From Candidatus Competibacteraceae bacterium (GTDB lineage: Bacteria; Bacteroidota; Bacteroidia; CAIKAF01), in contig JACSSC010000022.1 in NCBI GenBank assembly GCA_014879445.1, forward strand, positions 1 to 64,000: a stretch of DNA of 64,000 nucleotides. The letters are read 5' to 3'. A model generated the notes under the pieces. It was not told the DNA's origin. It saw only the letters and a program-made list of their open reading frames with translations, and did not search any database. Shown here in pieces: positions 1-64,000 of this stretch. A program made the translations under genes and the position numbers. Positions within the stretch are counted from its first letter, which is position 1; every line of letters starts with the position of its first letter.

Positions 1-160
1 GGAGGAGGGGGATGGTGTTGGCTGTTATGCGGCAGGGATAGGAAGGGCGCTGCCCAGAGGCAGCGGTGCAAAGCACCGGAGCGAAGCGCAGCCCTGTATA
101 GCCCGGCGACCCGCTGCTGCAAGCGCGGGGTGGGCGCCCAAACTTGCATTATGATTTTAC
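1..160. repeat. GC-rich extragenic element with tandem hairpins
   Basis: This non-coding stretch is far richer in G and C than the rest of the window and contains back-to-back inverted repeats: CGCTGCC/GGCAGCG with a 4-base loop (near 49-66), CGGTGC/GCACCG with a 3-base loop (near 64-80), and a looser ACCCGC/GCGGGGT pair (near 109-132). No reading frame in it looks like protein. It resembles the GC-rich extragenic palindromic elements scattered between genes in some Bacteroidota genomes, but no second copy lies in this window, so the repeat status is inferred. It lies downstream of the DUF2911 gene and may extend beyond the left edge. Confidence 0.45.
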
Positions 161-183
161 ATACAGAATGGTTGTTGGCATAA

Positions 184-218
184 AATTAAAAAGCCCCGAA
201 TGTGGGGACTTTTTAATT
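184..218. terminator. Bidirectional rho-independent terminator
   Basis: The arms AATTAAAAAG (184-193) and CTTTTTAATT (209-218) flank a C/G-rich top (CCC/GGG with one C/A mismatch) and a short loop. There is an A-tract on one side and a T-tract on the other, so it can work on both strands. It lies 28 bases beyond the stop codon of the minus-strand DUF2911 gene, which it probably terminates. Confidence 0.75.
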
Positions 219-245
219 CATAAGTGCGTGCAGAGGTATGAGAAT

Positions 246-1091
246 TTACTTGTTTTTCTTTTTTGACCATTCCAGGATAGAGGCGTCATTCATTTTCACA
301 TAGGTGTCGTCGCCATCTTTTTGTGCCATCTCGGATGATTTGCGTGCTGTTTCGATGGCACCTGTATAGTCGCCAATTTCGGCTTGTATCAGGGCTTTGG
401 TACGTAATACCCAATAACGCTCGTATCCGCCGTCAATGGCTGCATTGATCCAGCTTAATGCTTTGCTCATATCTTTATTATTTTCTAAATAATAGGTAGC
501 GGCCTGATAGTAATTACGAGCTGGAATTTGCAGTGCGGCATCAATGTTTTTCATCACTTGTTTATCGGGATTGGTAGCTACCGAAAATTTGATGGCGGTA
601 GTTTCCCAAAGGATTTCAATATCGGCAGATTGAATAGTTAGATTGCTGAAACCGATTGTAAAAGTTTCGACTGCAGGCACTGTATAAGGTTTGATTTTGA
701 AGCGACAAGCGTCTTCACTTTCTTTGTATCCGCTAGTGCCTGAGAGTTCGGACTGTTTGCTGATGATGATGGTCCATTCTGATTTACCGGGAATTGCAAA
801 CAATGCGTAGTCGCCTTTAGGTACAGGATGGCCTGCAATGCTTACCGAATCGGAGAATGTAAGTTTGGTGGCTTTGTTGGCCCCTGTTCGCCACATTTTA
901 TCATAAGGCACCAAGTCGCCGAAAATTTTGCGACCTTTTGCACTGGGTCTGGAATACACTATGGAGGCGTCAACCAATCCAATTTTTTGTGTTATTGTAG
1001 AGAGTGGGCTGGGTTGTGGCATAGCAATTTGAGCATACATAAAATGAGTGGCGAGCATTACTACAAACATTATACTTGTTTTTTTCATCAT
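246..1091 (-). CDS. DUF2911 domain protein with C-terminal TPR-like helices
   Basis: A secreted or periplasmic protein of 281 residues, known only as a domain of unknown function. Residues 1-20 form a signal peptide ending ATHFMYAQ. The DUF2911 domain follows (about 25-170), with the family's typical SPLSTITQKIG, YSRPSAKGRKIFG and WRTGANKAT segments and a later GDYALFAIPG turn. Residues 190-275 are helical and look like one or two tetratricopeptide-like repeats (NYYQAATYYLENN, YWVLRTKALIQAEIGDYTGAI). Two adjacent ATG codons (1091 and 1088) could start it. It is divergent from the TonB receptor at 1201. DUF2911 proteins are common in Bacteroidota; no reaction is known and I infer none. Confidence 0.9.
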   Translation of the reverse strand: MMKKTSIMFVVMLATHFMYAQIAMPQPSPLSTITQKIGLVDASIVYSRPSAKGRKIFGDLVPYDKMWRTGANKATKLTFSDSVSIAGHPVPKGDYALFAIPGKSEWTIIISKQSELSGTSGYKESEDACRFKIKPYTVPAVETFTIGFSNLTIQSADIEILWETTAIKFSVATNPDKQVMKNIDAALQIPARNYYQAATYYLENNKDMSKALSWINAAIDGGYERYWVLRTKALIQAEIGDYTGAIETARKSSEMAQKDGDDTYVKMNDASILEWSKKKNK

Positions 1092-1116
1092 CTTACAGTC
1101 GTTTTTAATCTTGTTA

Positions 1117-1124
1117 TATCTTTG
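1117..1124 (+). promoter_or_regulatory. Bacteroidota -7 element (TATCTTTG) for the TonB receptor
   Basis: TATCTTTG matches the TAnnTTTG -7 consensus. Transcription would start near 1131, about 70 bases before the ATG at 1201. No convincing -33 TTTG is present. Confidence 0.5.
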
Positions 1125-1200
1125 TTATGTGTGGCAATATAACCAAATATTGAGAAAAAGGTTTGCAAGGGCTCGATATAATATGTCAGAAAAGGTAAAA

Positions 1201-3573
1201 ATGAATCGTTGTTTGTTGCCCATTTTGGCGTTATTCTTTTTTACTTTTCAATCAGATGTATTGGCGCAGAAATATACGCAGACGATTCGTGGACGTATAT
1301 TAGATAGAGACAATCAGATGCCTTTATTTGGTGCTTCTGTGGTGCTTGATGGTACCAATCCTTTACTGGGGTCGGTTGCCGATGAGCAGGGTTATTTTAT
1401 TTTGCAACAGGTACCTGTTGGGCGATACAATATACGTGTGTCGTATTTGGGATATGAAGATATAATGTTGCAGCAGGTACAGGTATTGGCGGGAAAGGAA
1501 TTGGTACTAAACATAGAAATGATAGAGCGTATCAGAGAAATTGAAGCCATTGCAATACAAGGCAATCATGAGAAAGATAAGCCCCTGAATGAGATGGCAA
1601 CAGTGAGTGTACGCACATTTCATGTAGAGGAAACGCAGCGTTATGCAGCCAGTTTTAATGATCCGGCGAGGATGGCAGTTTCGTTTGCCGGTGTGAGTAC
1701 CAGCAATGATGCCAGTAATGAAATTATCGTGAGGGGTAATTCGGCACGTGGAATGTTGTGGCGTGTTGAGGGTGTTGAAATTCCTAATCCTAATCATTTC
1801 AGCAATGGTGAAGGTGGCTCGGGAGGAGGTATTAGCATTCTCAGCAGTCAAGTTTTGGGTTCGAGTGATTTTTTTACGGGGGCCTTTCCGGCCGAATATG
1901 GAAATGCATTGTCGGGTGTGTTTGATATTCGTTTCAGAAAGGGCAATTATGATAAAAGAGAGTATTCGGTTCAACTGGGGGTATTGGGTTTGCAGGCATC
2001 ACTGGAAGGGCCGTTTACTAAAAAATATAATGGTTCGTATTTGTTGAATTATCGTTATTCAACATTGGTTTTGCTAAATGCAATCGGTTTGAAAATTGTG
2101 AATAATGCATTAGTGCCAGAATTTCAGGACCTGAGTTTTGTTTTCCATTTTCCAACTCGTAAAGCGGGCTCGTTTACTTTTTGGGGGATGGGTGGATTAT
2201 CAAAGGCCGGCGAAATAGCTATTAAGGATTCCACAAAGTGGGAGCGACGTTCAGACCGATTTGAAGATTATAACAATCAAGCTGTTGGTGTAGCAGGTTT
2301 GACTTATACGTATGCTTTTCGCAATCAAAAAACGTATCTAAAAAATGTATTATCCTTTTCGGCTGATCATTTGGGATATCGATTAGATTCCTTGGACCAG
2401 CAATATGAAAGCCATACTGCCTACAAAGATGAATTTACTTATTATACTGCCCGAACACATTTTTTTGTGAATCATAAATTCAATCCGCGACACATTTTGC
2501 GTGCCGGATTTTTTTACAATCATTATTTCTATCAGCTGTATTCACAAGGGTTGATTTTTGATAGCGGGCAGCAAGGTGTTTTTGTGAATGAGAATGGTCA
2601 TACGGGCTTACTGCAATCTTATGCACAGTGGAAGTTTCGTATTTCGGATCGTTTAGAGTTGAATACGGGATTTCATCAATTGATTTTTTTACTCAATAAA
2701 CAATTTTCCTTTGAGCCACGCATTGGCATGCAATGGAAGCCGGCGCAACGACATGCCCTAAATCTTGGGGCAGGTATGCACAGCCGTATGGAACCCGTTT
2801 CGAATTATTTAAGTCGGATGTATCTTGACAGTTTACATTATGTGCAGGCCAATCGTAATCTTGACCTTACTCGTTCGGTGCATGTGGTGGCCGGTTACGA
2901 TTGGGCATTTTGGGAGCAGATGCGATTAAAAGCAGAAGTGTATTTTCAATATATCTATTCAGTTCCTGTAGATACAATTACAGGCAGCACTGAATGTATG
3001 CTAAATTTGAGTGCTGGTACTGTACGGTCGCCTTATCATAATGAAGGGTTGGGCAGAAACTACGGACTGGAGATTACATTAGAAAAATTTTTTTCCAAAA
3101 ATTATTTCTTTTTGCTAACTGGTTCTGTTTTTCAAAGTGAATACAATATGGGCGATGGCATTTGGTATAGTACTCGATTTAATGGGAATTATATGCTGAA
3201 TGCGTTAGGTGGTTATGAATTGAGATTTGGAAAAAGTAAACAAAGCAGTTGGGGTATTAATGCACGAATTATATGGCGTGGTGGCAATCGCTATTCTCCG
3301 ATTGACACGATAGCTTCAATAGCAGCGGGCAGAGAAATTAGCATACAGGGATTGACATACAGTGAGCGGGTACCTGATTATTTTAGAATGGATGTGTCAA
3401 CACATCTCCGGTTTAATTTCAAAAAATGGGCATTTAGTATTGCTGCTGAGGTGCAGAATGTTACCAATCGCTTAAATGTGAATCGTTATTTTTATGATCC
3501 TTACACAAAGGAAGTGAGGGCGGCCACAATGTTTGGCATTATGCCGGTTTTTAATTTTAAGTTCGAATTTTAA
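1201..3573 (+). CDS. TonB-dependent receptor with carboxypeptidase-regulatory-like N-terminus
   Basis: An outer-membrane receptor for energised uptake of an unknown ligand, 790 residues. The ATG at 1201 is chosen because it gives a clean signal peptide (MNRCLLPILALFFF ... DVLAQ); the open frame runs further upstream without protein-like character, and an ATG at 1183 is possible. Residues 25-110 are a CarboxypepD_reg-like beta-sandwich (IRGRILDRD, GYFILQQVPVGRYNIRVSYLGYED). The plug follows (about 130-235, with EIIVRGNSARGMLWRVEGVEIP and FTGAFPAEYGNALSGVFDIR), then a beta-barrel ending in the aromatic strand FNFKFEF. No SusD partner is adjacent, so a SusCD-type glycan system is not supported. 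It converges on the next gene with only 13 bases between stop codons. Confidence 0.93.
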   Translation: MNRCLLPILALFFFTFQSDVLAQKYTQTIRGRILDRDNQMPLFGASVVLDGTNPLLGSVADEQGYFILQQVPVGRYNIRVSYLGYEDIMLQQVQVLAGKELVLNIEMIERIREIEAIAIQGNHEKDKPLNEMATVSVRTFHVEETQRYAASFNDPARMAVSFAGVSTSNDASNEIIVRGNSARGMLWRVEGVEIPNPNHFSNGEGGSGGGISILSSQVLGSSDFFTGAFPAEYGNALSGVFDIRFRKGNYDKREYSVQLGVLGLQASLEGPFTKKYNGSYLLNYRYSTLVLLNAIGLKIVNNALVPEFQDLSFVFHFPTRKAGSFTFWGMGGLSKAGEIAIKDSTKWERRSDRFEDYNNQAVGVAGLTYTYAFRNQKTYLKNVLSFSADHLGYRLDSLDQQYESHTAYKDEFTYYTARTHFFVNHKFNPRHILRAGFFYNHYFYQLYSQGLIFDSGQQGVFVNENGHTGLLQSYAQWKFRISDRLELNTGFHQLIFLLNKQFSFEPRIGMQWKPAQRHALNLGAGMHSRMEPVSNYLSRMYLDSLHYVQANRNLDLTRSVHVVAGYDWAFWEQMRLKAEVYFQYIYSVPVDTITGSTECMLNLSAGTVRSPYHNEGLGRNYGLEITLEKFFSKNYFFLLTGSVFQSEYNMGDGIWYSTRFNGNYMLNALGGYELRFGKSKQSSWGINARIIWRGGNRYSPIDTIASIAAGREISIQGLTYSERVPDYFRMDVSTHLRFNFKKWAFSIAAEVQNVTNRLNVNRYFYDPYTKEVRAATMFGIMPVFNFKFEF

Positions 3574-3586
3574 TTCTCAAGCTACT

Positions 3587-6034
3587 TCATCGTATCAGTG
3601 TAATGTGTCCCTTGTATCGGAATACTTTGCCTTTCTCATTAGTGAATGTTACACTATAGGCATAGATGCCCTGAGGGCAAATATCGCCATCGGGACCGTT
3701 GGTAGCATACCAGGGTTTGGCAACATCGTTGCTTTCAAACACAATTTGCCCCCAGCGATTGAATACCTGAACATCAATAGAAACGACTTGATTATGCAAA
3801 TTTCGACCAATAGGAAACCAGCTTTCATTTTTTCCGTCACCATTGGGGGTGAAACTGTTGGGGATGAACACCTGACTGATATCGTCAATAATAACGGGGC
3901 TAATTACGGTATCAGAGCAGCCGTGTATAGTTGTAGCAATTAAGGTAATCATAAAGGTATCGGCAAAACCAAACTCGTAGGATGGATTGGTTGCACTTGT
4001 GTAATACAGCCCATCCATGTCCCACTGAAAATAGATGGCATTGGGGGTAGATGTATTGGTAAAGGTAATGAGCGAATAATCGGTTGTGGCTGGTTGTGGA
4101 TTGGCATAGAATCCGGCAATAGGGACGCTATAAACTTCGAGATAACCTGCCGCAAAAGCCGTATCGGCGCAGCCGTGATCGCTGCTTACAATCAATTGTA
4201 CATCATAAGTACCAGGGGTATTGATGCTGAAAGTGGGATTGGATTGGGTGTATATATTGTTATTTATCACATTCCATTGATAAGCGACAATACTGCCTGA
4301 GCTTATGCTGCTAAGGTCGTTGAGTGTAAAAGCAACGGGTGCGCATCCGTTTAGTATGGGTGCCGAGAATGCTGCTTGTGGAATAGGGTAGGCCAGTAGG
4401 GTGATGGAGGCCGTATCTTGACAGCCGTTCACATCTGTGCCTACCACATCCCATGTTTGCGTTTGCGTGATGGTAGCGGTTGGGTTGCTGATTTGAGCAT
4501 CATTCAGGCCTGTGGGAGGTAACCACGAGTAACTGGCAGCGCCATTGGCCTGAAGTTGCGTTGAGAATCCTGAGCATACACCAGGGGTAGCACTAGTTAC
4601 TAACACAGAGGGTGCAGGGTAAACGTGTACTGTGTTGGTAATGCTATCGGTGCAGCCGAATGCGTCGGTGCCAATAATAGTATATTGAATGTCGGATGGT
4701 GGTGAGGCATGCACCGTTGCACTGCTACTGTTGTCTAAATAAATCGCTGGTGTCCAAGTATATGTTTGTGCCCCCGAAGCTGTAAGCTGTACGGACTCGC
4801 CAGGGCAAATGTATGGGTCAACGGGGTTGACTTGAATCAAGGGATTGGGAAGCATGTTTAGCACAGCATTCGCAGTTCCTGTGCATCCGTTGAAATCAAC
4901 TACCGAAACCGATACAGGTCCAGGGGTTGAGGTAGAAAAAGTTGGCAGGGTACTTCCATCACTCCATTGATAGCTCATGTAGGGCTGATCAGTAGATACT
5001 GTAATGGATGTATTTGGGCAGAAATCGTAAGGGCCGGTAATCAAGGGCGTGATGAAGGGAGGACCAGGCATGACGAAAACAGTGTCGGGGCCATTGCTTC
5101 CTGTGTATCCCATGCATGTATTATAGCCCTGATAGCAGGCGCCATATTCTAAATGACAAGTATAACTTGCTCCGGCAGATGGCGGAGTAACAGTAATAGA
5201 GTTACCAGTACCAATGGGTATAGGATTGCCTACCTGATACCATGTAAGTGTGCCTGATACAGGAGGGCCGCTAGGTGTATAACGAACAGCATGGTTAGTG
5301 GCTGTCCATTGAGTGGAGTTTCTGCCTGGTACAACAATTGCCGTTGTGCCTGTTTGGTTGTGCAAACCCTGAACGGCTGTTCCACCAGCCCACGATATGC
5401 AATTGGGCTTGTTGGTCAGATGATTTTCAATTTCGTTTGTGCTTTCGTATAAAATAATTTGAAAAGTCCCCAACGTGCTGGTACAACTAAACATGGGTAC
5501 GTTGGTCCAACTAACCACTAATTTTCTGCACGGAGCAGTACCTAGTGTTTGATAACGAATATACGGACTACCTGATCCTGTACCCGGATGCCAATCCTGC
5601 CATGGACCCATCACACAATTTTTGGGAAAGGAGGCACCTGCGTTTGGTATGGGTGATGATGTAAAAGTAGTAGGTTGACCGGCACTAAAAGATATCCATC
5701 CATTTGAGCCGATGTAAAATTGAGTGTAGGTATTGCCAAAGAAGCAAAAGCTGAAACCAATCGGAAAAGGACCCTGCTGAGAGTCATCACTCATCGTTAA
5801 GGGTGTGCCTCCAACCGGAACAGGGTTAAATGGAATGTTAGCTACTGTATAGGTTGAAGTTGAATTAGGTGCCGGTCCGCCGCCAGGGCAGTTGCTGAAA
5901 TCGGCAGTTAGTGTAGTAGAACCTACTGCACAGGGTAAAAACTGGTCAGGTCCGAGATACGGACACAGCCCTTGTGATTTCGTTGAAAATATTGTGGTGA
6001 GGGTGATAAAAACTAAAAGGTAAATCTTCTTCAT
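3587..6034 (-). CDS. Secreted protein with PKD-like repeats and gliding-associated (T9SS) C-terminal domain
   Basis: A large extracellular protein of 815 residues, probably exported by T9SS and held at the cell surface. It has an N-terminal signal peptide (MKKIYLLVFITLTTIFSTKSQ), then a Cys-rich N-terminal region with GSNGWISFSAGQ and a DWHPG segment typical of Bacteroidota surface proteins. Several Ig/PKD-like units follow, each with short Cys motifs such as NGCTGTANAV, FGCTDSITN and NGCQDTASI. The last 85 or so residues form the gliding-motility-associated C-terminal domain: FIPNSFTPNGDGKNESWFP, VFNRWGQIVFES and a final RYKGHITLIR. This domain class directs proteins to T9SS in related species. 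The binding target of the repeats is unknown; adhesion is an inference. Confidence 0.9.
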   Translation of the reverse strand: MKKIYLLVFITLTTIFSTKSQGLCPYLGPDQFLPCAVGSTTLTADFSNCPGGGPAPNSTSTYTVANIPFNPVPVGGTPLTMSDDSQQGPFPIGFSFCFFGNTYTQFYIGSNGWISFSAGQPTTFTSSPIPNAGASFPKNCVMGPWQDWHPGTGSGSPYIRYQTLGTAPCRKLVVSWTNVPMFSCTSTLGTFQIILYESTNEIENHLTNKPNCISWAGGTAVQGLHNQTGTTAIVVPGRNSTQWTATNHAVRYTPSGPPVSGTLTWYQVGNPIPIGTGNSITVTPPSAGASYTCHLEYGACYQGYNTCMGYTGSNGPDTVFVMPGPPFITPLITGPYDFCPNTSITVSTDQPYMSYQWSDGSTLPTFSTSTPGPVSVSVVDFNGCTGTANAVLNMLPNPLIQVNPVDPYICPGESVQLTASGAQTYTWTPAIYLDNSSSATVHASPPSDIQYTIIGTDAFGCTDSITNTVHVYPAPSVLVTSATPGVCSGFSTQLQANGAASYSWLPPTGLNDAQISNPTATITQTQTWDVVGTDVNGCQDTASITLLAYPIPQAAFSAPILNGCAPVAFTLNDLSSISSGSIVAYQWNVINNNIYTQSNPTFSINTPGTYDVQLIVSSDHGCADTAFAAGYLEVYSVPIAGFYANPQPATTDYSLITFTNTSTPNAIYFQWDMDGLYYTSATNPSYEFGFADTFMITLIATTIHGCSDTVISPVIIDDISQVFIPNSFTPNGDGKNESWFPIGRNLHNQVVSIDVQVFNRWGQIVFESNDVAKPWYATNGPDGDICPQGIYAYSVTFTNEKGKVFRYKGHITLIR

Positions 6035-6149
6035 GGGTTTTGTTTCAAAGAATGTATCAACCCAAATGCATAGAAAGGAAAAAGGGTTGCACTAAGTTTA
6101 AAAAAAAATGAAGAAAATGTTATTGAATGAATTAAATATGAAAAATAAG

Positions 6150-6812
6150 TCAGGATTTTTCTGTCATCAAGCCCTGTGTGTATGCATAATTAATTAACTC
6201 AGTGGCGCTTTTGCAAGAAAGTTTTTTGAGAATATTTTTTCGATGGGTGTAAACGGTATGTGTGCTAAGAAATAACTCTTCGGCAATCTCTTTTGTTGAT
6301 TTTCCGAGTGTTACTAATCTAAAAATTTCCATTTCCCTTTCAGACAAATCGTTGTGTAAGTTTTTTTCGGACGAAGGTTGCTTAAAGCTCAGCTGAATAA
6401 GCACTTCAACCACTTTGGAGCTAAAAAATTTTCCACCAGAGACGATCGTTCGAATGGCTGCAACTAACTCATCAGGTGTAGAAACCGTAGTGATAAACCC
6501 TTGAATTTTTAGCTTATGTAGTTTGTAAATTTCTTCTTTGTTCATATCCGACAGCAGCAATACACGATATTGCTCCATGAATTCATCATTTTGGGCTAAG
6601 TTTTCTTCATCAAAAAAACTTTCTAAAGAGCGATCAATAATCAAAATATCAGGGCTAAGCACGGGGGCAAGCTGTATGAGGGATAGGGTATCAGTAGCTT
6701 CACCACAAACGGCAATACCTCGACATTTTTCAAGCAATGCCTTCAGGCCACTAAGTAAAAGGGGCTGACTGCCGGCAATTAATACTTGCGTAGATGAAGC
6801 AACTGGTTGCAT
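6150..6812 (-). CDS. LuxR/NarL-family response regulator with degenerate receiver
   Basis: A DNA-binding regulator of 220 residues. Residues 8-125 have a receiver fold and keep the usual phospho-acceptor position (Asp60 in ILIIDRS). However, the acidic pair expected near residues 13-15 is replaced by AGS (VLIAGSQP), and the conserved Lys near 107 is replaced in GFITTV, so normal phosphorylation is doubtful. Residues 155-215 form a LuxR-type helix-turn-helix (LSEREMEIFRLVTLGKSTKE, ending in HTVYTHRKNILKKL). ATG at 6812 is preferred over an upstream TTG at 6824 because a -7 element overlaps that TTG. No sensor kinase is adjacent. Confidence 0.9.
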   Translation of the reverse strand: MQPVASSTQVLIAGSQPLLLSGLKALLEKCRGIAVCGEATDTLSLIQLAPVLSPDILIIDRSLESFFDEENLAQNDEFMEQYRVLLLSDMNKEEIYKLHKLKIQGFITTVSTPDELVAAIRTIVSGGKFFSSKVVEVLIQLSFKQPSSEKNLHNDLSEREMEIFRLVTLGKSTKEIAEELFLSTHTVYTHRKNILKKLSCKSATELINYAYTQGLMTEKS

Positions 6813-6821
6813 AATTAAAAG

Positions 6822-6829
6822 CAAATGTA
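6822..6829 (-). promoter_or_regulatory. -7 element (TACATTTG) for the LuxR-type regulator
   Basis: Read on the minus strand, this is TACATTTG, an exact TAnnTTTG match. It ends 9 bases before the ATG at 6812, so transcription would begin within a few bases of the start codon. It also argues against the TTG start at 6824. Confidence 0.5.
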
Positions 6830-6882
6830 CATACTAAATGAATAACCCGTATCAATCCATATTGTTTTCCTTTTTTACAGAA

Positions 6883-6913
6883 TTGTTCATTTGTGTGTTA
6901 ATCATTATCTTTG
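6883..6913 (+). promoter_or_regulatory. Promoter of thrS-infC-rpmI-rplT (-33 TTG, -7 TATCTTTG)
   Basis: TTG at 6883-6885 and TATCTTTG at 6906-6913 are separated by 20 bases, matching the Bacteroidota -33/-7 arrangement. The expected start is near 6919, giving a leader of about 14 bases before thrS. Confidence 0.65.
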
Positions 6914-6932
6914 CCGCCCTTAGAATGGTAGC

Positions 6933-8867
6933 ATGATACAAATACAATTTCCCGATCAGTCAGTTCGATCATTTTCGAAAGGCATTACTCCTATAGATAT
7001 TGCTAAATCTATCAGTCATGGCTTGGCAAAAAAAGTATTGGCTGCTGAGATTGATGGTGTTCTTAGAGATGCTACGATACCTTTAACGCAGGATTGTTCT
7101 TTGCGATTGTTGACATGGGATGATGAAAATGGCAAGGCCAGTTTTTGGCATTCGTCTGCACACTTAATGGCCGAAGCGATTCAAGCATTTTATCCTCAAG
7201 CCAAATTTACAATAGGGCCGCCTATCGAAAACGGGTTTTATTATGATGTAGATTTTGGTGATGAAAGTTTTACTGCCGACCAAATTCCGGCAATAGAAAA
7301 GAAGATGATGGCCTTGGCGCAACAAGATAATCCGTTTGAGCTTTATCCAATGTCGAAAGAGGAAGCACTTGCATATTACAAGGAAAGAAGCAATGAGTAC
7401 AAAATTGAACTAATAGAGAATTTGACAGATGGCGAAATTACATTTTGTCGTCAGGGCGAATTTGTGGATTTGTGTCGTGGAGGTCATGTGCCTTCAACCG
7501 GTTATATCAAGGCCATTAAGTTACTCAATGTGGCCGGCGCATATTGGCGTGGTGATGAAAAAAACAAGCAGTTGACACGTATTTATGGCATTTCATTTCC
7601 ACAACAAAAGATGCTTGATGAATATCTTGTAATGCTCGAAGAAGCCAAAAAGCGCGATCACCGCAAATTAGGTCAGGAGCTAGGTTTGTTTACATTCAGC
7701 CAACGAGTTGGAAAGGGTTTGCCATTATGGTTACCCAAGGGAGCTGACCTTCGTGAGCGTCTTGAACGGTTTATGCGTGATGCTCAAAAGAAAGCCGGCT
7801 ATCAGCAAGTCGTTACACCGCATATTGGCAGCAAATCATTGTACGAAACCAGCGGCCACTGGGATAAATACGGAAAAGACAGCTTTCAACCCATTCATAC
7901 GCCAGAAGAGGATGAGTTGTTTATGCTCAAACCAATGAATTGTCCGCATCATTGTGAAATATTCAAGGCAGAGCCCCGCTCATATAAAGATTTGCCACTT
8001 CGTTTGGCTGAGTTTGGCACGGTTTACAGATATGAGCAGAGTGGTGAGTTGCACGGGCTTACACGTGTACGAGGGTTTACACAAGATGATGCCCACATTT
8101 TTTGTATGGCTTCACAGGTAAAAGAGGAGTTTGTGAAGGTAATAGATCTTGTATTACATGTATTCAAATCGCTTGATTTTACTGATTTTACAGCGCAGGT
8201 ATCCCTTCGCAGTAAAGAGGATAGAGAAAAATATATTGGCTCAGATGAAAACTGGGATCGGGCCGAACGCGAAATACAGGAGGCAGCTTCCGAACGCGGG
8301 CTCAATACCAAAGTCGTGTATGGCGAAGCTGCATTTTATGGGCCTAAGCTCGATTTTATGGTGAAAGATGCTTTAGGTAGGTCGTGGCAGTTGGGAACAA
8401 TTCAGGTAGATTACAATCTCCCCGAGCGTTTTGAACTAGAATATACCGGAGCCGACAACCAGAAGCATCGTCCGGTTATGATACACCGTGCGCCATTTGG
8501 CTCGATGGAGCGTTTTATAGCGGTGCTTACCGAGCATTGTGCCGGAAATTTTCCGGTTTGGCTGGCTCCCATTCAGGTTGCCGTATTGCCCATCAGCGAT
8601 AAATTCAATGATTATGCAAAAAAAGTTGTTGAATTGTTGAAAAATAACGAAATTCGCACCCTATTTGACGATCGGTCAGAAAAAATTGGGAAAAAAATTC
8701 GCGATAGCGAAGTGATGAAAGTACCGTATATGCTGATTGTTGGAGAGAAAGAAGAAGCGCAGAATCAGGTCGCAGTCAGAAAGCATGGCAGCGGAGATTT
8801 GGGTGTGATGAGTACCGAAAATATGATGTCGCTTGTTCAAAATCAGATAGATGAAATGTTAAACTAA
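6933..8867 (+). CDS. thrS: Threonyl-tRNA synthetase
   Basis: Charges tRNA(Thr) with threonine in the cytoplasm. It is 644 residues, the normal length. In order: an N-terminal TGS domain (1-62), the second N-terminal editing domain with its HSSAH metal-like motif (His73, His77) and a later CRGGHV segment, the class II catalytic core (about 245-540) with [11 protein letters not shown] carrying zinc ligands, motif 2 around [16 protein letters not shown], motif 3 around [13 protein letters not shown], and a C-terminal anticodon-binding domain from about 545. It heads a run with infC, rpmI and rplT, the usual bacterial order. The leader is too short for a T-box or long autoregulatory operator. Confidence 0.98.
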
Positions 8868-8870
8868 ACA

Positions 8871-8885
8871 AAGGAGGTAGATATT
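8871..8885 (+). promoter_or_regulatory. Perfect Shine-Dalgarno with AUU start codon of infC
   Basis: AAGGAGGT (8871-8878) lies five bases, counted from the end of AAGGAGG, before an ATT at 8883. The ATT is in frame with IF-3. Other gene starts that I checked here (thrS, rpmI, rplT, sufB, sufC, topA, gldM) have no such motif. AUU starts on infC are known to let IF-3 repress its own translation. Confidence 0.8.
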
Positions 8886-9440
8886 TTACAGCAGAACAGG
8901 CCGGGTAATCCTCGATTTCCAAGACAAAAGGAGCCGGAACACAAAATTAACGAACGCATTCGCGCCCCACGTATCCGCGTGGTAGGAGAGGGGATAGAAT
9001 CTCAAGTTGTTTCATTGCAGGATGCAATACGTATGGCTGAAAATGCCGGATTGGATTTGGTGGAAATTTCACCTAATGCCGAGCCACCTGTCTGTAAAAT
9101 TATTGATTACAAAAAATTTCTGTACGAACTTAAAAGAAAACAGAAAGAAATAAAGGCCAAGGCATCTAAAATCGTGGTGAAAGAAATTCGATTTGGGCCA
9201 CAAACCGATGATCATGACTTTAATTTTAAATTAAACCATGCCAAAAAGTTTCTTTCAGAAGGCGCAAAAGTAAAGGCCTATGTTTTTTTTAAAGGTCGTT
9301 CTATCATTTTCAAAGAGCAAGGCGAAGTGCTTTTATTGCGTTTTGCCAACGAACTCGAAGAGTATGGAAAGGTAGAATCGCTCCCTGTACTCGAAGGTAA
9401 GAGAATGATTATGCTTATATCTCCAAAAAAGAAAAAATAA
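8883..9440 (+). CDS. infC: Translation initiation factor IF-3 (AUU start)
   Basis: Binds the 30S subunit, prevents 50S joining and checks start-codon pairing. The ATT at 8883 gives 185 residues beginning [20 protein letters not shown] and then the family motif [19 protein letters not shown]. No ATG opens the frame; a start at the GTG at 8979 would cut off the conserved INERIR helix, so the ATT start is strongly preferred. The N-terminal domain runs to about residue 95 ([20 protein letters not shown]). The C-terminal domain follows with [18 protein letters not shown] and [11 protein letters not shown]. It is 15 bases after thrS and 27 before rpmI. Autoregulation through the AUU is inferred from other bacteria. 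Confidence 0.95.
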
Positions 9441-9467
9441 TATTAGGTAACCTAAAACAGATAAGTT

Positions 9468-9662
9468 ATGCCAAAAATGAAGAGAAATTCCAGCGCCAAA
9501 AAAAGATTCGAAGTTACCGGCTCTGGCAAAATTAAACGTAAACATGCCTACAAAAGGCATATACTCACTAAAAAGTCAACCAAACGTAAACGTGCATTGA
9601 CGCATTTTACATTGGTGAGCAAACCCGATGAAAACAACGTGAAACTCATGTTGTTGAGCTGA
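9468..9662 (+). CDS. rpmI: 50S ribosomal protein bL35
   Basis: A small, very basic ribosomal protein of 64 residues, normal length. It begins [20 protein letters not shown] and continues [17 protein letters not shown], the family signature. It lies between infC and rplT as in most bacteria. The gap before it (9441-9467) has no Shine-Dalgarno and is too short for a complex translational operator. Confidence 0.97.
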
Positions 9663-9696
9663 TAAATTTTTGTTTAATCTTTAATACCAAAGTAAC

Positions 9697-10041
9697 ATGC
9701 CACGTTCGCAAAACAAGGTAGCCTCTAGAGCAAGAAAAAAGAAAGTGCTGAAATTAGCCAAAGGTAGTTTCGGTCGCAGAAAAAACGTGTGGACAGTTGC
9801 GAAGAACTCTGTTGAAAAGGGCTTGGGCTACGCCTACAGAGACAGGAAGGCCAAGAAACGTACGTTCAGGGCCCTCTGGATCCAAAGGATCAATGCAGCT
9901 GCTAGAGAACACGGAATGAGTTATTCCGAATTCATGGGCAAAATTCACCAAAACGGCGTAGAGCTGAATCGCAAAGCACTCGCCGACCTTGCCATGAATA
10001 ATCCTGATGCTTTCAAAGCTATTGCGGAGAAAGTGAAGTAA
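9697..10041 (+). CDS. rplT: 50S ribosomal protein bL20
   Basis: An early-assembly ribosomal protein that binds 23S rRNA, 114 residues, normal length. The motifs [39 protein letters not shown] and [20 protein letters not shown] are diagnostic. It is the last gene of the thrS-infC-rpmI-rplT run and is followed 24 bases later by a strong terminator. In some bacteria bL20 represses its own operon; nothing visible here proves or excludes this. Confidence 0.97.
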
Positions 10042-10065
10042 TTAAACTTATCTGTCTTTTTATCT

Positions 10066-10093
10066 AAGCCATCTCAAATGATGGCTTTTTTTT
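10066..10093 (+). terminator. Rho-independent terminator after rplT
   Basis: AAGCCATC and GATGGCTT form an 8-bp stem with a 6-base loop, followed by a run of eight T. It closes the thrS-infC-rpmI-rplT operon. Confidence 0.85.
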
Positions 10094-10253
10094 GTTCCGT
10101 GATGTTTGATTTATGGATTCTGATTTTGCTGTCAATTTTTATATTTTTTTTAATTTTCAATCGGAATCTTTTTCTTTGATTTCATCAGATTTTTATTGCA
10201 AAATCAATTATTTTTTTCAAGATAGATTGCTTCGCTGTATCTCTGTTTTTTTT

Positions 10254-10261
10254 TAAGTTTG
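10254..10261 (+). promoter_or_regulatory. -7 element (TAAGTTTG) for proline dehydrogenase
   Basis: TAAGTTTG matches TAnnTTTG and ends 7 bases before the ATG at 10269, implying a leaderless or nearly leaderless mRNA. A TTG at 10227-10229 is a poorly spaced -33 candidate. The rest of the 10094-10253 gap is T-rich with no other feature seen. Confidence 0.45.
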
Positions 10262-10268
10262 TGCCCTT

Positions 10269-11435
10269 ATGGAAGTATCATTTAGCAACACCGAAATTGC
10301 ATTTCAAACACGTACCAATCAGGATTTGAAATGGGCGCATCGTTTGTTTAAAGTTATGGCATCGCCTTTTATGGTAAACATAGGGAAATGGGGCGCCAGC
10401 GTTGCCTTTGCTCTTCGACTACCGGTAGAAGGCATGATTCGCAAAACCCTTTATCGTCATTTTGTGGGCGGTGATGATATTTCTACCTGCGAAACTACAA
10501 TAGCAACCCTCTGGAATCATAGAATAGGAACCATTCTTGATTATTCGGTTGAAGGGAAAGAGAATGACAGCAGCTTCGATGCATCACTGGATGAGATATT
10601 GCGTACTTTTGATAAGGCAAAAGGTGATGAGCGTATTCCATTTTGCGTGTTTAAGATGACCGGATTTGCCCGTCAGAAGCTTCTTGAAAAAGTAAGTAGT
10701 CAAACGGCTTTGACAGAAGATGAAACGGCAGAGTGGGAACGCGTTAAAAACCGGGTATTGCAAATCTGTCAGCGCGCCTTCGACTACCAGCAGCCCGTAT
10801 TTATTGATGCTGAAGAAACTTGGTTGCAGCCGGCCATTGATCAGTTGGCCGAAGAAATGATGTTTAAATTTAATCATTCCGAAATTATAGTTTTTACAAC
10901 ACTTCAACTCTACAGGCATGACCGACTTGATTATTTGCGTAATCTGCACAGGCGTGCCTGTGAAAAAAATGTTAGAATTGGCGTAAAATTGGTTCGCGGA
11001 GCATACATGGAGAAAGAGCGTGAACGAGCAGCTCAATATCATTATCCAGACCCTATTCAGCCCGATAAATCAGCAACCGACCGTGATTATAACGCCTGTC
11101 TGCAATATTGTATTGAGCATATACACGAAATTGCAGTATGTGCCGGTACTCACAATGAAGAAAGCAGCTATACCCTCATATCACTTTTGAAAGAACACGG
11201 ACTGCCAAACAACCATTCGCATGTATATTTCTCACAATTGCTTGGTATGGGAGACCACATCAGTTATAACTTAGCTAATGCCGGCTATCTTGTGGTTAAG
11301 TATGTGCCCTATGGCCCTGTTAGGGAAGTAACGCCTTATCTGATGCGCAGAGCTGAAGAAAATACTGCCATGCGTGGGCAAACAGGCCGCGAATTGGCCT
11401 TGATAACGGCAGAGTTGCAAAGACGAAAAATATGA
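10269..11435 (+). CDS. Proline dehydrogenase (monofunctional)
   Basis: Oxidises proline to pyrroline-5-carboxylate with FAD, passing electrons to the respiratory chain at the membrane. At 388 residues it has the size of monofunctional enzymes; there is no aldehyde dehydrogenase domain. The beta/alpha barrel carries recognisable strands: FCVFKMTGFARQKLLEKV, PVFIDAEETWLQPAID, RIGVKLVRGAYMEKERERA, CAGTHNEESS and, near the end, YLVVKYVPYGPVREVTPYL followed by MRRAEENTAMRGQ with the substrate-binding Arg pair. No pyrroline-5-carboxylate dehydrogenase is adjacent. It probably has its own promoter just before the ATG. Confidence 0.95.
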   Translation: MEVSFSNTEIAFQTRTNQDLKWAHRLFKVMASPFMVNIGKWGASVAFALRLPVEGMIRKTLYRHFVGGDDISTCETTIATLWNHRIGTILDYSVEGKENDSSFDASLDEILRTFDKAKGDERIPFCVFKMTGFARQKLLEKVSSQTALTEDETAEWERVKNRVLQICQRAFDYQQPVFIDAEETWLQPAIDQLAEEMMFKFNHSEIIVFTTLQLYRHDRLDYLRNLHRRACEKNVRIGVKLVRGAYMEKERERAAQYHYPDPIQPDKSATDRDYNACLQYCIEHIHEIAVCAGTHNEESSYTLISLLKEHGLPNNHSHVYFSQLLGMGDHISYNLANAGYLVVKYVPYGPVREVTPYLMRRAEENTAMRGQTGRELALITAELQRRKI

Positions 11436-11516
11436 GATTGATTCCCTTTAAATACAAGCAACCTTTCATCCGGTTATTTGTTAATTACTAAATTCGCCTA
11501 AAAATATTTGAATATC

Positions 11517-13343
11517 ATGTTGACGTTAGAAAGTGCAGTTATCAAATTTGCCGGAGATTCGGGTGATGGCATGCAGTTGGTCGGTTCTTTGTTTACCGAT
11601 ACTACAGCCATTTTGGGAAATGACATTGCTACCTTTCCTGATTTTCCATCCGAAATTCGAGCACCTCAAGGCACAGTAGCCGGCGTGTCGGGCTTTCAGA
11701 TTCATTTCGGCACTTCAGGTGTACATAGCCCCGGCGATGCAGCCGATGTGTTAGTGGCAATGAATCCCGCTGCCCTTAAAGCCAACCTTCACACTCTCAA
11801 ACCCTCATGTTTGATTATTATTGATGCTGATTCCTTTTCACGCAAAGATTTAGATAAGGCCGGTTTTGAAACCAATCCGCTCGACGACCATACTTTACAC
11901 GGTCATAAACTGATTCCAGCTCCAATTACATCTTTAACCAAATCAAGCATTGCTGATTTAGGCCTGGATAACAAATCAGCCGAGCGGTGTAAAAATATGT
12001 TTACCCTCGGCATGATTTTCTGGCTTTTTTCTGAACCACTAGATACAACGATTGAGTTTTTTGAGCAGAAATTCAAAAAACAACCCTCATTAGCCCAGGC
12101 CAACATCAAAGCATTGAAGGCAGGTCACCATTATGCCCTTACTATCGAAGCAATATTGCCGCATTTTTCGGTTTTGCCTGCTCAAAAAAAACCGGGTATT
12201 TATCGAAATATCAATGGTAATCAGGCCACGGCTTGGGGATTGATGGCTGCCGCTCAAAAAGTAGGTAGAGATTTGTTTTTGGGCTCTTATCCCATAACAC
12301 CTGCTACTGATATTATGCAAGAACTGACCCGTCATAAATGGGCAGGTGTAAAAGTTTTTCAAGCCGAAGACGAAATTGCAGGAATTTGTTCGGCTATTGG
12401 TGCTTCATTTGCAGGTGATGTGGCGGTTACTACAACTTCGGGGCCAGGTATGGCGCTAAAAACTGAAGCACTGGGGCTAGCTGTAATGACGGAATTGCCA
12501 TTGGTTATTGTGAATGTGCAGCGCGGTGGCCCATCAACTGGACTTCCTACCAAAACAGAGCAGAGTGATCTGTTGCAGGCCGTCTGGGGCAGAAACGGGG
12601 AAAGTCCTATTGTCGTGTTGGCTGCCAGTACGCCAGGCAATTGTTTTGATATGGCTTTCGAAGCCGTTAAAATTGCTGTAGAACACATGACACCTGTAAT
12701 CCTCCTTACTGAATCATACATCGCCAATGGCGCTGAGCCATGGAAAATAAAAAAACCCGATGAACTGCCTAATATTCAAGTTAACTCGTTGAATGATCCT
12801 AATCCTAACTGGCGACCTTATCTTCGTGATGATCAAACATTGGCTCGAAAATGGGTGATTCCAGGAACACCCCAACTGCAACATCGCATCGGCGGTTTGG
12901 AGAAAGATGATTGCACCGGATGTGTGTCCCACAATCCGCAAAACCATGAATTTATGGTTGGAATTCGCCAAAATAAAGTTAATCTAGTAACAAAAGATAT
13001 CCCTTTGCAGCGAGTTAAAGGCAAAAATGCAAATAAGCTTTTAGTGGTTGGTTGGGGCGGACAATTCGGAATTTTGTTTGGCGCTGTAAGTGATTTGCAA
13101 AAGGAAGGTAAGAACATTGCTTTTACGCATTTCAATTATATCCATCCCCTACCATCTAATACCGCAGATATTTTTGCACAGTTCGATATGATTTTGGTTT
13201 GCGAACTCAATAACGGCCAGTTTGCCAAGTATCTGCGTGCAACATTACCACAGTTTACATATCATCAATTTAATAAAATTCAGGGATTGCCATTTATGGT
13301 GTCGGAACTGAAGGATAAATTCAATCAAATACTCGAAAGCTAA
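11517..13343 (+). CDS. korA: 2-oxoacid:ferredoxin oxidoreductase, fused gamma-alpha subunit
   Basis: Part of a complex that oxidatively decarboxylates a 2-oxoacid, most likely 2-oxoglutarate, to the acyl-CoA and reduces ferredoxin. It is 608 residues from the ATG at 11517; a TTG at 11508 is also possible. The N-terminal 190 residues are the gamma (catalytic accessory) domain, beginning VIKFAGDSGDGMQLVGSLF. From about 220 the alpha pyrimidine-binding domain follows, with LFLGSYPITPATDIMQELTR, FQAEDEIAGICSAIGASFAG, TTTSGPGMAL and RGGPSTGLPTKTEQSDLLQA. The gamma-alpha fusion is typical of the KorA form. Its stop overlaps the korB start (TAATG), so the two are translationally coupled. Substrate choice is inferred from the family. 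Confidence 0.93.
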   Translation: MLTLESAVIKFAGDSGDGMQLVGSLFTDTTAILGNDIATFPDFPSEIRAPQGTVAGVSGFQIHFGTSGVHSPGDAADVLVAMNPAALKANLHTLKPSCLIIIDADSFSRKDLDKAGFETNPLDDHTLHGHKLIPAPITSLTKSSIADLGLDNKSAERCKNMFTLGMIFWLFSEPLDTTIEFFEQKFKKQPSLAQANIKALKAGHHYALTIEAILPHFSVLPAQKKPGIYRNINGNQATAWGLMAAAQKVGRDLFLGSYPITPATDIMQELTRHKWAGVKVFQAEDEIAGICSAIGASFAGDVAVTTTSGPGMALKTEALGLAVMTELPLVIVNVQRGGPSTGLPTKTEQSDLLQAVWGRNGESPIVVLAASTPGNCFDMAFEAVKIAVEHMTPVILLTESYIANGAEPWKIKKPDELPNIQVNSLNDPNPNWRPYLRDDQTLARKWVIPGTPQLQHRIGGLEKDDCTGCVSHNPQNHEFMVGIRQNKVNLVTKDIPLQRVKGKNANKLLVVGWGGQFGILFGAVSDLQKEGKNIAFTHFNYIHPLPSNTADIFAQFDMILVCELNNGQFAKYLRATLPQFTYHQFNKIQGLPFMVSELKDKFNQILES

Positions 13344-14359
13344 TGGAGATACAACTTATGCGCAAACCTAAAGATTATGCCAGCGACCAAGAAGTGAAAT
13401 GGTGCCCAGGATGTGGTGACTACGCCATTCTGAATGCCGTTCAGCGCGCTTTAGCTGAGTTGAATATAGATAAAAAAGATGTAGTGTTTGTTTCAGGAAT
13501 TGGTTGCTCGTCGCGATTCCCTTATTACATGGATACATACGGTTTTCATACCATTCATGGCAGAGCTGCAGCTGTAGCAACAGGTGTTAAGTTGGCCAAT
13601 CCTGCTCTTAGCGTTTGGATTGTATCTGGTGATGGCGACTCGCTGGCCATCGGGGGAAATCACTTTATTCATGCCATACGCCGTAATCTGAATATGAATC
13701 TGATTGTATTTAATAACCAGATTTATGGTCTCACCAAAGGACAGTTTTCGCCTACTTCCGAACGAGGTAAAATCACCAAGTCATCACCTCACGGCACCCT
13801 CGAAACGCCTTTTAATACAGGAGAATTGGCTCTAGGTGCTAAAAGTACTTTCTTTGCCCGTGTACCGGATACTGATATTAAACTTATGACACAAGTAATG
13901 ATTGAAGCTGAAAATCATAATGGATTCTCGCTTGTGGAAGTGTACCAAAATTGCGTTATCTTCAATGATAAAGCACATGCAGCTATTACGGCTAAAGAAA
14001 ATAAAGCAAATGCTCAATTGATACTAGAACATGGCAAACCTATGCTTTTTGGCCTTGATAATCAGTTTGGAATTCGTCTGAATGGCTTGGAATTGGAAGT
14101 GGTGAAATTAGGTGAAAATGACATTACCATCAACGATATTTTAGTGCATGATGCATATACCCCTTCATCGGCCTTACATTATATGTTAATTCAAATGAGT
14201 GCTCCCGATTTTCCGGTTGCTATGGGAGTGATTCGCAATGTGTCAGGCCCAGTATTTGACCAAGATCTTCACCAACAAATTGAGCATCAAAAACAAAGCA
14301 GTAAATTTAACTCTTTGAACGAATTGTTTTTATCTGGTAATACTTTTAATATTCAATAA
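13343..14359 (+). CDS. korB: 2-oxoacid:ferredoxin oxidoreductase, beta subunit
   Basis: The thiamine-pyrophosphate subunit of the same complex as the preceding gene, 338 residues. Cluster and cofactor features are visible: CPGCGDYAIL (Cys21, Cys24), GIGCSSR (Cys55) and the TPP motif GDGDSLAIGGNHFIHAIRRN (about 97-115). The loop FNNQIYGLTKGQFSPTSERG is typical of KorB. The 4Fe-4S cluster held by the Cys residues would need an assembly system such as the suf operon at 30-36 kb. Pyruvate- or indolepyruvate-specific homologues are alternatives, but the two-subunit layout with a gamma-alpha fusion favours 2-oxoglutarate. Confidence 0.94.
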   Translation: MEIQLMRKPKDYASDQEVKWCPGCGDYAILNAVQRALAELNIDKKDVVFVSGIGCSSRFPYYMDTYGFHTIHGRAAAVATGVKLANPALSVWIVSGDGDSLAIGGNHFIHAIRRNLNMNLIVFNNQIYGLTKGQFSPTSERGKITKSSPHGTLETPFNTGELALGAKSTFFARVPDTDIKLMTQVMIEAENHNGFSLVEVYQNCVIFNDKAHAAITAKENKANAQLILEHGKPMLFGLDNQFGIRLNGLELEVVKLGENDITINDILVHDAYTPSSALHYMLIQMSAPDFPVAMGVIRNVSGPVFDQDLHQQIEHQKQSSKFNSLNELFLSGNTFNIQ

Positions 14360-14366
14360 ATGAACA

Positions 14367-14386
14367 TACAGAACTTCGTTTCTGTA
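14367..14386 (+). other. Hairpin with UUCG loop after korB
   Basis: TACAGAA and TTCTGTA flank C-TTCG-T. There is no following T-run, so this is probably an mRNA-end stabilising or pausing hairpin rather than a terminator. Confidence 0.4.
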
Positions 14387-14601
14387 CCTATATGTCAAAT
14401 CCAGAGTAATTGGAAAGAACTTAATAACCTGAGTCCAACACATCAATTGCAATGAATTTAGTCCAAATCTCTTGCTTATTTTGCCTGTATGTAGGCCGGT
14501 TTATTTTATAAATACACCTAAAACTTATTAACAATATGCAACAAAATCACTGGCGAAGCGTTTGCTCAACCATACTTCCTTTTCAAACTTGGGTTCTGAG
14601 A

Positions 14602-14650
14602 ATGCGGATACCACCACAATAGCCACGGTGTATCCGCGTTTTCTTTTTCA
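14602..14650 (+). terminator. Rho-independent terminator 240 bases after korB
   Basis: GCGGATAC (14604-14611) and GTATCCGC (14630-14637) form a stem that extends with weaker pairs at the base, followed by TTTTCTTTTT. The T-tract is only on the plus side, so it serves transcripts coming from korAB or from the gap itself. Confidence 0.7.
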
Positions 14651-14660
14651 TATTATCTTA

Positions 14661-15632
14661 TCACCAACCCAAAATGTAGGCAAAAATTAATGGAGCAACA
14701 ATGGTAGCATCGCTTTCTATTACATATTTAGGCGTTTCAATGCCCAATTTTCCCCATGTTATTTTTTCGTTAGGTACAGCACCGCTATAGCTGCCATACG
14801 AGGTAGTTGAGTCGGATATTTGACAAAAATATGCCCAAAATGGAATATCATGCATTTCCATATCTTGATAAAGCATGGGAACAACACAAATTGGAAAATC
14901 GCCTGCAATGCCACCACCTATCTGGAAAAAACCTACTCCTTTACCTCTACAATTATGAGTGTACCAGTCGGCTAACCACATCATATATTCTATACCACTT
15001 TTCATGGTGGTGGGTTTGAATTCGCCTTTTATGCAATAAGAAGCAAAGATGTTGCCCATGGTGCTGTCTTCCCAACCAGGCACGATGATGGGTACGTTTT
15101 TCTCGGCTGCAGCTACCATCCAACTGTCGCTTGGATCAATTTCATAATACTGCTTCAGAACGCCTGAATTGATTAATTGATACATGAATTCGTGAGGGAA
15201 AAAGCGTTGATTGGATTTATCAGCATCGTTCCAAATTTGAAAAAGATGTTTTTGCAAACGCCTGAAGGCCTCTTCTTCGGGTATGCAGGTGTCAGTTACA
15301 CGGTTGTAATGGTTTTCAAGTAAATCCCATTCGTCTTGAGGGCTTAAATCACGGTAATGGGGCACACGTTTGTATGAGTTGTGAGCTACTAAATTCATGA
15401 TATCCTCTTCTAAGTTTGCACCGGTGCATGAAATGATATGCACTTTGTCCTGACGAATCATTTCAGCAAGCGATTTGCCTAATTCTGCGGTACTCATGGC
15501 ACCGGCAAGTGTTATCATCATTTTGCCATTATCAAGCAAATGTGCTTCGTATCCTTTGGCTGCATCAACCAATGCTGCCGAGTTAAAGTGCAGGTAGTGT
15601 TTCTGAATGAATGATGATATGGGACCTTTCAT
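14661..15632 (-). CDS. Deoxyhypusine-synthase-like protein (polyamine pathway)
   Basis: A 323-residue NAD-dependent aminobutyl-transferase homologue. The family motifs are clear: ISCTGANLEED, GIEYMMWLADW, GFFQIGGGIAGDFPI, and SGAVPNEKITWGKL. Lys295 in the last motif aligns with the catalytic Lys of eukaryotic deoxyhypusine synthase. Bacteria lack eIF5A, so deoxyhypusine is not the expected product; bacterial homologues are associated with polyamine synthesis such as homospermidine. The ATG at 15632 is chosen because residues upstream in the open frame overlap the agmatinase gene and are not conserved-looking. It follows agmatinase after 5 bases, which supports a joint role starting from agmatine or putrescine. 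The exact product is not determined. Confidence 0.88.
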   Translation of the reverse strand: MKGPISSFIQKHYLHFNSAALVDAAKGYEAHLLDNGKMMITLAGAMSTAELGKSLAEMIRQDKVHIISCTGANLEEDIMNLVAHNSYKRVPHYRDLSPQDEWDLLENHYNRVTDTCIPEEEAFRRLQKHLFQIWNDADKSNQRFFPHEFMYQLINSGVLKQYYEIDPSDSWMVAAAEKNVPIIVPGWEDSTMGNIFASYCIKGEFKPTTMKSGIEYMMWLADWYTHNCRGKGVGFFQIGGGIAGDFPICVVPMLYQDMEMHDIPFWAYFCQISDSTTSYGSYSGAVPNEKITWGKLGIETPKYVIESDATIVAPLIFAYILGW

Positions 15633-15637
15633 AATGT

Positions 15638-16711
15638 TTATCTTTTTGGTTTCTTTATTGTTTTCTGTGTTTTTGTATTGATTAATAGTTGATTGGCGAT
15701 TTGATAAATGAGTCGTGCACCTGTATTTGCATCCCATTCGTCACTACGAGGCGATACCTCTACCACATCAAATCCTATAATCTGTTTCCCGCTCTTTCTG
15801 ATTTTTTTAATGAGATACAGGGCTTCATAAAACTCTAACCCTCCTGGTACAGGTGTGCCGGTTCCAGGGCAAAGTTTGGGGTCTAATCCATCAATGTCAA
15901 ATGTAATGTAAACCTTGTCGGTGAGATTGGCAATAATTTTATCGGTAATCTGATGCCAGGGTATCCCACTGTATTGTTCATTTTTTATATTCTCGTCAGT
16001 AAAGAGTACAATTCTTCCTTTCGATTGATCAATGATTTTTTGTTCGGCCTGACACCAGTCGCGAATCCCAACTTGAACAATACGTTTAATGTTTTTGATA
16101 GGTAAAGTATTATATATAATACTGGCATGACTGTAGGTGAAATTTTCGTAGGCCTGACGCAAATCTGCATGAGCATCAATGTGCAATATACTGAAGGTTT
16201 CTTTCTCGGCTAATGCTTTGATTAGACCTAATGGCGTGGAGTGGTCGCCACCAATCAATGCTACTTTTTTTCCTGTTTGAAGCAATGTCGTTGCTTGTGT
16301 TTGTACCCAGTTGTTCATGAACGCACACTCCGCATTGATATATGCGAGCATTTGTTTGTATTTATCACTTTGAATTTTATCTGGTTCTTTAGTCAGCACG
16401 TCTATATACTCCTGGGCATATTTTCTAGCTTTTTTTCCTCGTTTTTTTAATTCTATAGGTGTGGAAAGCATGAAGATTTTATGATCCCATGCTTGAGCTA
16501 CATCTTGCAAAAATAAATCAACCTGTGCGCTGGCACGTCGTATAGCGTCTGGACCTTTGGCTGTGCCGGCTGCGTAGCTGACAGTTACATCCCATGGTAC
16601 TGGAATCAAAACCAGGGCGGCTTCTTCGAGTGTGTATGGAAGCCCAAAAATCCCGCTTTCAGCACTAGCAGGTGCATCTGGGTTAAAATCGAGTTTTTGT
16701 TTTGATGCCAT
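15638..16711 (-). CDS. Agmatinase / arginase-family ureohydrolase
   Basis: Hydrolyses a guanidino compound, most likely agmatine to putrescine and urea, using two Mn ions. From the ATG at 16711 it has 357 residues. All metal-ligand motifs are intact: GGDHS (His157), DAHAD (Asp179, His181, Asp183) and TFDIDGLDP (Asp272, Asp274), with GFDVVEVSPRSD near 313-324. It is somewhat longer than typical agmatinases because of an insert around 85-135. It heads a two-gene operon with the deoxyhypusine-synthase-like gene. No arginine decarboxylase is adjacent; agmatine supply must come from elsewhere. Arginase or formimidoylglutamase activity cannot be excluded from sequence alone. Confidence 0.88.
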   Translation of the reverse strand: MASKQKLDFNPDAPASAESGIFGLPYTLEEAALVLIPVPWDVTVSYAAGTAKGPDAIRRASAQVDLFLQDVAQAWDHKIFMLSTPIELKKRGKKARKYAQEYIDVLTKEPDKIQSDKYKQMLAYINAECAFMNNWVQTQATTLLQTGKKVALIGGDHSTPLGLIKALAEKETFSILHIDAHADLRQAYENFTYSHASIIYNTLPIKNIKRIVQVGIRDWCQAEQKIIDQSKGRIVLFTDENIKNEQYSGIPWHQITDKIIANLTDKVYITFDIDGLDPKLCPGTGTPVPGGLEFYEALYLIKKIRKSGKQIIGFDVVEVSPRSDEWDANTGARLIYQIANQLLINTKTQKTIKKPKR

Positions 16712-16727
16712 TTCTTGAATTTGATGG

Positions 16728-16735
16728 CAAAGATA
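16728..16735 (-). promoter_or_regulatory. -7 element (TATCTTTG) for the agmatinase operon
   Basis: On the minus strand this reads TATCTTTG, an exact TAnnTTTG match, 16 bases before the ATG at 16711. It suggests that the agmatinase and its partner are transcribed independently of the SIS-domain gene upstream. Confidence 0.5.
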
Positions 16736-16767
16736 CAATTTACTATTACAGGAAAAGCCGAAGAAGT

Positions 16768-17367
16768 TTATTGAATCCGTTGGTCGTATTGTTCTCCCAT
16801 ACTGGATGATTGATGCAAATGATTCATCATTTCTTTTTTTATGATGTTGAATACAACCATATGCACGTCTTCAGCAATTTCCATATCCATGGCTTTGGCA
16901 TGAATAACTATATCAGCCATGCGACTGATTTCTCCTCCTTTATAACCACAAAATGCAATCGTCTGTACACCTAAATCTTTTGCATATTGCAGACCCTTTA
17001 CTACATTTCTGCTATTACCGCTCCCCGAAATACCTATAACCAGATCGTGAGGATGTAAAAAGTTTTTTAACGGCTCAATAAAGATATCATCCCATCCAAT
17101 ATCATTTGCAATGGCCATCATGGAAGGAATGTTGTCATTTAAACATATTACTTTGAACCTTTTTTTTAGTCCATATGAAGCTCCTTTCAGAAAATCTCCG
17201 GCGGCGTGTGATGCTGTTGCGCCACTTCCTCCATTGCCAAAGATGTAGATGGTTGCATCTTCGTTATGTACTCTAAAAAATGCCTGAATTGCTTGTCCTA
17301 CCTGATTGCTGTCGAGTGAATCAAGGGTTTCTTTGAGCAACTGTATGTATGATTGTTGTATTTGCAT
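16768..17367 (-). CDS. SIS-domain phosphosugar isomerase (GmhA-like)
   Basis: A 199-residue single-SIS-domain protein. It resembles sedoheptulose-7-phosphate isomerase (GmhA), which starts the ADP-heptose branch of lipopolysaccharide core synthesis. Motifs seen are IYIFGNGGSGATASHAAGDF (about 40-58), DLVIGISGSGNSRNVVKGL (about 108-126) and a final MEIAEDVHMVVFNIIKKEMM helix. No heptose kinase or epimerase is next to it, so it could be a related phosphosugar isomerase instead. It has its own -7 element. Confidence 0.85.
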   Translation of the reverse strand: MQIQQSYIQLLKETLDSLDSNQVGQAIQAFFRVHNEDATIYIFGNGGSGATASHAAGDFLKGASYGLKKRFKVICLNDNIPSMMAIANDIGWDDIFIEPLKNFLHPHDLVIGISGSGNSRNVVKGLQYAKDLGVQTIAFCGYKGGEISRMADIVIHAKAMDMEIAEDVHMVVFNIIKKEMMNHLHQSSSMGEQYDQRIQ

Positions 17368-17384
17368 ATATTGGCATTAATGTA

Positions 17385-17392
17385 CAAAGATA
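17385..17392 (-). promoter_or_regulatory. -7 element (TATCTTTG) for the SIS-domain gene
   Basis: On the minus strand this reads TATCTTTG, 17 bases upstream of the ATG at 17367. No clear -33 partner. Confidence 0.45.
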
Positions 17393-17418
17393 GGAAGATT
17401 GACCTTTGTTTTGTTAGA

Positions 17419-18012
17419 TTATCTACAATGGTTGATAATGTTATGATGTATAGAAACAACTTGCCTGATTAAGGGTTGTGACCCGTCATTATGAATAATG
17501 TAATCGGCGTTTGCTATTTTTTCGTCTTCTGGCATTTGAACATTCATGCGCATCCTCACATCGTTAGGGCTAATTCCATCGCGCTGTACTACACGTCTGA
17601 TACGTTCTTCTTCTGGTGCAGTTACTACAATCACACGAAAACAATCTGCATGACTTCCTGATTCAAATAAAATGGCAGCTTCACGAATGCAATATAATGC
17701 CTCTCTAACGTATTCGGTCTTCCATTGCTCATATCGCTCGGCAACTAAAGGATGAATGTAGGTGTTGATGGCAGCTAGTTTTTGGGGATATGCAAAAAGA
17801 ATATCGGCTAATGCTTTTCTATTGAGTGTGCCATCTGAATGGCATATGGGCATGCCTGCAATCTGTTCTACTTTGGCTAATACATCCGGATCTGAATAAA
17901 GTTTTTTTGCTTCGGTGTCGGCATAGAAAACGGGTACACTTAGCGCTTCAAAAATATGGCAAACGGTTGTTTTTCCGCTACCAATCCCACCTGTCAATCC
18001 CACTGTTTTCAT
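17419..18012 (-). CDS. coaE: Dephospho-CoA kinase
   Basis: Phosphorylates the ribose of dephospho-CoA in the last step of coenzyme A synthesis. It is 197 residues, the usual length. The P-loop GLTGGIGSGKTTVC sits at the N-terminus, then YADTEAKKLY in the substrate lid region, [17 protein letters not shown], and AAILFESGSHADC as typical of the family. Its ATG overlaps the TGA of the upstream YbbR-like gene by four bases (ATGA), giving translational coupling. It is the last gene of the nusB-DUF1573-yajC-cdaR-like-coaE run. Confidence 0.96.
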   Translation of the reverse strand: MKTVGLTGGIGSGKTTVCHIFEALSVPVFYADTEAKKLYSDPDVLAKVEQIAGMPICHSDGTLNRKALADILFAYPQKLAAINTYIHPLVAERYEQWKTEYVREALYCIREAAILFESGSHADCFRVIVVTAPEEERIRRVVQRDGISPNDVRMRMNVQMPEDEKIANADYIIHNDGSQPLIRQVVSIHHNIINHCR

Positions 18013-18962
18013 GGCATTTTGATTAAATATTCAACGGCTGCTGGCTGTATGTCGAGTATTGTACATCCATCTGGAATTTTATCATTTTTAATGATTAGTA
18101 GTGGTACATGCTCGGATGCTTCTTTGGCATCAACGATAAATGTAAAATCTGATGAAGATAGGGTTTGAAATTTATTTTCAGGAATTCGAGCAGTTATTTC
18201 TATCTGATGACGCACTAATTGTATTTGTTCGTCCGGATTATTTCTAACCTGAATATAGCATGTAAATTGGCGTTGTACCATTCTACTAATGGGTATCATT
18301 ACATCAGCCAAAGTTAGCTGCGAACTAACTCCATCAGGCAACATAAATGGTACTTTTTTGCGAATATCTTCAGAAACATTTCTCATGGTGATAACTTGCG
18401 TAAAAATACTGTCGGTTTTTTCGAGTGTATGTTGATTGCCTGTTAGCAGAATTGAATCTGGGATAGTGCTTACTTTTCCGCTTATCGCATATCCTTTGGC
18501 AAATTCGAGCTGAAGAGGAACATGAACTTTTACCCTGCGTGTTGCTTTGATATCGAAATGAAATACAAGAGTGTCGGGAGATATGGATAAAATCTGATAT
18601 TCTTCACCGATTTGTTTATTTAATTCCTGAATTTTTTGTCGAAGTGGAATTGTAAGTAGTGTGCGATTGGATGCTGACAACTCTTTTGAGAGGTCTATCT
18701 GCAATGCGTTTTTTTTCCAGCGATTGAGAAGGTGGCGAATAAGAAGACGATATCCTGTTGATTGGATTTGTAGCGATAATGATGAGGGAAGGGGTTGCAT
18801 GGAAATCATATGTGCAGGTATGCCTGTAATTTCTAACGGAATGGCTACCATGTCTTTTTGTATCTGATTCATGGTTGTAAGCAGCCATAGCACAATGCTA
18901 AGAACCATGCAATTTACAAAAACAAACAGATTCTTTCGTATGTTAGTTTTGGCTGCCGACAT
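18009..18962 (-). CDS. YbbR/CdaR-like membrane-anchored protein
   Basis: A 317-residue protein with an N-terminal membrane anchor (LFVFVNCMVLSIVLWLLTTM, about 13-32) and a periplasmic region of repeated YbbR-type beta domains, for example PLEITGIPAHM, VPLQLEFAKGYAISGKV and VMIPISRMVQ. In Firmicutes YbbR-like proteins regulate the diadenylate cyclase CdaA. No cdaA-like gene is adjacent here, so this role is not established for this protein. The gene sits between yajC and coaE, an arrangement I recognise from other Bacteroidota. Confidence 0.8.
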   Translation of the reverse strand: MSAAKTNIRKNLFVFVNCMVLSIVLWLLTTMNQIQKDMVAIPLEITGIPAHMISMQPLPSSLSLQIQSTGYRLLIRHLLNRWKKNALQIDLSKELSASNRTLLTIPLRQKIQELNKQIGEEYQILSISPDTLVFHFDIKATRRVKVHVPLQLEFAKGYAISGKVSTIPDSILLTGNQHTLEKTDSIFTQVITMRNVSEDIRKKVPFMLPDGVSSQLTLADVMIPISRMVQRQFTCYIQVRNNPDEQIQLVRHQIEITARIPENKFQTLSSSDFTFIVDAKEASEHVPLLIIKNDKIPDGCTILDIQPAAVEYLIKMP

Positions 18963-19020
18963 GTCAAACCCTTTCTACAAATTTAGTAAAATGAGGGTTT
19001 GCTTTTCAGCTGATTAAAAA

Positions 19021-19353
19021 TTATTTGCCGTTTTCTTTGGATAAGGCCATGGTGCTTTCCATTGAAATGGCTGATTTCTCAACCTTGATGCGGGTTTTGT
19101 CAATCATTTCGAGAATGAGTGCATTATCTTCCATATCAAGAATTTTTCCGTGTATACCACCAATTGTAACAACCTTATCGCCTTTGGCAAGCGATTCACG
19201 GTATTTTTTTTGATCTTTGGTTTTTCGCATCTGAGGGCGAATCATGAAGAAGTAGAATACGACAAAAATCAGCACCAATGGGATCATCTGCTCCCATCCG
19301 CCACCCTGTCCGCCTTGTCCGCCGGCCATTCCAAAAATAATTAATAGATTCAT
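19021..19353 (-). CDS. yajC: Preprotein translocase accessory subunit YajC
   Basis: A small inner-membrane protein associated with SecDF and the Sec translocon, 110 residues. A Gly-rich start (GMAGGQGGQGGGWEQM) precedes one transmembrane helix (IPLVLIFVVFYFFMI, about 24-38), followed by the diagnostic RPQMRKTKDQKKYRESLAKG and GDKVVTIGGIHGKI segments. It lies 9 bases after the DUF1573 lipoprotein gene in the same operon. Confidence 0.95.
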   Translation of the reverse strand: MNLLIIFGMAGGQGGQGGGWEQMIPLVLIFVVFYFFMIRPQMRKTKDQKKYRESLAKGDKVVTIGGIHGKILDMEDNALILEMIDKTRIKVEKSAISMESTMALSKENGK

Positions 19354-19362
19354 TGTTGTGTT

Positions 19363-19815
19363 TTATTTATCTGAAGGTTTTACAAATCCTTTGATGGTTA
19401 ATGTGGTTACATTGGGTTGAGTGTTGGCTGTTAACGTAACCGTTTTTTCTTGTCTTTCTTTTTTTCCGTTGGTGTCAAATTTAACCTTGATTTCGCCTTC
19501 ACTACCTGGTTTGATTGGCGCTTTCGGATATTCAGGTACGGTACATCCGCAACTGCCTTTGGCATCAAAAATTATCAAGTCGTTTTCTCCTGTGTTTTTA
19601 AAACGATACACATGCTCTACAATTTGCCCTTCAATTACTTCACCGAAGTCATATGTTGTCTCTGTAAATGTTAATGCTGCTACTTTTCCTGATACCTCGC
19701 CATTGGCTGTTTGGCTGTTGGTTATTAAATCTGTAGTTACTTGATTATCTTTTCTTCCACCACAGGCAAATAGAGTTAGTGTAAGAAATCCGGCTAATAC
19801 ATGTATGCTTTTCAT
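19363..19815 (-). CDS. DUF1573 lipoprotein
   Basis: A 150-residue lipoprotein with a lipobox at LTLFACGG (Cys18). The mature part is a DUF1573 immunoglobulin-like domain: ETTYDFGEVIEGQIVEHVY, RFKNTGENDLIIFDAKGSCG, CTVPEYPKAPIKPGSEGEI. These domains are abundant in Bacteroidota envelopes and have no assigned biochemical function. It lies between nusB and yajC, 25 bases after nusB, so it is co-transcribed with them. A link to protein export is only suggested by the neighbour yajC. Confidence 0.92.
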   Translation of the reverse strand: MKSIHVLAGFLTLTLFACGGRKDNQVTTDLITNSQTANGEVSGKVAALTFTETTYDFGEVIEGQIVEHVYRFKNTGENDLIIFDAKGSCGCTVPEYPKAPIKPGSEGEIKVKFDTNGKKERQEKTVTLTANTQPNVTTLTIKGFVKPSDK

Positions 19816-19840
19816 ATTTATACGGTTTTTATAATGGGTA

Positions 19841-20785
19841 TTAATTTTCTATCAAACCTCGCACGGTTTTTATAATCTTATTCTCTTTTTTTAAATCGGC
19901 CACTAATTTATCCAAAATTCCATTAATAAAGGCATTACTCTTGGGCGTGCTGAATAATTTTGAGATCTCGATATACTCATTGAGCGATACTTTAACGGGT
20001 ATGGATTCCATACTCATAATCTCCGTAAGTGCCATTTTCATCAGTAATATATCCATCAGTGCAATGCGTTCTATCTCCCAATTTTGTGCCTTATTCCTGA
20101 TTAATGTTTCATAGGGTTCATAATGCATAATCGTCTTTCTGAACAAATCAAAAGCAAATTGCATATCTTCTTCTTTGTCGTGCAGCAAATGAGGTAGTTT
20201 GAGTGGTTTGTTTTCTTCGACCGATTTAATTGTTTTATGCACAGCTGCATTGATTATATATATATCGTCGGCCCAATGAATATTAAGTTCTTCGTAATAG
20301 CTTTCAATTACTTCATCATTAAAAACAAACGTGTCGAAACAATAGATGATGAATTCTTTATCATCTTTGATACTGCTTTTCTCATTCTGAAAATAGGTTT
20401 TATATGCTTCAGAAAATCTTATTTTACGAAAGATTTTTTGCGGTATATCCTGACGACGTTGCCAGGAGATTTTATTACTCTTTAATTTTTTTTGCAAATC
20501 TTCGCTATTAGCTAATATGTTGAGTATGCGATTTTGTGTGAATGGTGTTTCAGATTTTAAATCATCGGGAGTAGGGAAGTACTTGTTGCGGGCATCTTCT
20601 CGTTCTCTGTAAGATTCGTGTAATAATTCAATGGCCAATGCCAATTGCATCAGATACAAATCATATATCCTTTCAATAGAGAGTTTGAGATGGTCTTCTC
20701 CTACTTTCAGGTCGGAACTGCCTGCCTGAATGAAACCATAAATGGCTTGTAGAACTTTAATTCGAATATGCCTTCGGTTAATCAT
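19841..20785 (-). CDS. nusB: Transcription antitermination factor NusB (long Bacteroidota form)
   Basis: Binds boxA RNA with NusE to allow antitermination in rRNA operons. The ATG at 20785 is preferred over a TTG at 20791, giving 314 residues, about twice the E. coli length. This is expected in Bacteroidota, where an N-terminal extension precedes the helical NusB core. The start NRRHIRIKVLQAIYGFIQA matches the family. The C-terminal NusB core (about 190-310) has NWEIERIALMDILLMKMALT, SIPVKVSLNEYIEISKLFS and SNAFINGILDKL. It follows the leucine dehydrogenase gene by 41 bases and leads the DUF1573-yajC run. Confidence 0.93.
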   Translation of the reverse strand: MINRRHIRIKVLQAIYGFIQAGSSDLKVGEDHLKLSIERIYDLYLMQLALAIELLHESYREREDARNKYFPTPDDLKSETPFTQNRILNILANSEDLQKKLKSNKISWQRRQDIPQKIFRKIRFSEAYKTYFQNEKSSIKDDKEFIIYCFDTFVFNDEVIESYYEELNIHWADDIYIINAAVHKTIKSVEENKPLKLPHLLHDKEEDMQFAFDLFRKTIMHYEPYETLIRNKAQNWEIERIALMDILLMKMALTEIMSMESIPVKVSLNEYIEISKLFSTPKSNAFINGILDKLVADLKKENKIIKTVRGLIEN

Positions 20786-20826
20786 AAACAATGGAGCATT
20801 TACCCTTCATAATAAAAGAACGAGAA

Positions 20827-21924
20827 TTAGCGTGTCTGGTTAATTTTAGCTATGGCGTTGATACGGTTCTGTGCAAATTGCATGGCTGCTTCTTGACTTG
20901 TAATACCTTGTATAGATGCACTATTCAGTACTTCGCGTGTTACTTCATAAATAAATTCTGCTTTCTGCATGGCGGTTTTTCGATCATAGCCCGATAATTC
21001 GCCATATACATTAATGATACCCCCTGAGTTGATTAGAAAATCGGGCGCATACACGATGTTGCGTTCAATTAGTTGGCGACCATGTACCAGTTCATTTTTC
21101 AACTGGTTGTTGGCTCCTCCTGCTACTATGGCACATTTTAAGCGGGGTATGGTGTTATCGTTTAATGTACCTCCTAGTGCACATGGGGCATAAATATCCA
21201 TTTCAAGATCATAGATATTGTTGGCATCAACTACTTCAACCGGATATTGTTCAATACATTCTTTTAGACGGTCTTCAAAAATATCGGCTACCATCACTTG
21301 CGCTTCTTCTTTTACTAAATGCCCTATCAAGTATTGTCCAACGTGTCCAGTACCTTGAACGGCAATTTTTTTTCCTTTCAAACTGTCTGATCCCCACAAG
21401 TATTTAGCTGTGGCTTTGATTCCCATATACACTCCATAGGCCGTTACCGGCGAAGGGTCGCCTGATCCTCCCATATATTCAGGTAATCCTGTAACGTGAG
21501 TGGTCTCCATATGTATGTACTCCATGTCTCGAGTTCCCATGCCCACATCTTCGGCAGTAATGTATTTGCCTCCTAAGCTTTCTACAAATTTCCCAAATCG
21601 GCGCAACAAGGCCTCGCTTTTCTGCTTACGCGAATCACCAATGATAACGGCTTTTCCTCCACCCAAATTCAACCCTGCTATGGCCGACTTAAAAGTCATG
21701 CCTCGTGAAAGTCGCAATACATCTTCTAATGCTTCTGCTTCTGAATTGTAATGCCACATTCGTGTGCCTCCTAGCGCAGGTCCCAACACAGTATTATGAA
21801 TGCCTATGATGGATTTTAATCCTGTGGCTTCATCCTGACAAAATACAACTTGCTCATGTCCCATGCGATTCATATCTGTCAGTACGCCTGTTATCTCAGT
21901 TGCTGTCTTAGTTGCAGTATCCAT
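20827..21924 (-). CDS. Leucine dehydrogenase (Glu/Leu/Phe/Val family)
   Basis: Reversibly deaminates branched-chain amino acids with NAD. It is 365 residues, normal for leucine dehydrogenase. The catalytic Lys region reads MTFKSAIAGLNLGGGKAVII, with Lys79 and Lys91. The Rossmann domain has IAVQGTGHVGQYLIGHLV. APCALGGTLND and IVAGGANNQL are also typical. Valine or phenylalanine as preferred substrate cannot be ruled out. It is upstream of nusB with a short gap. A minus-strand -7 element is seen 66 bases before its ATG. Confidence 0.93.
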   Translation of the reverse strand: MDTATKTATEITGVLTDMNRMGHEQVVFCQDEATGLKSIIGIHNTVLGPALGGTRMWHYNSEAEALEDVLRLSRGMTFKSAIAGLNLGGGKAVIIGDSRKQKSEALLRRFGKFVESLGGKYITAEDVGMGTRDMEYIHMETTHVTGLPEYMGGSGDPSPVTAYGVYMGIKATAKYLWGSDSLKGKKIAVQGTGHVGQYLIGHLVKEEAQVMVADIFEDRLKECIEQYPVEVVDANNIYDLEMDIYAPCALGGTLNDNTIPRLKCAIVAGGANNQLKNELVHGRQLIERNIVYAPDFLINSGGIINVYGELSGYDRKTAMQKAEFIYEVTREVLNSASIQGITSQEAAMQFAQNRINAIAKINQTR

Positions 21925-21938
21925 AGATTTTACGAAAT

Positions 21939-21971
21939 TTTGCTTTTTCTTCCTCTTTTACCCTACTTTTG
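21939..21971 (+). promoter_or_regulatory. Promoter of the ABC exporter (-33 TTTG, -7 TACTTTTG)
   Basis: TTTG at 21939-21942 and TACTTTTG at 21964-21971 are separated by 21 bases. Expected start is near 21978, leaving a leader of about 97 bases before the GTG at 22075. Confidence 0.5.
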
Positions 21972-21989
21972 TTGCCGTTCGGATGGGCG

Positions 21990-21997
21990 CAAACATA
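21990..21997 (-). promoter_or_regulatory. -7 element (TATGTTTG) for leucine dehydrogenase
   Basis: On the minus strand this reads TATGTTTG, an exact TAnnTTTG match, 66 bases upstream of the ATG at 21924. It is divergent from, and overlaps the leader of, the ABC exporter. Confidence 0.4.
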
Positions 21998-22074
21998 CAT
22001 ATTTTTTTCATGCCATTTTATTTGTTGCCTGTTTTTGACTTGGATACATTCATATTCAATCGAATCATAGTATT

Positions 22075-23883
22075 GTGAAAGCGCTTGGTGTTTTAAATAA
22101 ATATTTTTTTAGGTACAAATACCGATTGTTATTGGGTATTGTTTTTATTACAATTTCTAATGTTTTTGCTATTTATCCGGCTACTGTCATTCGCCAAGCA
22201 CTCGACGATGTGATTTTGGGAATTGAAACACTGCCCATTTTTGTTAATTCTGCACTTTACCCCGATGTAATGCACGAAATGGGTAAAGGGCTTCTATTTT
22301 TCTCCATCATTATTATCAGTATGGCTTTGCTTAAAGGCCTGTTTATGTTTTTCATGCGACAAACCATCATCGTCATGTCACGTCTTATTGAGTTTGATAT
22401 GAAAAATGAAATTTTTAATCATTACCAACAGCTCAGTATTTCTTTCTATAAGCGAAATAATACCGGCGACCTTATGAATCGCATTAGTGAGGACGTTAGT
22501 CGTGTGCGTATGTATATTGGGCCTGCTTTGATGTATAGTATCAATCTGATTGTTTTGTTCGTATTGGTGATATCTTCCATGTTAAGCGTACATCCTCGTC
22601 TTACTTTTTTTGTTTTGCTTCCTCTTCCTGTTCTATCATTAGCGGTCTATTTGGTGAATTCTACAATTTTACGCAAAAGTGAAAAAGTGCAGCAGCGGCT
22701 TTCGGATTTAAGTTCTTTTGTGCAGGAAACTTTTTCAGGAATTCGTATTCTAAAAGCATATGCTCGCATTATAACTATGGGTATTCGATTCGAAAAAGAT
22801 GCGGATGACTATAAGTCGAAAAATCTTGACCTGGTTCAGTATAATGCTGTCTTTTTTCCGCTTATTATGTTATTGATTGGCATTAGTACGCTTGTTGTTA
22901 TATTAATGGGTGGCTATGAAGTGTATAATGGAACTATCTCCCCTGGTGTGATTGCTGAATTTATTATTTATGTAAATATGCTTACTTGGCCTGTCGCTTC
23001 CATTGGATGGGTTACTTCTATCATTCAGCGTGCTGCTGCTTCTCAAAAACGCATCAACGAATTTCTGCAAACACAACCGGATATTCTTTATCCTGACAAT
23101 GGTCTTGTTCATTTGGAAGGAATGGTTTGTTTTCGGAATGTTTCTTTTATATATCCTGATACCGGCATTCAGGCATTATCGGATGTCTCTTTTTGTATTC
23201 ATCCTGGGCAAACTCTTGGTATTTTAGGCCATACCGGCTCGGGAAAAACTACAATTGCTCAACTTTTATTACGTTATTATGATACATCAAATGGGCAGAT
23301 TCTAATTGATGAACAACCAATTCAGGCATTTCATCTTCCTTCTTTGCGAAACCATATTGGTTATGTGCCTCAAGATGTTTTTTTGTTTTCCGATTCGATT
23401 CAAAATAATATACTCTTTGGGTTGGATGAAGAGTTGAGTGATCTCGAACGTATGGAAAGGGTTGTGAATGCCGCATCAATAGCTAATATTCATCATAATA
23501 TCGTTGACTTCCCAGATGCTTACCTAACTCGTATCGGTGAACGTGGAATTACATTGTCGGGTGGGCAAAAACAACGTATTTCTATTGCCAGAGCCATAAT
23601 CCGAAATCCACATATCCTAATTTTTGATGATTGCCTCTCTGCCGTTGACGCAGAAACAGAAGAAAGAATTCTTACGAATTTGCAGGTAGTGATGAAAGGC
23701 AAAACTTCTCTATTGATTTCGCATCGCATTTCTTCTCTCAAATTTGCCAATCATATTATTGTTTTGGAAAATGGACGTATAGTAGAAGAAGGGGCTCACG
23801 ATGCGTTATTAAATATAAAAGGACAGTATTTTGAACTTTATAAGCAACAGAATAAAGACAAAGTTGACAATTATCAATCATGA
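22075..23883 (+). CDS. ABC exporter half-transporter (permease fused to ATPase)
   Basis: A 602-residue inner-membrane exporter half that works as a dimer; its substrate is unknown. It starts with GTG (22075). Residues 1-320 hold six transmembrane helices (for example LLLGIVFITISNVFAIYPA and LIVLFVLVISSML). The ATPase has Walker A GHTGSGKTT (about 380), signature LSGGQKQR, and Walker B ILIFDDCLSAVDAET. The residue after the Walker B Asp is Asp, not the usual catalytic Glu. Such D-D sites are known in degenerate halves of heterodimeric exporters, so a partner protein encoded elsewhere is possible. No second half is adjacent. MsbA-like lipid export is one candidate role but is not proven. Confidence 0.92.
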   Translation: MKALGVLNKYFFRYKYRLLLGIVFITISNVFAIYPATVIRQALDDVILGIETLPIFVNSALYPDVMHEMGKGLLFFSIIIISMALLKGLFMFFMRQTIIVMSRLIEFDMKNEIFNHYQQLSISFYKRNNTGDLMNRISEDVSRVRMYIGPALMYSINLIVLFVLVISSMLSVHPRLTFFVLLPLPVLSLAVYLVNSTILRKSEKVQQRLSDLSSFVQETFSGIRILKAYARIITMGIRFEKDADDYKSKNLDLVQYNAVFFPLIMLLIGISTLVVILMGGYEVYNGTISPGVIAEFIIYVNMLTWPVASIGWVTSIIQRAAASQKRINEFLQTQPDILYPDNGLVHLEGMVCFRNVSFIYPDTGIQALSDVSFCIHPGQTLGILGHTGSGKTTIAQLLLRYYDTSNGQILIDEQPIQAFHLPSLRNHIGYVPQDVFLFSDSIQNNILFGLDEELSDLERMERVVNAASIANIHHNIVDFPDAYLTRIGERGITLSGGQKQRISIARAIIRNPHILIFDDCLSAVDAETEERILTNLQVVMKGKTSLLISHRISSLKFANHIIVLENGRIVEEGAHDALLNIKGQYFELYKQQNKDKVDNYQS

Positions 23884-23919
23884 TTTTTTTTTTAAGGGGG
23901 CTGTTTTTTAGTATTTTAT

Positions 23920-23927
23920 TATATTTG
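23920..23927 (+). promoter_or_regulatory. -7 element (TATATTTG) for the Pur-domain gene
   Basis: TATATTTG matches TAnnTTTG, 36 bases before the ATG at 23964. No clear -33 TTTG lies at the right distance. Confidence 0.5.
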
Positions 23928-23963
23928 CTTAGGGTAATACCAATACTAATTTAAATTTTGTAT

Positions 23964-24326
23964 ATGGAAGACAAGTACAATCGGGCAAAATCAGATCGTT
24001 ATTCTAAATCAGTTAAGGCAGGTAAACGTACCTACTTTTTTGATGTGAAATCAACTAAAGACGATAACCTTTACATTACGATTACAGAAAGTAAGCGAAA
24101 GCACCGTCCTGATGGAGATGGATTTTATTATGAAAAACACAAAATCTTTCTCTATAAGGAGGATTTGGTTAAGTTTTCTGACGGATTATCAGAAGTGGTT
24201 GATTATGTCAGAAAAAATAATCCTACTCCGGTTGTTGAACAAACTTATACGCCCAATGAATCTGAAGAAAGTGCATCTCAGGGATCTTCTTATTCTGATG
24301 TTGATTTTGATGATTTAGGGAATTAA
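23964..24326 (+). CDS. DUF3276 (Pur-alpha-like) nucleic-acid-binding protein
   Basis: A 120-residue protein from the ATG at 23964 (a TTG at 23958 is less likely). Residues 10-85 form the DUF3276/Pur domain: KSVKAGKRTYFFDVKSTKDD, LYITITESKRKH and KHKIFLYKEDLVKFSDGL. Pur-domain proteins bind single-stranded DNA or RNA, and the Borrelia relative BpuR is a regulator. The tail is acidic and disordered, ending SYSDVDFDDLGN. It converges on the S24 repressor gene and their coding ends overlap by four bases. The cellular role is unknown. Confidence 0.88.
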   Translation: MEDKYNRAKSDRYSKSVKAGKRTYFFDVKSTKDDNLYITITESKRKHRPDGDGFYYEKHKIFLYKEDLVKFSDGLSEVVDYVRKNNPTPVVEQTYTPNESEESASQGSSYSDVDFDDLGN

Positions 24327-25153
24327 TGCTTTCCTGAGTTTTTCTTTTCATCAGGATCTTTAAATCGGTTTTTTAGTAAAGCTACTTCATTTTTTAGCTC
24401 GGCTAATGCCTTGCTTACATCGTCTGTTTCGTTTGACAACTCAGGTAGTTCGGGACTAATATAATGTACAAATTTCCATACCTCTATCACTTCACTAATA
24501 TTGACTTCGTATGGTGCATAAAATTGGTTTGTGGAGGTCAGCAATAATGACTGATTTTCTTTCACTTTATTATATACAATTTTAAATACAACACCTTCAT
24601 CTGTTGTAACTATAATGTAGGGCTCTCCATTTCGAATATGATTCCAGTTTTGTACATATTCGCCTGTTACCCATGCCCTATCAGATACCGGTGGCATGGA
24701 GTCGCCACTGATCTGAAAAGTGCGATATTTTTTTTCACGGCTTAGAAAAGGCATGTGGAAACACGGTAACACTCTTAAATATTCAGGATCAGCATATCCA
24801 GATGTATAGCCCGCTTTGGCTTTTAGAGGAACTACTTCAATGTTGTCTTCATTTTGCTCGTTAACGGTTGTGGCTAAAATGCGTATTTTTTTGCCGGTAA
24901 TGTCGCTGTCTAATCCTTTTTCGAGTTCGCTCAAATACATCTCTGATATCGTGCTTAGGTCCATCAAAAGCAACTTGTCAATAGATATTTTAAAAAATCG
25001 AGAAAATCGAACTAAGGTATCTAGGTTGGGTTCTGCTATTCCTTGTTCGTATGCGCTCAGGGTAGTGCGTTTCAAACCTAACGCACCTGCTAATTCCTCT
25101 TGCGATCTTTTCTTCCTTTTTCGAAGAAGTTGAATATTGTTGGCAAAAAACAT
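24323..25153 (-). CDS. XRE-type repressor with S24 (LexA-like) autopeptidase domain
   Basis: A transcriptional repressor of 276 residues that may self-cleave on stress. Residues 5-65 are a helix-turn-helix (QLLRKRKKRSQEELAGALGL, then KRTTLSAYEQGIAEPNLDTL). The S24 domain has a putative Ala-Gly cleavage site in LKAKAGYTSGY (Ala114-Gly115), the catalytic Ser in GDSMPP (Ser152) and the catalytic Lys in VVFKIVYN (Lys191), so the autopeptidase looks intact. The C-terminus (about 235-276) is a charged helix, possibly coiled coil. Unlike phage repressors it sits among housekeeping genes with no prophage nearby. Its regulon is not visible here; it might replace LexA or regulate its own gene. Confidence 0.9.
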   Translation of the reverse strand: MFFANNIQLLRKRKKRSQEELAGALGLKRTTLSAYEQGIAEPNLDTLVRFSRFFKISIDKLLLMDLSTISEMYLSELEKGLDSDITGKKIRILATTVNEQNEDNIEVVPLKAKAGYTSGYADPEYLRVLPCFHMPFLSREKKYRTFQISGDSMPPVSDRAWVTGEYVQNWNHIRNGEPYIIVTTDEGVVFKIVYNKVKENQSLLLTSTNQFYAPYEVNISEVIEVWKFVHYISPELPELSNETDDVSKALAELKNEVALLKNRFKDPDEKKNSGKH

Positions 25154-25253
25154 GGCAAAACTTTTGACGTAAAATATGGAGCAAAGACAATAAATCCAAA
25201 TTTTTTGTCAAAAAAATCGAAAGTAATAACTAAGAAAATTGATTAATAGGTGA

Positions 25254-25997
25254 TTACCCCTGCACAAATGGATGGTATTCCGATCGGAGATATTTTCTAA
25301 TTAGGAAATTTAGTTTGGCCACGTACCCCATTCGTAGTTCTGAATAGTTAATTAATCCCTTTGATAAATGTTGAGCCGTAAGAGGCCATTCATTTTTTCT
25401 ATATAGAGCACGCATTTCTCTAAAAACTCGATATGAGTTGCGAGTATTAAGTACCCATAGATAATGCTCAACACCTTCATTAATGCTAGCATATTCGCGT
25501 AAAAAATAAGTACGTGTTGTACTTTGTGTAACCTTTCGACCTCCAGAACCATATTGGGTTATGCCAAAATAATTATGGGTTGATTGAGCCGCCTTCGACT
25601 TCCCCCAGCCCGTTTCAATGATGGCCTGTGCCAATACCAATTTCAGAGGCACAACATCTACCCTTATCCATAACTCATCTAAAACCGCACTTGCAATTTC
25701 ATCAAAACTACCATTTTCTAAACTCCATTCAACTTCATACTCAGCAGCTATGGTTTGTATCCAATTTCGTGATTCAATGGTCATATATCCGGTTCGGTTG
25801 TAATATTCAGTAATCCCGAAAAGTTTTGTGCGTTGTTGATGAATCTTAAGATTGGCCGATGCAATATAGGGTGTAAATGAGCGGATAAACGCTGCACGTC
25901 TTCCACTTAACACATGTTTGCCTTGTTGGGTGGCTCCTGCGCTTAATATAAGCATAAAAATGCCTGCTAATACAGCAATTACCTTTTTTGTTAACAT
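25254..25997 (-). CDS. Secreted Bax-like glucosaminidase-domain protein
   Basis: A probable peptidoglycan hydrolase of 247 residues in the mannosyl-glycoprotein endo-beta-N-acetylglucosaminidase (Bax) group. A signal peptide covers about 1-25 (KKVIAVLAGIFMLILSAGA). The catalytic domain (about 105-235) has VPLKLVLAQAIIETGWGKSK, where the Glu of IETGWG is the expected acid, then STHNYFGITQY and EYASINEGVEHYLWVLNT. It would trim cell wall in the periplasm. It has a leader of about 100 bases with an inverted repeat if the -7 element at 26105-26112 is used. Confidence 0.9.
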   Translation of the reverse strand: MLTKKVIAVLAGIFMLILSAGATQQGKHVLSGRRAAFIRSFTPYIASANLKIHQQRTKLFGITEYYNRTGYMTIESRNWIQTIAAEYEVEWSLENGSFDEIASAVLDELWIRVDVVPLKLVLAQAIIETGWGKSKAAQSTHNYFGITQYGSGGRKVTQSTTRTYFLREYASINEGVEHYLWVLNTRNSYRVFREMRALYRKNEWPLTAQHLSKGLINYSELRMGYVAKLNFLIRKYLRSEYHPFVQG

Positions 25998-26061
25998 AAT
26001 AATAGATTTACATTTGGCTGTATTCTTCCTTTTGGGCGAAGAACAACTACGGATATGTAAT

Positions 26062-26085
26062 AAAAAACTGTGTGCCTAGTTTTTT
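26062..26085. repeat. Inverted repeat in the leader of the glucosaminidase gene
   Basis: AAAAAACT and AGTTTTTT flank an 8-base loop. It lies between the -7 element at 26105-26112 and the gene start at 25997. It could be a weak terminator, an operator or an mRNA hairpin; the A/T-rich stem makes any of these uncertain. Confidence 0.35.
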
Positions 26086-26104
26086 GTTTATTTGGTTTGC
26101 GCTG

Positions 26105-26112
26105 CAAATATA
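26105..26112 (-). promoter_or_regulatory. -7 element (TATATTTG) for the glucosaminidase gene
   Basis: On the minus strand this reads TATATTTG. It implies a leader of about 100 bases before the ATG at 25997. Confidence 0.4.
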
Positions 26113-26188
26113 CACCCTTCACTCTATATCCTCCAAATTATTCCTTGTTATTCGAGTGTTAATAAGTTTCTACATTCGGTTATATGTA

Positions 26189-26196
26189 TATATTTG
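26189..26196 (+). promoter_or_regulatory. -7 element (TATATTTG) for the acyl-CoA carboxylase gene
   Basis: TATATTTG matches TAnnTTTG, 36 bases before the ATG at 26232. It also lies inside the open frame upstream of that ATG, which supports the internal start. Confidence 0.5.
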
Positions 26197-26231
26197 TGGG
26201 CTTTTCACATATCATTTGTTTGTTTATAAAT

Positions 26232-27866
26232 ATGGCTACGAACCTTGAATTTAACAAAAACGATGACGCTATGCGTCTTTTACTCTCTGAAATGGAGCAG
26301 AAGTTGCAGAAAATCAGGCAGGGAGGAGGTAAATCACGTATCGCCAAGCTTCATGCACAAGGGAAGCTAACTGCACGCGAACGCATTGAATTTCTGATAG
26401 ATAAGAATACAACTTTTTATGAGCTTGGCGCTTTTGCTGGATACGAAATGTATGAGTCCGAAGGCGGATGTCCAGCCGGTGGCACTGTGATGGGTGTTGG
26501 TTCGGTGAAAGGTCGTTTATGCCTTATTCTTGCCAATGATGCTACCGTAAAGGCAGGCGCTTGGTTTCCGATAACTGCTAAAAAGAGTTTGAGGGCTCAA
26601 GAAATCAGTATGGAAAATAGATTGCCTATCATTTATTTGGTTGATAGTGCTGGGGTGTATTTACCAATGCAGGATGAGGTTTTTCCAGATAAAGAACATT
26701 TTGGAAGAATATTTCGTAATAATTCCATCCTTTCGTCAATGGGTATTGTTCAAATTGCTGCGGTTATGGGAAGTTGTGTGGCTGGTGGTGCATATTTGCC
26801 TATACTGAGCGATGAGGCCATGATTGTTGATAAAACAGGATCCATCTTCTTGGCTGGTTCTTATTTGGTTAAAGCCGCTATTGGCGAAGATATTGATAAC
26901 GAAACACTCGGCGGCGCAACTACTCATTGTGAAGTAAGTGGCGTTACTGATTATAAATGCTCCGACGACAAGGATTGCCTTACTCGTATTCGAAATATTA
27001 TTGATAAAATAGGAGGGTTTGAAACAGCCGGTTTTAATCGCATAGCTTCTGTTCCGCCTAAACGTAGTTCACATGACTTGTACGGAATTATCCCTGATAG
27101 TAGAGACAAAGCGTATGATGTGAAAGATGTTCTGTCCTGTATTGTTGATGATTCGGAATGGGAAGAGTATAAAGAAAAATACGGGCAAAGTATTGTTTGC
27201 GCTTACGCTCGTATTGATGGATGGGCTGTGGGCATTGTGGCTAATCAGCGAAAAGTCGTTAAATCGAAAAAGGGGGAGATGCAATTCGGTGGTGTAGTGT
27301 ATTCTGATTCTGCTGATAAGGCAGCGCGTTTTATTATGAACTGTAATCAGAAGCGAATTCCGTTACTTTTTCTTCAAGATGTAACCGGATTTATGGTGGG
27401 TAGTCGTAGCGAACATGGCGGAATTATTAAGGATGGCGCTAAAATGGTGAATGCAGTTTCTAATTCCGTTGTGCCTAAGATTACTGTCATAATGGGCAAT
27501 TCGTATGGCGCCGGGAACTATGCTATGTGTGGAAAAGCTTACGACCCTCGGTTTATTTACTCATGGCCTACGGCTCAGCTTGCAGTAATGGGTGGCGCGC
27601 AGGCCGCCAAAACATTGTTGCAGATTCAAACGGCTAATCTTAAAGCTGATGGAAAACAGATTTCACCAGAAGAAGAAGCTGCCTTGCTTCAGCAAATTAC
27701 AGCGCGTTATCACAAACAAATGAAACCTTGGTATGCAGCTGCTCGCTTGTGGGTTGACGAAATTATTGACCCTGCCCGTACACGCGAATATATTTCTATG
27801 AGTATTGCCGTAGCTAACCTTTCTCCTATAACCAAATCTTTTAATACAGGGATTATTCAAACCTGA
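26232..27866 (+). CDS. Acyl-CoA carboxylase carboxyltransferase (beta) subunit
   Basis: Transfers a carboxyl group from carboxybiotin to an acyl-CoA, probably propionyl-CoA or methylcrotonyl-CoA, in amino-acid or odd-chain fatty-acid catabolism. From the ATG at 26232 it has 544 residues. Features include GGGKSRIAKLHAQGKLTARE, RIEFLID, the oxyanion Gly-rich loops AAVMGSCVAGGAYLPILSDE and VIMGNSYGAGNYAMCGKAY, and PTAQLAVMGGAQAAKTL. An AIGEDIDNETLGGATTHCEV loop is typical of the methylcrotonyl/propionyl group. The biotin carboxylase and biotin carrier subunits are not in this window. The next gene starts 4 bases later but is functionally unrelated. Confidence 0.93.
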   Translation: MATNLEFNKNDDAMRLLLSEMEQKLQKIRQGGGKSRIAKLHAQGKLTARERIEFLIDKNTTFYELGAFAGYEMYESEGGCPAGGTVMGVGSVKGRLCLILANDATVKAGAWFPITAKKSLRAQEISMENRLPIIYLVDSAGVYLPMQDEVFPDKEHFGRIFRNNSILSSMGIVQIAAVMGSCVAGGAYLPILSDEAMIVDKTGSIFLAGSYLVKAAIGEDIDNETLGGATTHCEVSGVTDYKCSDDKDCLTRIRNIIDKIGGFETAGFNRIASVPPKRSSHDLYGIIPDSRDKAYDVKDVLSCIVDDSEWEEYKEKYGQSIVCAYARIDGWAVGIVANQRKVVKSKKGEMQFGGVVYSDSADKAARFIMNCNQKRIPLLFLQDVTGFMVGSRSEHGGIIKDGAKMVNAVSNSVVPKITVIMGNSYGAGNYAMCGKAYDPRFIYSWPTAQLAVMGGAQAAKTLLQIQTANLKADGKQISPEEEAALLQQITARYHKQMKPWYAAARLWVDEIIDPARTREYISMSIAVANLSPITKSFNTGIIQT

Positions 27867-27870
27867 TTGT

Positions 27871-28803
27871 ATGAAACCTACAGTTCGTATATCGGCTGTT
27901 ATATGTACGTATAATCGCGAAAAGTATATTCGTCAAGCACTTGACAGCTTAGCTGATCAAACACTCAATTCGAACAACTTTGAGGTGATTGTGGTAAACA
28001 ACAATAGTACAGACAACACAACTACTATCGTGCACGATTTTATCCAAACACACCCCAATTTACATATCGTTTTTTGTAATGAATCTAATCAGGGATTGTC
28101 TTATGCACGCAATCGAGGAATAAGCGAATCAAAAGGCGAATTGATTACATTTTTGGATGATGACGCCATTGCTCCAGTCGGATTTCTCGAAAATGTATTG
28201 AAGCTGTTTTATCTGTATCCTGAAACACTGGCTATCGGTGGTAAAATTATTCCTGGATTCGTGGATGGGAAACCCAACTGGTATTCAAAATTTTTTTGGG
28301 GCGTTACCGGTCAGTTCGACCCTGGTAATAAAATCGGAAATCTGCTTTTTTGGGGAAAATTTCCTTGTGGAAGTAATATGACTTTCCATAAACATTTCTT
28401 TAATCAATTCGGATTGTTTAATCCCAATCTTGGGCGCAAAGGCACTATTTTGCTGGCAGGAGAGGAAAAAGAATTGTTTTCTAGGGTGAAATCAGATTCG
28501 GATAAAAAAAAGGTTTGGTATTTCCCCGAATTGGTCGTATATCACATGGTTGACAATACCAAACTCAATTCCGATTATCTTCGCAAATTTTCTTATGGCT
28601 TTGCTCAAGGCGAAAAATTAGAGGTGGAACATGCTCCATTTTTCAAAAAAATTGCCCGTTATGCCGAATATACATTGAAACCAATAGGTGCAACAGTTGT
28701 TTCCTTTTTTTATCTTATTACAGGAAGAATAGCTAAAGCTGTTATGCTTTTTCGATTTGCCTGGTGGATTGCCTGTGGATTATGGTGTAATAAAAAAGTG
28801 TAA
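27871..28803 (+). CDS. Family 2 glycosyltransferase
   Basis: A 310-residue GT-A fold enzyme that transfers a sugar from a nucleotide donor. It has VICTYNREKYIRQALDSLAD at the N-terminus, NNNSTDNTT in the nucleotide-binding loop and the metal-binding FLDDDAIAP at about 90-98. A hydrophobic C-terminus (about 265-305, IGATVVSFFYLITGRIAKAV and FRFAWWIACGLW) suggests membrane attachment. Acceptor and donor are unknown; polysaccharide or lipid-linked glycan synthesis is likely. It converges with a second glycosyltransferase, and only 7 bases separate the stops. Confidence 0.9.
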   Translation: MKPTVRISAVICTYNREKYIRQALDSLADQTLNSNNFEVIVVNNNSTDNTTTIVHDFIQTHPNLHIVFCNESNQGLSYARNRGISESKGELITFLDDDAIAPVGFLENVLKLFYLYPETLAIGGKIIPGFVDGKPNWYSKFFWGVTGQFDPGNKIGNLLFWGKFPCGSNMTFHKHFFNQFGLFNPNLGRKGTILLAGEEKELFSRVKSDSDKKKVWYFPELVVYHMVDNTKLNSDYLRKFSYGFAQGEKLEVEHAPFFKKIARYAEYTLKPIGATVVSFFYLITGRIAKAVMLFRFAWWIACGLWCNKKV

Positions 28804-28810
28804 TGTTAAG

Positions 28811-30019
28811 CTATACCTGATATTGATGATGATATACTTTCTTTCTCTCAAGTAATTCGTCATACATTTGCCTAACATCAGATACTAATCGTGTGTAATG
28901 ATAGTTTTGTCGCACATGTTCCCATCCATGAGAGGCCAAATGAGTGCGCAAATCGTCATCATTAACTAATCTCAACATAGATGCCATATATGCTTCATTT
29001 GTTTGAGCTAAAAGCCCGGTATAATGATTGCTGACTACATTTTCTACTCCTCCAACTTGTGTGCTAAGTACACAGCGACTTGTTGCCTGTGCCTCAATTA
29101 AGCTGACTGGTGTGCCTTCATTTAATGATGTTAAGCATACTAAATCTAACCCAGCCATCGCATAATCTACCTCTTTTATCCAGGATGTAAATGTTACATC
29201 AGCTTTGCTCTGGCTTGGAAATACACTAACCGTAAGCCCACATTCCAAACATTTACGGATTAATTCATCTCTTCGTTCTCCATCACCTATAACAAAAGCC
29301 CTAATCGGCTTTTTTGTATGTTGTTTTACATGGCGTATGGATTGAATAAATAATTCATGGTTTTTAATGGAAACCAACCGGCCTACGATCCCAACAGCAA
29401 TTTCATGTTCATCAATGCGGTAATGTATGCGGAACTTATCTCGTTTTTCTTCTGTATCTTCCCTAAATCTTGAAAGATCAAATCCTAAAGGAATTACTGA
29501 GATTTTTTCTGCTTCACAAATATGATGTATATCAGATAATTCATATTTCTGCATATCGCTGAGTGCAATAATCTTTGTAGAAACTGCGGCCATTCGACGT
29601 TCGGCCTGCTTTACTAATTCCGTTTTTAACCGATTGAAATAGGAATGAAAAACATGCCCGTGAAAAGTATGTACAATAACCGGAACACCACATTTGTAAG
29701 CAGCCCACCTACCCAACGCCCCCGGCTTTGATGCATGTGTATGCACAATGTCTGGTTTAAATCGCTTGATGATTTCCTTGAGTTTGTAATATGCAATCCA
29801 ATCTCCGTTATATTTTACAGATCGCTGCATCTCAGGTATCAAAAGTGGCCTAATACCTAAATCATGTAATATATAATCTGACGATTCCTCTCCTTCATCT
29901 ATCGAACCTCCAACTAGCAAAGTTTTATAGTCGGGCAATAAATGCTTGGTGAGATATGCTGCATTGTATGTAGGTCCACCTATATTAAACCTATTAATGA
30001 TTCTTAGCACTCTTGGCAT
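28811..30019 (-). CDS. Family 4 (GT-B) glycosyltransferase
   Basis: A cytoplasmic glycosyltransferase of 402 residues from the ATG at 30019; an ATG at 30082 would add 21 mostly basic residues. The family usually starts near RVLRIINRFNIGGPTYNAAY, as here. The N-terminal Rossmann half contains KPDIVHTHASKPGALGRWAA and VIVHTFHGHVFHSY. The C-terminal half has AVGIVGRLVSIKNHELFI and the E-x7-E nucleotide-sugar motif in NEGTPVSLIEAQAT. Substrates are unknown; it may act with the neighbouring family 2 enzyme on a surface polysaccharide. Confidence 0.9.
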   Translation of the reverse strand: MPRVLRIINRFNIGGPTYNAAYLTKHLLPDYKTLLVGGSIDEGEESSDYILHDLGIRPLLIPEMQRSVKYNGDWIAYYKLKEIIKRFKPDIVHTHASKPGALGRWAAYKCGVPVIVHTFHGHVFHSYFNRLKTELVKQAERRMAAVSTKIIALSDMQKYELSDIHHICEAEKISVIPLGFDLSRFREDTEEKRDKFRIHYRIDEHEIAVGIVGRLVSIKNHELFIQSIRHVKQHTKKPIRAFVIGDGERRDELIRKCLECGLTVSVFPSQSKADVTFTSWIKEVDYAMAGLDLVCLTSLNEGTPVSLIEAQATSRCVLSTQVGGVENVVSNHYTGLLAQTNEAYMASMLRLVNDDDLRTHLASHGWEHVRQNYHYTRLVSDVRQMYDELLERKKVYHHQYQV

Positions 30020-30127
30020 GCCGGGTTCGTTTTTTTTCTTTTTAGAGGATAAATGTACGTATATGGTTGCTTTTTCCAACATTATTCTATATTAATTCAT
30101 AATTTCATCACATGTCTCTTTATTTTT

Positions 30128-30158
30128 TTTGGATGCGTTTGAATCTTTTTTACTTTTG
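30128..30158 (+). promoter_or_regulatory. Promoter of the suf operon (-33 TTTG, -7 TACTTTTG)
   Basis: TTTG at 30128-30131, a 19-base spacer and TACTTTTG at 30151-30158 match the Bacteroidota consensus closely. Transcription would start near 30165, leaving a leader of about 110 bases before sufB. Confidence 0.65.
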
Positions 30159-30170
30159 TTTTTTCTTTTA

Positions 30171-30187
30171 TTTAGAACAATTCTAAA
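30171..30187. promoter_or_regulatory. Inverted repeat just downstream of the suf promoter (candidate operator)
   Basis: TTTAGAA and TTCTAAA flank the three bases CAA. The repeat begins about 6 bases after the inferred transcription start, where a bound repressor would block initiation. No known operator is matched with confidence; a small RNA hairpin is the alternative. Confidence 0.4.
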
Positions 30188-30273
30188 CAAAGTAAACAAA
30201 TACCATGTTCATGTGTTATTGAAATGAATGTAGTATCTATATTATCAAACATTATCCAAAGCATGGAAGCATT

Positions 30274-31743
30274 ATGATGAGTACAGAAGAAAAGGATAAA
30301 AACGAACAGGATAAGTTGTTGCATGACGTAGTTTCTGGTACCTATAAATATGGTTTTTATACCGATATTGAAACAGAAATGGCGCCTCCGGGGCTTACCG
30401 AAGATACTATACGATTTATTTCTGCTAAGAAAAACGAGCCGGAATGGATGCTTGAGTGGCGCTTGAAAGCATTTGGTCAGTGGAAAGAAATGGATGAACC
30501 ACATTGGGCTCATATTTCTTATAAACCGGTCTCTTATCAAGACATTAGTTATTATGCTGCACCTCAGCAAAAACCTAAGTATAATTCATTGGACGAAGTT
30601 GATCCGCGTTTGCTTGAAACATTCAATAAACTCGGTATATCATTGCAGGAACAAAAGGTTTTGGCCGGTGTGGCAGTGGATGTTGTTGTGGATAGCGTAT
30701 CGGTGAAAACTACATTTCGTGAAAAATTGGCTGAAATGGGTGTGATTTTTTGCTCAATAAGTGAAGCCATTCGCGAATACCCTGATTTAGTGAAGAAATA
30801 TATGGGCTCTGTTGTCCCTGTGCAGGACAACTTCTTTGCTGCCTTAAATTCAGCAGTTTTTTCCGATGGGTCTTTTGTCTATATACCCAAAGGTGTTCGT
30901 TGCCCTATGGAATTATCTACTTATTTTAGAATTAATGCCATTAATACAGGTCAGTTTGAACGTACGTTGATTATTGCGGATGATGATAGTTATGTGAGTT
31001 ATTTGGAGGGGTGCACAGCTCCCATGCGAGACGAAAATCAGCTTCATGCCGCCGTGGTTGAATTGATAGCCATGAATCGTGCCGAAATTAAGTATTCAAC
31101 GGTGCAAAACTGGTATCCGGGCGATGAAAATGGACAAGGTGGCATTTTCAATTTTGTTACCAAACGTGGAATTTGTCTTGGAAATGAAGCTAAAATTAGT
31201 TGGACTCAGGTGGAAACGGGCTCGGCTGTCACATGGAAATACCCCTCCGTGATTCTTAAAGGGGATGCTACTGTGGGTGAGTTTTACTCTGTAGCAGTTA
31301 CAGGCAATCATCAACAAGCAGATACAGGAACAAAAATGGTGCATATAGGTAAAAATACTCGTAGCACGATTGTGTCGAAAGGAATTTCTTCCGGGCAAAG
31401 TAATAATGCATACCGTGGATTGGTTAAAATCTCTCGTGGTGCAGCCAATGCACGAAATTTTAGCCAATGTGATTCTCTGCTTATCGGCTCTCATTGTGGC
31501 GCTCATACTTTTCCTTATATCGAAGTAAATAATCCATCTGCCATTGTTGAGCATGAGGCCACAACATCCAAAATAGCTGAAGACCAACTCTTTTATTGCA
31601 ACCAGCGTGGAATTGATACTGAAAAAGCGGTGGCATTAATTGTTAATGGATATTGTAAAGAAGTGTTTAATCAACTTCCTATGGAGTTTGCCGTGGAAGC
31701 TCAAAAATTACTAGCTATCAGTTTGGAAGGGTCAGTCGGTTAA
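30274..31743 (+). CDS. sufB: Fe-S cluster assembly scaffold SufB
   Basis: Core subunit of the SufBCD scaffold that builds and hands over iron-sulfur clusters in the cytoplasm. It is 489 residues, normal length. Characteristic regions include [39 protein letters not shown], the beta-helix core with [19 protein letters not shown] and [20 protein letters not shown], and the C-terminal helix region [20 protein letters not shown]. Two consecutive ATG codons (30274, 30277) can start it. It is first of six tightly spaced genes. Confidence 0.97.
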
Positions 31744-31776
31744 AATTTTATATCAATTAATTAGAATCATCATAAT

Positions 31777-32538
31777 ATGTTACGTATAAAAAATCTTCAC
31801 GCTTCGATTAACGGAAAAGAAATTTTGAAGGGATTGGATTTGGAAATTAAACCAGGCGAAGTACATGCCATTATGGGGCCGAACGGATCTGGTAAATCTA
31901 CGCTTGCATCGGTTTTGGCCGGCAGAGAAGAATATGAGGTTACTGAGGGCGAAGTATGGCTTGAGCATAAAAATTTGCTTGATTTTTCTCCCGAACAGCG
32001 AGCCGGAGAGGGCTTGTTTTTGGCCTTTCAATATCCGGTTGAAATTCCGGGCGTCAGCATGATGAATTTTATGAAAACTGCCGTGCAGGAAGTCCGAAAT
32101 TATCGCGGATTACCTCCTCTTGACGCAAAATCGTTTCTATCAATGGTGAAAGAAAAACAGGCATTGGTAGAATTAGATAAAAAATTAGCTAATCGCTCTG
32201 TGAACGAAGGATTCTCCGGCGGTGAGAAAAAACGCAACGAGATTTTTCAAATGGCCATGCTTGAACCCCGGGTAGCTGTATTGGACGAAACCGACTCAGG
32301 TCTTGATATTGATGCCCTGCGAATCGTGGCGCAAGGTGTCAACAAACTTAAAAGTAATGACAACTGCTTTGTCGTAATTACCCACTATCAACGATTGCTT
32401 GATTACATCGTGCCGGATTTTGTTCATGTTCTGTATAAGGGTAAAATCGTTAAAACAGGCGACAAATCCTTAGCATTGGAATTAGAAGAAAAAGGATATG
32501 ACTGGATTAAAGAGCAAGTAGAACATTCCTCATTATGA
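31777..32538 (+). CDS. sufC: Fe-S cluster assembly ATPase SufC
   Basis: ABC-type ATPase that drives conformational change in the SufBD scaffold. It is 253 residues, standard length. Walker A is GPNGSGKST (about 33-41), the signature is SGGEKKRNEI, and Walker B is VAVLDETDSGLDID. Soluble; no membrane segment. It lies 33 bases after sufB and its stop overlaps the start of sufD by four bases. Confidence 0.97.
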   Translation: MLRIKNLHASINGKEILKGLDLEIKPGEVHAIMGPNGSGKSTLASVLAGREEYEVTEGEVWLEHKNLLDFSPEQRAGEGLFLAFQYPVEIPGVSMMNFMKTAVQEVRNYRGLPPLDAKSFLSMVKEKQALVELDKKLANRSVNEGFSGGEKKRNEIFQMAMLEPRVAVLDETDSGLDIDALRIVAQGVNKLKSNDNCFVVITHYQRLLDYIVPDFVHVLYKGKIVKTGDKSLALELEEKGYDWIKEQVEHSSL

Positions 32539-33776
32539 GTACAAATACAGCAGTAAAAGATATTTCCCCCTCTCTGACTGAAAAAATTCTTTCAGGGTTG
32601 CCCAATCATTTGGCTACCCGCATTTTTTCATCTTGTCCATCTTCTCGTAATGAGTCGTGGAAATATACACCCCTTCATAATTGGATCGAACCTATACTCG
32701 AAACACCCACTCACGATGGACTTATCCCTCAGGTCAAGGAAGGCCAAAATATGTTGTACTTTTTTAATGGAAAGTTGATTCATATTCATCTTTCTTCTGA
32801 ATTGGAAAATTGTATTGAAGTTCATCCAGGCCAAACAGATATACAACCTGATTTTCCTTTATTACCAGAGAAAGATAACAATCACTTTTTTACCGAACTC
32901 GCCTCTTTAGCTCCTCATGCGGGCTATTTGATTCGTGTAAAAGCCGAAACACGACCTGCCGCCAATTTGCATATTCTTTATGATTGGGATGGCGCTCATC
33001 ATGTACTTAATACACTTAATCACATTGTTGTTGAAAAAAATGCCTCACTTCAGTTGTTAGTGGAATCTAAATCATCAGCCACTACTTCTGTTTTACATAA
33101 TCAGCTAACTCGTATTTGGCTTCATGAAGATGCCTCCCTTACTTTATACAGAATGCACAATACATCATCCGGCTTTTCGTTGATTGATGAGTTGTCTTGT
33201 ACAGTTGAGTATCGTGCCCGTTTCCATGCTTGTCAGGTTACTGCCGGTGGCGGATTGATTCGGAATAATTATAAGGTATGTCTCAACGGCGAATCAGCAG
33301 ACGCCAATCTTAGAGCACTTAATATACTTTCTGGAAATACTCATGCAGATTCACATGTTACTATGATTCATCAAAGCCCATCTTGCACAAGCAATCAAAC
33401 TTTCAAATCCATCGTTTCGCAAGAGGCAACGGCTGTGTTTAGTGGCACCATTCATGTGGAACGAGATGCTCAGAAAACCAATGCATTTCAGTCATCTCGA
33501 AGTATATTGCTTGGAGATAAGTCCAGAAGCTATGCCAAACCTCGCCTCGAGATTTATGCCGATGACGTAAAATGTAGTCATGGCGCTACTACTGGACAAA
33601 TCAATCAGGAAGCTTTATTTTATCTTCAATCTAGAGGTATATCATTGCCAACAGCTCGTAATATGCTAATAGCAGCATTTGCTTCTGATGTATTGACTGG
33701 GATAGAAAATGAAGATTATTTGCAAAAGGCACAAGCCCTCATTGAAAACTTTACCGGTGTGCATGAAATTGAATAA
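32535..33776 (+). CDS. sufD: Fe-S cluster assembly protein SufD
   Basis: SufB paralogue that pairs with SufB in the SufBC2D scaffold. It is 413 residues. The N-terminal helical part has SRNESWKYTPLHNW, close to the usual 'W+YT' motif. The beta-helix core follows, and the C-terminus has YADDVKCSHGATTGQINQEA and YLQSRGISLPTARNMLIAAF, which are diagnostic. ATG overlaps the sufC stop (ATGA). Its own stop lies 14 bases inside the sufS reading frame. Confidence 0.95.
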   Translation: MSTNTAVKDISPSLTEKILSGLPNHLATRIFSSCPSSRNESWKYTPLHNWIEPILETPTHDGLIPQVKEGQNMLYFFNGKLIHIHLSSELENCIEVHPGQTDIQPDFPLLPEKDNNHFFTELASLAPHAGYLIRVKAETRPAANLHILYDWDGAHHVLNTLNHIVVEKNASLQLLVESKSSATTSVLHNQLTRIWLHEDASLTLYRMHNTSSGFSLIDELSCTVEYRARFHACQVTAGGGLIRNNYKVCLNGESADANLRALNILSGNTHADSHVTMIHQSPSCTSNQTFKSIVSQEATAVFSGTIHVERDAQKTNAFQSSRSILLGDKSRSYAKPRLEIYADDVKCSHGATTGQINQEALFYLQSRGISLPTARNMLIAAFASDVLTGIENEDYLQKAQALIENFTGVHEIE

Positions 33777-35013
33777 TAAGATACTATTACCCGATGCCTC
33801 CGAATGGGAAAGATATCGAAACGATTTCCCAATTCTGAAAAAAAGGATTAACGGCTATCCGTTAGTATATTTAGATAATGCTGCCACTTCTCAAAAGCCC
33901 AGACAGGTTATTCAAACCATTGTTGATTATTACGAAACCCTCAATGCCAATGTACATAGAGGCGTTCATACACTAAGCCAAATTAGTACAGATGCATTTG
34001 AGCAAGCACGAATCAAAGCACAGGCATTTATTAATGCCGAATCACATCGAGAAATTATTTTTACTAAAGGCACATCCAATGCGATTAATTTAGTGGCATA
34101 TTCTTTTTCACGTGCATTCTTATCACCTGGCGATGAAGTGTTGGTTTCGGCTCTTGAGCATCATTCTAATATAGTGCCTTGGCAGATTGTAACGAAAGAG
34201 AGAGGTGCACATCTTCGCATCTTGCCCATGAATGAAAAAGGCGAATTATTAATTGGCCAATTTTCAAATCTTATAAGTGATAAAACCAAAATTATTGCCA
34301 TTTCACATGTTTCTAATTCATTGGGCACAGTTAATCCGATTTCCGAATTGACTCGAATAGCTCGTCAGCATGGTATTCCGGTATTGATAGATGGCGCTCA
34401 GGCAGTACCACATTTGAAGGTTGACGTTCAAGCGCTGGATTGTGATTTTTATTGCTTTTCAGGACATAAGATGCTTGGACCAACCGGAATTGGTATTTTG
34501 TTTGGCAAAGAAGAATGGCTAAATAAAATGCCTCCTTTTGAGGGAGGTGGAGAAATGATTCAGTCGGTCAATTATAATGATTCAACTTATAATGAACTTC
34601 CATTCAAATTTGAAGCAGGTACACCACATATTGAAGGAGCGCTCGGACTTGCTACAGCCATAGATTATTTGCTCCATATTGGCATGGACTCAATTCATCA
34701 GCGTGAAATGTTTTTGTATAAATTAGCATTAAATCGGTTATCTGATTTGCCTGGATTTAAATTGGTAGGTTCGGCTTCTGATAAATCACCCGTGCTTTCT
34801 TTTTTGATTGATGGGTTACACCCATATGATGTAGGTGTGTTGCTCGATAAACAAGGCGTGGCTGTTCGAACAGGCCACCATTGCACTCAACCTGTCATGG
34901 ATTTTATGCAAATTCCGGGTACCATTCGTGCTTCTTTCTCTTTTTATAATAATGAAGATGACGTTTTGCAACTTGAGGCAGCACTTAAAAAAGCTATTCA
35001 AATATTATCTTAA
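33763..35013 (+). CDS. sufS: Cysteine desulfurase SufS
   Basis: PLP enzyme that removes sulfur from cysteine for cluster assembly. The ATG at 33763 gives 416 residues and the expected N-terminus before FPILKKRINGYPLVYLDNAA. The open frame extends further into sufD but is not protein-like. Key sites are SALEHHSNIVPWQ, the PLP Lys in CFSGHKMLGPTGIG, and the persulfide Cys in VRTGHHCTQPVM. The short Cys loop is typical of group II desulfurases that need SufE. It overlaps sufD by 14 bases and is followed 5 bases later by sufE. Confidence 0.96.
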   Translation: MKLNNKILLPDASEWERYRNDFPILKKRINGYPLVYLDNAATSQKPRQVIQTIVDYYETLNANVHRGVHTLSQISTDAFEQARIKAQAFINAESHREIIFTKGTSNAINLVAYSFSRAFLSPGDEVLVSALEHHSNIVPWQIVTKERGAHLRILPMNEKGELLIGQFSNLISDKTKIIAISHVSNSLGTVNPISELTRIARQHGIPVLIDGAQAVPHLKVDVQALDCDFYCFSGHKMLGPTGIGILFGKEEWLNKMPPFEGGGEMIQSVNYNDSTYNELPFKFEAGTPHIEGALGLATAIDYLLHIGMDSIHQREMFLYKLALNRLSDLPGFKLVGSASDKSPVLSFLIDGLHPYDVGVLLDKQGVAVRTGHHCTQPVMDFMQIPGTIRASFSFYNNEDDVLQLEAALKKAIQILS

Positions 35014-35018
35014 TCAAC

Positions 35019-35438
35019 ATGAATATCAGCATTGATACACTCCAAAATGAAATTATTGAAGAATTCGAACTCTTCGACGACTGGATGGATAAATATGAGC
35101 ATATCGTTGAAATGGGAAAGAATCTTCCAGTCATTAATACAGAGATGAAAACCGACGAACATTTGATTGACGGCTGCCAAAGTAAAGTTTGGCTGGCAGC
35201 ACGATTGGAAGACGGAAAAGTACATTTTACCGCAGATAGTGATGCCATCATAACAAAAGGTATTGTTTCACTCCTTATTAGAGTGTTATCAAACCATTCA
35301 CCTGCCGAAATTCTCAATACCGACCTATATATGATAGATCGTATAGGATTAGCCACACATCTTTCGCCAACTCGTAGCAACGGATTATTAAGCATGATTA
35401 ATAAAATGAAATCGTATGCTAAGGCATTTATACATTAA
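35019..35438 (+). CDS. sufE: Sulfur acceptor SufE
   Basis: Takes persulfide from SufS and passes it to SufB. It is 139 residues. The catalytic Cys lies in EHLIDGCQSKVWLAARLEDG, and the N-terminal DWMDKYEHIVEMGKNLP matches the family. Its stop overlaps the next ATG (TAATG), so it is coupled to the DUF59 gene. The presence of SufE fits the group II desulfurase before it. Confidence 0.95.
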   Translation: MNISIDTLQNEIIEEFELFDDWMDKYEHIVEMGKNLPVINTEMKTDEHLIDGCQSKVWLAARLEDGKVHFTADSDAIITKGIVSLLIRVLSNHSPAEILNTDLYMIDRIGLATHLSPTRSNGLLSMINKMKSYAKAFIH

Positions 35439-35764
35439 TGATTATAGAAATGGAAAATAATATATCAAAACAAGATGAAATCATCTCAGCCATTAAAAAT
35501 GTATATGACCCCGAAATTCCGGTTGATATTTATGAATTAGGGCTTATCTACGATGTTGAGGTTGGCGAAGAAGGTAAGGTGCATATTGTCATGACATTAA
35601 CAACACCAAATTGCCCGGCTGCAGAAGATATCCCTATGCAGGTTGAGCAGGAAGTAAAAAATGTGGAAGGAGTAACAGAAGTAAAAGTACAAATTACTTT
35701 TGACCCACCCTGGAACAAGGAGATGATGAGTGAAGAAGCCCGGCTAGAATTGGGTTTTCTTTGA
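35438..35764 (+). CDS. SufT-like MIP18/DUF59 family protein
   Basis: A 108-residue protein of the MIP18 (DUF59) family, whose members help deliver Fe-S clusters to target enzymes. The core reads YDPEIPVDIYELGLIYDVEV, then TLTTPNCPAAEDIPMQVEQE with a conserved Cys, and VQITFDPPWNKEMMSEEARL. It is last in the suf operon and overlaps the sufE stop. A second ATG at 35450 is possible. Delivery to particular clients here is inferred. Confidence 0.9.
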   Translation: MIIEMENNISKQDEIISAIKNVYDPEIPVDIYELGLIYDVEVGEEGKVHIVMTLTTPNCPAAEDIPMQVEQEVKNVEGVTEVKVQITFDPPWNKEMMSEEARLELGFL

Positions 35765-35808
35765 TTTGCAAATTGCTAATATCTAGTGTTTTATGTTTTT
35801 TATCTTTA

Positions 35809-35857
35809 CCAATTCCTCATTTAATAGGTGAGTATTGGCAAAGAATTTTTTTCTTTG
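35809..35857 (+). other. Two adjacent hairpins in the topA leader
   Basis: CCAAT-CTCA pairs with TGAG-ATTGG (35809-35838, small internal loop), followed directly by CAAAGAA/TTCTTTG (35839-35857, T-rich loop). They lie between the suf operon and topA. They could end suf transcription or structure the topA leader; neither is a classical terminator. Confidence 0.35.
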
Positions 35858-35902
35858 TACCAACCTAACATCATGAAATATACAAAATAAAGCAATCTGA
35901 AT

Positions 35903-38338
35903 ATGCCTAAAAATCTGGTAATTGTAGAATCTCCGGCTAAGGCCAAAACCATCGAAACATACCTTGGGAAGGATTATGTTGTCAAATCAAGTTTCGGCCA
36001 TGTAAGGGATTTGTCAGAAAAAGGTATTTCTGTTGATGTTGAAAATCATTTTGCTCCTGAATATGTTGTACCATCAGACAAGAAGAAGGTTTTGTCTGAA
36101 TTAAAAAAGATTGCACAGTCGGCTGAATTGGTTTGGCTTGCATCTGATGAGGACCGAGAAGGGGAGGCCATTGCCTGGCATTTGGCGGAGGCATTGGAAC
36201 TAAAGAAAGAGAAAACACGTCGTATTGTTTTCAACGAGATTACTAAAACGGCAATAATGAAGGCCATCGAAAATCCTCGTGGAATTGATTATAACTTAGT
36301 GAATGCCCAACAAGCAAGACGAATACTCGACCGTTTGGTAGGATACGAATTGTCGCCGATTTTGTGGAAAAAAATCAAGCCCTCTCTTTCTGCTGGCAGG
36401 GTACAATCAGTTGCTGTTCGGTTAATTGTTGAACGCGAACGAGAACGCACGGCCTTTCAGGTACTGTCGTATTACCGTGTTGTAGGTGTTTTCTTGGCCG
36501 GAGAAAAAACCTTTAAGGCAGAACTTAGTCAACGATTTGATAATAAGCAGCAAGCACTTGATTTTCTTAACGATTGCTTAGGCGCAACTTTTCCAGTACA
36601 TCAAATTGAAAAGAAACCCGGTATAAAAACGCCGGCAGCGCCTTTTACAACTAGTACTTTACAGCAAGAAGCAAGTCGAAAATTAGGATATTCTGTTGCA
36701 CGTACCATGCAGTTGGCTCAACGCCTTTACGAAAGCGGTAAGATTACTTATATGCGAACCGACTCTGTTAATATGTCAGATTTTGCACTGCAATCAGCGT
36801 CGCAGGCCATTCAAAGTATGTTCGGAGAAAAATACCACAAACGCCGGCAGTTTGCTACTAAGTCGAAAGGAGCTCAGGAAGCTCATGAATGTATCCGTCC
36901 TGTTGATATGAATATTACTTCTGCCGGATCCGATAATGCAGAATTGAAATTATATGATTTGATTTGGAAACGTAGCATTGCTTCTCAAATGAGTGATGCC
37001 CAACTCGAAAAAACAATTATTACAATTAAAACCCCCCGTACGGATTTACATTTTGTGGCTCGTGGAGAGGTTATTACTTTTGATGGTTTCCTTAAAGTAT
37101 ATATGGAAGGCAACGACGAGGATGAAGAAGAATCGGATGACCAAAATTTACCTGTAGTGCGTACGGGCGATTTAGTACAAGCTCGTGAAATTGTAGCAAC
37201 TGAAAGATTTTCCCAACCACCGTCACGCTATACCGAAGCCAGCTTGGTGAAAAAGTTAGAAGAATTGGGTATAGGTCGTCCATCAACCTATGCACCAACC
37301 ATTTCTATAATTCAAAATCGTGGATATGTTGTTAAGGAAGAACGCCCAGGAACCACTCGTTCATATCATGTTATTACTTGTGCTTCCTCACAGGTGAAAG
37401 AGGTAATTCGCGAAGAAGTTACAGGTGCCGAAAAAAATAAGCTCTTTCCAACTGATATAGGCGCATTGGTGAATGATTTCCTGGTTGAACATTTTAAAAA
37501 TGTACTTGATTATCATTTTACGGCTTCGGTTGAAAAGGAATTTGATGAAATTGCTTCGGGAAACCTGAAATGGGAAAAAATGATTGGTGCTTTTTATAAT
37601 CCCTTTCATCAGATTGTGGAAATTACTGAGAAAACATCATCCAAGGTTACTGGAAAACGTGAATTAGGTATTCATCCTGCTGACGGAAAACCTGTTTATG
37701 CCTTAATCGGACGCTTTGGCCCCATGATACAGATTGGCGACATGAACGAAGAAGAAAAACCACGCTATGCCAGCTTGCGTAATGGCCAAAGTATAGAGAG
37801 CATCTCCTTAGATGAAGCATTGGAATTGTTTAATTTACCTCGTAAGGCCGGTATTTATGAAGGGAAGGAAATCACTATCGGTATTGGCCGATTCGGTCCC
37901 TATGTAAAGCATGACAATGTTTTTGCATCCATTCCGGCAGGATTGGACCCATTGGAAATTACAACAGAACAAGCCATTGATTTTATCATTCAAAAACGTG
38001 AAGCCGTGCAAAACAGAATCATTCACCAATTTGTAGGAACAGATATTCAGGTTTTGAAAGGTCGTTTTGGCCCATACATTGTTCAGGGTAAACTCAATTA
38101 CCGCATTCCTAAAGGCACAGATGCACAATCCCTTACCATAGAAGAAGTTCAATCCATCATTTCTCAATCACAACCTACCGGTAGGTCAGCCAAAAAAGAA
38201 GCAGCTAAAAAAGAAAAATCTGTAAAGAAATCTGACACAAAAAAGAAGGTGAAAAATAAAACAGGTTCAGCCAAACCCAAATCGGCTGCCAAAGAATCAA
38301 CCCCAAAACCGGCTGCTAAGAAAAAATCAGCGAAGTAA
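35903..38338 (+). CDS. topA: DNA topoisomerase I
   Basis: Type IA topoisomerase that relaxes negative supercoils, 811 residues. The Toprim domain begins PKNLVIVESPAKAKTIETYL and includes SDEDREGEAIAW (acidic metal site). The catalytic Tyr lies in GKITYMRTDSVNMS. The core ends near FDEIASGNLKWEKMIGAFY. Instead of zinc fingers, the C-terminus has repeated topoisomerase C-terminal units (IGRFGPMIQIGD, IGIGRFGPYVKHD, LKGRFGPYIVQGK). A strongly basic Lys/Ala-rich tail (about 755-811) follows, probably for nonspecific DNA binding. It starts a run on the plus strand leading to the T9SS operon. Confidence 0.97.
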   Translation: MPKNLVIVESPAKAKTIETYLGKDYVVKSSFGHVRDLSEKGISVDVENHFAPEYVVPSDKKKVLSELKKIAQSAELVWLASDEDREGEAIAWHLAEALELKKEKTRRIVFNEITKTAIMKAIENPRGIDYNLVNAQQARRILDRLVGYELSPILWKKIKPSLSAGRVQSVAVRLIVERERERTAFQVLSYYRVVGVFLAGEKTFKAELSQRFDNKQQALDFLNDCLGATFPVHQIEKKPGIKTPAAPFTTSTLQQEASRKLGYSVARTMQLAQRLYESGKITYMRTDSVNMSDFALQSASQAIQSMFGEKYHKRRQFATKSKGAQEAHECIRPVDMNITSAGSDNAELKLYDLIWKRSIASQMSDAQLEKTIITIKTPRTDLHFVARGEVITFDGFLKVYMEGNDEDEEESDDQNLPVVRTGDLVQAREIVATERFSQPPSRYTEASLVKKLEELGIGRPSTYAPTISIIQNRGYVVKEERPGTTRSYHVITCASSQVKEVIREEVTGAEKNKLFPTDIGALVNDFLVEHFKNVLDYHFTASVEKEFDEIASGNLKWEKMIGAFYNPFHQIVEITEKTSSKVTGKRELGIHPADGKPVYALIGRFGPMIQIGDMNEEEKPRYASLRNGQSIESISLDEALELFNLPRKAGIYEGKEITIGIGRFGPYVKHDNVFASIPAGLDPLEITTEQAIDFIIQKREAVQNRIIHQFVGTDIQVLKGRFGPYIVQGKLNYRIPKGTDAQSLTIEEVQSIISQSQPTGRSAKKEAAKKEKSVKKSDTKKKVKNKTGSAKPKSAAKESTPKPAAKKKSAK

Positions 38339-38423
38339 TTAAGAACAGTATGTAAATATCTTATTACCCTCAGACCCTTTTTTATTTCTAATTTGCGCTA
38401 TTATTGCAACTGATAGCAATAAT

Positions 38424-39602
38424 ATGAGTTGGGAAAATTATTTTGAACCCGTGTCCGGTTATGTGATGTCGGAAGATTACAACAGCAGTCGTTATTCATC
38501 CAATATCCTTTCGTATGAAGCAGGCAAACCATTTCCAGATATCGAAAATCAGCCCATTGATATTGTAATCATCGGCGCAGGTTACGATCAATATGATTTG
38601 TCATGTAGCATAACCCAAACCCCTGATAATGTTAGATATTGGCTTTATCGGCTTTATAAAGGAAATTATGATGTGCGAATTGCCGATTTCGGAAACCTCT
38701 CTATCCGAAATTCTTTAGATAAAGTCGTAGAGATTCTATCTGAAATACTCGCCGATTTAATGAATAGAGGAATCACTCCCATCGTCATTGGCGGAGGTAA
38801 AGAGCTTACTTATGCACACTACTTAGCATATAAAATAAGAGGCAAATACTGCAATTTGCTGAACATAAGCTCAACACTCAATTTTAATGAAGCCACAGAC
38901 GAACTCACTGCAGAGAATTTTTTAAGTAAAATTTTGGCTGATAAAGACAATCATCTTTTTAATTATTGCCAATTGGCTTATCAAACCTATCTCAATTCGG
39001 CTGAAATGATTGATATGTTTAATCGTTTTGACTTTGATTTGTTGCGATTGGGCGAAGTGCGTGCTCATATTGCCGAATCAGAACCCCTCATTCGAGATGT
39101 TGACTTTGCATCGGTAGATCTCGGGTCGGTTAAATATGCCGATGCGCCCCATACTTTGTTTGTCAGCCCCAACGGACTTACAAGTGATGAAATTTGTCGC
39201 TTGGTTCGATATGCCGGCCTCAGTTCCAAACTATCTTCTATTGGATTTTATGGCATTACACCAGGCGGAAAGTTAGAGTGGACAGACCATCATCTGATGG
39301 CTCAGGTTATTTGGCATTTTATTGAAGGATTTTATTTGCGCAAACCTGAAAGTTTGCATCTTGACGATCCGCTTTATATCCGATATCACGTTGCATACAG
39401 TAGCTCGCCCGACGAAATCATCTTTTATCATAACACATTCACAGAAAAATGGTGGATGAATGTGCCTGTAAGTATCGAAAAACAGGGCAAATATCAAATT
39501 CATAATTATCTGATCCCTTGTTCATCAAGAGATTATCAAACCGCTGCCAAAAACGAAGTCCCAGACCGTTGGCTTAAAATATTCAGAAAATTAAATGATT
39601 AA
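38424..39602 (+). CDS. Ureohydrolase-fold protein lacking metal ligands, next to T9SS genes
   Basis: A 392-residue protein related to arginase/formimidoylglutamase. The fold landmarks are present (PIDIVIIGAGYD, TPIVIGGGKELTYAHYLAYK, SIGFYGITP). The manganese ligands are gone: GGDHS reads GGGKE (123-127), DAHxD is replaced in NISSTLNFNE (about 147-156), and DxDxxDP is replaced in FASVDLGSVKY (228-238). A C-terminal extension (about 308-392, with EKWWMNVPVSIEKQGKYQI) is not part of ordinary ureohydrolases. Metal-dependent hydrolysis is therefore very unlikely. It lies 140 bases upstream of porP/sprF. A structural or regulatory role in or near T9SS is a hypothesis. Automated pipelines may call it formimidoylglutamase, which I would not accept. 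Confidence 0.85.
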   Translation: MSWENYFEPVSGYVMSEDYNSSRYSSNILSYEAGKPFPDIENQPIDIVIIGAGYDQYDLSCSITQTPDNVRYWLYRLYKGNYDVRIADFGNLSIRNSLDKVVEILSEILADLMNRGITPIVIGGGKELTYAHYLAYKIRGKYCNLLNISSTLNFNEATDELTAENFLSKILADKDNHLFNYCQLAYQTYLNSAEMIDMFNRFDFDLLRLGEVRAHIAESEPLIRDVDFASVDLGSVKYADAPHTLFVSPNGLTSDEICRLVRYAGLSSKLSSIGFYGITPGGKLEWTDHHLMAQVIWHFIEGFYLRKPESLHLDDPLYIRYHVAYSSSPDEIIFYHNTFTEKWWMNVPVSIEKQGKYQIHNYLIPCSSRDYQTAAKNEVPDRWLKIFRKLND

Positions 39603-39742
39603 ATTTAATTACCTGATATTGTAGTATTTAGCCATTAGTATTAAAATTTCTTAAACAAATGTTTGGAAGAAATAAGAAAAATTTTTCTTACATTTACGTT
39701 TTGAACAGTGTGTGTAATGACGAAAGCAGATATAGACAACGT

Positions 39743-40717
39743 ATGAAAAAACTTGTATTCTCAACCCTTTTAATTGGAATGACAGTAATTGCGAATGCCC
39801 AGCAGGATCCGCAGTTTACACAATTTTTTAATAATAAATTGATTATGAATCCCGGATACGCAGGCGCCAAAGATGCGATTTGTATAACCATGTTAAGCCG
39901 CTTTCAGTGGGTGGGCTTTGATGGTGCGCCTACATCTGCATTGCTTTCAGGTGATGCTCCGGTTTGGAATAAAGGTAACAACCAAATAGCTGTTGGACTT
40001 ACAACCTATTTAGATTATATTGGTTTTGAGAAAAATTATGCCATGCGAATTGCAGGTACTTATCGTCGCAAAAACTTAGGACCCGGCCATTTAGCGGTTG
40101 GTTTTGACGTTGGATTTTCTAACAAAGGTATATCGAATCCTACATGGATTTATCCAAGTGGTATGCCTGATCCCAATATTCCGGCATCCGGCTCTTCATT
40201 AAACAACTTTGGTTTAGATTTAGGTTTGGGTGTGTATTATCATACAGATACTTGGTATGCAGGTATTTCAGCATTGCATCTTACCGGATCAGAGTTCACA
40301 GATATTAATATACGTCAGGCCCGTCATATGTTCTTTATGGGCGGTTATACATTCAAAAGCATAGCAGGTTCTGATTTCGATTTGAATCCCAATGTGTTGA
40401 TAAAGACAGAATTTGCTACTGCACAATTTGATGCCAACTTAAATGTAATTTGGCGTGAATTCTACTGGGGCGGTCTTACTTATCGTATTCAGGATGCCAT
40501 TGCGATTAATTTGGGGATGAATTTTGGAGCGATTACCCCCAAGCTTAATGGATTGCAAATTGGTTATTCATACGATATAAATACATCACGATTGAGTTCA
40601 TTTAATACAGGAAGCCATGAGATTATGCTTCGTTACTGCTTCAGTTTGAAGAAAGAACAAGAAATTATCCGCCGTTACAATGTGCGTTTTATGGATTATA
40701 ACAAAGACCGTTTCTAA
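39743..40717 (+). CDS. porP: PorP/SprF family type IX secretion outer-membrane protein
   Basis: An outer-membrane beta-barrel of the PorP/SprF family, 324 residues, that anchors the T9SS or links secreted adhesins to it. The ATG at 39743 gives a signal peptide (MKKLVFSTLLIGMTVIANAQ) followed by the diagnostic QDPQFTQFFNNKLIMNPGYA and GAKDAICITMLSRFQWVGFD. The open frame upstream to 39659 is not protein-like. The C-terminus is GSHEIMLRYCFSLKKE. It directly precedes gldK, as is common for the PorP belonging to the secretion machinery. Confidence 0.93.
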   Translation: MKKLVFSTLLIGMTVIANAQQDPQFTQFFNNKLIMNPGYAGAKDAICITMLSRFQWVGFDGAPTSALLSGDAPVWNKGNNQIAVGLTTYLDYIGFEKNYAMRIAGTYRRKNLGPGHLAVGFDVGFSNKGISNPTWIYPSGMPDPNIPASGSSLNNFGLDLGLGVYYHTDTWYAGISALHLTGSEFTDINIRQARHMFFMGGYTFKSIAGSDFDLNPNVLIKTEFATAQFDANLNVIWREFYWGGLTYRIQDAIAINLGMNFGAITPKLNGLQIGYSYDINTSRLSSFNTGSHEIMLRYCFSLKKEQEIIRRYNVRFMDYNKDRF

Positions 40718-40826
40718 AATCAATACCTAATATACAGAATTACAGATTAAAAATAAAAATCATAAAATAATATAAATGAGGAATCGTTTATATACAGAAG
40801 ATAAATTCGCCAAAAACAACAAGAAC

Positions 40827-42206
40827 ATGAGAAAACTAGTGTTAATCACCGGAGTAATTTGGTTTCTGGGTAGCTGTAGCGGAGGTTACAACGGCCAGCT
40901 AATCGGAGTACAAGGCCGTCCTAAATGGTATCAGGCCGACCCATTCGGAATGGTCTATCTTCCCATGGGTAGCTACAATATGGGTGATAGTGATCAAGAA
41001 GTGCCTCAGGCATTCCTTTCTCCCAGTAAAACAGTTTCAGTTCAGGCATTCTACATGGACCAAACTGAAATTTCAAACAACGAGTACCGCCAGTTTGTGA
41101 ATTATGTTAGGGACTCTTTGGCTCGTACAATTTTAGGAGAAAACTATGACGAAGAGCGATTCTTTATTTCCGAAAATGATTATGAGGAGGAAATAGATCC
41201 ACCTTTGTTGAATTGGAAAACTAAAATTAAATGGGATGATCAGGAACAGCGCGAAGCGCTTGAGGAATTGTATTATCCGGAAGATCAACGCTATATGAGA
41301 AAGCGTGAAATTGACGTTAATAAGCTAGTATATACTTATTGGTGGATTGACCTCGTTGAAGCTTCTAAATACAAGTATCGTGATACCCGTTATGAATCGG
41401 AAAAAGGCATCAATGGGAAAGACGATAAAACTTATTATAATCAATACACTGGGCCTGCTTCGGGTTCGCCTACTCGTCAGGATCGTCGTACATTCATCCG
41501 CAAAGAAATGGTGAATATCTATCCTGATACCTTGGTTTGGATAGCAGATTTTGAATATTCTTATAATGAGCCCATGACTAAAATGTATTTTTGGCATCCT
41601 GCTTATGATAACTATCCTGTCGTAGGAGTAAACTGGCATCAAGCTAATGCATTTTCTCATTGGAGAACGGAGTTGATGAATAATTATTTGGTGTCTAACG
41701 ACGATTTTCCTGTACATGATTTTCGTTTGCCTACCGAAGCTGAATGGGAATATGCTGCTCGCGGAGGTTTGGATTTAAGCCCATATCCTTGGGGAGGCCC
41801 TTACATCCGTAATTCAAGAGGATGTTTCCTTGGCAACTTTAAACCAATGCGTGGTAATTATATTGACGATGGAGGTTTTCATACGCTGCCCGTTGATTCA
41901 TACAATCCCAACGATTATGGATTGTATTGTATGGCAGGAAATGTGTCAGAATGGACAGCCGTAGCCTTTGAAGAGTCGGGTTATTCCTTTTCTCATGACC
42001 TAAATCCAGACCTTAAATACGAAGCCAAAGCTTCTGACCCTCCCGTTCTTAAACGTAAAGTTATACGTGGCGGCTCGTGGAAAGATGTAGGATATTATTT
42101 ACAAGTGAATAGTCGCTTGTTTGAATATCAAGATACATCAAAAAGTTACATAGGATTTCGTTGCGTACAAACCTTTATGGGGCGTGATAAATCCGACTTT
42201 AATTAA
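40827..42206 (+). CDS. gldK: Gliding/T9SS lipoprotein GldK (PorK)
   Basis: Outer-membrane-attached periplasmic lipoprotein that forms the T9SS ring with GldN. The ATG at 40827 gives a lipoprotein signal, MRKLVLITGVIWFLGSCSGG, with Cys17; the open frame starts earlier at 40776 but that would hide the signal. The mature protein is a formylglycine-generating-enzyme-like fold: VYLPMGSYNMGDSD, QAFYMDQTEISNNEYRQFVN, DFRLPTEAEWEYAARGG, GLYCMAGNVSEWTA and KVIRGGSWKDVGYY. 459 residues is normal for GldK. It is the second gene of porP-gldKLMN. Confidence 0.96.
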   Translation: MRKLVLITGVIWFLGSCSGGYNGQLIGVQGRPKWYQADPFGMVYLPMGSYNMGDSDQEVPQAFLSPSKTVSVQAFYMDQTEISNNEYRQFVNYVRDSLARTILGENYDEERFFISENDYEEEIDPPLLNWKTKIKWDDQEQREALEELYYPEDQRYMRKREIDVNKLVYTYWWIDLVEASKYKYRDTRYESEKGINGKDDKTYYNQYTGPASGSPTRQDRRTFIRKEMVNIYPDTLVWIADFEYSYNEPMTKMYFWHPAYDNYPVVGVNWHQANAFSHWRTELMNNYLVSNDDFPVHDFRLPTEAEWEYAARGGLDLSPYPWGGPYIRNSRGCFLGNFKPMRGNYIDDGGFHTLPVDSYNPNDYGLYCMAGNVSEWTAVAFEESGYSFSHDLNPDLKYEAKASDPPVLKRKVIRGGSWKDVGYYLQVNSRLFEYQDTSKSYIGFRCVQTFMGRDKSDFN

Positions 42207-42217
42207 TGTTTCATGAA

Positions 42218-42225
42218 TATATTTG
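42218..42225 (+). promoter_or_regulatory. Possible internal -7 element (TATATTTG) before gldL
   Basis: TATATTTG matches TAnnTTTG, 75 bases before gldL in the 94-base gldK-gldL gap. It may give extra gldLMN transcription. No -33 element is convincing. Confidence 0.3.
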
Positions 42226-42300
42226 CTGAAAAGCTTCAATATATTAATCCTTAACAACTTGGTTTTTTTATTTCTTAACCTAATTTAATCTTTCAACAAC

Positions 42301-43095
42301 ATGAAATTTTTGTTTAAAAGCAAGACGGGCAAACAGATTATGGGAATGGTTTATGGTCTGGGCGCCGCAGTGGTTATTGTAGGAGCATGGGCAAAAATCC
42401 TCCACCTCCCCATTGCCAACATTATGATTACGGTAGGTCTTCTTACCGAAGCGTTTATTTTTGCCATTTCGGCATTCGAACCCCCACATGAGGACTTAGA
42501 TTGGTCATTAGTGTATCCTGAATTAGCCGGTGACAAATCAACCGACAAAAAGGATAAGAAAAAAGGCATTGTTAAAGATCCGGTAGCACAAGAATTGGAT
42601 AAGCTTTTGACCGATGCTAAAATTGGTCCGGATTTAATTCAGAGTTTGGGTGATGGTATGCGTAAACTAAGCGAAAGTACAAGCAGTTTAGGTCAGGTTG
42701 TTGACGCCGGCTCTGCAAATAATGAATTTGTAACGAACATCAAATCTGCTGCTACAAATGTTAGCAAATTATCAGAATCGTATGTAAAAGCTTCTGAATC
42801 GCTTACAGCTATTTCGAATGCAGATGGCCAAAACTATGGAGAACAATTACAGCGTGTTTCTAAAAATCTTTCTACGTTGAATTCTGTATATGAATTGCAG
42901 ATTCAGGGAACTAAAGAATATGTTGAATCAAGTTCCAAAGCATACAGCAATATTACTGAATTACTGGGGCATCTTAATGCCTCTGTTGAAGACACCAAAC
43001 GCTACAAAGAAGAAATTCATGTATTAGGTCAAAACTTGTCTGCATTGAATACAGTATATGGTAATATGTTGTCAGCCATGAATGTTAACCGTTAA
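42301..43095 (+). CDS. gldL: Gliding/T9SS motor protein GldL (PorL)
   Basis: Inner-membrane stator-like protein that, with GldM, converts the proton gradient into T9SS energy. It is 264 residues. Two transmembrane helices lie at about 12-34 (QIMGMVYGLGAAVVIVGAWA) and 38-58 (IANIMITVGLLTEAFIFAIS). Glu50 in the second helix matches the essential Glu of characterised GldL motors. The C-terminal cytoplasmic part (about 90-264) is helical and probably coiled-coil, with ESTSSLGQVVDAGSANNEF and later repeats of Leu/Ser-rich helices. It is followed by gldM after 40 bases. Confidence 0.96.
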   Translation: MKFLFKSKTGKQIMGMVYGLGAAVVIVGAWAKILHLPIANIMITVGLLTEAFIFAISAFEPPHEDLDWSLVYPELAGDKSTDKKDKKKGIVKDPVAQELDKLLTDAKIGPDLIQSLGDGMRKLSESTSSLGQVVDAGSANNEFVTNIKSAATNVSKLSESYVKASESLTAISNADGQNYGEQLQRVSKNLSTLNSVYELQIQGTKEYVESSSKAYSNITELLGHLNASVEDTKRYKEEIHVLGQNLSALNTVYGNMLSAMNVNR

Positions 43096-43135
43096 GGTAT
43101 ATTTTAAATTATTAATCCTTAAATGAGTTAAAAAC

Positions 43136-44776
43136 ATGGCATCAGGTAAACAAACACCACGGCAAAAGATGATCAACATGATGTATCTCGTGTTGACGGC
43201 TCTTTTGGCTTTGAACGTATCTAAAGAAATCCTCGATGCATTTGTGGTTGTAAACATTGGGTTATTACAACAAAAACAAAACATCGAGCAGAAAAATGGC
43301 AGTTGGTATGCAGAATTTCATAACCAGGATGAAATCGTTAATAAAGGGAAAAATCCCCGCGTTAAGGATTTGAATGAAAGGGCTAAGAAAGTACGCACCT
43401 ATGCTGATGATATCAGTGCATTTATTTATTCCATGAAAAGGGATTTGGTTAAACAGGTTGATGGCGCTCCTACCGATGATGAGGCCGACAATCGTATTGC
43501 CAATCCTGGATTAGTGAGTAAAAAAGATGACTACGATAAACCTACACACTACTTTGGCGCCGAACCAGATAGAATTGACAAAGGCAAAGCCAGGGAATTG
43601 AAGAATAAATTGAACGATTACAAATCCGCTTTACTCTCTTTAGTTGACGAGAAGCACAAAGCTATCATGGAAGAACGATTGGCGCTTTTAAACACGCCTG
43701 ATCCAACCCCCGATGATCCGGCATACAAGAAAGACGGAAAGAAAACATGGGAGATGAAATATTTCTATCACTTACCTCTTTCGGCTGCATTGGTTGAGCT
43801 AACCAAATGGGAAAACATTGTGAAAGGTGCTGAATCTGAAATGTTGACACATTTTTGGGATCAGATTTCCGCCACAGCGTTTAAGTTTGATGCGGTTGAA
43901 GCTAAAGTGATACCTAAATCAAACTTTGTTATTTCCGGTTCTAATTTTGAAGCCGAAGTGTTTTTGGCAGCTTATAGCACATCGTTCAAACCTACTATAA
44001 TTTATGGTACTGCTGTTGATTCTTTAACGATGAATGTGGCAGGTGCTACGCAATTAGATTCTACTCTTATTGTTAATGGCAAAGGTTTGGTTTCTATTCC
44101 TGCTTCCGGCCAAGGTGAACGAACTTTTGCCGGTGTTATCAAGATGATAGATCCGAAAACACAGAAGGAAACATCTTATCCATATTCTACAATGTATAAT
44201 GTATCACCACCTTCAGCTACTGTTTCGCCAACTAAGATGAATGTGTTTTATCGTGGATTGGATAACCCCATTTCTGTTAGTGTACCTGGTGTCGCACCTA
44301 ACAATATTGTTGTAAGCGGAACCGGAATTTCTGGATCAAATGGTAATTACATTGTTAGGCCAGGAGCCGGCAACGAAATGACCATTACAGTTTCAGCAAA
44401 AATGCCTGATGGCAAGACCGCCAGTATGGGTAGTTTTAAATTCCGTGTAAAACGTGTACCCACACCTACTGTTATTTGGGCTAATCAGGCAAATGGAGGA
44501 AAAGTAGCTGCCAATGCAGGTGCTGCTTCTCCACTGATTCCACGTATGGACGATTTCGATTTTGATGTATATTCTACTATTCGCTCTTTTGATGTTGCCT
44601 TTAATCTGAATGGTTCTTACTATTCCAAATCATGTCAGGGTAACACCATACCGGGCGAAGTAAGTGATAAGATTCGCAGATTACCTAAAGGGACTAAGGT
44701 ATATTTTGATAATATCAAGATGTCTATTCCGGGTAATGAAACCCGAACAGCAAACGCAGTATTCACTATAAACTAA
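43136..44776 (+). CDS. gldM: Gliding/T9SS motor protein GldM (PorM)
   Basis: Inner-membrane-anchored periplasmic shaft of the T9SS motor, 546 residues. It begins GKQTPRQKMINMMYLVLTAL with a single transmembrane helix (about 16-33, MMYLVLTALLALNVSKEIL), followed by the N-terminal helical periplasmic domain. The later beta-rich domains contain AVEAKVIPKSNFVISGSNFE, PTKMNVFYRGLDNPISVSV and the end domain with MDDFDFDVYSTIRSFDVAF. The length and domain order match GldM in other Bacteroidota. It lies 6 bases before gldN. Confidence 0.96.
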   Translation: MASGKQTPRQKMINMMYLVLTALLALNVSKEILDAFVVVNIGLLQQKQNIEQKNGSWYAEFHNQDEIVNKGKNPRVKDLNERAKKVRTYADDISAFIYSMKRDLVKQVDGAPTDDEADNRIANPGLVSKKDDYDKPTHYFGAEPDRIDKGKARELKNKLNDYKSALLSLVDEKHKAIMEERLALLNTPDPTPDDPAYKKDGKKTWEMKYFYHLPLSAALVELTKWENIVKGAESEMLTHFWDQISATAFKFDAVEAKVIPKSNFVISGSNFEAEVFLAAYSTSFKPTIIYGTAVDSLTMNVAGATQLDSTLIVNGKGLVSIPASGQGERTFAGVIKMIDPKTQKETSYPYSTMYNVSPPSATVSPTKMNVFYRGLDNPISVSVPGVAPNNIVVSGTGISGSNGNYIVRPGAGNEMTITVSAKMPDGKTASMGSFKFRVKRVPTPTVIWANQANGGKVAANAGAASPLIPRMDDFDFDVYSTIRSFDVAFNLNGSYYSKSCQGNTIPGEVSDKIRRLPKGTKVYFDNIKMSIPGNETRTANAVFTIN

Positions 44777-44782
44777 AACAAT

Positions 44783-45643
44783 ATGAAGAAGCCGGCATTT
44801 ATCATCATCTTTGCAGTTGTACTACTTGCTTTGGGCTGGCAGTCATCCCAGGCACAGGTTTTATCACCCACGCCACGCGATGGCGTGTATGACAAAATAC
44901 ATTATCCCAATCGTAGGGTAGTGCCTTATTCTTTTCTTAGAGAAGCTGACGTAATGTTTGCAAGGCGTATTTGGCGTAAGATTGATCTTCGTGAAAAAAT
45001 CAATCAGCCATTATATTATCCAACTGTGCCAACCAATCAGCGTAAAAACCTGATTACGTTACTTATGGATGCTCTTCTTACAGAGCAATCTATTAAGGCA
45101 TATACCACTGATTTGGATGATTTTAGGGCTGAAATGACTTCTGCTGAGGTTGCCAATATTGGGGTAAGTCGCGATTCGCAACAGCTTCAACGGCCATATC
45201 CACCATACGACTGGTATGATACAGTACTTGTTACCACATTTGATCCAACAAACGTAAAAACGTATAAAATCAAAGAGGACTGGATATTTGATAAACAACG
45301 CTCTGTATTAGAACCTCGCATCATTGGTATTTGTCCGGTTATGAATGTTTATGACAAAAATACTGGTGAGTTTAGAGGGTTTCAGGATATGTACTGGCTA
45401 TATTTCCCAGAGGTTAGAAAAGTTCTGATTAATGAAGAAGTGTATAATCCCTACAACTTTGGTCAGCGTCTTACTTATGATGATGTATTTATGAAACGTC
45501 AGTTTAGCAGTTTGATTTATAAAGTGGATAACACTTACGACCGCCGTATTGATGAATATATCAAAGGTATAGATGCCCTGCTTGAAGCTGAAGATATTAA
45601 AACACAACTTAAAGATTTTGAACATAATTTATGGGAGCAGTAA
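44783..45643 (+). CDS. gldN: Gliding/T9SS protein GldN (PorN)
   Basis: Periplasmic partner of GldK in the outer-membrane-associated ring, 286 residues. A signal peptide (KKPAFIIIFAVVLLALGWQS, then SQAQ) precedes the mature protein. Family segments are VVPYSFLREADVMFARRIWR, KIDLREKINQPLYYP and YDDVFMKRQFSSLIYKVDNT. It is the last gene of the operon and is followed 21 bases later by a strong terminator. Confidence 0.95.
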   Translation: MKKPAFIIIFAVVLLALGWQSSQAQVLSPTPRDGVYDKIHYPNRRVVPYSFLREADVMFARRIWRKIDLREKINQPLYYPTVPTNQRKNLITLLMDALLTEQSIKAYTTDLDDFRAEMTSAEVANIGVSRDSQQLQRPYPPYDWYDTVLVTTFDPTNVKTYKIKEDWIFDKQRSVLEPRIIGICPVMNVYDKNTGEFRGFQDMYWLYFPEVRKVLINEEVYNPYNFGQRLTYDDVFMKRQFSSLIYKVDNTYDRRIDEYIKGIDALLEAEDIKTQLKDFEHNLWEQ

Positions 45644-45664
45644 TGCTATCAGAATGTTTTATTT

Positions 45665-45692
45665 AAAAAAGCCCCTTCATTGGGGCTTTTTT
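45665..45692. terminator. Terminator after gldN
   Basis: AAAAAAGCCCC and GGGGCTTTTTT form an 11-bp stem with a 6-base loop. It is symmetrical and can act in both directions. It closes the porP-gldKLMN operon. Confidence 0.88.
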
Positions 45693-45707
45693 ATTTGATT
45701 TAGAATA

Positions 45708-47166
45708 ATGAAAAAGCTTTTACCTCTTATCATTTGTATGTTGTTTGCTAGATTATCAGTTCAGTCACAGGATTGGTTAGGTTATCATTCCAGCACATAT
45801 GCAGGCATTCAGGGGGTACATGTCAACCCTGCACTAATTACTGGTTCGAATTATAAAAAGTTTGACATCAGCATTGTGGCAGCTCATGCCAATTTTTCCA
45901 ATGATTTTTTATTTTTTGATGCAGCAACAATTACTGATTTTTCTTTGTTTGGCGCATCCGATTTCATGAATTTGTATGTACGACAAAATCTCAACGGTGC
46001 ACAAAAGAATGCTATGCTAAATGCCCAGGTGCAAGGGCTGGCATTTCTTTATCAATTTACGATATATGATGCCATAGGATTTTCTCCAAGAGCCCGTTTT
46101 TTTGCCAATATTGATAGAGTTGAACAACACATGGCCCAACTGATGTAGAAGAATTAGATTTTCCACCTAACTGGCATCAAACCATTGAAGCCGATTTTAT
46201 GAGTGCAACGGCACATGCATGGATGGAGTATGCCGTATCGTATGCACGTATTATTTATTCTGATGAGCATCATTCTTTCAAAGGAGGAATAACCGCCAAG
46301 CTATTGCAAGGACTTGGTGCCGGTTATCTTACATTTAATGATTATCGCTATCAATTTCATAATGATGAATGGATGGGGGTTTATGATAGTTATGGGCAAT
46401 TCGGCATGAGCCAAAATCTTGAGGATGGTGAGTTTGTTTTTGATTTTGTGGGCGGCCCGGGCTTTGGTGTAGATATTGGTTTTACATATGAATATCGAGA
46501 GCCCGAAATAAATCGAAAAGGCCTTTATGGCACACGTCGCAAAGATCAGGTTAAAAATTTCGGCATCTTAGCAGGCGATGAAACCAAATACAAGTTAAAG
46601 GCAGGTATTTCATTCAATGATATCGGAGGAATGTCATATAATAAGTCACAAAACAGTCGTGATTTTTATGCGAACAATGACTCGCTAAATCTGCATGCAT
46701 TCAATCCCGTAAATTCACCCGGAACATTTGCACAAACCCTACAAACTGTATTTTTTTCTTCAGCATCCAACCAATCCTCATATTTTATGGATTTGCCTAC
46801 ACATATCCATTTGTTTTTTGATTATCGTTTTAGAAAAGGGTTTGCTCTACATACCTCGCTGATGTTGTCTTTTAATCATGGAACCATTGATCCTACCAAA
46901 AATCATTATCTGTATCAGTTAGCCATCACGCCCAGATGGGAGTCAAAATGGTTTGGCGTTTATATGCCCTTGTCATTTAACGAATATCTGCTTTATAATC
47001 TGGGTATCTCATTCAGATTGGGGCTTTGGTTGTTGGCACAGGAGATATTTTGGGTACGCTCATGAAAAGAGAGTATGCTAGCTTAGATTTGCACATGGGA
47101 TTACGCTTGATTATTCCCAAGAAAGCACCAAAATCAAACCGATCAAAGTGTCCAGCATATTTGTAA
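45708..47166 (+). pseudogene. DUF5723-type outer-membrane protein, interrupted by two frameshifts
   Basis: The first frame (45708-46148) encodes a signal peptide and a beta-barrel-like start (MKKLLPLIICMLFARLSVQS, then YAGIQGVHVNPALI). A TAG at 46146 cuts it, but the next frame continues the same protein (DVEELDFPPNWHQTIEADF) to about 47020. A third frame then gives VVGTGDILGTLMKREYASLD and ends at 47166, restoring the usual end of the family. Each shift equals one missing base, at GGCCC (46133-46137) and near GGGGC (47019-47023). Read together the protein would be about 480 residues and lie in the outer membrane. Either the gene is dead or the assembly has two homopolymer errors. Function of the family is unknown. 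Confidence 0.8.
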
Positions 47167-47185
47167 AGAAATAAGAGCAGGCAGA

Positions 47186-47216
47186 TTTGGAATTATTAAC
47201 GATTTATTTACTTTTG
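47186..47216 (+). promoter_or_regulatory. Promoter of nhaD (-33 TTTG, -7 TACTTTTG)
   Basis: TTTG at 47186-47189 and TACTTTTG at 47209-47216 with a 19-base spacer, the same arrangement as the suf promoter. Start is expected near 47223, about 13 bases before the ATG. Confidence 0.65.
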
Positions 47217-47235
47217 GGCACAAAATGTACCCACA

Positions 47236-48624
47236 ATGACAACAATAATCGTAGTAATTTTTATCCTTGGCTATTTGGCCATTACACTTGAGCATCCGTT
47301 AAAGATAAACAAAACAGCTCCTGCTTTGTTGACTGGGGTTTTGGTTTGGACAGTGTATGCAGTTTTTAATCCAACTGAGGGAATTTTGGCTTCAGAAGGG
47401 TTTCAGCATTTTCTATACAATTTTCAGATAGAAAGTCCGAATTTATTTAATGGGGCTAGCCCGCATGATTTATATGTGCATTATGTGGGGCATCAATTAA
47501 GTCACCATTTAGGCAAAATATCTGAGATTTTGTTTTTTCTTCTAGGCGCAATGACCATTGTAGAGTTGATTGATTCGCATCAGGGATTCAAGGTGATTAC
47601 AAACCGAATTACGACTACCGATACACGTAAGTTGCTATGGATTCTTTCAATCATTACATTCTTTATGTCTGCTGCACTAGATAACCTTACAACCTCCATA
47701 GTAATGGTTTCTTTGCTCAGAAGGTTGGTTCATAATGTTGACCAGCGAAAATTTTTTGCCGGAGTTGTTATTATTGCAGCCAATGCTGGAGGGGCATGGA
47801 GCCCTATTGGCGACGTAACGACCACGATGCTTTGGATTGGCGGGCAAATATCAGCTGGTAATATTATTGTTACACTTATTATTCCAAGCTTGATATGCTT
47901 GATAGTTCCTTTGGTTTTTTTGTCATTCAGATTACGGGGTAAGGTTGAGCGTGCAGAATATGATTATGAAGGCCAGCGCAAAGTTGAAAAAGTAAAAGGA
48001 AGTCGTATCATGTTTTTTGCCGGGCTGGGAGCATTGCTTTTTGTGCCCGTATTTAAAACACTTACTCATTTGCCACCCTATTTAGGGATGTTACTTGGAT
48101 TGGGTGTGTTGTGGGTGTTATCTGAAATCATACATAAAGACGAAGATGAAGAGGAAAAGAAACATTATACAGCGATTCATGCCTTAACACGCATTGACGT
48201 GCCCAGTGTTTTGTTTTTCCTTGGCATTTTGGTAGCAATCAGCGCACTTGAATCAACACATATATTAACTCATTTGGCAGAATGGATGGATCATACCATA
48301 GGTAATGAGGATGTTATTGCAATTGCCATTGGTTTAGCATCATCTGTAGTAGATAATGTGCCGTTGGTTGCTGCTGCGCAGGGTATGTATGATATGTCGG
48401 TATATCATATGGATCATAAACTTTGGGAGTTTATTGCCTATACAGCCGGAACGGGTGGTAGTGTTTTGATAATTGGGTCAGCAGCAGGAGTAGCTGTAAT
48501 GGGTATGGAAAAGATTGATTTTTTCTGGTATATCAAACGCATCAGCTTACTAGCTTTGCTAGGTTTTTTTGCCGGCGCTGCAGCATATATGGTCATTCAT
48601 CCTTTATTTGCAGTTGCACATTAG
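47236..48624 (+). CDS. nhaD: Na+/H+ antiporter NhaD
   Basis: Inner-membrane sodium-proton antiporter of the ion transporter superfamily, 462 residues. About eleven or twelve hydrophobic segments are visible, for example TTIIVVIFILGYLAITL at the N-terminus and ISLLALLGFFAGAAAYMVI at the C-terminus. Family motifs include SAALDNLTTSIVMVSLLRRL, AANAGGAWSPIGDVTTTMLW and ASSVVDNVPLVAAAQGMYD. A charged loop (KDEDEEEKKH, about 298-307) lies between membrane segments. It has its own promoter and stands alone; sodium export and pH control are the expected roles. Confidence 0.95.
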   Translation: MTTIIVVIFILGYLAITLEHPLKINKTAPALLTGVLVWTVYAVFNPTEGILASEGFQHFLYNFQIESPNLFNGASPHDLYVHYVGHQLSHHLGKISEILFFLLGAMTIVELIDSHQGFKVITNRITTTDTRKLLWILSIITFFMSAALDNLTTSIVMVSLLRRLVHNVDQRKFFAGVVIIAANAGGAWSPIGDVTTTMLWIGGQISAGNIIVTLIIPSLICLIVPLVFLSFRLRGKVERAEYDYEGQRKVEKVKGSRIMFFAGLGALLFVPVFKTLTHLPPYLGMLLGLGVLWVLSEIIHKDEDEEEKKHYTAIHALTRIDVPSVLFFLGILVAISALESTHILTHLAEWMDHTIGNEDVIAIAIGLASSVVDNVPLVAAAQGMYDMSVYHMDHKLWEFIAYTAGTGGSVLIIGSAAGVAVMGMEKIDFFWYIKRISLLALLGFFAGAAAYMVIHPLFAVAH

Positions 48625-48670
48625 GAGGATAGCAATACATTAAAACAATATTTCATACATCAAAATTCAA

Positions 48671-48678
48671 TATATTTG
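48671..48678 (+). promoter_or_regulatory. -7 element (TATATTTG) before porV2
   Basis: TATATTTG matches TAnnTTTG and ends 11 bases before the ATG at 48690, implying a leader of only a few bases for the porV2-porU2 transcript. Confidence 0.5.
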
Positions 48679-48689
48679 TAGATTGATGT

Positions 48690-49784
48690 ATGAACCTTAG
48701 GATATCCATTTTAATAATCATTTTTAATCCTTTCCTGTGTGAGGCGCAGGTAAACAAGTATGCGAATGCCTTTTTGGACATAGGGATTGGAGCCAGGTCG
48801 TTGGGAATGTCGAATGCGGTTTCGGCATCGTTGGAAGATGTTAGCTGCGGATACTGGAATCCTGCGGGTTTACCATATATGCAACGCGATATTCAGGTTG
48901 GTTTTATGCATAATGAGCATTTTGCCGGTATCGTTAAGTTTGATTATGGCGGTGTGGCTGTTAAGTTTAATGAGAAAAGCGCAGGGGCCTTTACATTTAT
49001 TCGTAGTGGGGTTGACGATATCCCCAACACACTCGAACTAGTTGATGCCAATGGTAATGTAGATTATGACAGAGTGAAGAGTTTTTCGGCAGCCGATTAT
49101 GCATTTATGCTTAGTTATGCACGCACAATACCCAAAGTAAAAGGATTAAGTTATGGAGGTACCCTTAAGGTGATTTACCGCCATATTGGAGAATTTGGAA
49201 GTGGATGGGGTTTTGGTTTCGATTTTGGTGCCCGATATAAACTAAAAACCTGGACTTTTGCTGCTACGCTTCGCGATGCTACTTCTACCATTACAAACTT
49301 TAGCTATAATACCGAAAAATTTCGTCTAGTTTTTACGGCTACCGGCAATGAAGTTATATCAAGTTCTACCGAAATTGCGGTACCTAAATTAGTATTGGCA
49401 ACATCCAAACATTTTAATTTGCCCAAGAAATTCAGAATTCTTACAGAAATTGATATTGCCATGACAACAGATGGACGTCGTAATGTGCTGATACCGGCAG
49501 GTCCAGTGAGTTTCGACCCCTGTGCAGGGGTCGAATTTGAATATAACGATTTAGTATTTATTCGTGCCGGCGTAGGACGTTTTCAATATTTGAAAGATCC
49601 TGAAGGTGGAAAAAATCTGACAGCCCTGCCAACGATTGGGTTGGGATTTAAATATTGGGGTATTAGTGTAGATTATACACTTGCTAATTTTGGCAATAGT
49701 ATTGTGGGAATGTCGCACGTTTTTTCTCTGCGTGTTGATTTTAATAAAAAGAAAAAAGATGATGCACCTGAAGCGAAACCATAA
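48690..49784 (+). CDS. porV2: PorV/PorQ-family outer-membrane protein (PorV2-type)
   Basis: A FadL-like outer-membrane barrel of the T9SS PorV/PorQ family, 364 residues. The signal peptide is MNLRISILIIIFNPFLCEAQ. Family features are the start YANAFLDIGIGARSLGMSNA, then VSCGYWNPAGLP, and KVIYRHIGEFGSGWGFGFDF. Members shuttle cargo from the translocon to the sortase PorU. The placement directly before a large C25 protease points to the second-type PorV2/PorU2 pair rather than the main PorV, but this is inferred. It overlaps the next gene by 26 bases. A 24-base palindrome lies inside its coding region. Confidence 0.88.
   Translation: MNLRISILIIIFNPFLCEAQVNKYANAFLDIGIGARSLGMSNAVSASLEDVSCGYWNPAGLPYMQRDIQVGFMHNEHFAGIVKFDYGGVAVKFNEKSAGAFTFIRSGVDDIPNTLELVDANGNVDYDRVKSFSAADYAFMLSYARTIPKVKGLSYGGTLKVIYRHIGEFGSGWGFGFDFGARYKLKTWTFAATLRDATSTITNFSYNTEKFRLVFTATGNEVISSSTEIAVPKLVLATSKHFNLPKKFRILTEIDIAMTTDGRRNVLIPAGPVSFDPCAGVEFEYNDLVFIRAGVGRFQYLKDPEGGKNLTALPTIGLGFKYWGISVDYTLANFGNSIVGMSHVFSLRVDFNKKKKDDAPEAKP
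49512..49535. repeat. 24-base inverted repeat inside porV2
   Basis: TTCGACCCCTG and CAGGGGTCGAA flank the bases TG, giving two perfect 11-base arms with almost no loop. It is in frame within porV2 and encodes FDPCAGVE. Such long perfect arms are unlikely by chance in 64 kb. Confidence 0.7.
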
Positions 49785-52700
49785 CATCATCACACAAACG
49801 ATTTTATGTTTATCGTTGTTTTTTGCGATATCAGCCAGTCGTGTGAATGCACAATACGCCAATTCATGGATTCAATACAATCAGTCGTATTACAAGTTTG
49901 CTATTGCACAGGATGGCGTATATCGTATTCCGTACACTTCATTGCAAAATGCAGGAGTTCCGGTTGGAAGTATTAATCCACGCAATATTCAGGTTTTTGG
50001 GCGCGGACAGGAAATTCCGATATTTATTCAGGGCGAAGGCGACGGAATATTTGACCCTACTGATTATATTGAATTTGTTGGTCTGAGAAATAATGCTTGG
50101 CTCGATACTGCATTATATCTCAATGTAGAGCATCATATTGCCAAAGGCCGCAGCTTGTTTTCTGATACATCTTATTATTTTATTACTTGGAATTCTTCAA
50201 TCGGTAATTTGCGATATACATCCGAAACGGATAATGCATTTTCTTCTTTCACACCGGCCATTTTTTATTATGCCGATATTGAACAGGAATATTCTTCTTC
50301 ATATTACGAAGGCCCGATATATGGGGGCGGTAAACTTAACCCAGATTTCGATATTGGCGAAGGATGGGCGCAATTATACAATTCAGCAACTACCGTATCT
50401 CCGGGTTGGATAGCGCCATTTCTTGCTTACCGAGCAACCACTTATGCTGGAGCAAATGCGACACTTTGGATTCATGCCATTACAGGAAACAATCCCTTAG
50501 GTACGGCAGAACACCGACACCAACTTACGTTTGGCGGCTCAGTAGTTATGGATACAATTCTTGACGGTTATCATGCATACAAAAAAACGACAAGCATGCC
50601 TGCCGGTCTTGTGTCAGCGGCTTCTTCGCCCTTCACCCTCGACTTTATGTCCACATTTACTTCTTCGGTTCGCTCTGGTATATCATATGTTAAGATTCGT
50701 TTGCCACAGGTCTATAATTTGGGTGGACGAAGCAAGCAGTTTTTACTTATTCCTGACGAAACCTCGCAATCTAAAGCACGGCTTGATATCAGCAATTTCA
50801 ACCCTGGCGGAGGAAATGTTTGGTTATATGATTTGACCAATCGAAGGCGAATTCATGTGTATAGCGGCGGCCCCGGATATCAATCATTGATACCCAACGG
50901 ATCGGGTATTAAAACCTGTTATATTTCAGCCGAATCTCAAATCCAGTCGGTAGCAGTGCTGCGACCTGTTAGTGCTTATCCGTCATCTTATGCACGATTT
51001 TTAGATTATCAAAACACATTTCGTGATTTTGACTATCTTATTGTATCTCCTTCGGTATTGCGGTCTTCAGCATTAGCATACAAAAATTACAGACAACAAA
51101 CAGGGTTTCATTCGTTGCAAATTGATATTGAGGAATTATACGATCAATTTGCGTATGGCATACCTAAACATCCGATGGCCATTCGGAATTTTCTTCAGAT
51201 GACATTGAATGAGTGGACATTGAAACCCGAACATTTGTTTTTAATAGGCAAAGGCATTCGCAACACCCTTGTCAATCCCAATGCAGGCAATTATGCCACA
51301 CAATATCAATCTAATTTACTTCCTCCTATTGGAGTTCCTCCGGTTGATCATCTATACGGATTTAGGATATTGGATATGGATGGAGAGAGTATTGCCATTG
51401 GGCGATTGGCTGCCAACAACAACCAGCAGGTATTCGATTATCTCAATAAAGTGCAACAACAAGAAGGAAATATTCCGGCGCTTTGGATGAAGAATATTCT
51501 GCATTTGGGCGGTGGAGGAACCCTTTCAGAGCAATTGCAACTCGAAGGTTATCTCAATGGATTTAAATCTATTATCGAAGATTCGCTTTTTGCCGGCAAA
51601 GTATATACCATTCTTAAACAAAGTTCGCAGCCCATGCAATTGGCATTGGCCGATTCAGTTCGAAAACTCATCAACGAAAATGGCGTATCTCTCATCACCA
51701 TTTTTGGTCATGGTAGCGGGCAGGGATTTGATCAAAATATAGATGAACCACAGAATTATTACAATATAGGCAAGTATCCTGTGATCATTGCCAATTCATG
51801 TCTTTCAGGAGATATATTTCAAACCGTTCCGCTCATTAGCGAAAAGTTTGTATTTGAACCGAACAAAGCGGCTATTGCTTTTATTGCATCACCTGCACTG
51901 GGCATTTCTTCATTAATGAAAATACTTGCAGATTCGATTTATACCAATTTATCGCTGCATGATTATGGACAAACCATAGGTTTTGCTATTCGAAATGCGA
52001 TATCAGAAGTAGCACAGGGAACATCTTTTAACTCCATTTTGCGATTTACGGCATTAGAGCCGCAAATACACGGAGATCCTGGGCTACGCCTCAATAGCTG
52101 GATAAAGCCCGATATTGCCATTACTCAACCCGATGTGCGTTTTATTCCGGCTTTGGTTACCAGTGAATTGGATTCTTTTGAGATGGAAATTGTTATGCAT
52201 AATCTAGGGCGTTATGTATCATCGCCTGTTTTGTTAAGCGTGCGACGTGATTTTCCACGTCAAGGCGTACCGGATACGGTTTATTATTTTACGCGTACCG
52301 GATTATTTTATTCTGACACCATTCGATTTAAGCTGCCTGTAAACATTGTTAATAGCTTTGGCGAAAATATCTTTACCGTTACGGCCGATCCGTTTGCTCA
52401 GATTATCGAAATGAATGAAATGAATAATGAAGTGGTTGCGAAACTAAATATTCTTTCATCAGAAATTGTTCCCGTGTATCCTTTCAAATTTCAGGTTGTA
52501 CCTGCTTCTTCTCTTTTTCTTAAAGCATCAACCGGCGATCCGTTTGCTGCTTTGAAGAAATACAAAATACAGATTGATACAACAGATTTGTTTAACAGCC
52601 CATTTCTTCGCGATACGATTATCGAACAAACGGGCGGTGTCGTTAAATGGAAACCGCCATTTTCGTTTACCGATAGCACAGTGTATTTTTGGCGTACCGG

Positions 52701-54852
52701 CGTTGATTCAGCGCAAACCGGTAGTTTCTACCGTTGGAAAGAAAGTTCTTTTCAGTATATCATTGGAAAGTATGGATGGGGGCAAGATCATTTTTTCCAA
52801 TTTAAAGATGATGCCTACCTCTATATTGAAGACAATCGTAGTACACGTACTTTTGAATTTGTTCCCAACATCAAACAACTGAAATGCATTACATATCCGG
52901 TATTGCAGCCCGGTGATTGTTGCCAGTTCAATTCAGAATATAGCATTGACGGGGCTGTGCAGGAGGAAGGAACCGGCCCTGCGCCATGTGGCTTTAATCC
53001 CGGACTTTATCTGGCAGTAATTGACCCTATCACGCTTGAGCCATGGGGGACACGATGTGCCGGACAAAATCCCCTCAATAGTTTTGGTAATGCCAACGAC
53101 AACTGCCAGTGCTATGCCCGCGTTTCCAAGTATTTCTTTTATAATCTGAATGACGGAATACAGCGCGCTGCATTAGAAAATTTTATAACCAACATTGTGC
53201 CGGATGGCCATTTCCTTCTTGCATACACTAATCATACACCTCCATTTTATAATCCATCTTTTTGGCCTAATTCTTTAGTTACCGCATTTGAAAATATGGG
53301 TGCCGACACACTACGCACTTTGGTTGATAGTGCATATTCACGTTCTTATATCTTTTTTACACGCAAGGGAGATAATAGCACAACCTTGGAAGCTGTTGGA
53401 CCAACAGCAACCCAGCCGGCCGAGCTGATTGCATATTTGCAAAATGATTGGATGTATGGAACCATTACATCGCCACTGATAGGTCCGGCCAGTAGATGGG
53501 GATCTTTTCACTGGAATACATTCAGCATTGATGCCAATCCGTTCAACGATTCTGCATTTGTAAATATTATTGGTGTAAAACCCGACGGGCAGCAGGATAT
53601 TTTATACAGTCAGGTACAGCCCAATGTTACTTCAATACCTGATTTATACAACAATATTGATGCATCGGTTTATCCGTATCTGAAACTTTTTATGTTTACT
53701 CGCGATGATGCCACGCTTACACCCACACAATTAGATAGCTGGCATGTATTGTACGAAGGTGTACCCGAAGCGGCACTAAATCCTTCCATTCAGTATAGCT
53801 TTTATCAGGATACCTTGCAGCAGGGTGACGATTTACGATTGATTACAGCACTTGAAAATATTGGAGATTATCCGATGGATAGTTTATGGATGCATTATTT
53901 TATTATTGATAAAAATAATCAGATACACCATTACTATCAGAAAAATGATTCGTTGAGAGTAGGCGCATTTATTGTTGATACGTTCAAAACATCTACGGTT
54001 TCGTATCCCGGCTTGAATAGCTTATGGATAGAAGCAAATCCAATTAATCATCCTTCGCACCAACTTGAACAGACACACTTTAATAATATTGGTCAGAAAC
54101 TTTTTATGGTTGGTACCGATAAAGCCAACCCGTTGCTTGATGTTACATTTGATGGGGTGCATATTATGAATGGCGACATCGTTTCAGCTAAGCCCGATAT
54201 TTTGATTCAGCTTAAAGACGAAAATCAATTACTTTGGATGGATGATACCTCAGATGTTGAGATATATTTGCGAAAACCCGGTGTTTCAACTCCCGTTAAA
54301 TTACATTTTTCTGGCTCTGATTTAATTTTTCATCCAGCCACCAATAGCGAAAACTATTGTCGCATTGAGTATCGTCCCGACTTTACCAATCAAGATGGTA
54401 TGTATGAGTTGCTGCTTCGTGCTACCGACAAATCCGGCAACATGTCGGGCATAGGTAATGGGTCGTATGATTACAATATACAATTTGAAGTTATCAATCA
54501 ATCAACTATTACACACGTTTTGAATTATCCTAATCCTTTTTCCACCTCTACACAATTTGTTTTTACACTTACCGGTTCGGAATTGCCTACAGAATTTACG
54601 ATTCAGATATTAACCATCAGTGGCATTGTGGTGAGGGAAATTACACTTAATGAGTTAGGACCTATTCATATCGGGCGCAATATCACATCATTTCGTTGGG
54701 ACGGTACCGATGAGTATGGCGATAAGCTGGCAACAGGCGTCTATATTTATCGCGTGATAGCAAGGTTAAACGGTGAATCAATTGAGCGAAAACAAACTAC
54801 AGCCGACAAGTATTTCAAAAACGGATTCGGCAAAATGTATATTATGCGATAA
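49759..54852 (+). CDS. porU2: C25-family sortase-like cysteine protease of T9SS (PorU2-type)
   Basis: A very large secreted protease-like protein of 1,697 residues. Start ATG ATG at 49759 is chosen for the following signal region (TILCLSLFFAISASRVNAQ); the open frame upstream lies inside porV2. The N-terminal domain has YYKFAIAQDGVYRIPYTSLQ, as in PorU proteins. The C25 (gingipain-like) catalytic dyad is visible: His651 in IFGHGSGQGFDQ and Cys681 in IIANSCLSGD. Several beta-sandwich domains follow. The C-terminus has NYPNPFSTSTQFVFTLTGSE and DKLATGVYIYRVIA, an Ig/T9SS sorting-type domain. It is longer than the main sortase PorU (about 1,150-1,300 residues), so PorU2 is favoured. It would cut cargo signals or attach cargo at the cell surface. 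Confidence 0.87.
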   Translation: MMHLKRNHNIITQTILCLSLFFAISASRVNAQYANSWIQYNQSYYKFAIAQDGVYRIPYTSLQNAGVPVGSINPRNIQVFGRGQEIPIFIQGEGDGIFDPTDYIEFVGLRNNAWLDTALYLNVEHHIAKGRSLFSDTSYYFITWNSSIGNLRYTSETDNAFSSFTPAIFYYADIEQEYSSSYYEGPIYGGGKLNPDFDIGEGWAQLYNSATTVSPGWIAPFLAYRATTYAGANATLWIHAITGNNPLGTAEHRHQLTFGGSVVMDTILDGYHAYKKTTSMPAGLVSAASSPFTLDFMSTFTSSVRSGISYVKIRLPQVYNLGGRSKQFLLIPDETSQSKARLDISNFNPGGGNVWLYDLTNRRRIHVYSGGPGYQSLIPNGSGIKTCYISAESQIQSVAVLRPVSAYPSSYARFLDYQNTFRDFDYLIVSPSVLRSSALAYKNYRQQTGFHSLQIDIEELYDQFAYGIPKHPMAIRNFLQMTLNEWTLKPEHLFLIGKGIRNTLVNPNAGNYATQYQSNLLPPIGVPPVDHLYGFRILDMDGESIAIGRLAANNNQQVFDYLNKVQQQEGNIPALWMKNILHLGGGGTLSEQLQLEGYLNGFKSIIEDSLFAGKVYTILKQSSQPMQLALADSVRKLINENGVSLITIFGHGSGQGFDQNIDEPQNYYNIGKYPVIIANSCLSGDIFQTVPLISEKFVFEPNKAAIAFIASPALGISSLMKILADSIYTNLSLHDYGQTIGFAIRNAISEVAQGTSFNSILRFTALEPQIHGDPGLRLNSWIKPDIAITQPDVRFIPALVTSELDSFEMEIVMHNLGRYVSSPVLLSVRRDFPRQGVPDTVYYFTRTGLFYSDTIRFKLPVNIVNSFGENIFTVTADPFAQIIEMNEMNNEVVAKLNILSSEIVPVYPFKFQVVPASSLFLKASTGDPFAALKKYKIQIDTTDLFNSPFLRDTIIEQTGGVVKWKPPFSFTDSTVYFWRTGVDSAQTGSFYRWKESSFQYIIGKYGWGQDHFFQFKDDAYLYIEDNRSTRTFEFVPNIKQLKCITYPVLQPGDCCQFNSEYSIDGAVQEEGTGPAPCGFNPGLYLAVIDPITLEPWGTRCAGQNPLNSFGNANDNCQCYARVSKYFFYNLNDGIQRAALENFITNIVPDGHFLLAYTNHTPPFYNPSFWPNSLVTAFENMGADTLRTLVDSAYSRSYIFFTRKGDNSTTLEAVGPTATQPAELIAYLQNDWMYGTITSPLIGPASRWGSFHWNTFSIDANPFNDSAFVNIIGVKPDGQQDILYSQVQPNVTSIPDLYNNIDASVYPYLKLFMFTRDDATLTPTQLDSWHVLYEGVPEAALNPSIQYSFYQDTLQQGDDLRLITALENIGDYPMDSLWMHYFIIDKNNQIHHYYQKNDSLRVGAFIVDTFKTSTVSYPGLNSLWIEANPINHPSHQLEQTHFNNIGQKLFMVGTDKANPLLDVTFDGVHIMNGDIVSAKPDILIQLKDENQLLWMDDTSDVEIYLRKPGVSTPVKLHFSGSDLIFHPATNSENYCRIEYRPDFTNQDGMYELLLRATDKSGNMSGIGNGSYDYNIQFEVINQSTITHVLNYPNPFSTSTQFVFTLTGSELPTEFTIQILTISGIVVREITLNELGPIHIGRNITSFRWDGTDEYGDKLATGVYIYRVIARLNGESIERKQTTADKYFKNGFGKMYIMR

Positions 54853-55091
54853 TATGAGGTTTATTATTTGCCTTACTTTCCCGTTTGCCTCAGACATCAT
54901 CTTTATTTCTATAATAATGATATAGAAAATCAATATAGACAAGTGTGAAATTATATATAGTGAAAGAGCTATATGCACAAAGTGAGAGGCAACAATTCGA
55001 TTAAGAAAATTGCAAAGTATATATTATGCAAACATAAAACATCTATAACCAAGCAGAATAAAATAACACCTTGAAACGGCAATGAATTGGC

Positions 55092-57932
55092 CTAGTTACC
55101 TATCTGCAATTTTCGTCCATTAATGATCTGTAATGTTCCGCCACAAAGAATTTCTACATCGCGAGCAGAGGCATCGGCATTGCTGATGATTGGGGTAAAT
55201 GTGTTAACCCATGGAATGATAACATAGTCGGATGCGTTGGGAATTTGACCGCTGCTCCAATTGAGGGGATGATGCCAATCCTGATTATGATTGCCTGTCC
55301 AAGTATTAAAACGGGAATGGTGAGTTGTCCAAGTATCTCCGGCTAATGATATGAGTTCGGATTGTGATTTTGCAATGAGCAGAGCAAACCAAACTACATC
55401 ACATGTTTGGGGTGGAAGAGTGTCAATGCGGCATCCAATGAATTGAGAAACATCGGTCAGGTCGGATATCGGTCTGGCAATACCATTACTAATCATCGAA
55501 AATTTTTCGGATTGAGAGAATCCGTTATAAATATTAATACTACCATTGCTACCATCTGAGTTGTTGGCAAAATAACTGACAGGTTTTTGGCTTAATAGTT
55601 GAATACCGCACCACGTATTTCCAATAGGATTATACACAACACCGAGTTGTCTTAATGTATCGAAATAAGCTATATTAGGGGAAAAGCCCAAAATTGAATC
55701 CAAGACATCAAAATCGGAGAAAATACCGGCAAACAAATTTTTCTTTCCCAGAGTGCCCTGATTATGCATTTCATATCGTAAGAAAATGCGAAGTGAGTCG
55801 AAGTAATTGTTATGATAAAAATAATCGGTTTGTGTAATGCTGATATATTGTTGAGCTATACCTGCATTTGCATCTGTGTATGTGCGTTTGTATTCAGCTT
55901 GGGCAATAACAGGTGGCAATATACGGTGTAGGGGTTGGGTGGCTACAAAGTGGCTATCATTGTTAAATGGGCAACAGGCGCCTAATGGGTCTGTAAGGGT
56001 TTGGTTTGATACGTTGTTTTCGGCACCAATCCAAAATCCCATAGGGTTAAAATATAATTGCAAAAGTTGGTTGGGCTCTTGTTTCAAGCGATATCCACTT
56101 CCTTGTCCTGAGTTATTACTGTTAAATCCGATTCGCCCTGTTGATGTAAGTGTGGTTACTAAGCCATGTTGTAGGGATGAATAGAACGTAGGATTGAGAA
56201 AGACGGTTAGATACTGGCGGTTGAGAAATCCATTGTCATCATATTCGATAAGAAAAGTAGCTAAATGATTTACAGGGCACGATGGGTGAATGGCAAAAGA
56301 GAATGAAGCTGCAGGCACAACCGATTGCAATGCAGGTAAAACGCCCAGTTGTATGATACTGTCAATTATAGTAACATAAGGCGTTTGGCTGATAAGGCGA
56401 GCATATAGATTAGGCGAGCTGCCGGCAAGTGTATTGATAAAACTACCCGACAATTGAACCGTATCACCAGAGAAAAAGAGGTCGTCGAAGTTGTCGGTAT
56501 AATGTCTGTTATTCATGTGAATAAAAGCCCTTGGTGATTGTGTAATGGCCCGCCAAACATCAATGCGTCCATAGCCGAGTTGATTAATGTAAGGTGCATT
56601 AGCAGGTATAGTGTCAATCAGATAAGCGGTTTGTTGAAGTAGTGATCCAATTTGCCAAGGGACTAGAGTGTCGAAAAAGGATTGAATGAGGGCAGCGCTA
56701 CCTGATGCTAATGCAGTAGCATCTGATGTGCCGTTTCCCCATCCCCATCCGGTTGCATAAGTATTGAAAATGGATTGCCCGGGTGAAGCAATATCTACAA
56801 ATGGATAATAGGATGAATTGGCCGATTTATAATCGTTTTGTTCAGTACCACCTACTGCAATTACATACTCATATGATGCAGGGTAGAAGGGAACAGTATT
56901 GTTAGAATTTCCTGCAGCGGCGAAGATGATTTTTTGTTTATTAACAGCGGCGTATCGAATTACATCTTGCCCGTATGGTCCAGGAGTGGTGCCTCCCCAA
57001 GAGCAGCTGATGATATGAGCGCCATGATCGGCAGCGTACACAATACCCGGATAGCCGGCTATCCATCCCTGCGTTGAGTGCACCATTTTAACGGGCATAT
57101 AGCGGCTGTTGAAACCAACACCTGCCATTGCAGTTGTGTTATGGGTAGATGCAGCGGCTATTCCACACATCGAAGTGCCATGAGCGCTGTTGAATACACC
57201 TACATATTGTGGGTTTTTGTCCTTGTCGCCAACATCCCAACCTCTGAAATTATCAATGTATCCGTCATTATCGTCATCGAGACCATTAATTGGGTCGGCC
57301 CAATTGTAATATACGTTTGCCATTAGGTCGGGATGTGTGAAGTTAGTGCCTCCATCAACTATACCAATTACTACGTTGGTATCTCCCTGCGTGCTGTCCC
57401 ACACCTGAAGCGCGCCAATTTTGGAGAGATACCATTGCAAGTGAATGCTGGTATCGTTGGGCGTAAGCTGAGTTTGTAAATCGGTCAATGGTTGATCAAT
57501 AAACCAGGGCTGTGCATATTCTACCCATCCGCTGCCGGATAGTTCGTTTACGATTCTTAATACCGGCAGATTGGATTCATAGTTAAGTACATAAATTAGG
57601 GATAAGTCAGATAGTGATTGGCCGAACTCATCTACAGTTGATTGGGGAGCGCGATGATGTGGATGCATTTTACGGATACTTACAGGTTGAATGCGGTTTT
57701 TGAGTGCAACAAATGCCGGTAAATGAATATCATGAGCATCGCAGTATAATCGGTATGCAGGTTTTATTTTGAAAATAACGGTCGCCGGCAGCATATCACG
57801 ACCTTCTTTTAATGTGTCAGCCCATGTATGGTATGATGGGTGATAATTGTCGGGCCAAGATGTTATTTGGGCATCAACATAAAAGAAGCTTGACGAGAAA
57901 AGAAATTGAAAAAAAAGAAATACCTTTTTCAA
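55092..57932 (-). CDS. Secreted subtilisin-like (S8) serine protease
   Basis: An extracellular or surface protease of 946 residues. No ATG is available near the start; the TTG at 57932 gives an ideal signal peptide (KKVFLFFQFLFSSSFFYVDA). The catalytic triad of the S8 fold is present: Asp in IGIVDGGTNFTHPDL, His in NSAHGTSMCGIAA and Ser in NGTSDATALASG. A fervidolysin-like propeptide region precedes it. The C-terminal 450 residues are beta-rich. The protein ends at GGTLQIINGRKLQIGN without a recognisable T9SS sorting domain, unlike many Bacteroidota subtilases, and none follows in frame after the stop. It may therefore be truncated or use another signal. Confidence 0.88.
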   Translation of the reverse strand: MKKVFLFFQFLFSSSFFYVDAQITSWPDNYHPSYHTWADTLKEGRDMLPATVIFKIKPAYRLYCDAHDIHLPAFVALKNRIQPVSIRKMHPHHRAPQSTVDEFGQSLSDLSLIYVLNYESNLPVLRIVNELSGSGWVEYAQPWFIDQPLTDLQTQLTPNDTSIHLQWYLSKIGALQVWDSTQGDTNVVIGIVDGGTNFTHPDLMANVYYNWADPINGLDDDNDGYIDNFRGWDVGDKDKNPQYVGVFNSAHGTSMCGIAAASTHNTTAMAGVGFNSRYMPVKMVHSTQGWIAGYPGIVYAADHGAHIISCSWGGTTPGPYGQDVIRYAAVNKQKIIFAAAGNSNNTVPFYPASYEYVIAVGGTEQNDYKSANSSYYPFVDIASPGQSIFNTYATGWGWGNGTSDATALASGSAALIQSFFDTLVPWQIGSLLQQTAYLIDTIPANAPYINQLGYGRIDVWRAITQSPRAFIHMNNRHYTDNFDDLFFSGDTVQLSGSFINTLAGSSPNLYARLISQTPYVTIIDSIIQLGVLPALQSVVPAASFSFAIHPSCPVNHLATFLIEYDDNGFLNRQYLTVFLNPTFYSSLQHGLVTTLTSTGRIGFNSNNSGQGSGYRLKQEPNQLLQLYFNPMGFWIGAENNVSNQTLTDPLGACCPFNNDSHFVATQPLHRILPPVIAQAEYKRTYTDANAGIAQQYISITQTDYFYHNNYFDSLRIFLRYEMHNQGTLGKKNLFAGIFSDFDVLDSILGFSPNIAYFDTLRQLGVVYNPIGNTWCGIQLLSQKPVSYFANNSDGSNGSINIYNGFSQSEKFSMISNGIARPISDLTDVSQFIGCRIDTLPPQTCDVVWFALLIAKSQSELISLAGDTWTTHHSRFNTWTGNHNQDWHHPLNWSSGQIPNASDYVIIPWVNTFTPIISNADASARDVEILCGGTLQIINGRKLQIGN

Positions 57933-58064
57933 AACCTGATTTTTTATGCAAGTTAATAAAAAGAGCAAAACGAATAACGGCTTTAAGCAGAATTCACATC
58001 AGATATTAGAATTTATCTGTGTTTTAAAAAATGGAAGAAGAAGTAGAAATGTAGGTGTTAGGTG

Positions 58065-60371
58065 CTAAAATTCAAAATTCAGCCCGAAGTTATACAGTAT
58101 TGGTAATTGATTGATGCGTTGATAAGTAACCCTATCCATGTAAAAAATATTTTCACGGTTGTATAAGTTCGATGCGCCGGCAGAGATTTCGAGTTTCAGG
58201 TTTTTGCCGAAAGTAAATATTTTTTTCACGCTGATATCAAGACGATGATACCAAGGCAAGGTACCTTTGTTGATATCGGCATACTGAATGCCTAGAGTGC
58301 CATTGGTAGTAGTGTAATCGGTATTGATGCCTTGTTGGAAGTCAATGAACTCATAGAATCCCTGTGTTTGAGTAAACGGAAATCCAGATCCGAGGTTCCA
58401 TCGAGCACTCACTTCCCATCCTTTCTTTTTGCCAAAGCGATAATTGGCTACCAAATTTATGTTATGCCGACGGTCGAAGTGAGGTGCATAGGTTTGCACT
58501 TCATCGGTACGTTCTGTTTTCATAAGAGAATATACCATCCAGATATAAAGATTTTTCCACTCAAACTTAGCCGTAAAATCTACACCCCACGAATAGCCGG
58601 ATTCAACAATAAAATCCTTTTTGAGGTATTCGGGTTTGGTGGCATTTTCGCCGTTGTCGTCATATAGTTTGTTGCGGTTGATATTTATGATTTGCTCAAA
58701 GTTCATATAATATCCTTCTACATTGAGGGTAAGAAGTTTGGTTACGTCAAACTCCATTCCCATAATGGCATGTTGAGATTTTTGAAGTTTAGAACCTACT
58801 TCATCGCCGTGATAGTATTTAGGAAGGTTGTCAGAGCCGGAGAGGAATCCGTAAAAAAGGTTTACGACATCGCGGTCGGAGTTGGCTGCAACAAGGTTTT
58901 GTGAATACATGCCACCGGCAGCTTTAATGCGCCACCAGTCGAAAATGTTGTATTTAACACCCAGACGTGGTTCAAAAGAGATGTTATTGAGTGATGCGTA
59001 GTACTGTATTCTAAAACTGGGATCAAGCACTAAGCCCCATTTACTGAATTTATATTTCACATAAGTGGCAACTTCGGTTGTGTTTTCTGTTTGGTAAATT
59101 GTGCGATTGGAAGCATTTACAAACCTAAAATCGGTAGTGAATCCTAATGCTTCGATACCATATGATAATTTATCGGTACCGAAGAACTGATGAAAATTCA
59201 GGCCGATATTGAAACCATTTACCAGACTGGAGCGAGGAGGGGAAACGGATTCAGTCATATCAATTTTATAACTTGAATAACTGATGATTCCTTCGATGCG
59301 CACATTGGTTTGCCCCGGAACAAATGCAAAATTCAAACCGCCACCACCGGCTCGCCATCCGAGTTTTGTTATATTATTAAAGTTTACTTGGTCGTTGTAA
59401 GAGAATCCGAACAAGCTGATTTTGCTTCCCATACCAGCATAAATGCTTATTTTTCCATAGATGTCGTAGAAGTTGTAAGGCAATCCGTTTTCATCTGCAT
59501 AAGTGTAAAATGCTCTTGAGGAGTGTTCTAGGAATGATCCTTTAGCACTGAGCAGGAAAGAGGCCGATACCTTTGAGTCGTCTTTCATTTTGGCAAACGG
59601 TCCTTCAAACAGTCCTTTGGCAGTAAATGTATTACCACCAATTTTTCCTGAAAAGCGTTTGCGGTTTCCATCTCTTGTTGTGATATCCATGATAGATGAG
59701 ATTCTCCCTCCAAATTGAGCACCAAACCCACCTGTATAAACATCTACATTACGAATAATGTCGGTTTCAAAAACAGAAAACAATCCAATGGAATGAAATG
59801 GGTTGTAAATGACAGCGCCATCAAGCAACACTTTATTTTGAATAGGTGGTCCGCCACGAATATATAACTGCCCGCCTTGGTCGCCGCTGGATACAACACC
59901 TGGCAATACTTGTAGATATTGAGCGATATCGGGTTCGCCACCTACACTTGGCATTTTTTTGATGGTTTCGGCAGTTACACTGATTTGAGAAATCTTAACT
60001 TCTTCACGCGCTTCTTGCTTTTCTTGAGTAATTTCAACGCCCGACAGCTCAATAGCCGTTTCGTCCAACTGAAATTTTTCATTGAGTGTTTTACCTTCTG
60101 TTACTTGCAATGTTTTAGTGAATTTGTCGTATCCCAACACTTTAATAACAATGGTATAACTGCCTGGCATGAGTCGAGTGATGCTGAAGAATCCATTGTT
60201 ATCGGTGGTAGTACCTATTTTGGTTCCTTCCAGTAAAATATTGGCCATTGGTATAGGGTCACCTGTGCCTTTGTCAAATACAGTGCCTCGAATACTGCCA
60301 AATTTATCCTGAGCATATAGCCCCATGCTGAGCCATGTTAACAAGCCGAAAACCTGAAGAACTTTTTTCAT
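58065..60371 (-). CDS. TonB-dependent receptor with carboxypeptidase-regulatory-like N-terminus
   Basis: An outer-membrane receptor of 768 residues; the ligand is unknown. The ATG at 60371 gives MKKVLQVFGLLTWLSMGLYA as signal peptide (a second ATG lies at 60377). Residues 22-110 are the CarboxypepD_reg-like domain (GSIRGTVFDKGTGDPIPMAN, NGFFSITRLMPGSYTIVIKV). The plug (about 125-235) has SVGGEPDIAQYLQVLPGVVS, GGQLYIRGGPPIQNKVLLDG and GFGAQFGGRISSIMDITTRD. The barrel ends PILYNFGLNFEF. No SusD or transport operon is adjacent. It carries its own -7 element. Confidence 0.94.
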   Translation of the reverse strand: MKKVLQVFGLLTWLSMGLYAQDKFGSIRGTVFDKGTGDPIPMANILLEGTKIGTTTDNNGFFSITRLMPGSYTIVIKVLGYDKFTKTLQVTEGKTLNEKFQLDETAIELSGVEITQEKQEAREEVKISQISVTAETIKKMPSVGGEPDIAQYLQVLPGVVSSGDQGGQLYIRGGPPIQNKVLLDGAVIYNPFHSIGLFSVFETDIIRNVDVYTGGFGAQFGGRISSIMDITTRDGNRKRFSGKIGGNTFTAKGLFEGPFAKMKDDSKVSASFLLSAKGSFLEHSSRAFYTYADENGLPYNFYDIYGKISIYAGMGSKISLFGFSYNDQVNFNNITKLGWRAGGGGLNFAFVPGQTNVRIEGIISYSSYKIDMTESVSPPRSSLVNGFNIGLNFHQFFGTDKLSYGIEALGFTTDFRFVNASNRTIYQTENTTEVATYVKYKFSKWGLVLDPSFRIQYYASLNNISFEPRLGVKYNIFDWWRIKAAGGMYSQNLVAANSDRDVVNLFYGFLSGSDNLPKYYHGDEVGSKLQKSQHAIMGMEFDVTKLLTLNVEGYYMNFEQIININRNKLYDDNGENATKPEYLKKDFIVESGYSWGVDFTAKFEWKNLYIWMVYSLMKTERTDEVQTYAPHFDRRHNINLVANYRFGKKKGWEVSARWNLGSGFPFTQTQGFYEFIDFQQGINTDYTTTNGTLGIQYADINKGTLPWYHRLDISVKKIFTFGKNLKLEISAGASNLYNRENIFYMDRVTYQRINQLPILYNFGLNFEF

Positions 60372-60390
60372 ACACATATTAATTCGGGTA

Positions 60391-60398
60391 CAAATATA
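60391..60398 (-). promoter_or_regulatory. -7 element (TATATTTG) for the TonB receptor
   Basis: On the minus strand this reads TATATTTG, 19 bases before the ATG at 60371. A TTG further upstream is too far for a standard -33. Confidence 0.5.
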
Positions 60399-60449
60399 TC
60401 GGATTCATGGAAGTTTGGGCGAACAAAAAATGGGGATTATCAACAAAAA

Positions 60450-61724
60450 TCAGGAATTAACACCTTTCACCACATATTCCGAAAGCTGATTGAGTGGAAG
60501 ATATTGTTGCATACAAGCTTGTATTTGCTGAGATGTAGCGGTTTTGATAATGTGTAGATAGTTGTCGTAATAGTTGAAAGGAAGTTGATTGAGCACTAAT
60601 GTTTTTATGCGGTCGGATTGAGCAAAAAATCCATCTACAGATTTAAGGAAGTTGCCTGATATGAAGTTTTTTACTATGTTGAGTTCGTCGGCTGTGACGG
60701 GTTCATCTAACATGCGCTTTATTTCTTTATAAACTTCGTCTTTGAGCATATATAAGTATTCAGTGCCGGCCTCTGTGCTAATCAAGAATGTGCCACTAAG
60801 TTGATTAGAATTGATGCCAGAGCCAATGCCATACGTGTATCCCTTTTCTTCGCGTATGTTTTTCATGAGTCGTGATCCAAAATATCCACCCAAAATCATG
60901 TTGCCCAAACTTAGGATTGGGTAATCAGGATGGGTATGAGATATGGTTGGAGTTCCGATGCGAATTGCCGACTGAATGGCATTCTGAAATTCAATCTCGG
61001 TTTGTTGCGGTGTGTAGGGTAGCAGGGGAGGAGCTGCTGATTTTGTTTGGGGTTGAAGCCAGTCATGCAATGAGGATTCAATTTGATTGCGAACCTCCGA
61101 TGAAGTGTTGCCAGCAACCATGATTACGCTTGGGCCTGAAAGGTAGTAATGGCGATAAAATGCCTGCAAATCATCGCTAGTAACATTTTCAAAATCTTCG
61201 GGCCGAGCGGATTGCCCGTATGGATGTTCGCCATATATGAGCTTAGCAAAGCCGTTTCGGCAAACGTATTCTACTTTTTTGAGATTGTGCAGCAGGGTTT
61301 CTTTTCGGTTGGTCAGATTGATTTGTAATTCGTGTTCGGGGAAAATGGAATCCATTAGATATTCTCTGAAAAGTGGCAGCACTTGATTCAGATAACGTGT
61401 TACAGTAAATAAGCTAACGGCTGCATGATCGTGAGATATGTCTTTGGTTACATATGCACCAAAATAATCAAGCTTTTCACTAAGTTGAGCGGATGTGTAT
61501 TTTGATGTGCCTTCGCCGAGCATATCGTTAGTGGTGGAGGCAATGAGGGGCTGAGTTTGATAAATGCTTCCTGCATTAAAAATCAATTCAATGCGAACCA
61601 ATTCAGGTGAGTGATTTCCGATGTAATAAATAGGAATTTCGTGATGTTTTACTACGTCAGGATGGATGAGCGAAAACTTAAAATCGGTATTGATGGCGGG
61701 TGCTGTATGTCTATCAAGCATCAT
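60450..61724 (-). CDS. M16-family peptidase homologue without zinc motif
   Basis: A 424-residue M16 (insulinase/pitrilysin) homologue. The position where the zinc motif HxxEH should stand reads LIASTTNDMLGEGTSKYTSA, so it is expected to be inactive. The rest keeps the fold, for example VIMVAGNTSSEVRNQIESSL, LGNMILGGYFGSRLMKNIRE and EKGYTYGIGSGINSNQLSGT with the Arg/Tyr substrate-binding motif. It lies 2 bases after the active M16 gene, so the two probably form a heterodimer. No signal peptide is visible. Substrates are unknown. Confidence 0.92.
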   Translation of the reverse strand: MMLDRHTAPAINTDFKFSLIHPDVVKHHEIPIYYIGNHSPELVRIELIFNAGSIYQTQPLIASTTNDMLGEGTSKYTSAQLSEKLDYFGAYVTKDISHDHAAVSLFTVTRYLNQVLPLFREYLMDSIFPEHELQINLTNRKETLLHNLKKVEYVCRNGFAKLIYGEHPYGQSARPEDFENVTSDDLQAFYRHYYLSGPSVIMVAGNTSSEVRNQIESSLHDWLQPQTKSAAPPLLPYTPQQTEIEFQNAIQSAIRIGTPTISHTHPDYPILSLGNMILGGYFGSRLMKNIREEKGYTYGIGSGINSNQLSGTFLISTEAGTEYLYMLKDEVYKEIKRMLDEPVTADELNIVKNFISGNFLKSVDGFFAQSDRIKTLVLNQLPFNYYDNYLHIIKTATSQQIQACMQQYLPLNQLSEYVVKGVNS

Positions 61725-61726
61725 CC

Positions 61727-62968
61727 TTAATGATTTATGGCTTTGTATTCAAGAATGGTAGAATTATCGGAGCAAAATGCCTCGCATGCTACGCGTTGTA
61801 TGTCGTTGGCGCTGACGGCATGATACATAGACGGCTCGGTGTTTACTAAGCCGACATTTCCCATATGTGCTGCAAAGGCAAGCTTCATGGCCTTATTTAA
61901 TATATTCATCAAAGAAAATTGTTCGGCGGTTTCAAAGCGGTTTTTTACTTTTTGCAAGGCCTGTTCTGTTAAGCCATTTTGTTTGATTTCGTTGAGAATT
62001 TGCCAAACAGCTTGCTCTCCTTTTTCTAACGAATGGTTTTTGTTCATTCTCCCTGATATCATGAACAAACCAGGGTCAATGCTGCCGAGCACATAAGCAT
62101 TGATTTCGGAAAACAGGTTGTTTTCTTTTACTAACCTTTGGTATAGCAGGGATGATTTTCCGTTGCTCATGATATCACTCAGCAGGTCGTATGCATAATA
62201 ATCGGGATGAGTTCGGTGAGGCATGTGAAAAGCCATCAGCAACAAGTCAGCCGGTACCTCTCGTTCAACAGAGAGCCGTTTTTCTTGTTTTTGTCGTGGC
62301 TCTATAGGAAGGTTTCTTTTTTTTATCTGCCGTTGCGGAATGGGACCAAACCATTTTTCAGACAGTTGGATAATTTCTGGCGTATGCACATGACCACTTA
62401 CAACCAATATGGCATTATTGGGAGCGTAATGTGCATAAAAAAAAGATTCAACTTGATTGAGCGTAGCATTTTCTATATGCGATAGATCTTTGCCAATGGT
62501 GGCCCATCGGTATGGATGTTGATCGTATATGAGTGGACGAATCAGTAGCCATAAATCACCGTAAGGTTGATTCAGATATCGTTGCTTAAACTCTTCACTA
62601 ACTACCTTTTTCTGTATATCTAATTTTTCTTGTGAAAATGCGAGTTGAAGCATGCGGTCGCTTTCGAGCCAAAAACCTGTTTCGATATTGGCAGCAGGCA
62701 GTGTCAGATAATAGTTTGTAATGTCGTTTGATGTAAAAGCATTGTTGTTGCCACCTGCAAGTTGTAATGGTGTGTCGTAATGCGGAATATTTGCAGAACC
62801 CTCAAACATAAGATGTTCAAAGAGGTGAGCAAATCCGGTTTGTTCTGGATGTTCGTCACGAGCACCTACGTCATACAGCAGATTTAAAGCAGCCAGTGGC
62901 GTACTATGGTCTTCATGAATAATAATTCTTAATCCGTTTTCTAATGTATGTTCGGAGAATGTAATCAA
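61727..62968 (-). CDS. Zinc M16-family peptidase (active subunit)
   Basis: A 413-residue zinc metallopeptidase. The inverted zinc motif is intact: HLFEHLMFEGS with His48, Glu51 and His52, and the third ligand Glu near 125 in VVSEEFKQR. GSANIPHYDTPLQLAGGNNN and ITNYYLTLPAANIETGFWLE are typical. The only possible start in frame is TTG at 62968, since the upstream lipoprotein stop is in the same frame seven codons earlier (or a rarer ATT between them). No ATG lies before the zinc motif. It is followed by the inactive M16 homologue, a pairing seen in mitochondrial and bacterial processing peptidases. Confidence 0.93.
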   Translation of the reverse strand: MITFSEHTLENGLRIIIHEDHSTPLAALNLLYDVGARDEHPEQTGFAHLFEHLMFEGSANIPHYDTPLQLAGGNNNAFTSNDITNYYLTLPAANIETGFWLESDRMLQLAFSQEKLDIQKKVVSEEFKQRYLNQPYGDLWLLIRPLIYDQHPYRWATIGKDLSHIENATLNQVESFFYAHYAPNNAILVVSGHVHTPEIIQLSEKWFGPIPQRQIKKRNLPIEPRQKQEKRLSVEREVPADLLLMAFHMPHRTHPDYYAYDLLSDIMSNGKSSLLYQRLVKENNLFSEINAYVLGSIDPGLFMISGRMNKNHSLEKGEQAVWQILNEIKQNGLTEQALQKVKNRFETAEQFSLMNILNKAMKLAFAAHMGNVGLVNTEPSMYHAVSANDIQRVACEAFCSDNSTILEYKAINH

Positions 62969-62989
62969 GAGAAAGAGTGTACTAATGTT

Positions 62990-63505
62990 TTATTTGTCGT
63001 CCACCAATTCAAGACGAAATTTCTTGGCAAATGCTTCTTGAGAGGAAATCAGCAAATCGTTGGCCTGCTTTTCCTTTTGGTCGAATTGATTAGCTATTTC
63101 GTCAATTCTTTTTTGATCTTCCTCTGTCATGAGGGTGTCTTTGGCAAACAAATCCATCATTTCTTTGAGGTCGGTTTCGCATTGCGATACATAAAAATCA
63201 AATAGTGCTTTGCCCTGATCTCTGAACGCTGTATTTTTTTTGTAATCGGCTAATTTGCTCATTTTCTCGGATGCTTCTTTTGATCTTGTATGAAGCGTAG
63301 AAAGTGATGAGTTAGCGGCTTCTAATGTGCCGGATTCAATTTCATTGATAAATTGATCAAATACGTCAAAAACAGCTATTTGCTCTTGAATGATATAATC
63401 GTTGTAATCCTCGGGCTTATCAAAATAGGTAAGATTGGGGTCGCGTTTATTACCACAGGCAATCAGCAACATGGCAATCATGAAAATGCTAATTTTATTT
63501 ATCAT
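62990..63505 (-). CDS. Uncharacterised helical lipoprotein
   Basis: A 171-residue lipoprotein from the ATG at 63505, with a lipobox in IAMLLIACGN (Cys17). The mature part is mostly charged helix, with probable coiled-coil segments (LSTLHTRSKEASEKMSKLAD and RIDEIANQFDQKEKQANDLL). I do not recognise a family with certainty. It lies 21 bases upstream of the M16 pair and 42 bases downstream of the beta-barrel gene, so all four may form one transcript. A structural or chaperone-like role in the envelope would be a guess. Confidence 0.8.
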   Translation of the reverse strand: MINKISIFMIAMLLIACGNKRDPNLTYFDKPEDYNDYIIQEQIAVFDVFDQFINEIESGTLEAANSSLSTLHTRSKEASEKMSKLADYKKNTAFRDQGKALFDFYVSQCETDLKEMMDLFAKDTLMTEEDQKRIDEIANQFDQKEKQANDLLISSQEAFAKKFRLELVDDK

Positions 63506-63547
63506 ATTGAATGTCTTTAATTGATACAAAAATAATAATTCTTTCGA

Positions 63548-64000
63548 TTAGTCGTCTTCATCTATCACATCGCTTTTGATTTTGCGTTCTTTTGTTTTTT
63601 TCTCTTTCACAGGGCGTTGATCTTTTGGTAATGGTTTTTGAAGTCGAAAGGCATATTGCAAGCTAAGTGAGATAACAGAATGCACTTCACCAATTCGTAT
63701 AATTCCCCAAAGGGGCAATATGGCTGTTTGCCCACTGGCATAGGGCTTGATAGGAATGATAGAATTTTGGAATCGAAACTGGAAGGCCCAGTTGTGATTA
63801 ATATGATATGCAGCACCAATGGCCAGTCCGAGTTCGAAGATTTGAAACCCGCGTCCTTGTGTCAACTCTCCACCATTTTGAGTAACGCGCTGCCGAATTA
63901 AAAAACCAAAGGTTGCACCAAAATCTAATGTAAATCTGTCTTTTTTATCAATATGCCAGCTAAACATGGCGGGTATTTCAATATAGTCGGTTTCGATGGT
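63548..64000 (-). CDS. Outer-membrane beta-barrel protein, partial at window end
   Basis: The visible 150 residues are the C-terminal part of a small outer-membrane porin-like barrel. Translation continues past the ATG at 63967 to the window edge (ETDYIEIPAMFSWHIDKKDR), so that ATG is internal. Alternating strands such as RFTLDFGATFGFLIRQRV and FQIFELGLAIGAAYHI end with VISLSLQYAFRLQ. A charged tail follows (KEKKTKERKIKSDVIDEDD), which is unusual after the last strand. The N-terminus and signal peptide are outside the window. Confidence 0.8.
   Translation of the reverse strand, partial: TIETDYIEIPAMFSWHIDKKDRFTLDFGATFGFLIRQRVTQNGGELTQGRGFQIFELGLAIGAAYHINHNWAFQFRFQNSIIPIKPYASGQTAILPLWGIIRIGEVHSVISLSLQYAFRLQKPLPKDQRPVKEKKTKERKIKSDVIDEDD

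Follow-up and report, generated by a model that had tools for sequence, protein, structure and literature searches.

The gene at positions 38424–39602 (+ strand) of the window, the whole 64,000-nucleotide stretch of DNA analysed here, encodes an arginase-fold protein of a monophyletic family that has lost ligands of the two-metal centre, is under purifying selection, is nearly universal in the class Bacteroidia and is linked to topA and gldKLMN. We consider it about an even chance (probability roughly 0.5) that the protein represents a class-wide cytosolic pseudo-ureohydrolase with a binding role, usually housed with genes of the secretion system T9SS and not dedicated to that system.

The open reading frame, which begins with ATG, specifies 392 amino acids, and no signal peptide is apparent in its translation, indicating a cytosolic protein. 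Residues 1–306 (38424–39341, + strand) form an arginase-fold domain. Pfam Arginase (PF00491) matches residues 46–280 with 45 bits against a cut-off of 22, which places the protein in the superfamily, and the hutG profile TIGR01227 scores 50.5 bits against an equivalog cut-off of 229.15, too low for assignment to HutG. An AlphaFold2 model, computed from 55 sequences comprising the window protein and public ones, reached a mean pLDDT of 91.3 and a pTM of 0.92. Its best solved match in Foldseek was T. cruzi formiminoglutamase (4mxr; E 9.6e-18, TM 0.78 on the target), and B. subtilis HutG was also among the best solved matches. Profile, model and structural match together confirm the proposal of the initial annotation that the arginase fold is kept. 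The HutG enzymes (B. subtilis 3m1r; T. cruzi 4mxr) share the three-layer fold of the window protein and are its best structural and profile matches, whereas the window protein differs from them in scoring below the hutG cut-off, in having lost metal ligands and in carrying an extra C-terminal domain of about 85 residues.

Metal ligands were mapped by alignment with 20 metal-retaining relatives from the same phylum, using arginase numbering (H101, D124, H126, D128, D232 and D234). At the corresponding positions the window protein has K126, S149, T151, N153, D232 and G234; five of the six binuclear-metal ligands are lost, leaving one of six. K126 (38799–38801) replaces H101 of the GGGHD/E motif, S149-x-T151-x-N153 (38868–38882) replaces the DxHxD ligands, and D232-L-G234 (39117–39125) replaces the DxD ligands, with D232 kept and D234 lost. 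G277 (39252–39254; all four features on the + strand) takes the place of the substrate-pocket glutamate E277, which is Glu in 129 of 180 family members. Replacement of all the manganese motifs, as originally described, therefore holds for every ligand except D232. Across the 180 family members, zero to four of the six ligands are kept and no member has all six, compared with five or six in the 20 relatives. Exactly three are kept in 139 members, mostly D124, D128 and D232 (retained in 159, 153 and 167 of the 180, respectively); typical members lack H126 and D234 and mostly have Gln in place of H101. Ligand loss is therefore fullest in the window's own lineage, typical members keeping three. 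Because no family member has all six ligands, the usual two-metal hydrolysis is most unlikely in any of them. In most members a single-metal or ligand site is possible, though less so for the lineage to which the window belongs, and typical members could still perform some chemistry via one metal ion held by three acids and Gln. Binding of a guanidino metabolite, another early suggestion, is still possible for the family, most members of which keep pocket acids; it is less likely in the case of the window protein, from which D149, D153 and E277 are also lost.

The C-terminal stretch of about 85 residues (residues 307–392; 39342–39599, + strand) forms a separate small alpha/beta domain in the structure model, with F334, W343, W344, C366, Y371 and P380 invariant in the family alignment. 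This extension, correctly noted from the start, occurs in 179 of 180 family members, whereas the metal-retaining relatives lack it. No Pfam family covers the domain, and its isolated model gave no Foldseek match to a solved structure better than E 1.3; profile comparison yielded a weak resemblance to spectrin SH3 (E 0.07). Assignment to a known fold was rejected, as there was no convincing match in Pfam or the PDB. Members of one family, f29 (L081, L082 and L084), are short with a very diverged arginase half, and profile matches to them cover only about residues 184–388, hinting that the C-terminal half may be the better conserved part.

The pseudo-ureohydrolase was found in 371 of 396 class genomes (completeness 95% or more), in 38 of 40 relatives and, in a phylum sample, in 70 of 74 same-class genomes, the window's own counted. 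Matches outside the class were mostly shorter and, where read, were ordinary metal-retaining relatives. In the tree, all family members fell on one side of a branch separating them from the 20 metal-retaining relatives (SH-aLRT 100). Spread on plasmids was also considered and rejected, since a single distant agmatinase-like match was all that the search returned. When the window gene was compared with homologues from the same genus, pS was 0.79–0.83, which is saturated, and the nonsynonymous value was 0.12–0.19; over all pairs tested, genomes without SprA included, pS was about 0.76–0.91 and pN only 0.06–0.23. Both domains also contain residues that are invariant in this family and particular to it, W343, W344, C258 and C366 among them. 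These results establish a maintained pseudoenzyme under strong purifying selection, as had been supposed. In the genome G900 (family f28), an extremely diverged form, a 400-aa reading frame (L214:3358–4557; 44 bits), occupies the conserved position between topA and gldK; fast divergence can therefore hide members from searches.

In the window, the pseudo-ureohydrolase gene is flanked by topA (35903–38338), encoding DNA topoisomerase I and a conserved upstream neighbour also in the loci of relatives, and by porP-gldKLMN, which it directly precedes on the same strand, as first reported. The downstream genes encode a PorP/SprF-family T9SS membrane protein (39659–40717, a signal peptide suggesting a start near 39743), GldK/PorK (40776–42206; TIGR03525, 583.6 bits), GldL/PorL (42301–43095; TIGR03513, 234.8 bits), GldM/PorM (43136–44776; TIGR03517, 323.4 bits) and GldN/PorN (44783–45643; TIGR03523, 222.8 bits); these genes and topA are all on the + strand. 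Matches to the Bacteroidota promoter motif between the genes were no better than chance, and no RNA elements or tRNAs were found in the window. The gene after gldN (45708–47065) is split into two open reading frames of 146 and 288 amino acids; its product resembles an outer-membrane protein and matched no family, and their junction near 46140–46200 resembles a frameshift or a broken gene. Beyond the gldKLMN operon, positions 47236–54852 hold an nhaD antiporter gene followed by genes for PorV2 (NF052325) and PorU2 (NF052324); the T9SS cluster is therefore larger than the initial annotation states.

For linkage across lineages, at least one representative was read from each of 45 family groups. 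T9SS genes lay within the flank in 34 of these families, topA was a neighbour in 33, and eight had neither link. The order topA, pseudo-ureohydrolase gene, porP, gldK was found in nearly all relatives. In f28, porP is absent from this spot and gldK directly follows the gene, and in f29 the gene belongs to another T9SS cluster, porU-porP-gldJ-murF, in which murF was identified from the start of its sequence. Inspection of neighbourhoods across Bacteroidota had been proposed as a check, and the linkage to T9SS genes proved real and class-wide. Among 80 public genome contigs, 26, some of them cut by contig ends, had topA beside the gene without adjacent gldK; the topA link is therefore at least as tight as that to gldK. 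In several lineages without a T9SS link (L063, L070–L072, L224 and L226), a divergently transcribed NAD-dependent epimerase gene adjoins the pseudo-ureohydrolase gene; its conservation as a neighbour in f2, f26 and f27 was considered as a clue and suggested no function.

The gene and GldL were both present in 364 of the 396 class genomes, the gene only in 7, GldL only in 18 and neither in 7 (Fisher p 4e-6, computed without regard to shared descent). Thus 18 of the 382 GldL-positive class genomes, from seven families and all SprA-positive, do not carry the gene, and in three of them that were read no equivalent gene was found upstream of porP. Five of the seven gene-only genomes have GldM; in G358 the gene is at a contig end, and in G481, the one genome of genus g31 covered by the GldM test, GldL, GldM and SprA were all undetected. 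All 46 genomes of g31 carry the gene. GldL is missing from three of these, and a profile search left SprA undetected in 18 of 32 tested, many of these SprA-negative genomes keeping GldL. Loss of T9SS is thus not accompanied by loss of the gene: g31 retains it without SprA. The copies from genomes without SprA are intact and conserved like the others (G1046 versus G1014, 88% amino acid identity with synonymous sites saturated), and because of this the protein evidently serves a purpose under selection even in genomes that lack the T9SS translocon. No informative joint loss of T9SS and the gene was found among the class genomes: f33 is without the gene even in genomes that have T9SS, an assembly gap is likely in G964 because SprA is present there, and G492 is an uninformative reduced genome of 1.2 Mb. 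The idea of an undescribed T9SS factor is therefore supported as to linkage and not supported as to a role dedicated to T9SS. Presence in many genomes without T9SS had been named in advance as speaking against it, and g31 comes close to that situation.

These data bear on several explanations. A dedicated cytosolic T9SS factor, which would dock on the GldL motor at its cytosolic part or control GldKLMN expression or assembly, perhaps in response to a metabolite, would account for the linkage to porP-gldKLMN, for the position next to murF within the porU-porP-gldJ locus in f29, for the persistence of a very diverged 400-residue reading frame between topA and gldK in G900 and for the co-occurrence with GldL. 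The repeated linkage to T9SS, the second one in f29 included, fits such a role better than a general one. However, with SprA- and GldL-positive genomes of seven families lacking the gene, no substitute 5' of porP in the three that were read, 18 genomes keeping an intact gene without detectable SprA, and f33 gene-less with or without T9SS in the absence of any informative joint loss, we regard this dedicated role as rather doubtful. It is unlikely, though conceivable, that this dead ureohydrolase, with a C-terminal domain not described before, is a cytosolic sensor or assembly factor through which a metabolite signal reaches the GldL/GldM motor; such a factor may have escaped notice since formimidoylglutamase is its top profile match and since the gene seems to be missing from some of the T9SS lineages studied most closely.

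Catalysis of another kind was weighed as well. The retention of D124, D128, D232 and E277 in most members would suit a repurposed enzyme with one metal at the H101 (mostly Gln), D124, D128 and D232 positions, a different reaction and a pocket shaped by the C-terminal domain, and even in T. cruzi formiminoglutamase the counterpart of His101 is Asn (N114; an N114H variant appears in PDB titles). Yet D124, D128 and E277 are lost in the window's lineage, where selection persists; metal chemistry therefore cannot be the function common to the whole family, and we find this explanation improbable. Still less probable is an inactive subunit of a hetero-oligomeric ureohydrolase on the pattern of the metformin hydrolase MetCa/MetCb. 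MetCb, a metal-free arginase-family protein, is a functional binding subunit (PMC11271267), and MetCb/MefH-beta resembles the window protein in having lost the metal centre within the arginase family and in acting as a binding partner, showing that such a pseudoenzyme can be an obligate one (PMC11271267, PMC11399263). Unlike MetCb, which is encoded beside its active partner, the window gene has no adjacent paralogue, and its C-terminal domain differs. No second, active arginase-family gene lay beside it in any locus read, so a MetCb-like partnership with an adjacent paralogue was rejected; at E 1e-10 the window genome yielded a single match, whereas several genomes with the true enzyme gave two. 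A decaying pseudogene or functionless passenger of the topA operon might be suspected from the lost catalytic residues and the adjoining topA, but the purifying selection refutes a pseudogene, and with reading frames of full length in almost every lineage, residues invariant in this family alone and a gene retained where neither topA nor T9SS is adjacent, the chance of either is close to nil.

The class-wide, non-dedicated pseudo-ureohydrolase that we favour would have arisen once, from an active formiminoglutamase-like enzyme, with loss of the two-metal hydrolytic centre and gain of the conserved C-terminal domain. It would no longer hydrolyse guanidino or formimino substrates and would work by binding, as a scaffold or sensor. 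The former active-site pocket, with three acids kept in most members, may serve as a site for a ligand or for a single metal; the C-terminal domain, rich in Trp, may provide a docking or oligomer surface. Co-expression with T9SS is probable in most lineages, and the protein may assist T9SS while its core role would be wider.

Pseudo-ureohydrolases as a kind are already known, and the Bacteroidia family is a variant. Hai et al. reportedly described, in 2015, a Trypanosoma brucei arginase-like protein without a manganese cluster (cited in PMC11271267). That protein is similar in maintaining the ureohydrolase fold without the binuclear centre; to judge from the title of the paper, it is different in being eukaryotic and of the arginase branch, and it is not known to have a comparable extra domain or secretion-gene linkage. 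The pseudo-ureohydrolase shares a genomic locus with the T9SS components (PorP, GldKLMN, SprA and PorX/PorY) in most families, but differs from them in being absent from some T9SS-positive lineages and present without SprA. A full-text search of open PMC articles, outside which most subscription journals and preprints lie, yielded no article connecting gldK or T9SS with formimidoylglutamase or any arginase-family protein, and none on this pseudo-ureohydrolase family.

A gene close to core in an entire bacterial class thus resembles an enzyme that its protein almost certainly is not, and a metabolic model in which it is labelled formimidoylglutamase would be in error whether or not it serves T9SS. 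If it does, T9SS, about whose regulation little is known, would gain a new cytosolic participant; otherwise the gene would mark a class-wide cellular function so far unnamed. Genomes with T9SS and no gene, and genomes with the gene and no T9SS, offer natural comparisons. In g31, G041 (L223) and other genomes keep gldK, gldL, gldM and gldN in a rearranged, divergent order (gldLM versus gldNK), and G041 is a complete genome without detectable SprA, in which T9SS motor genes occur without the translocon.
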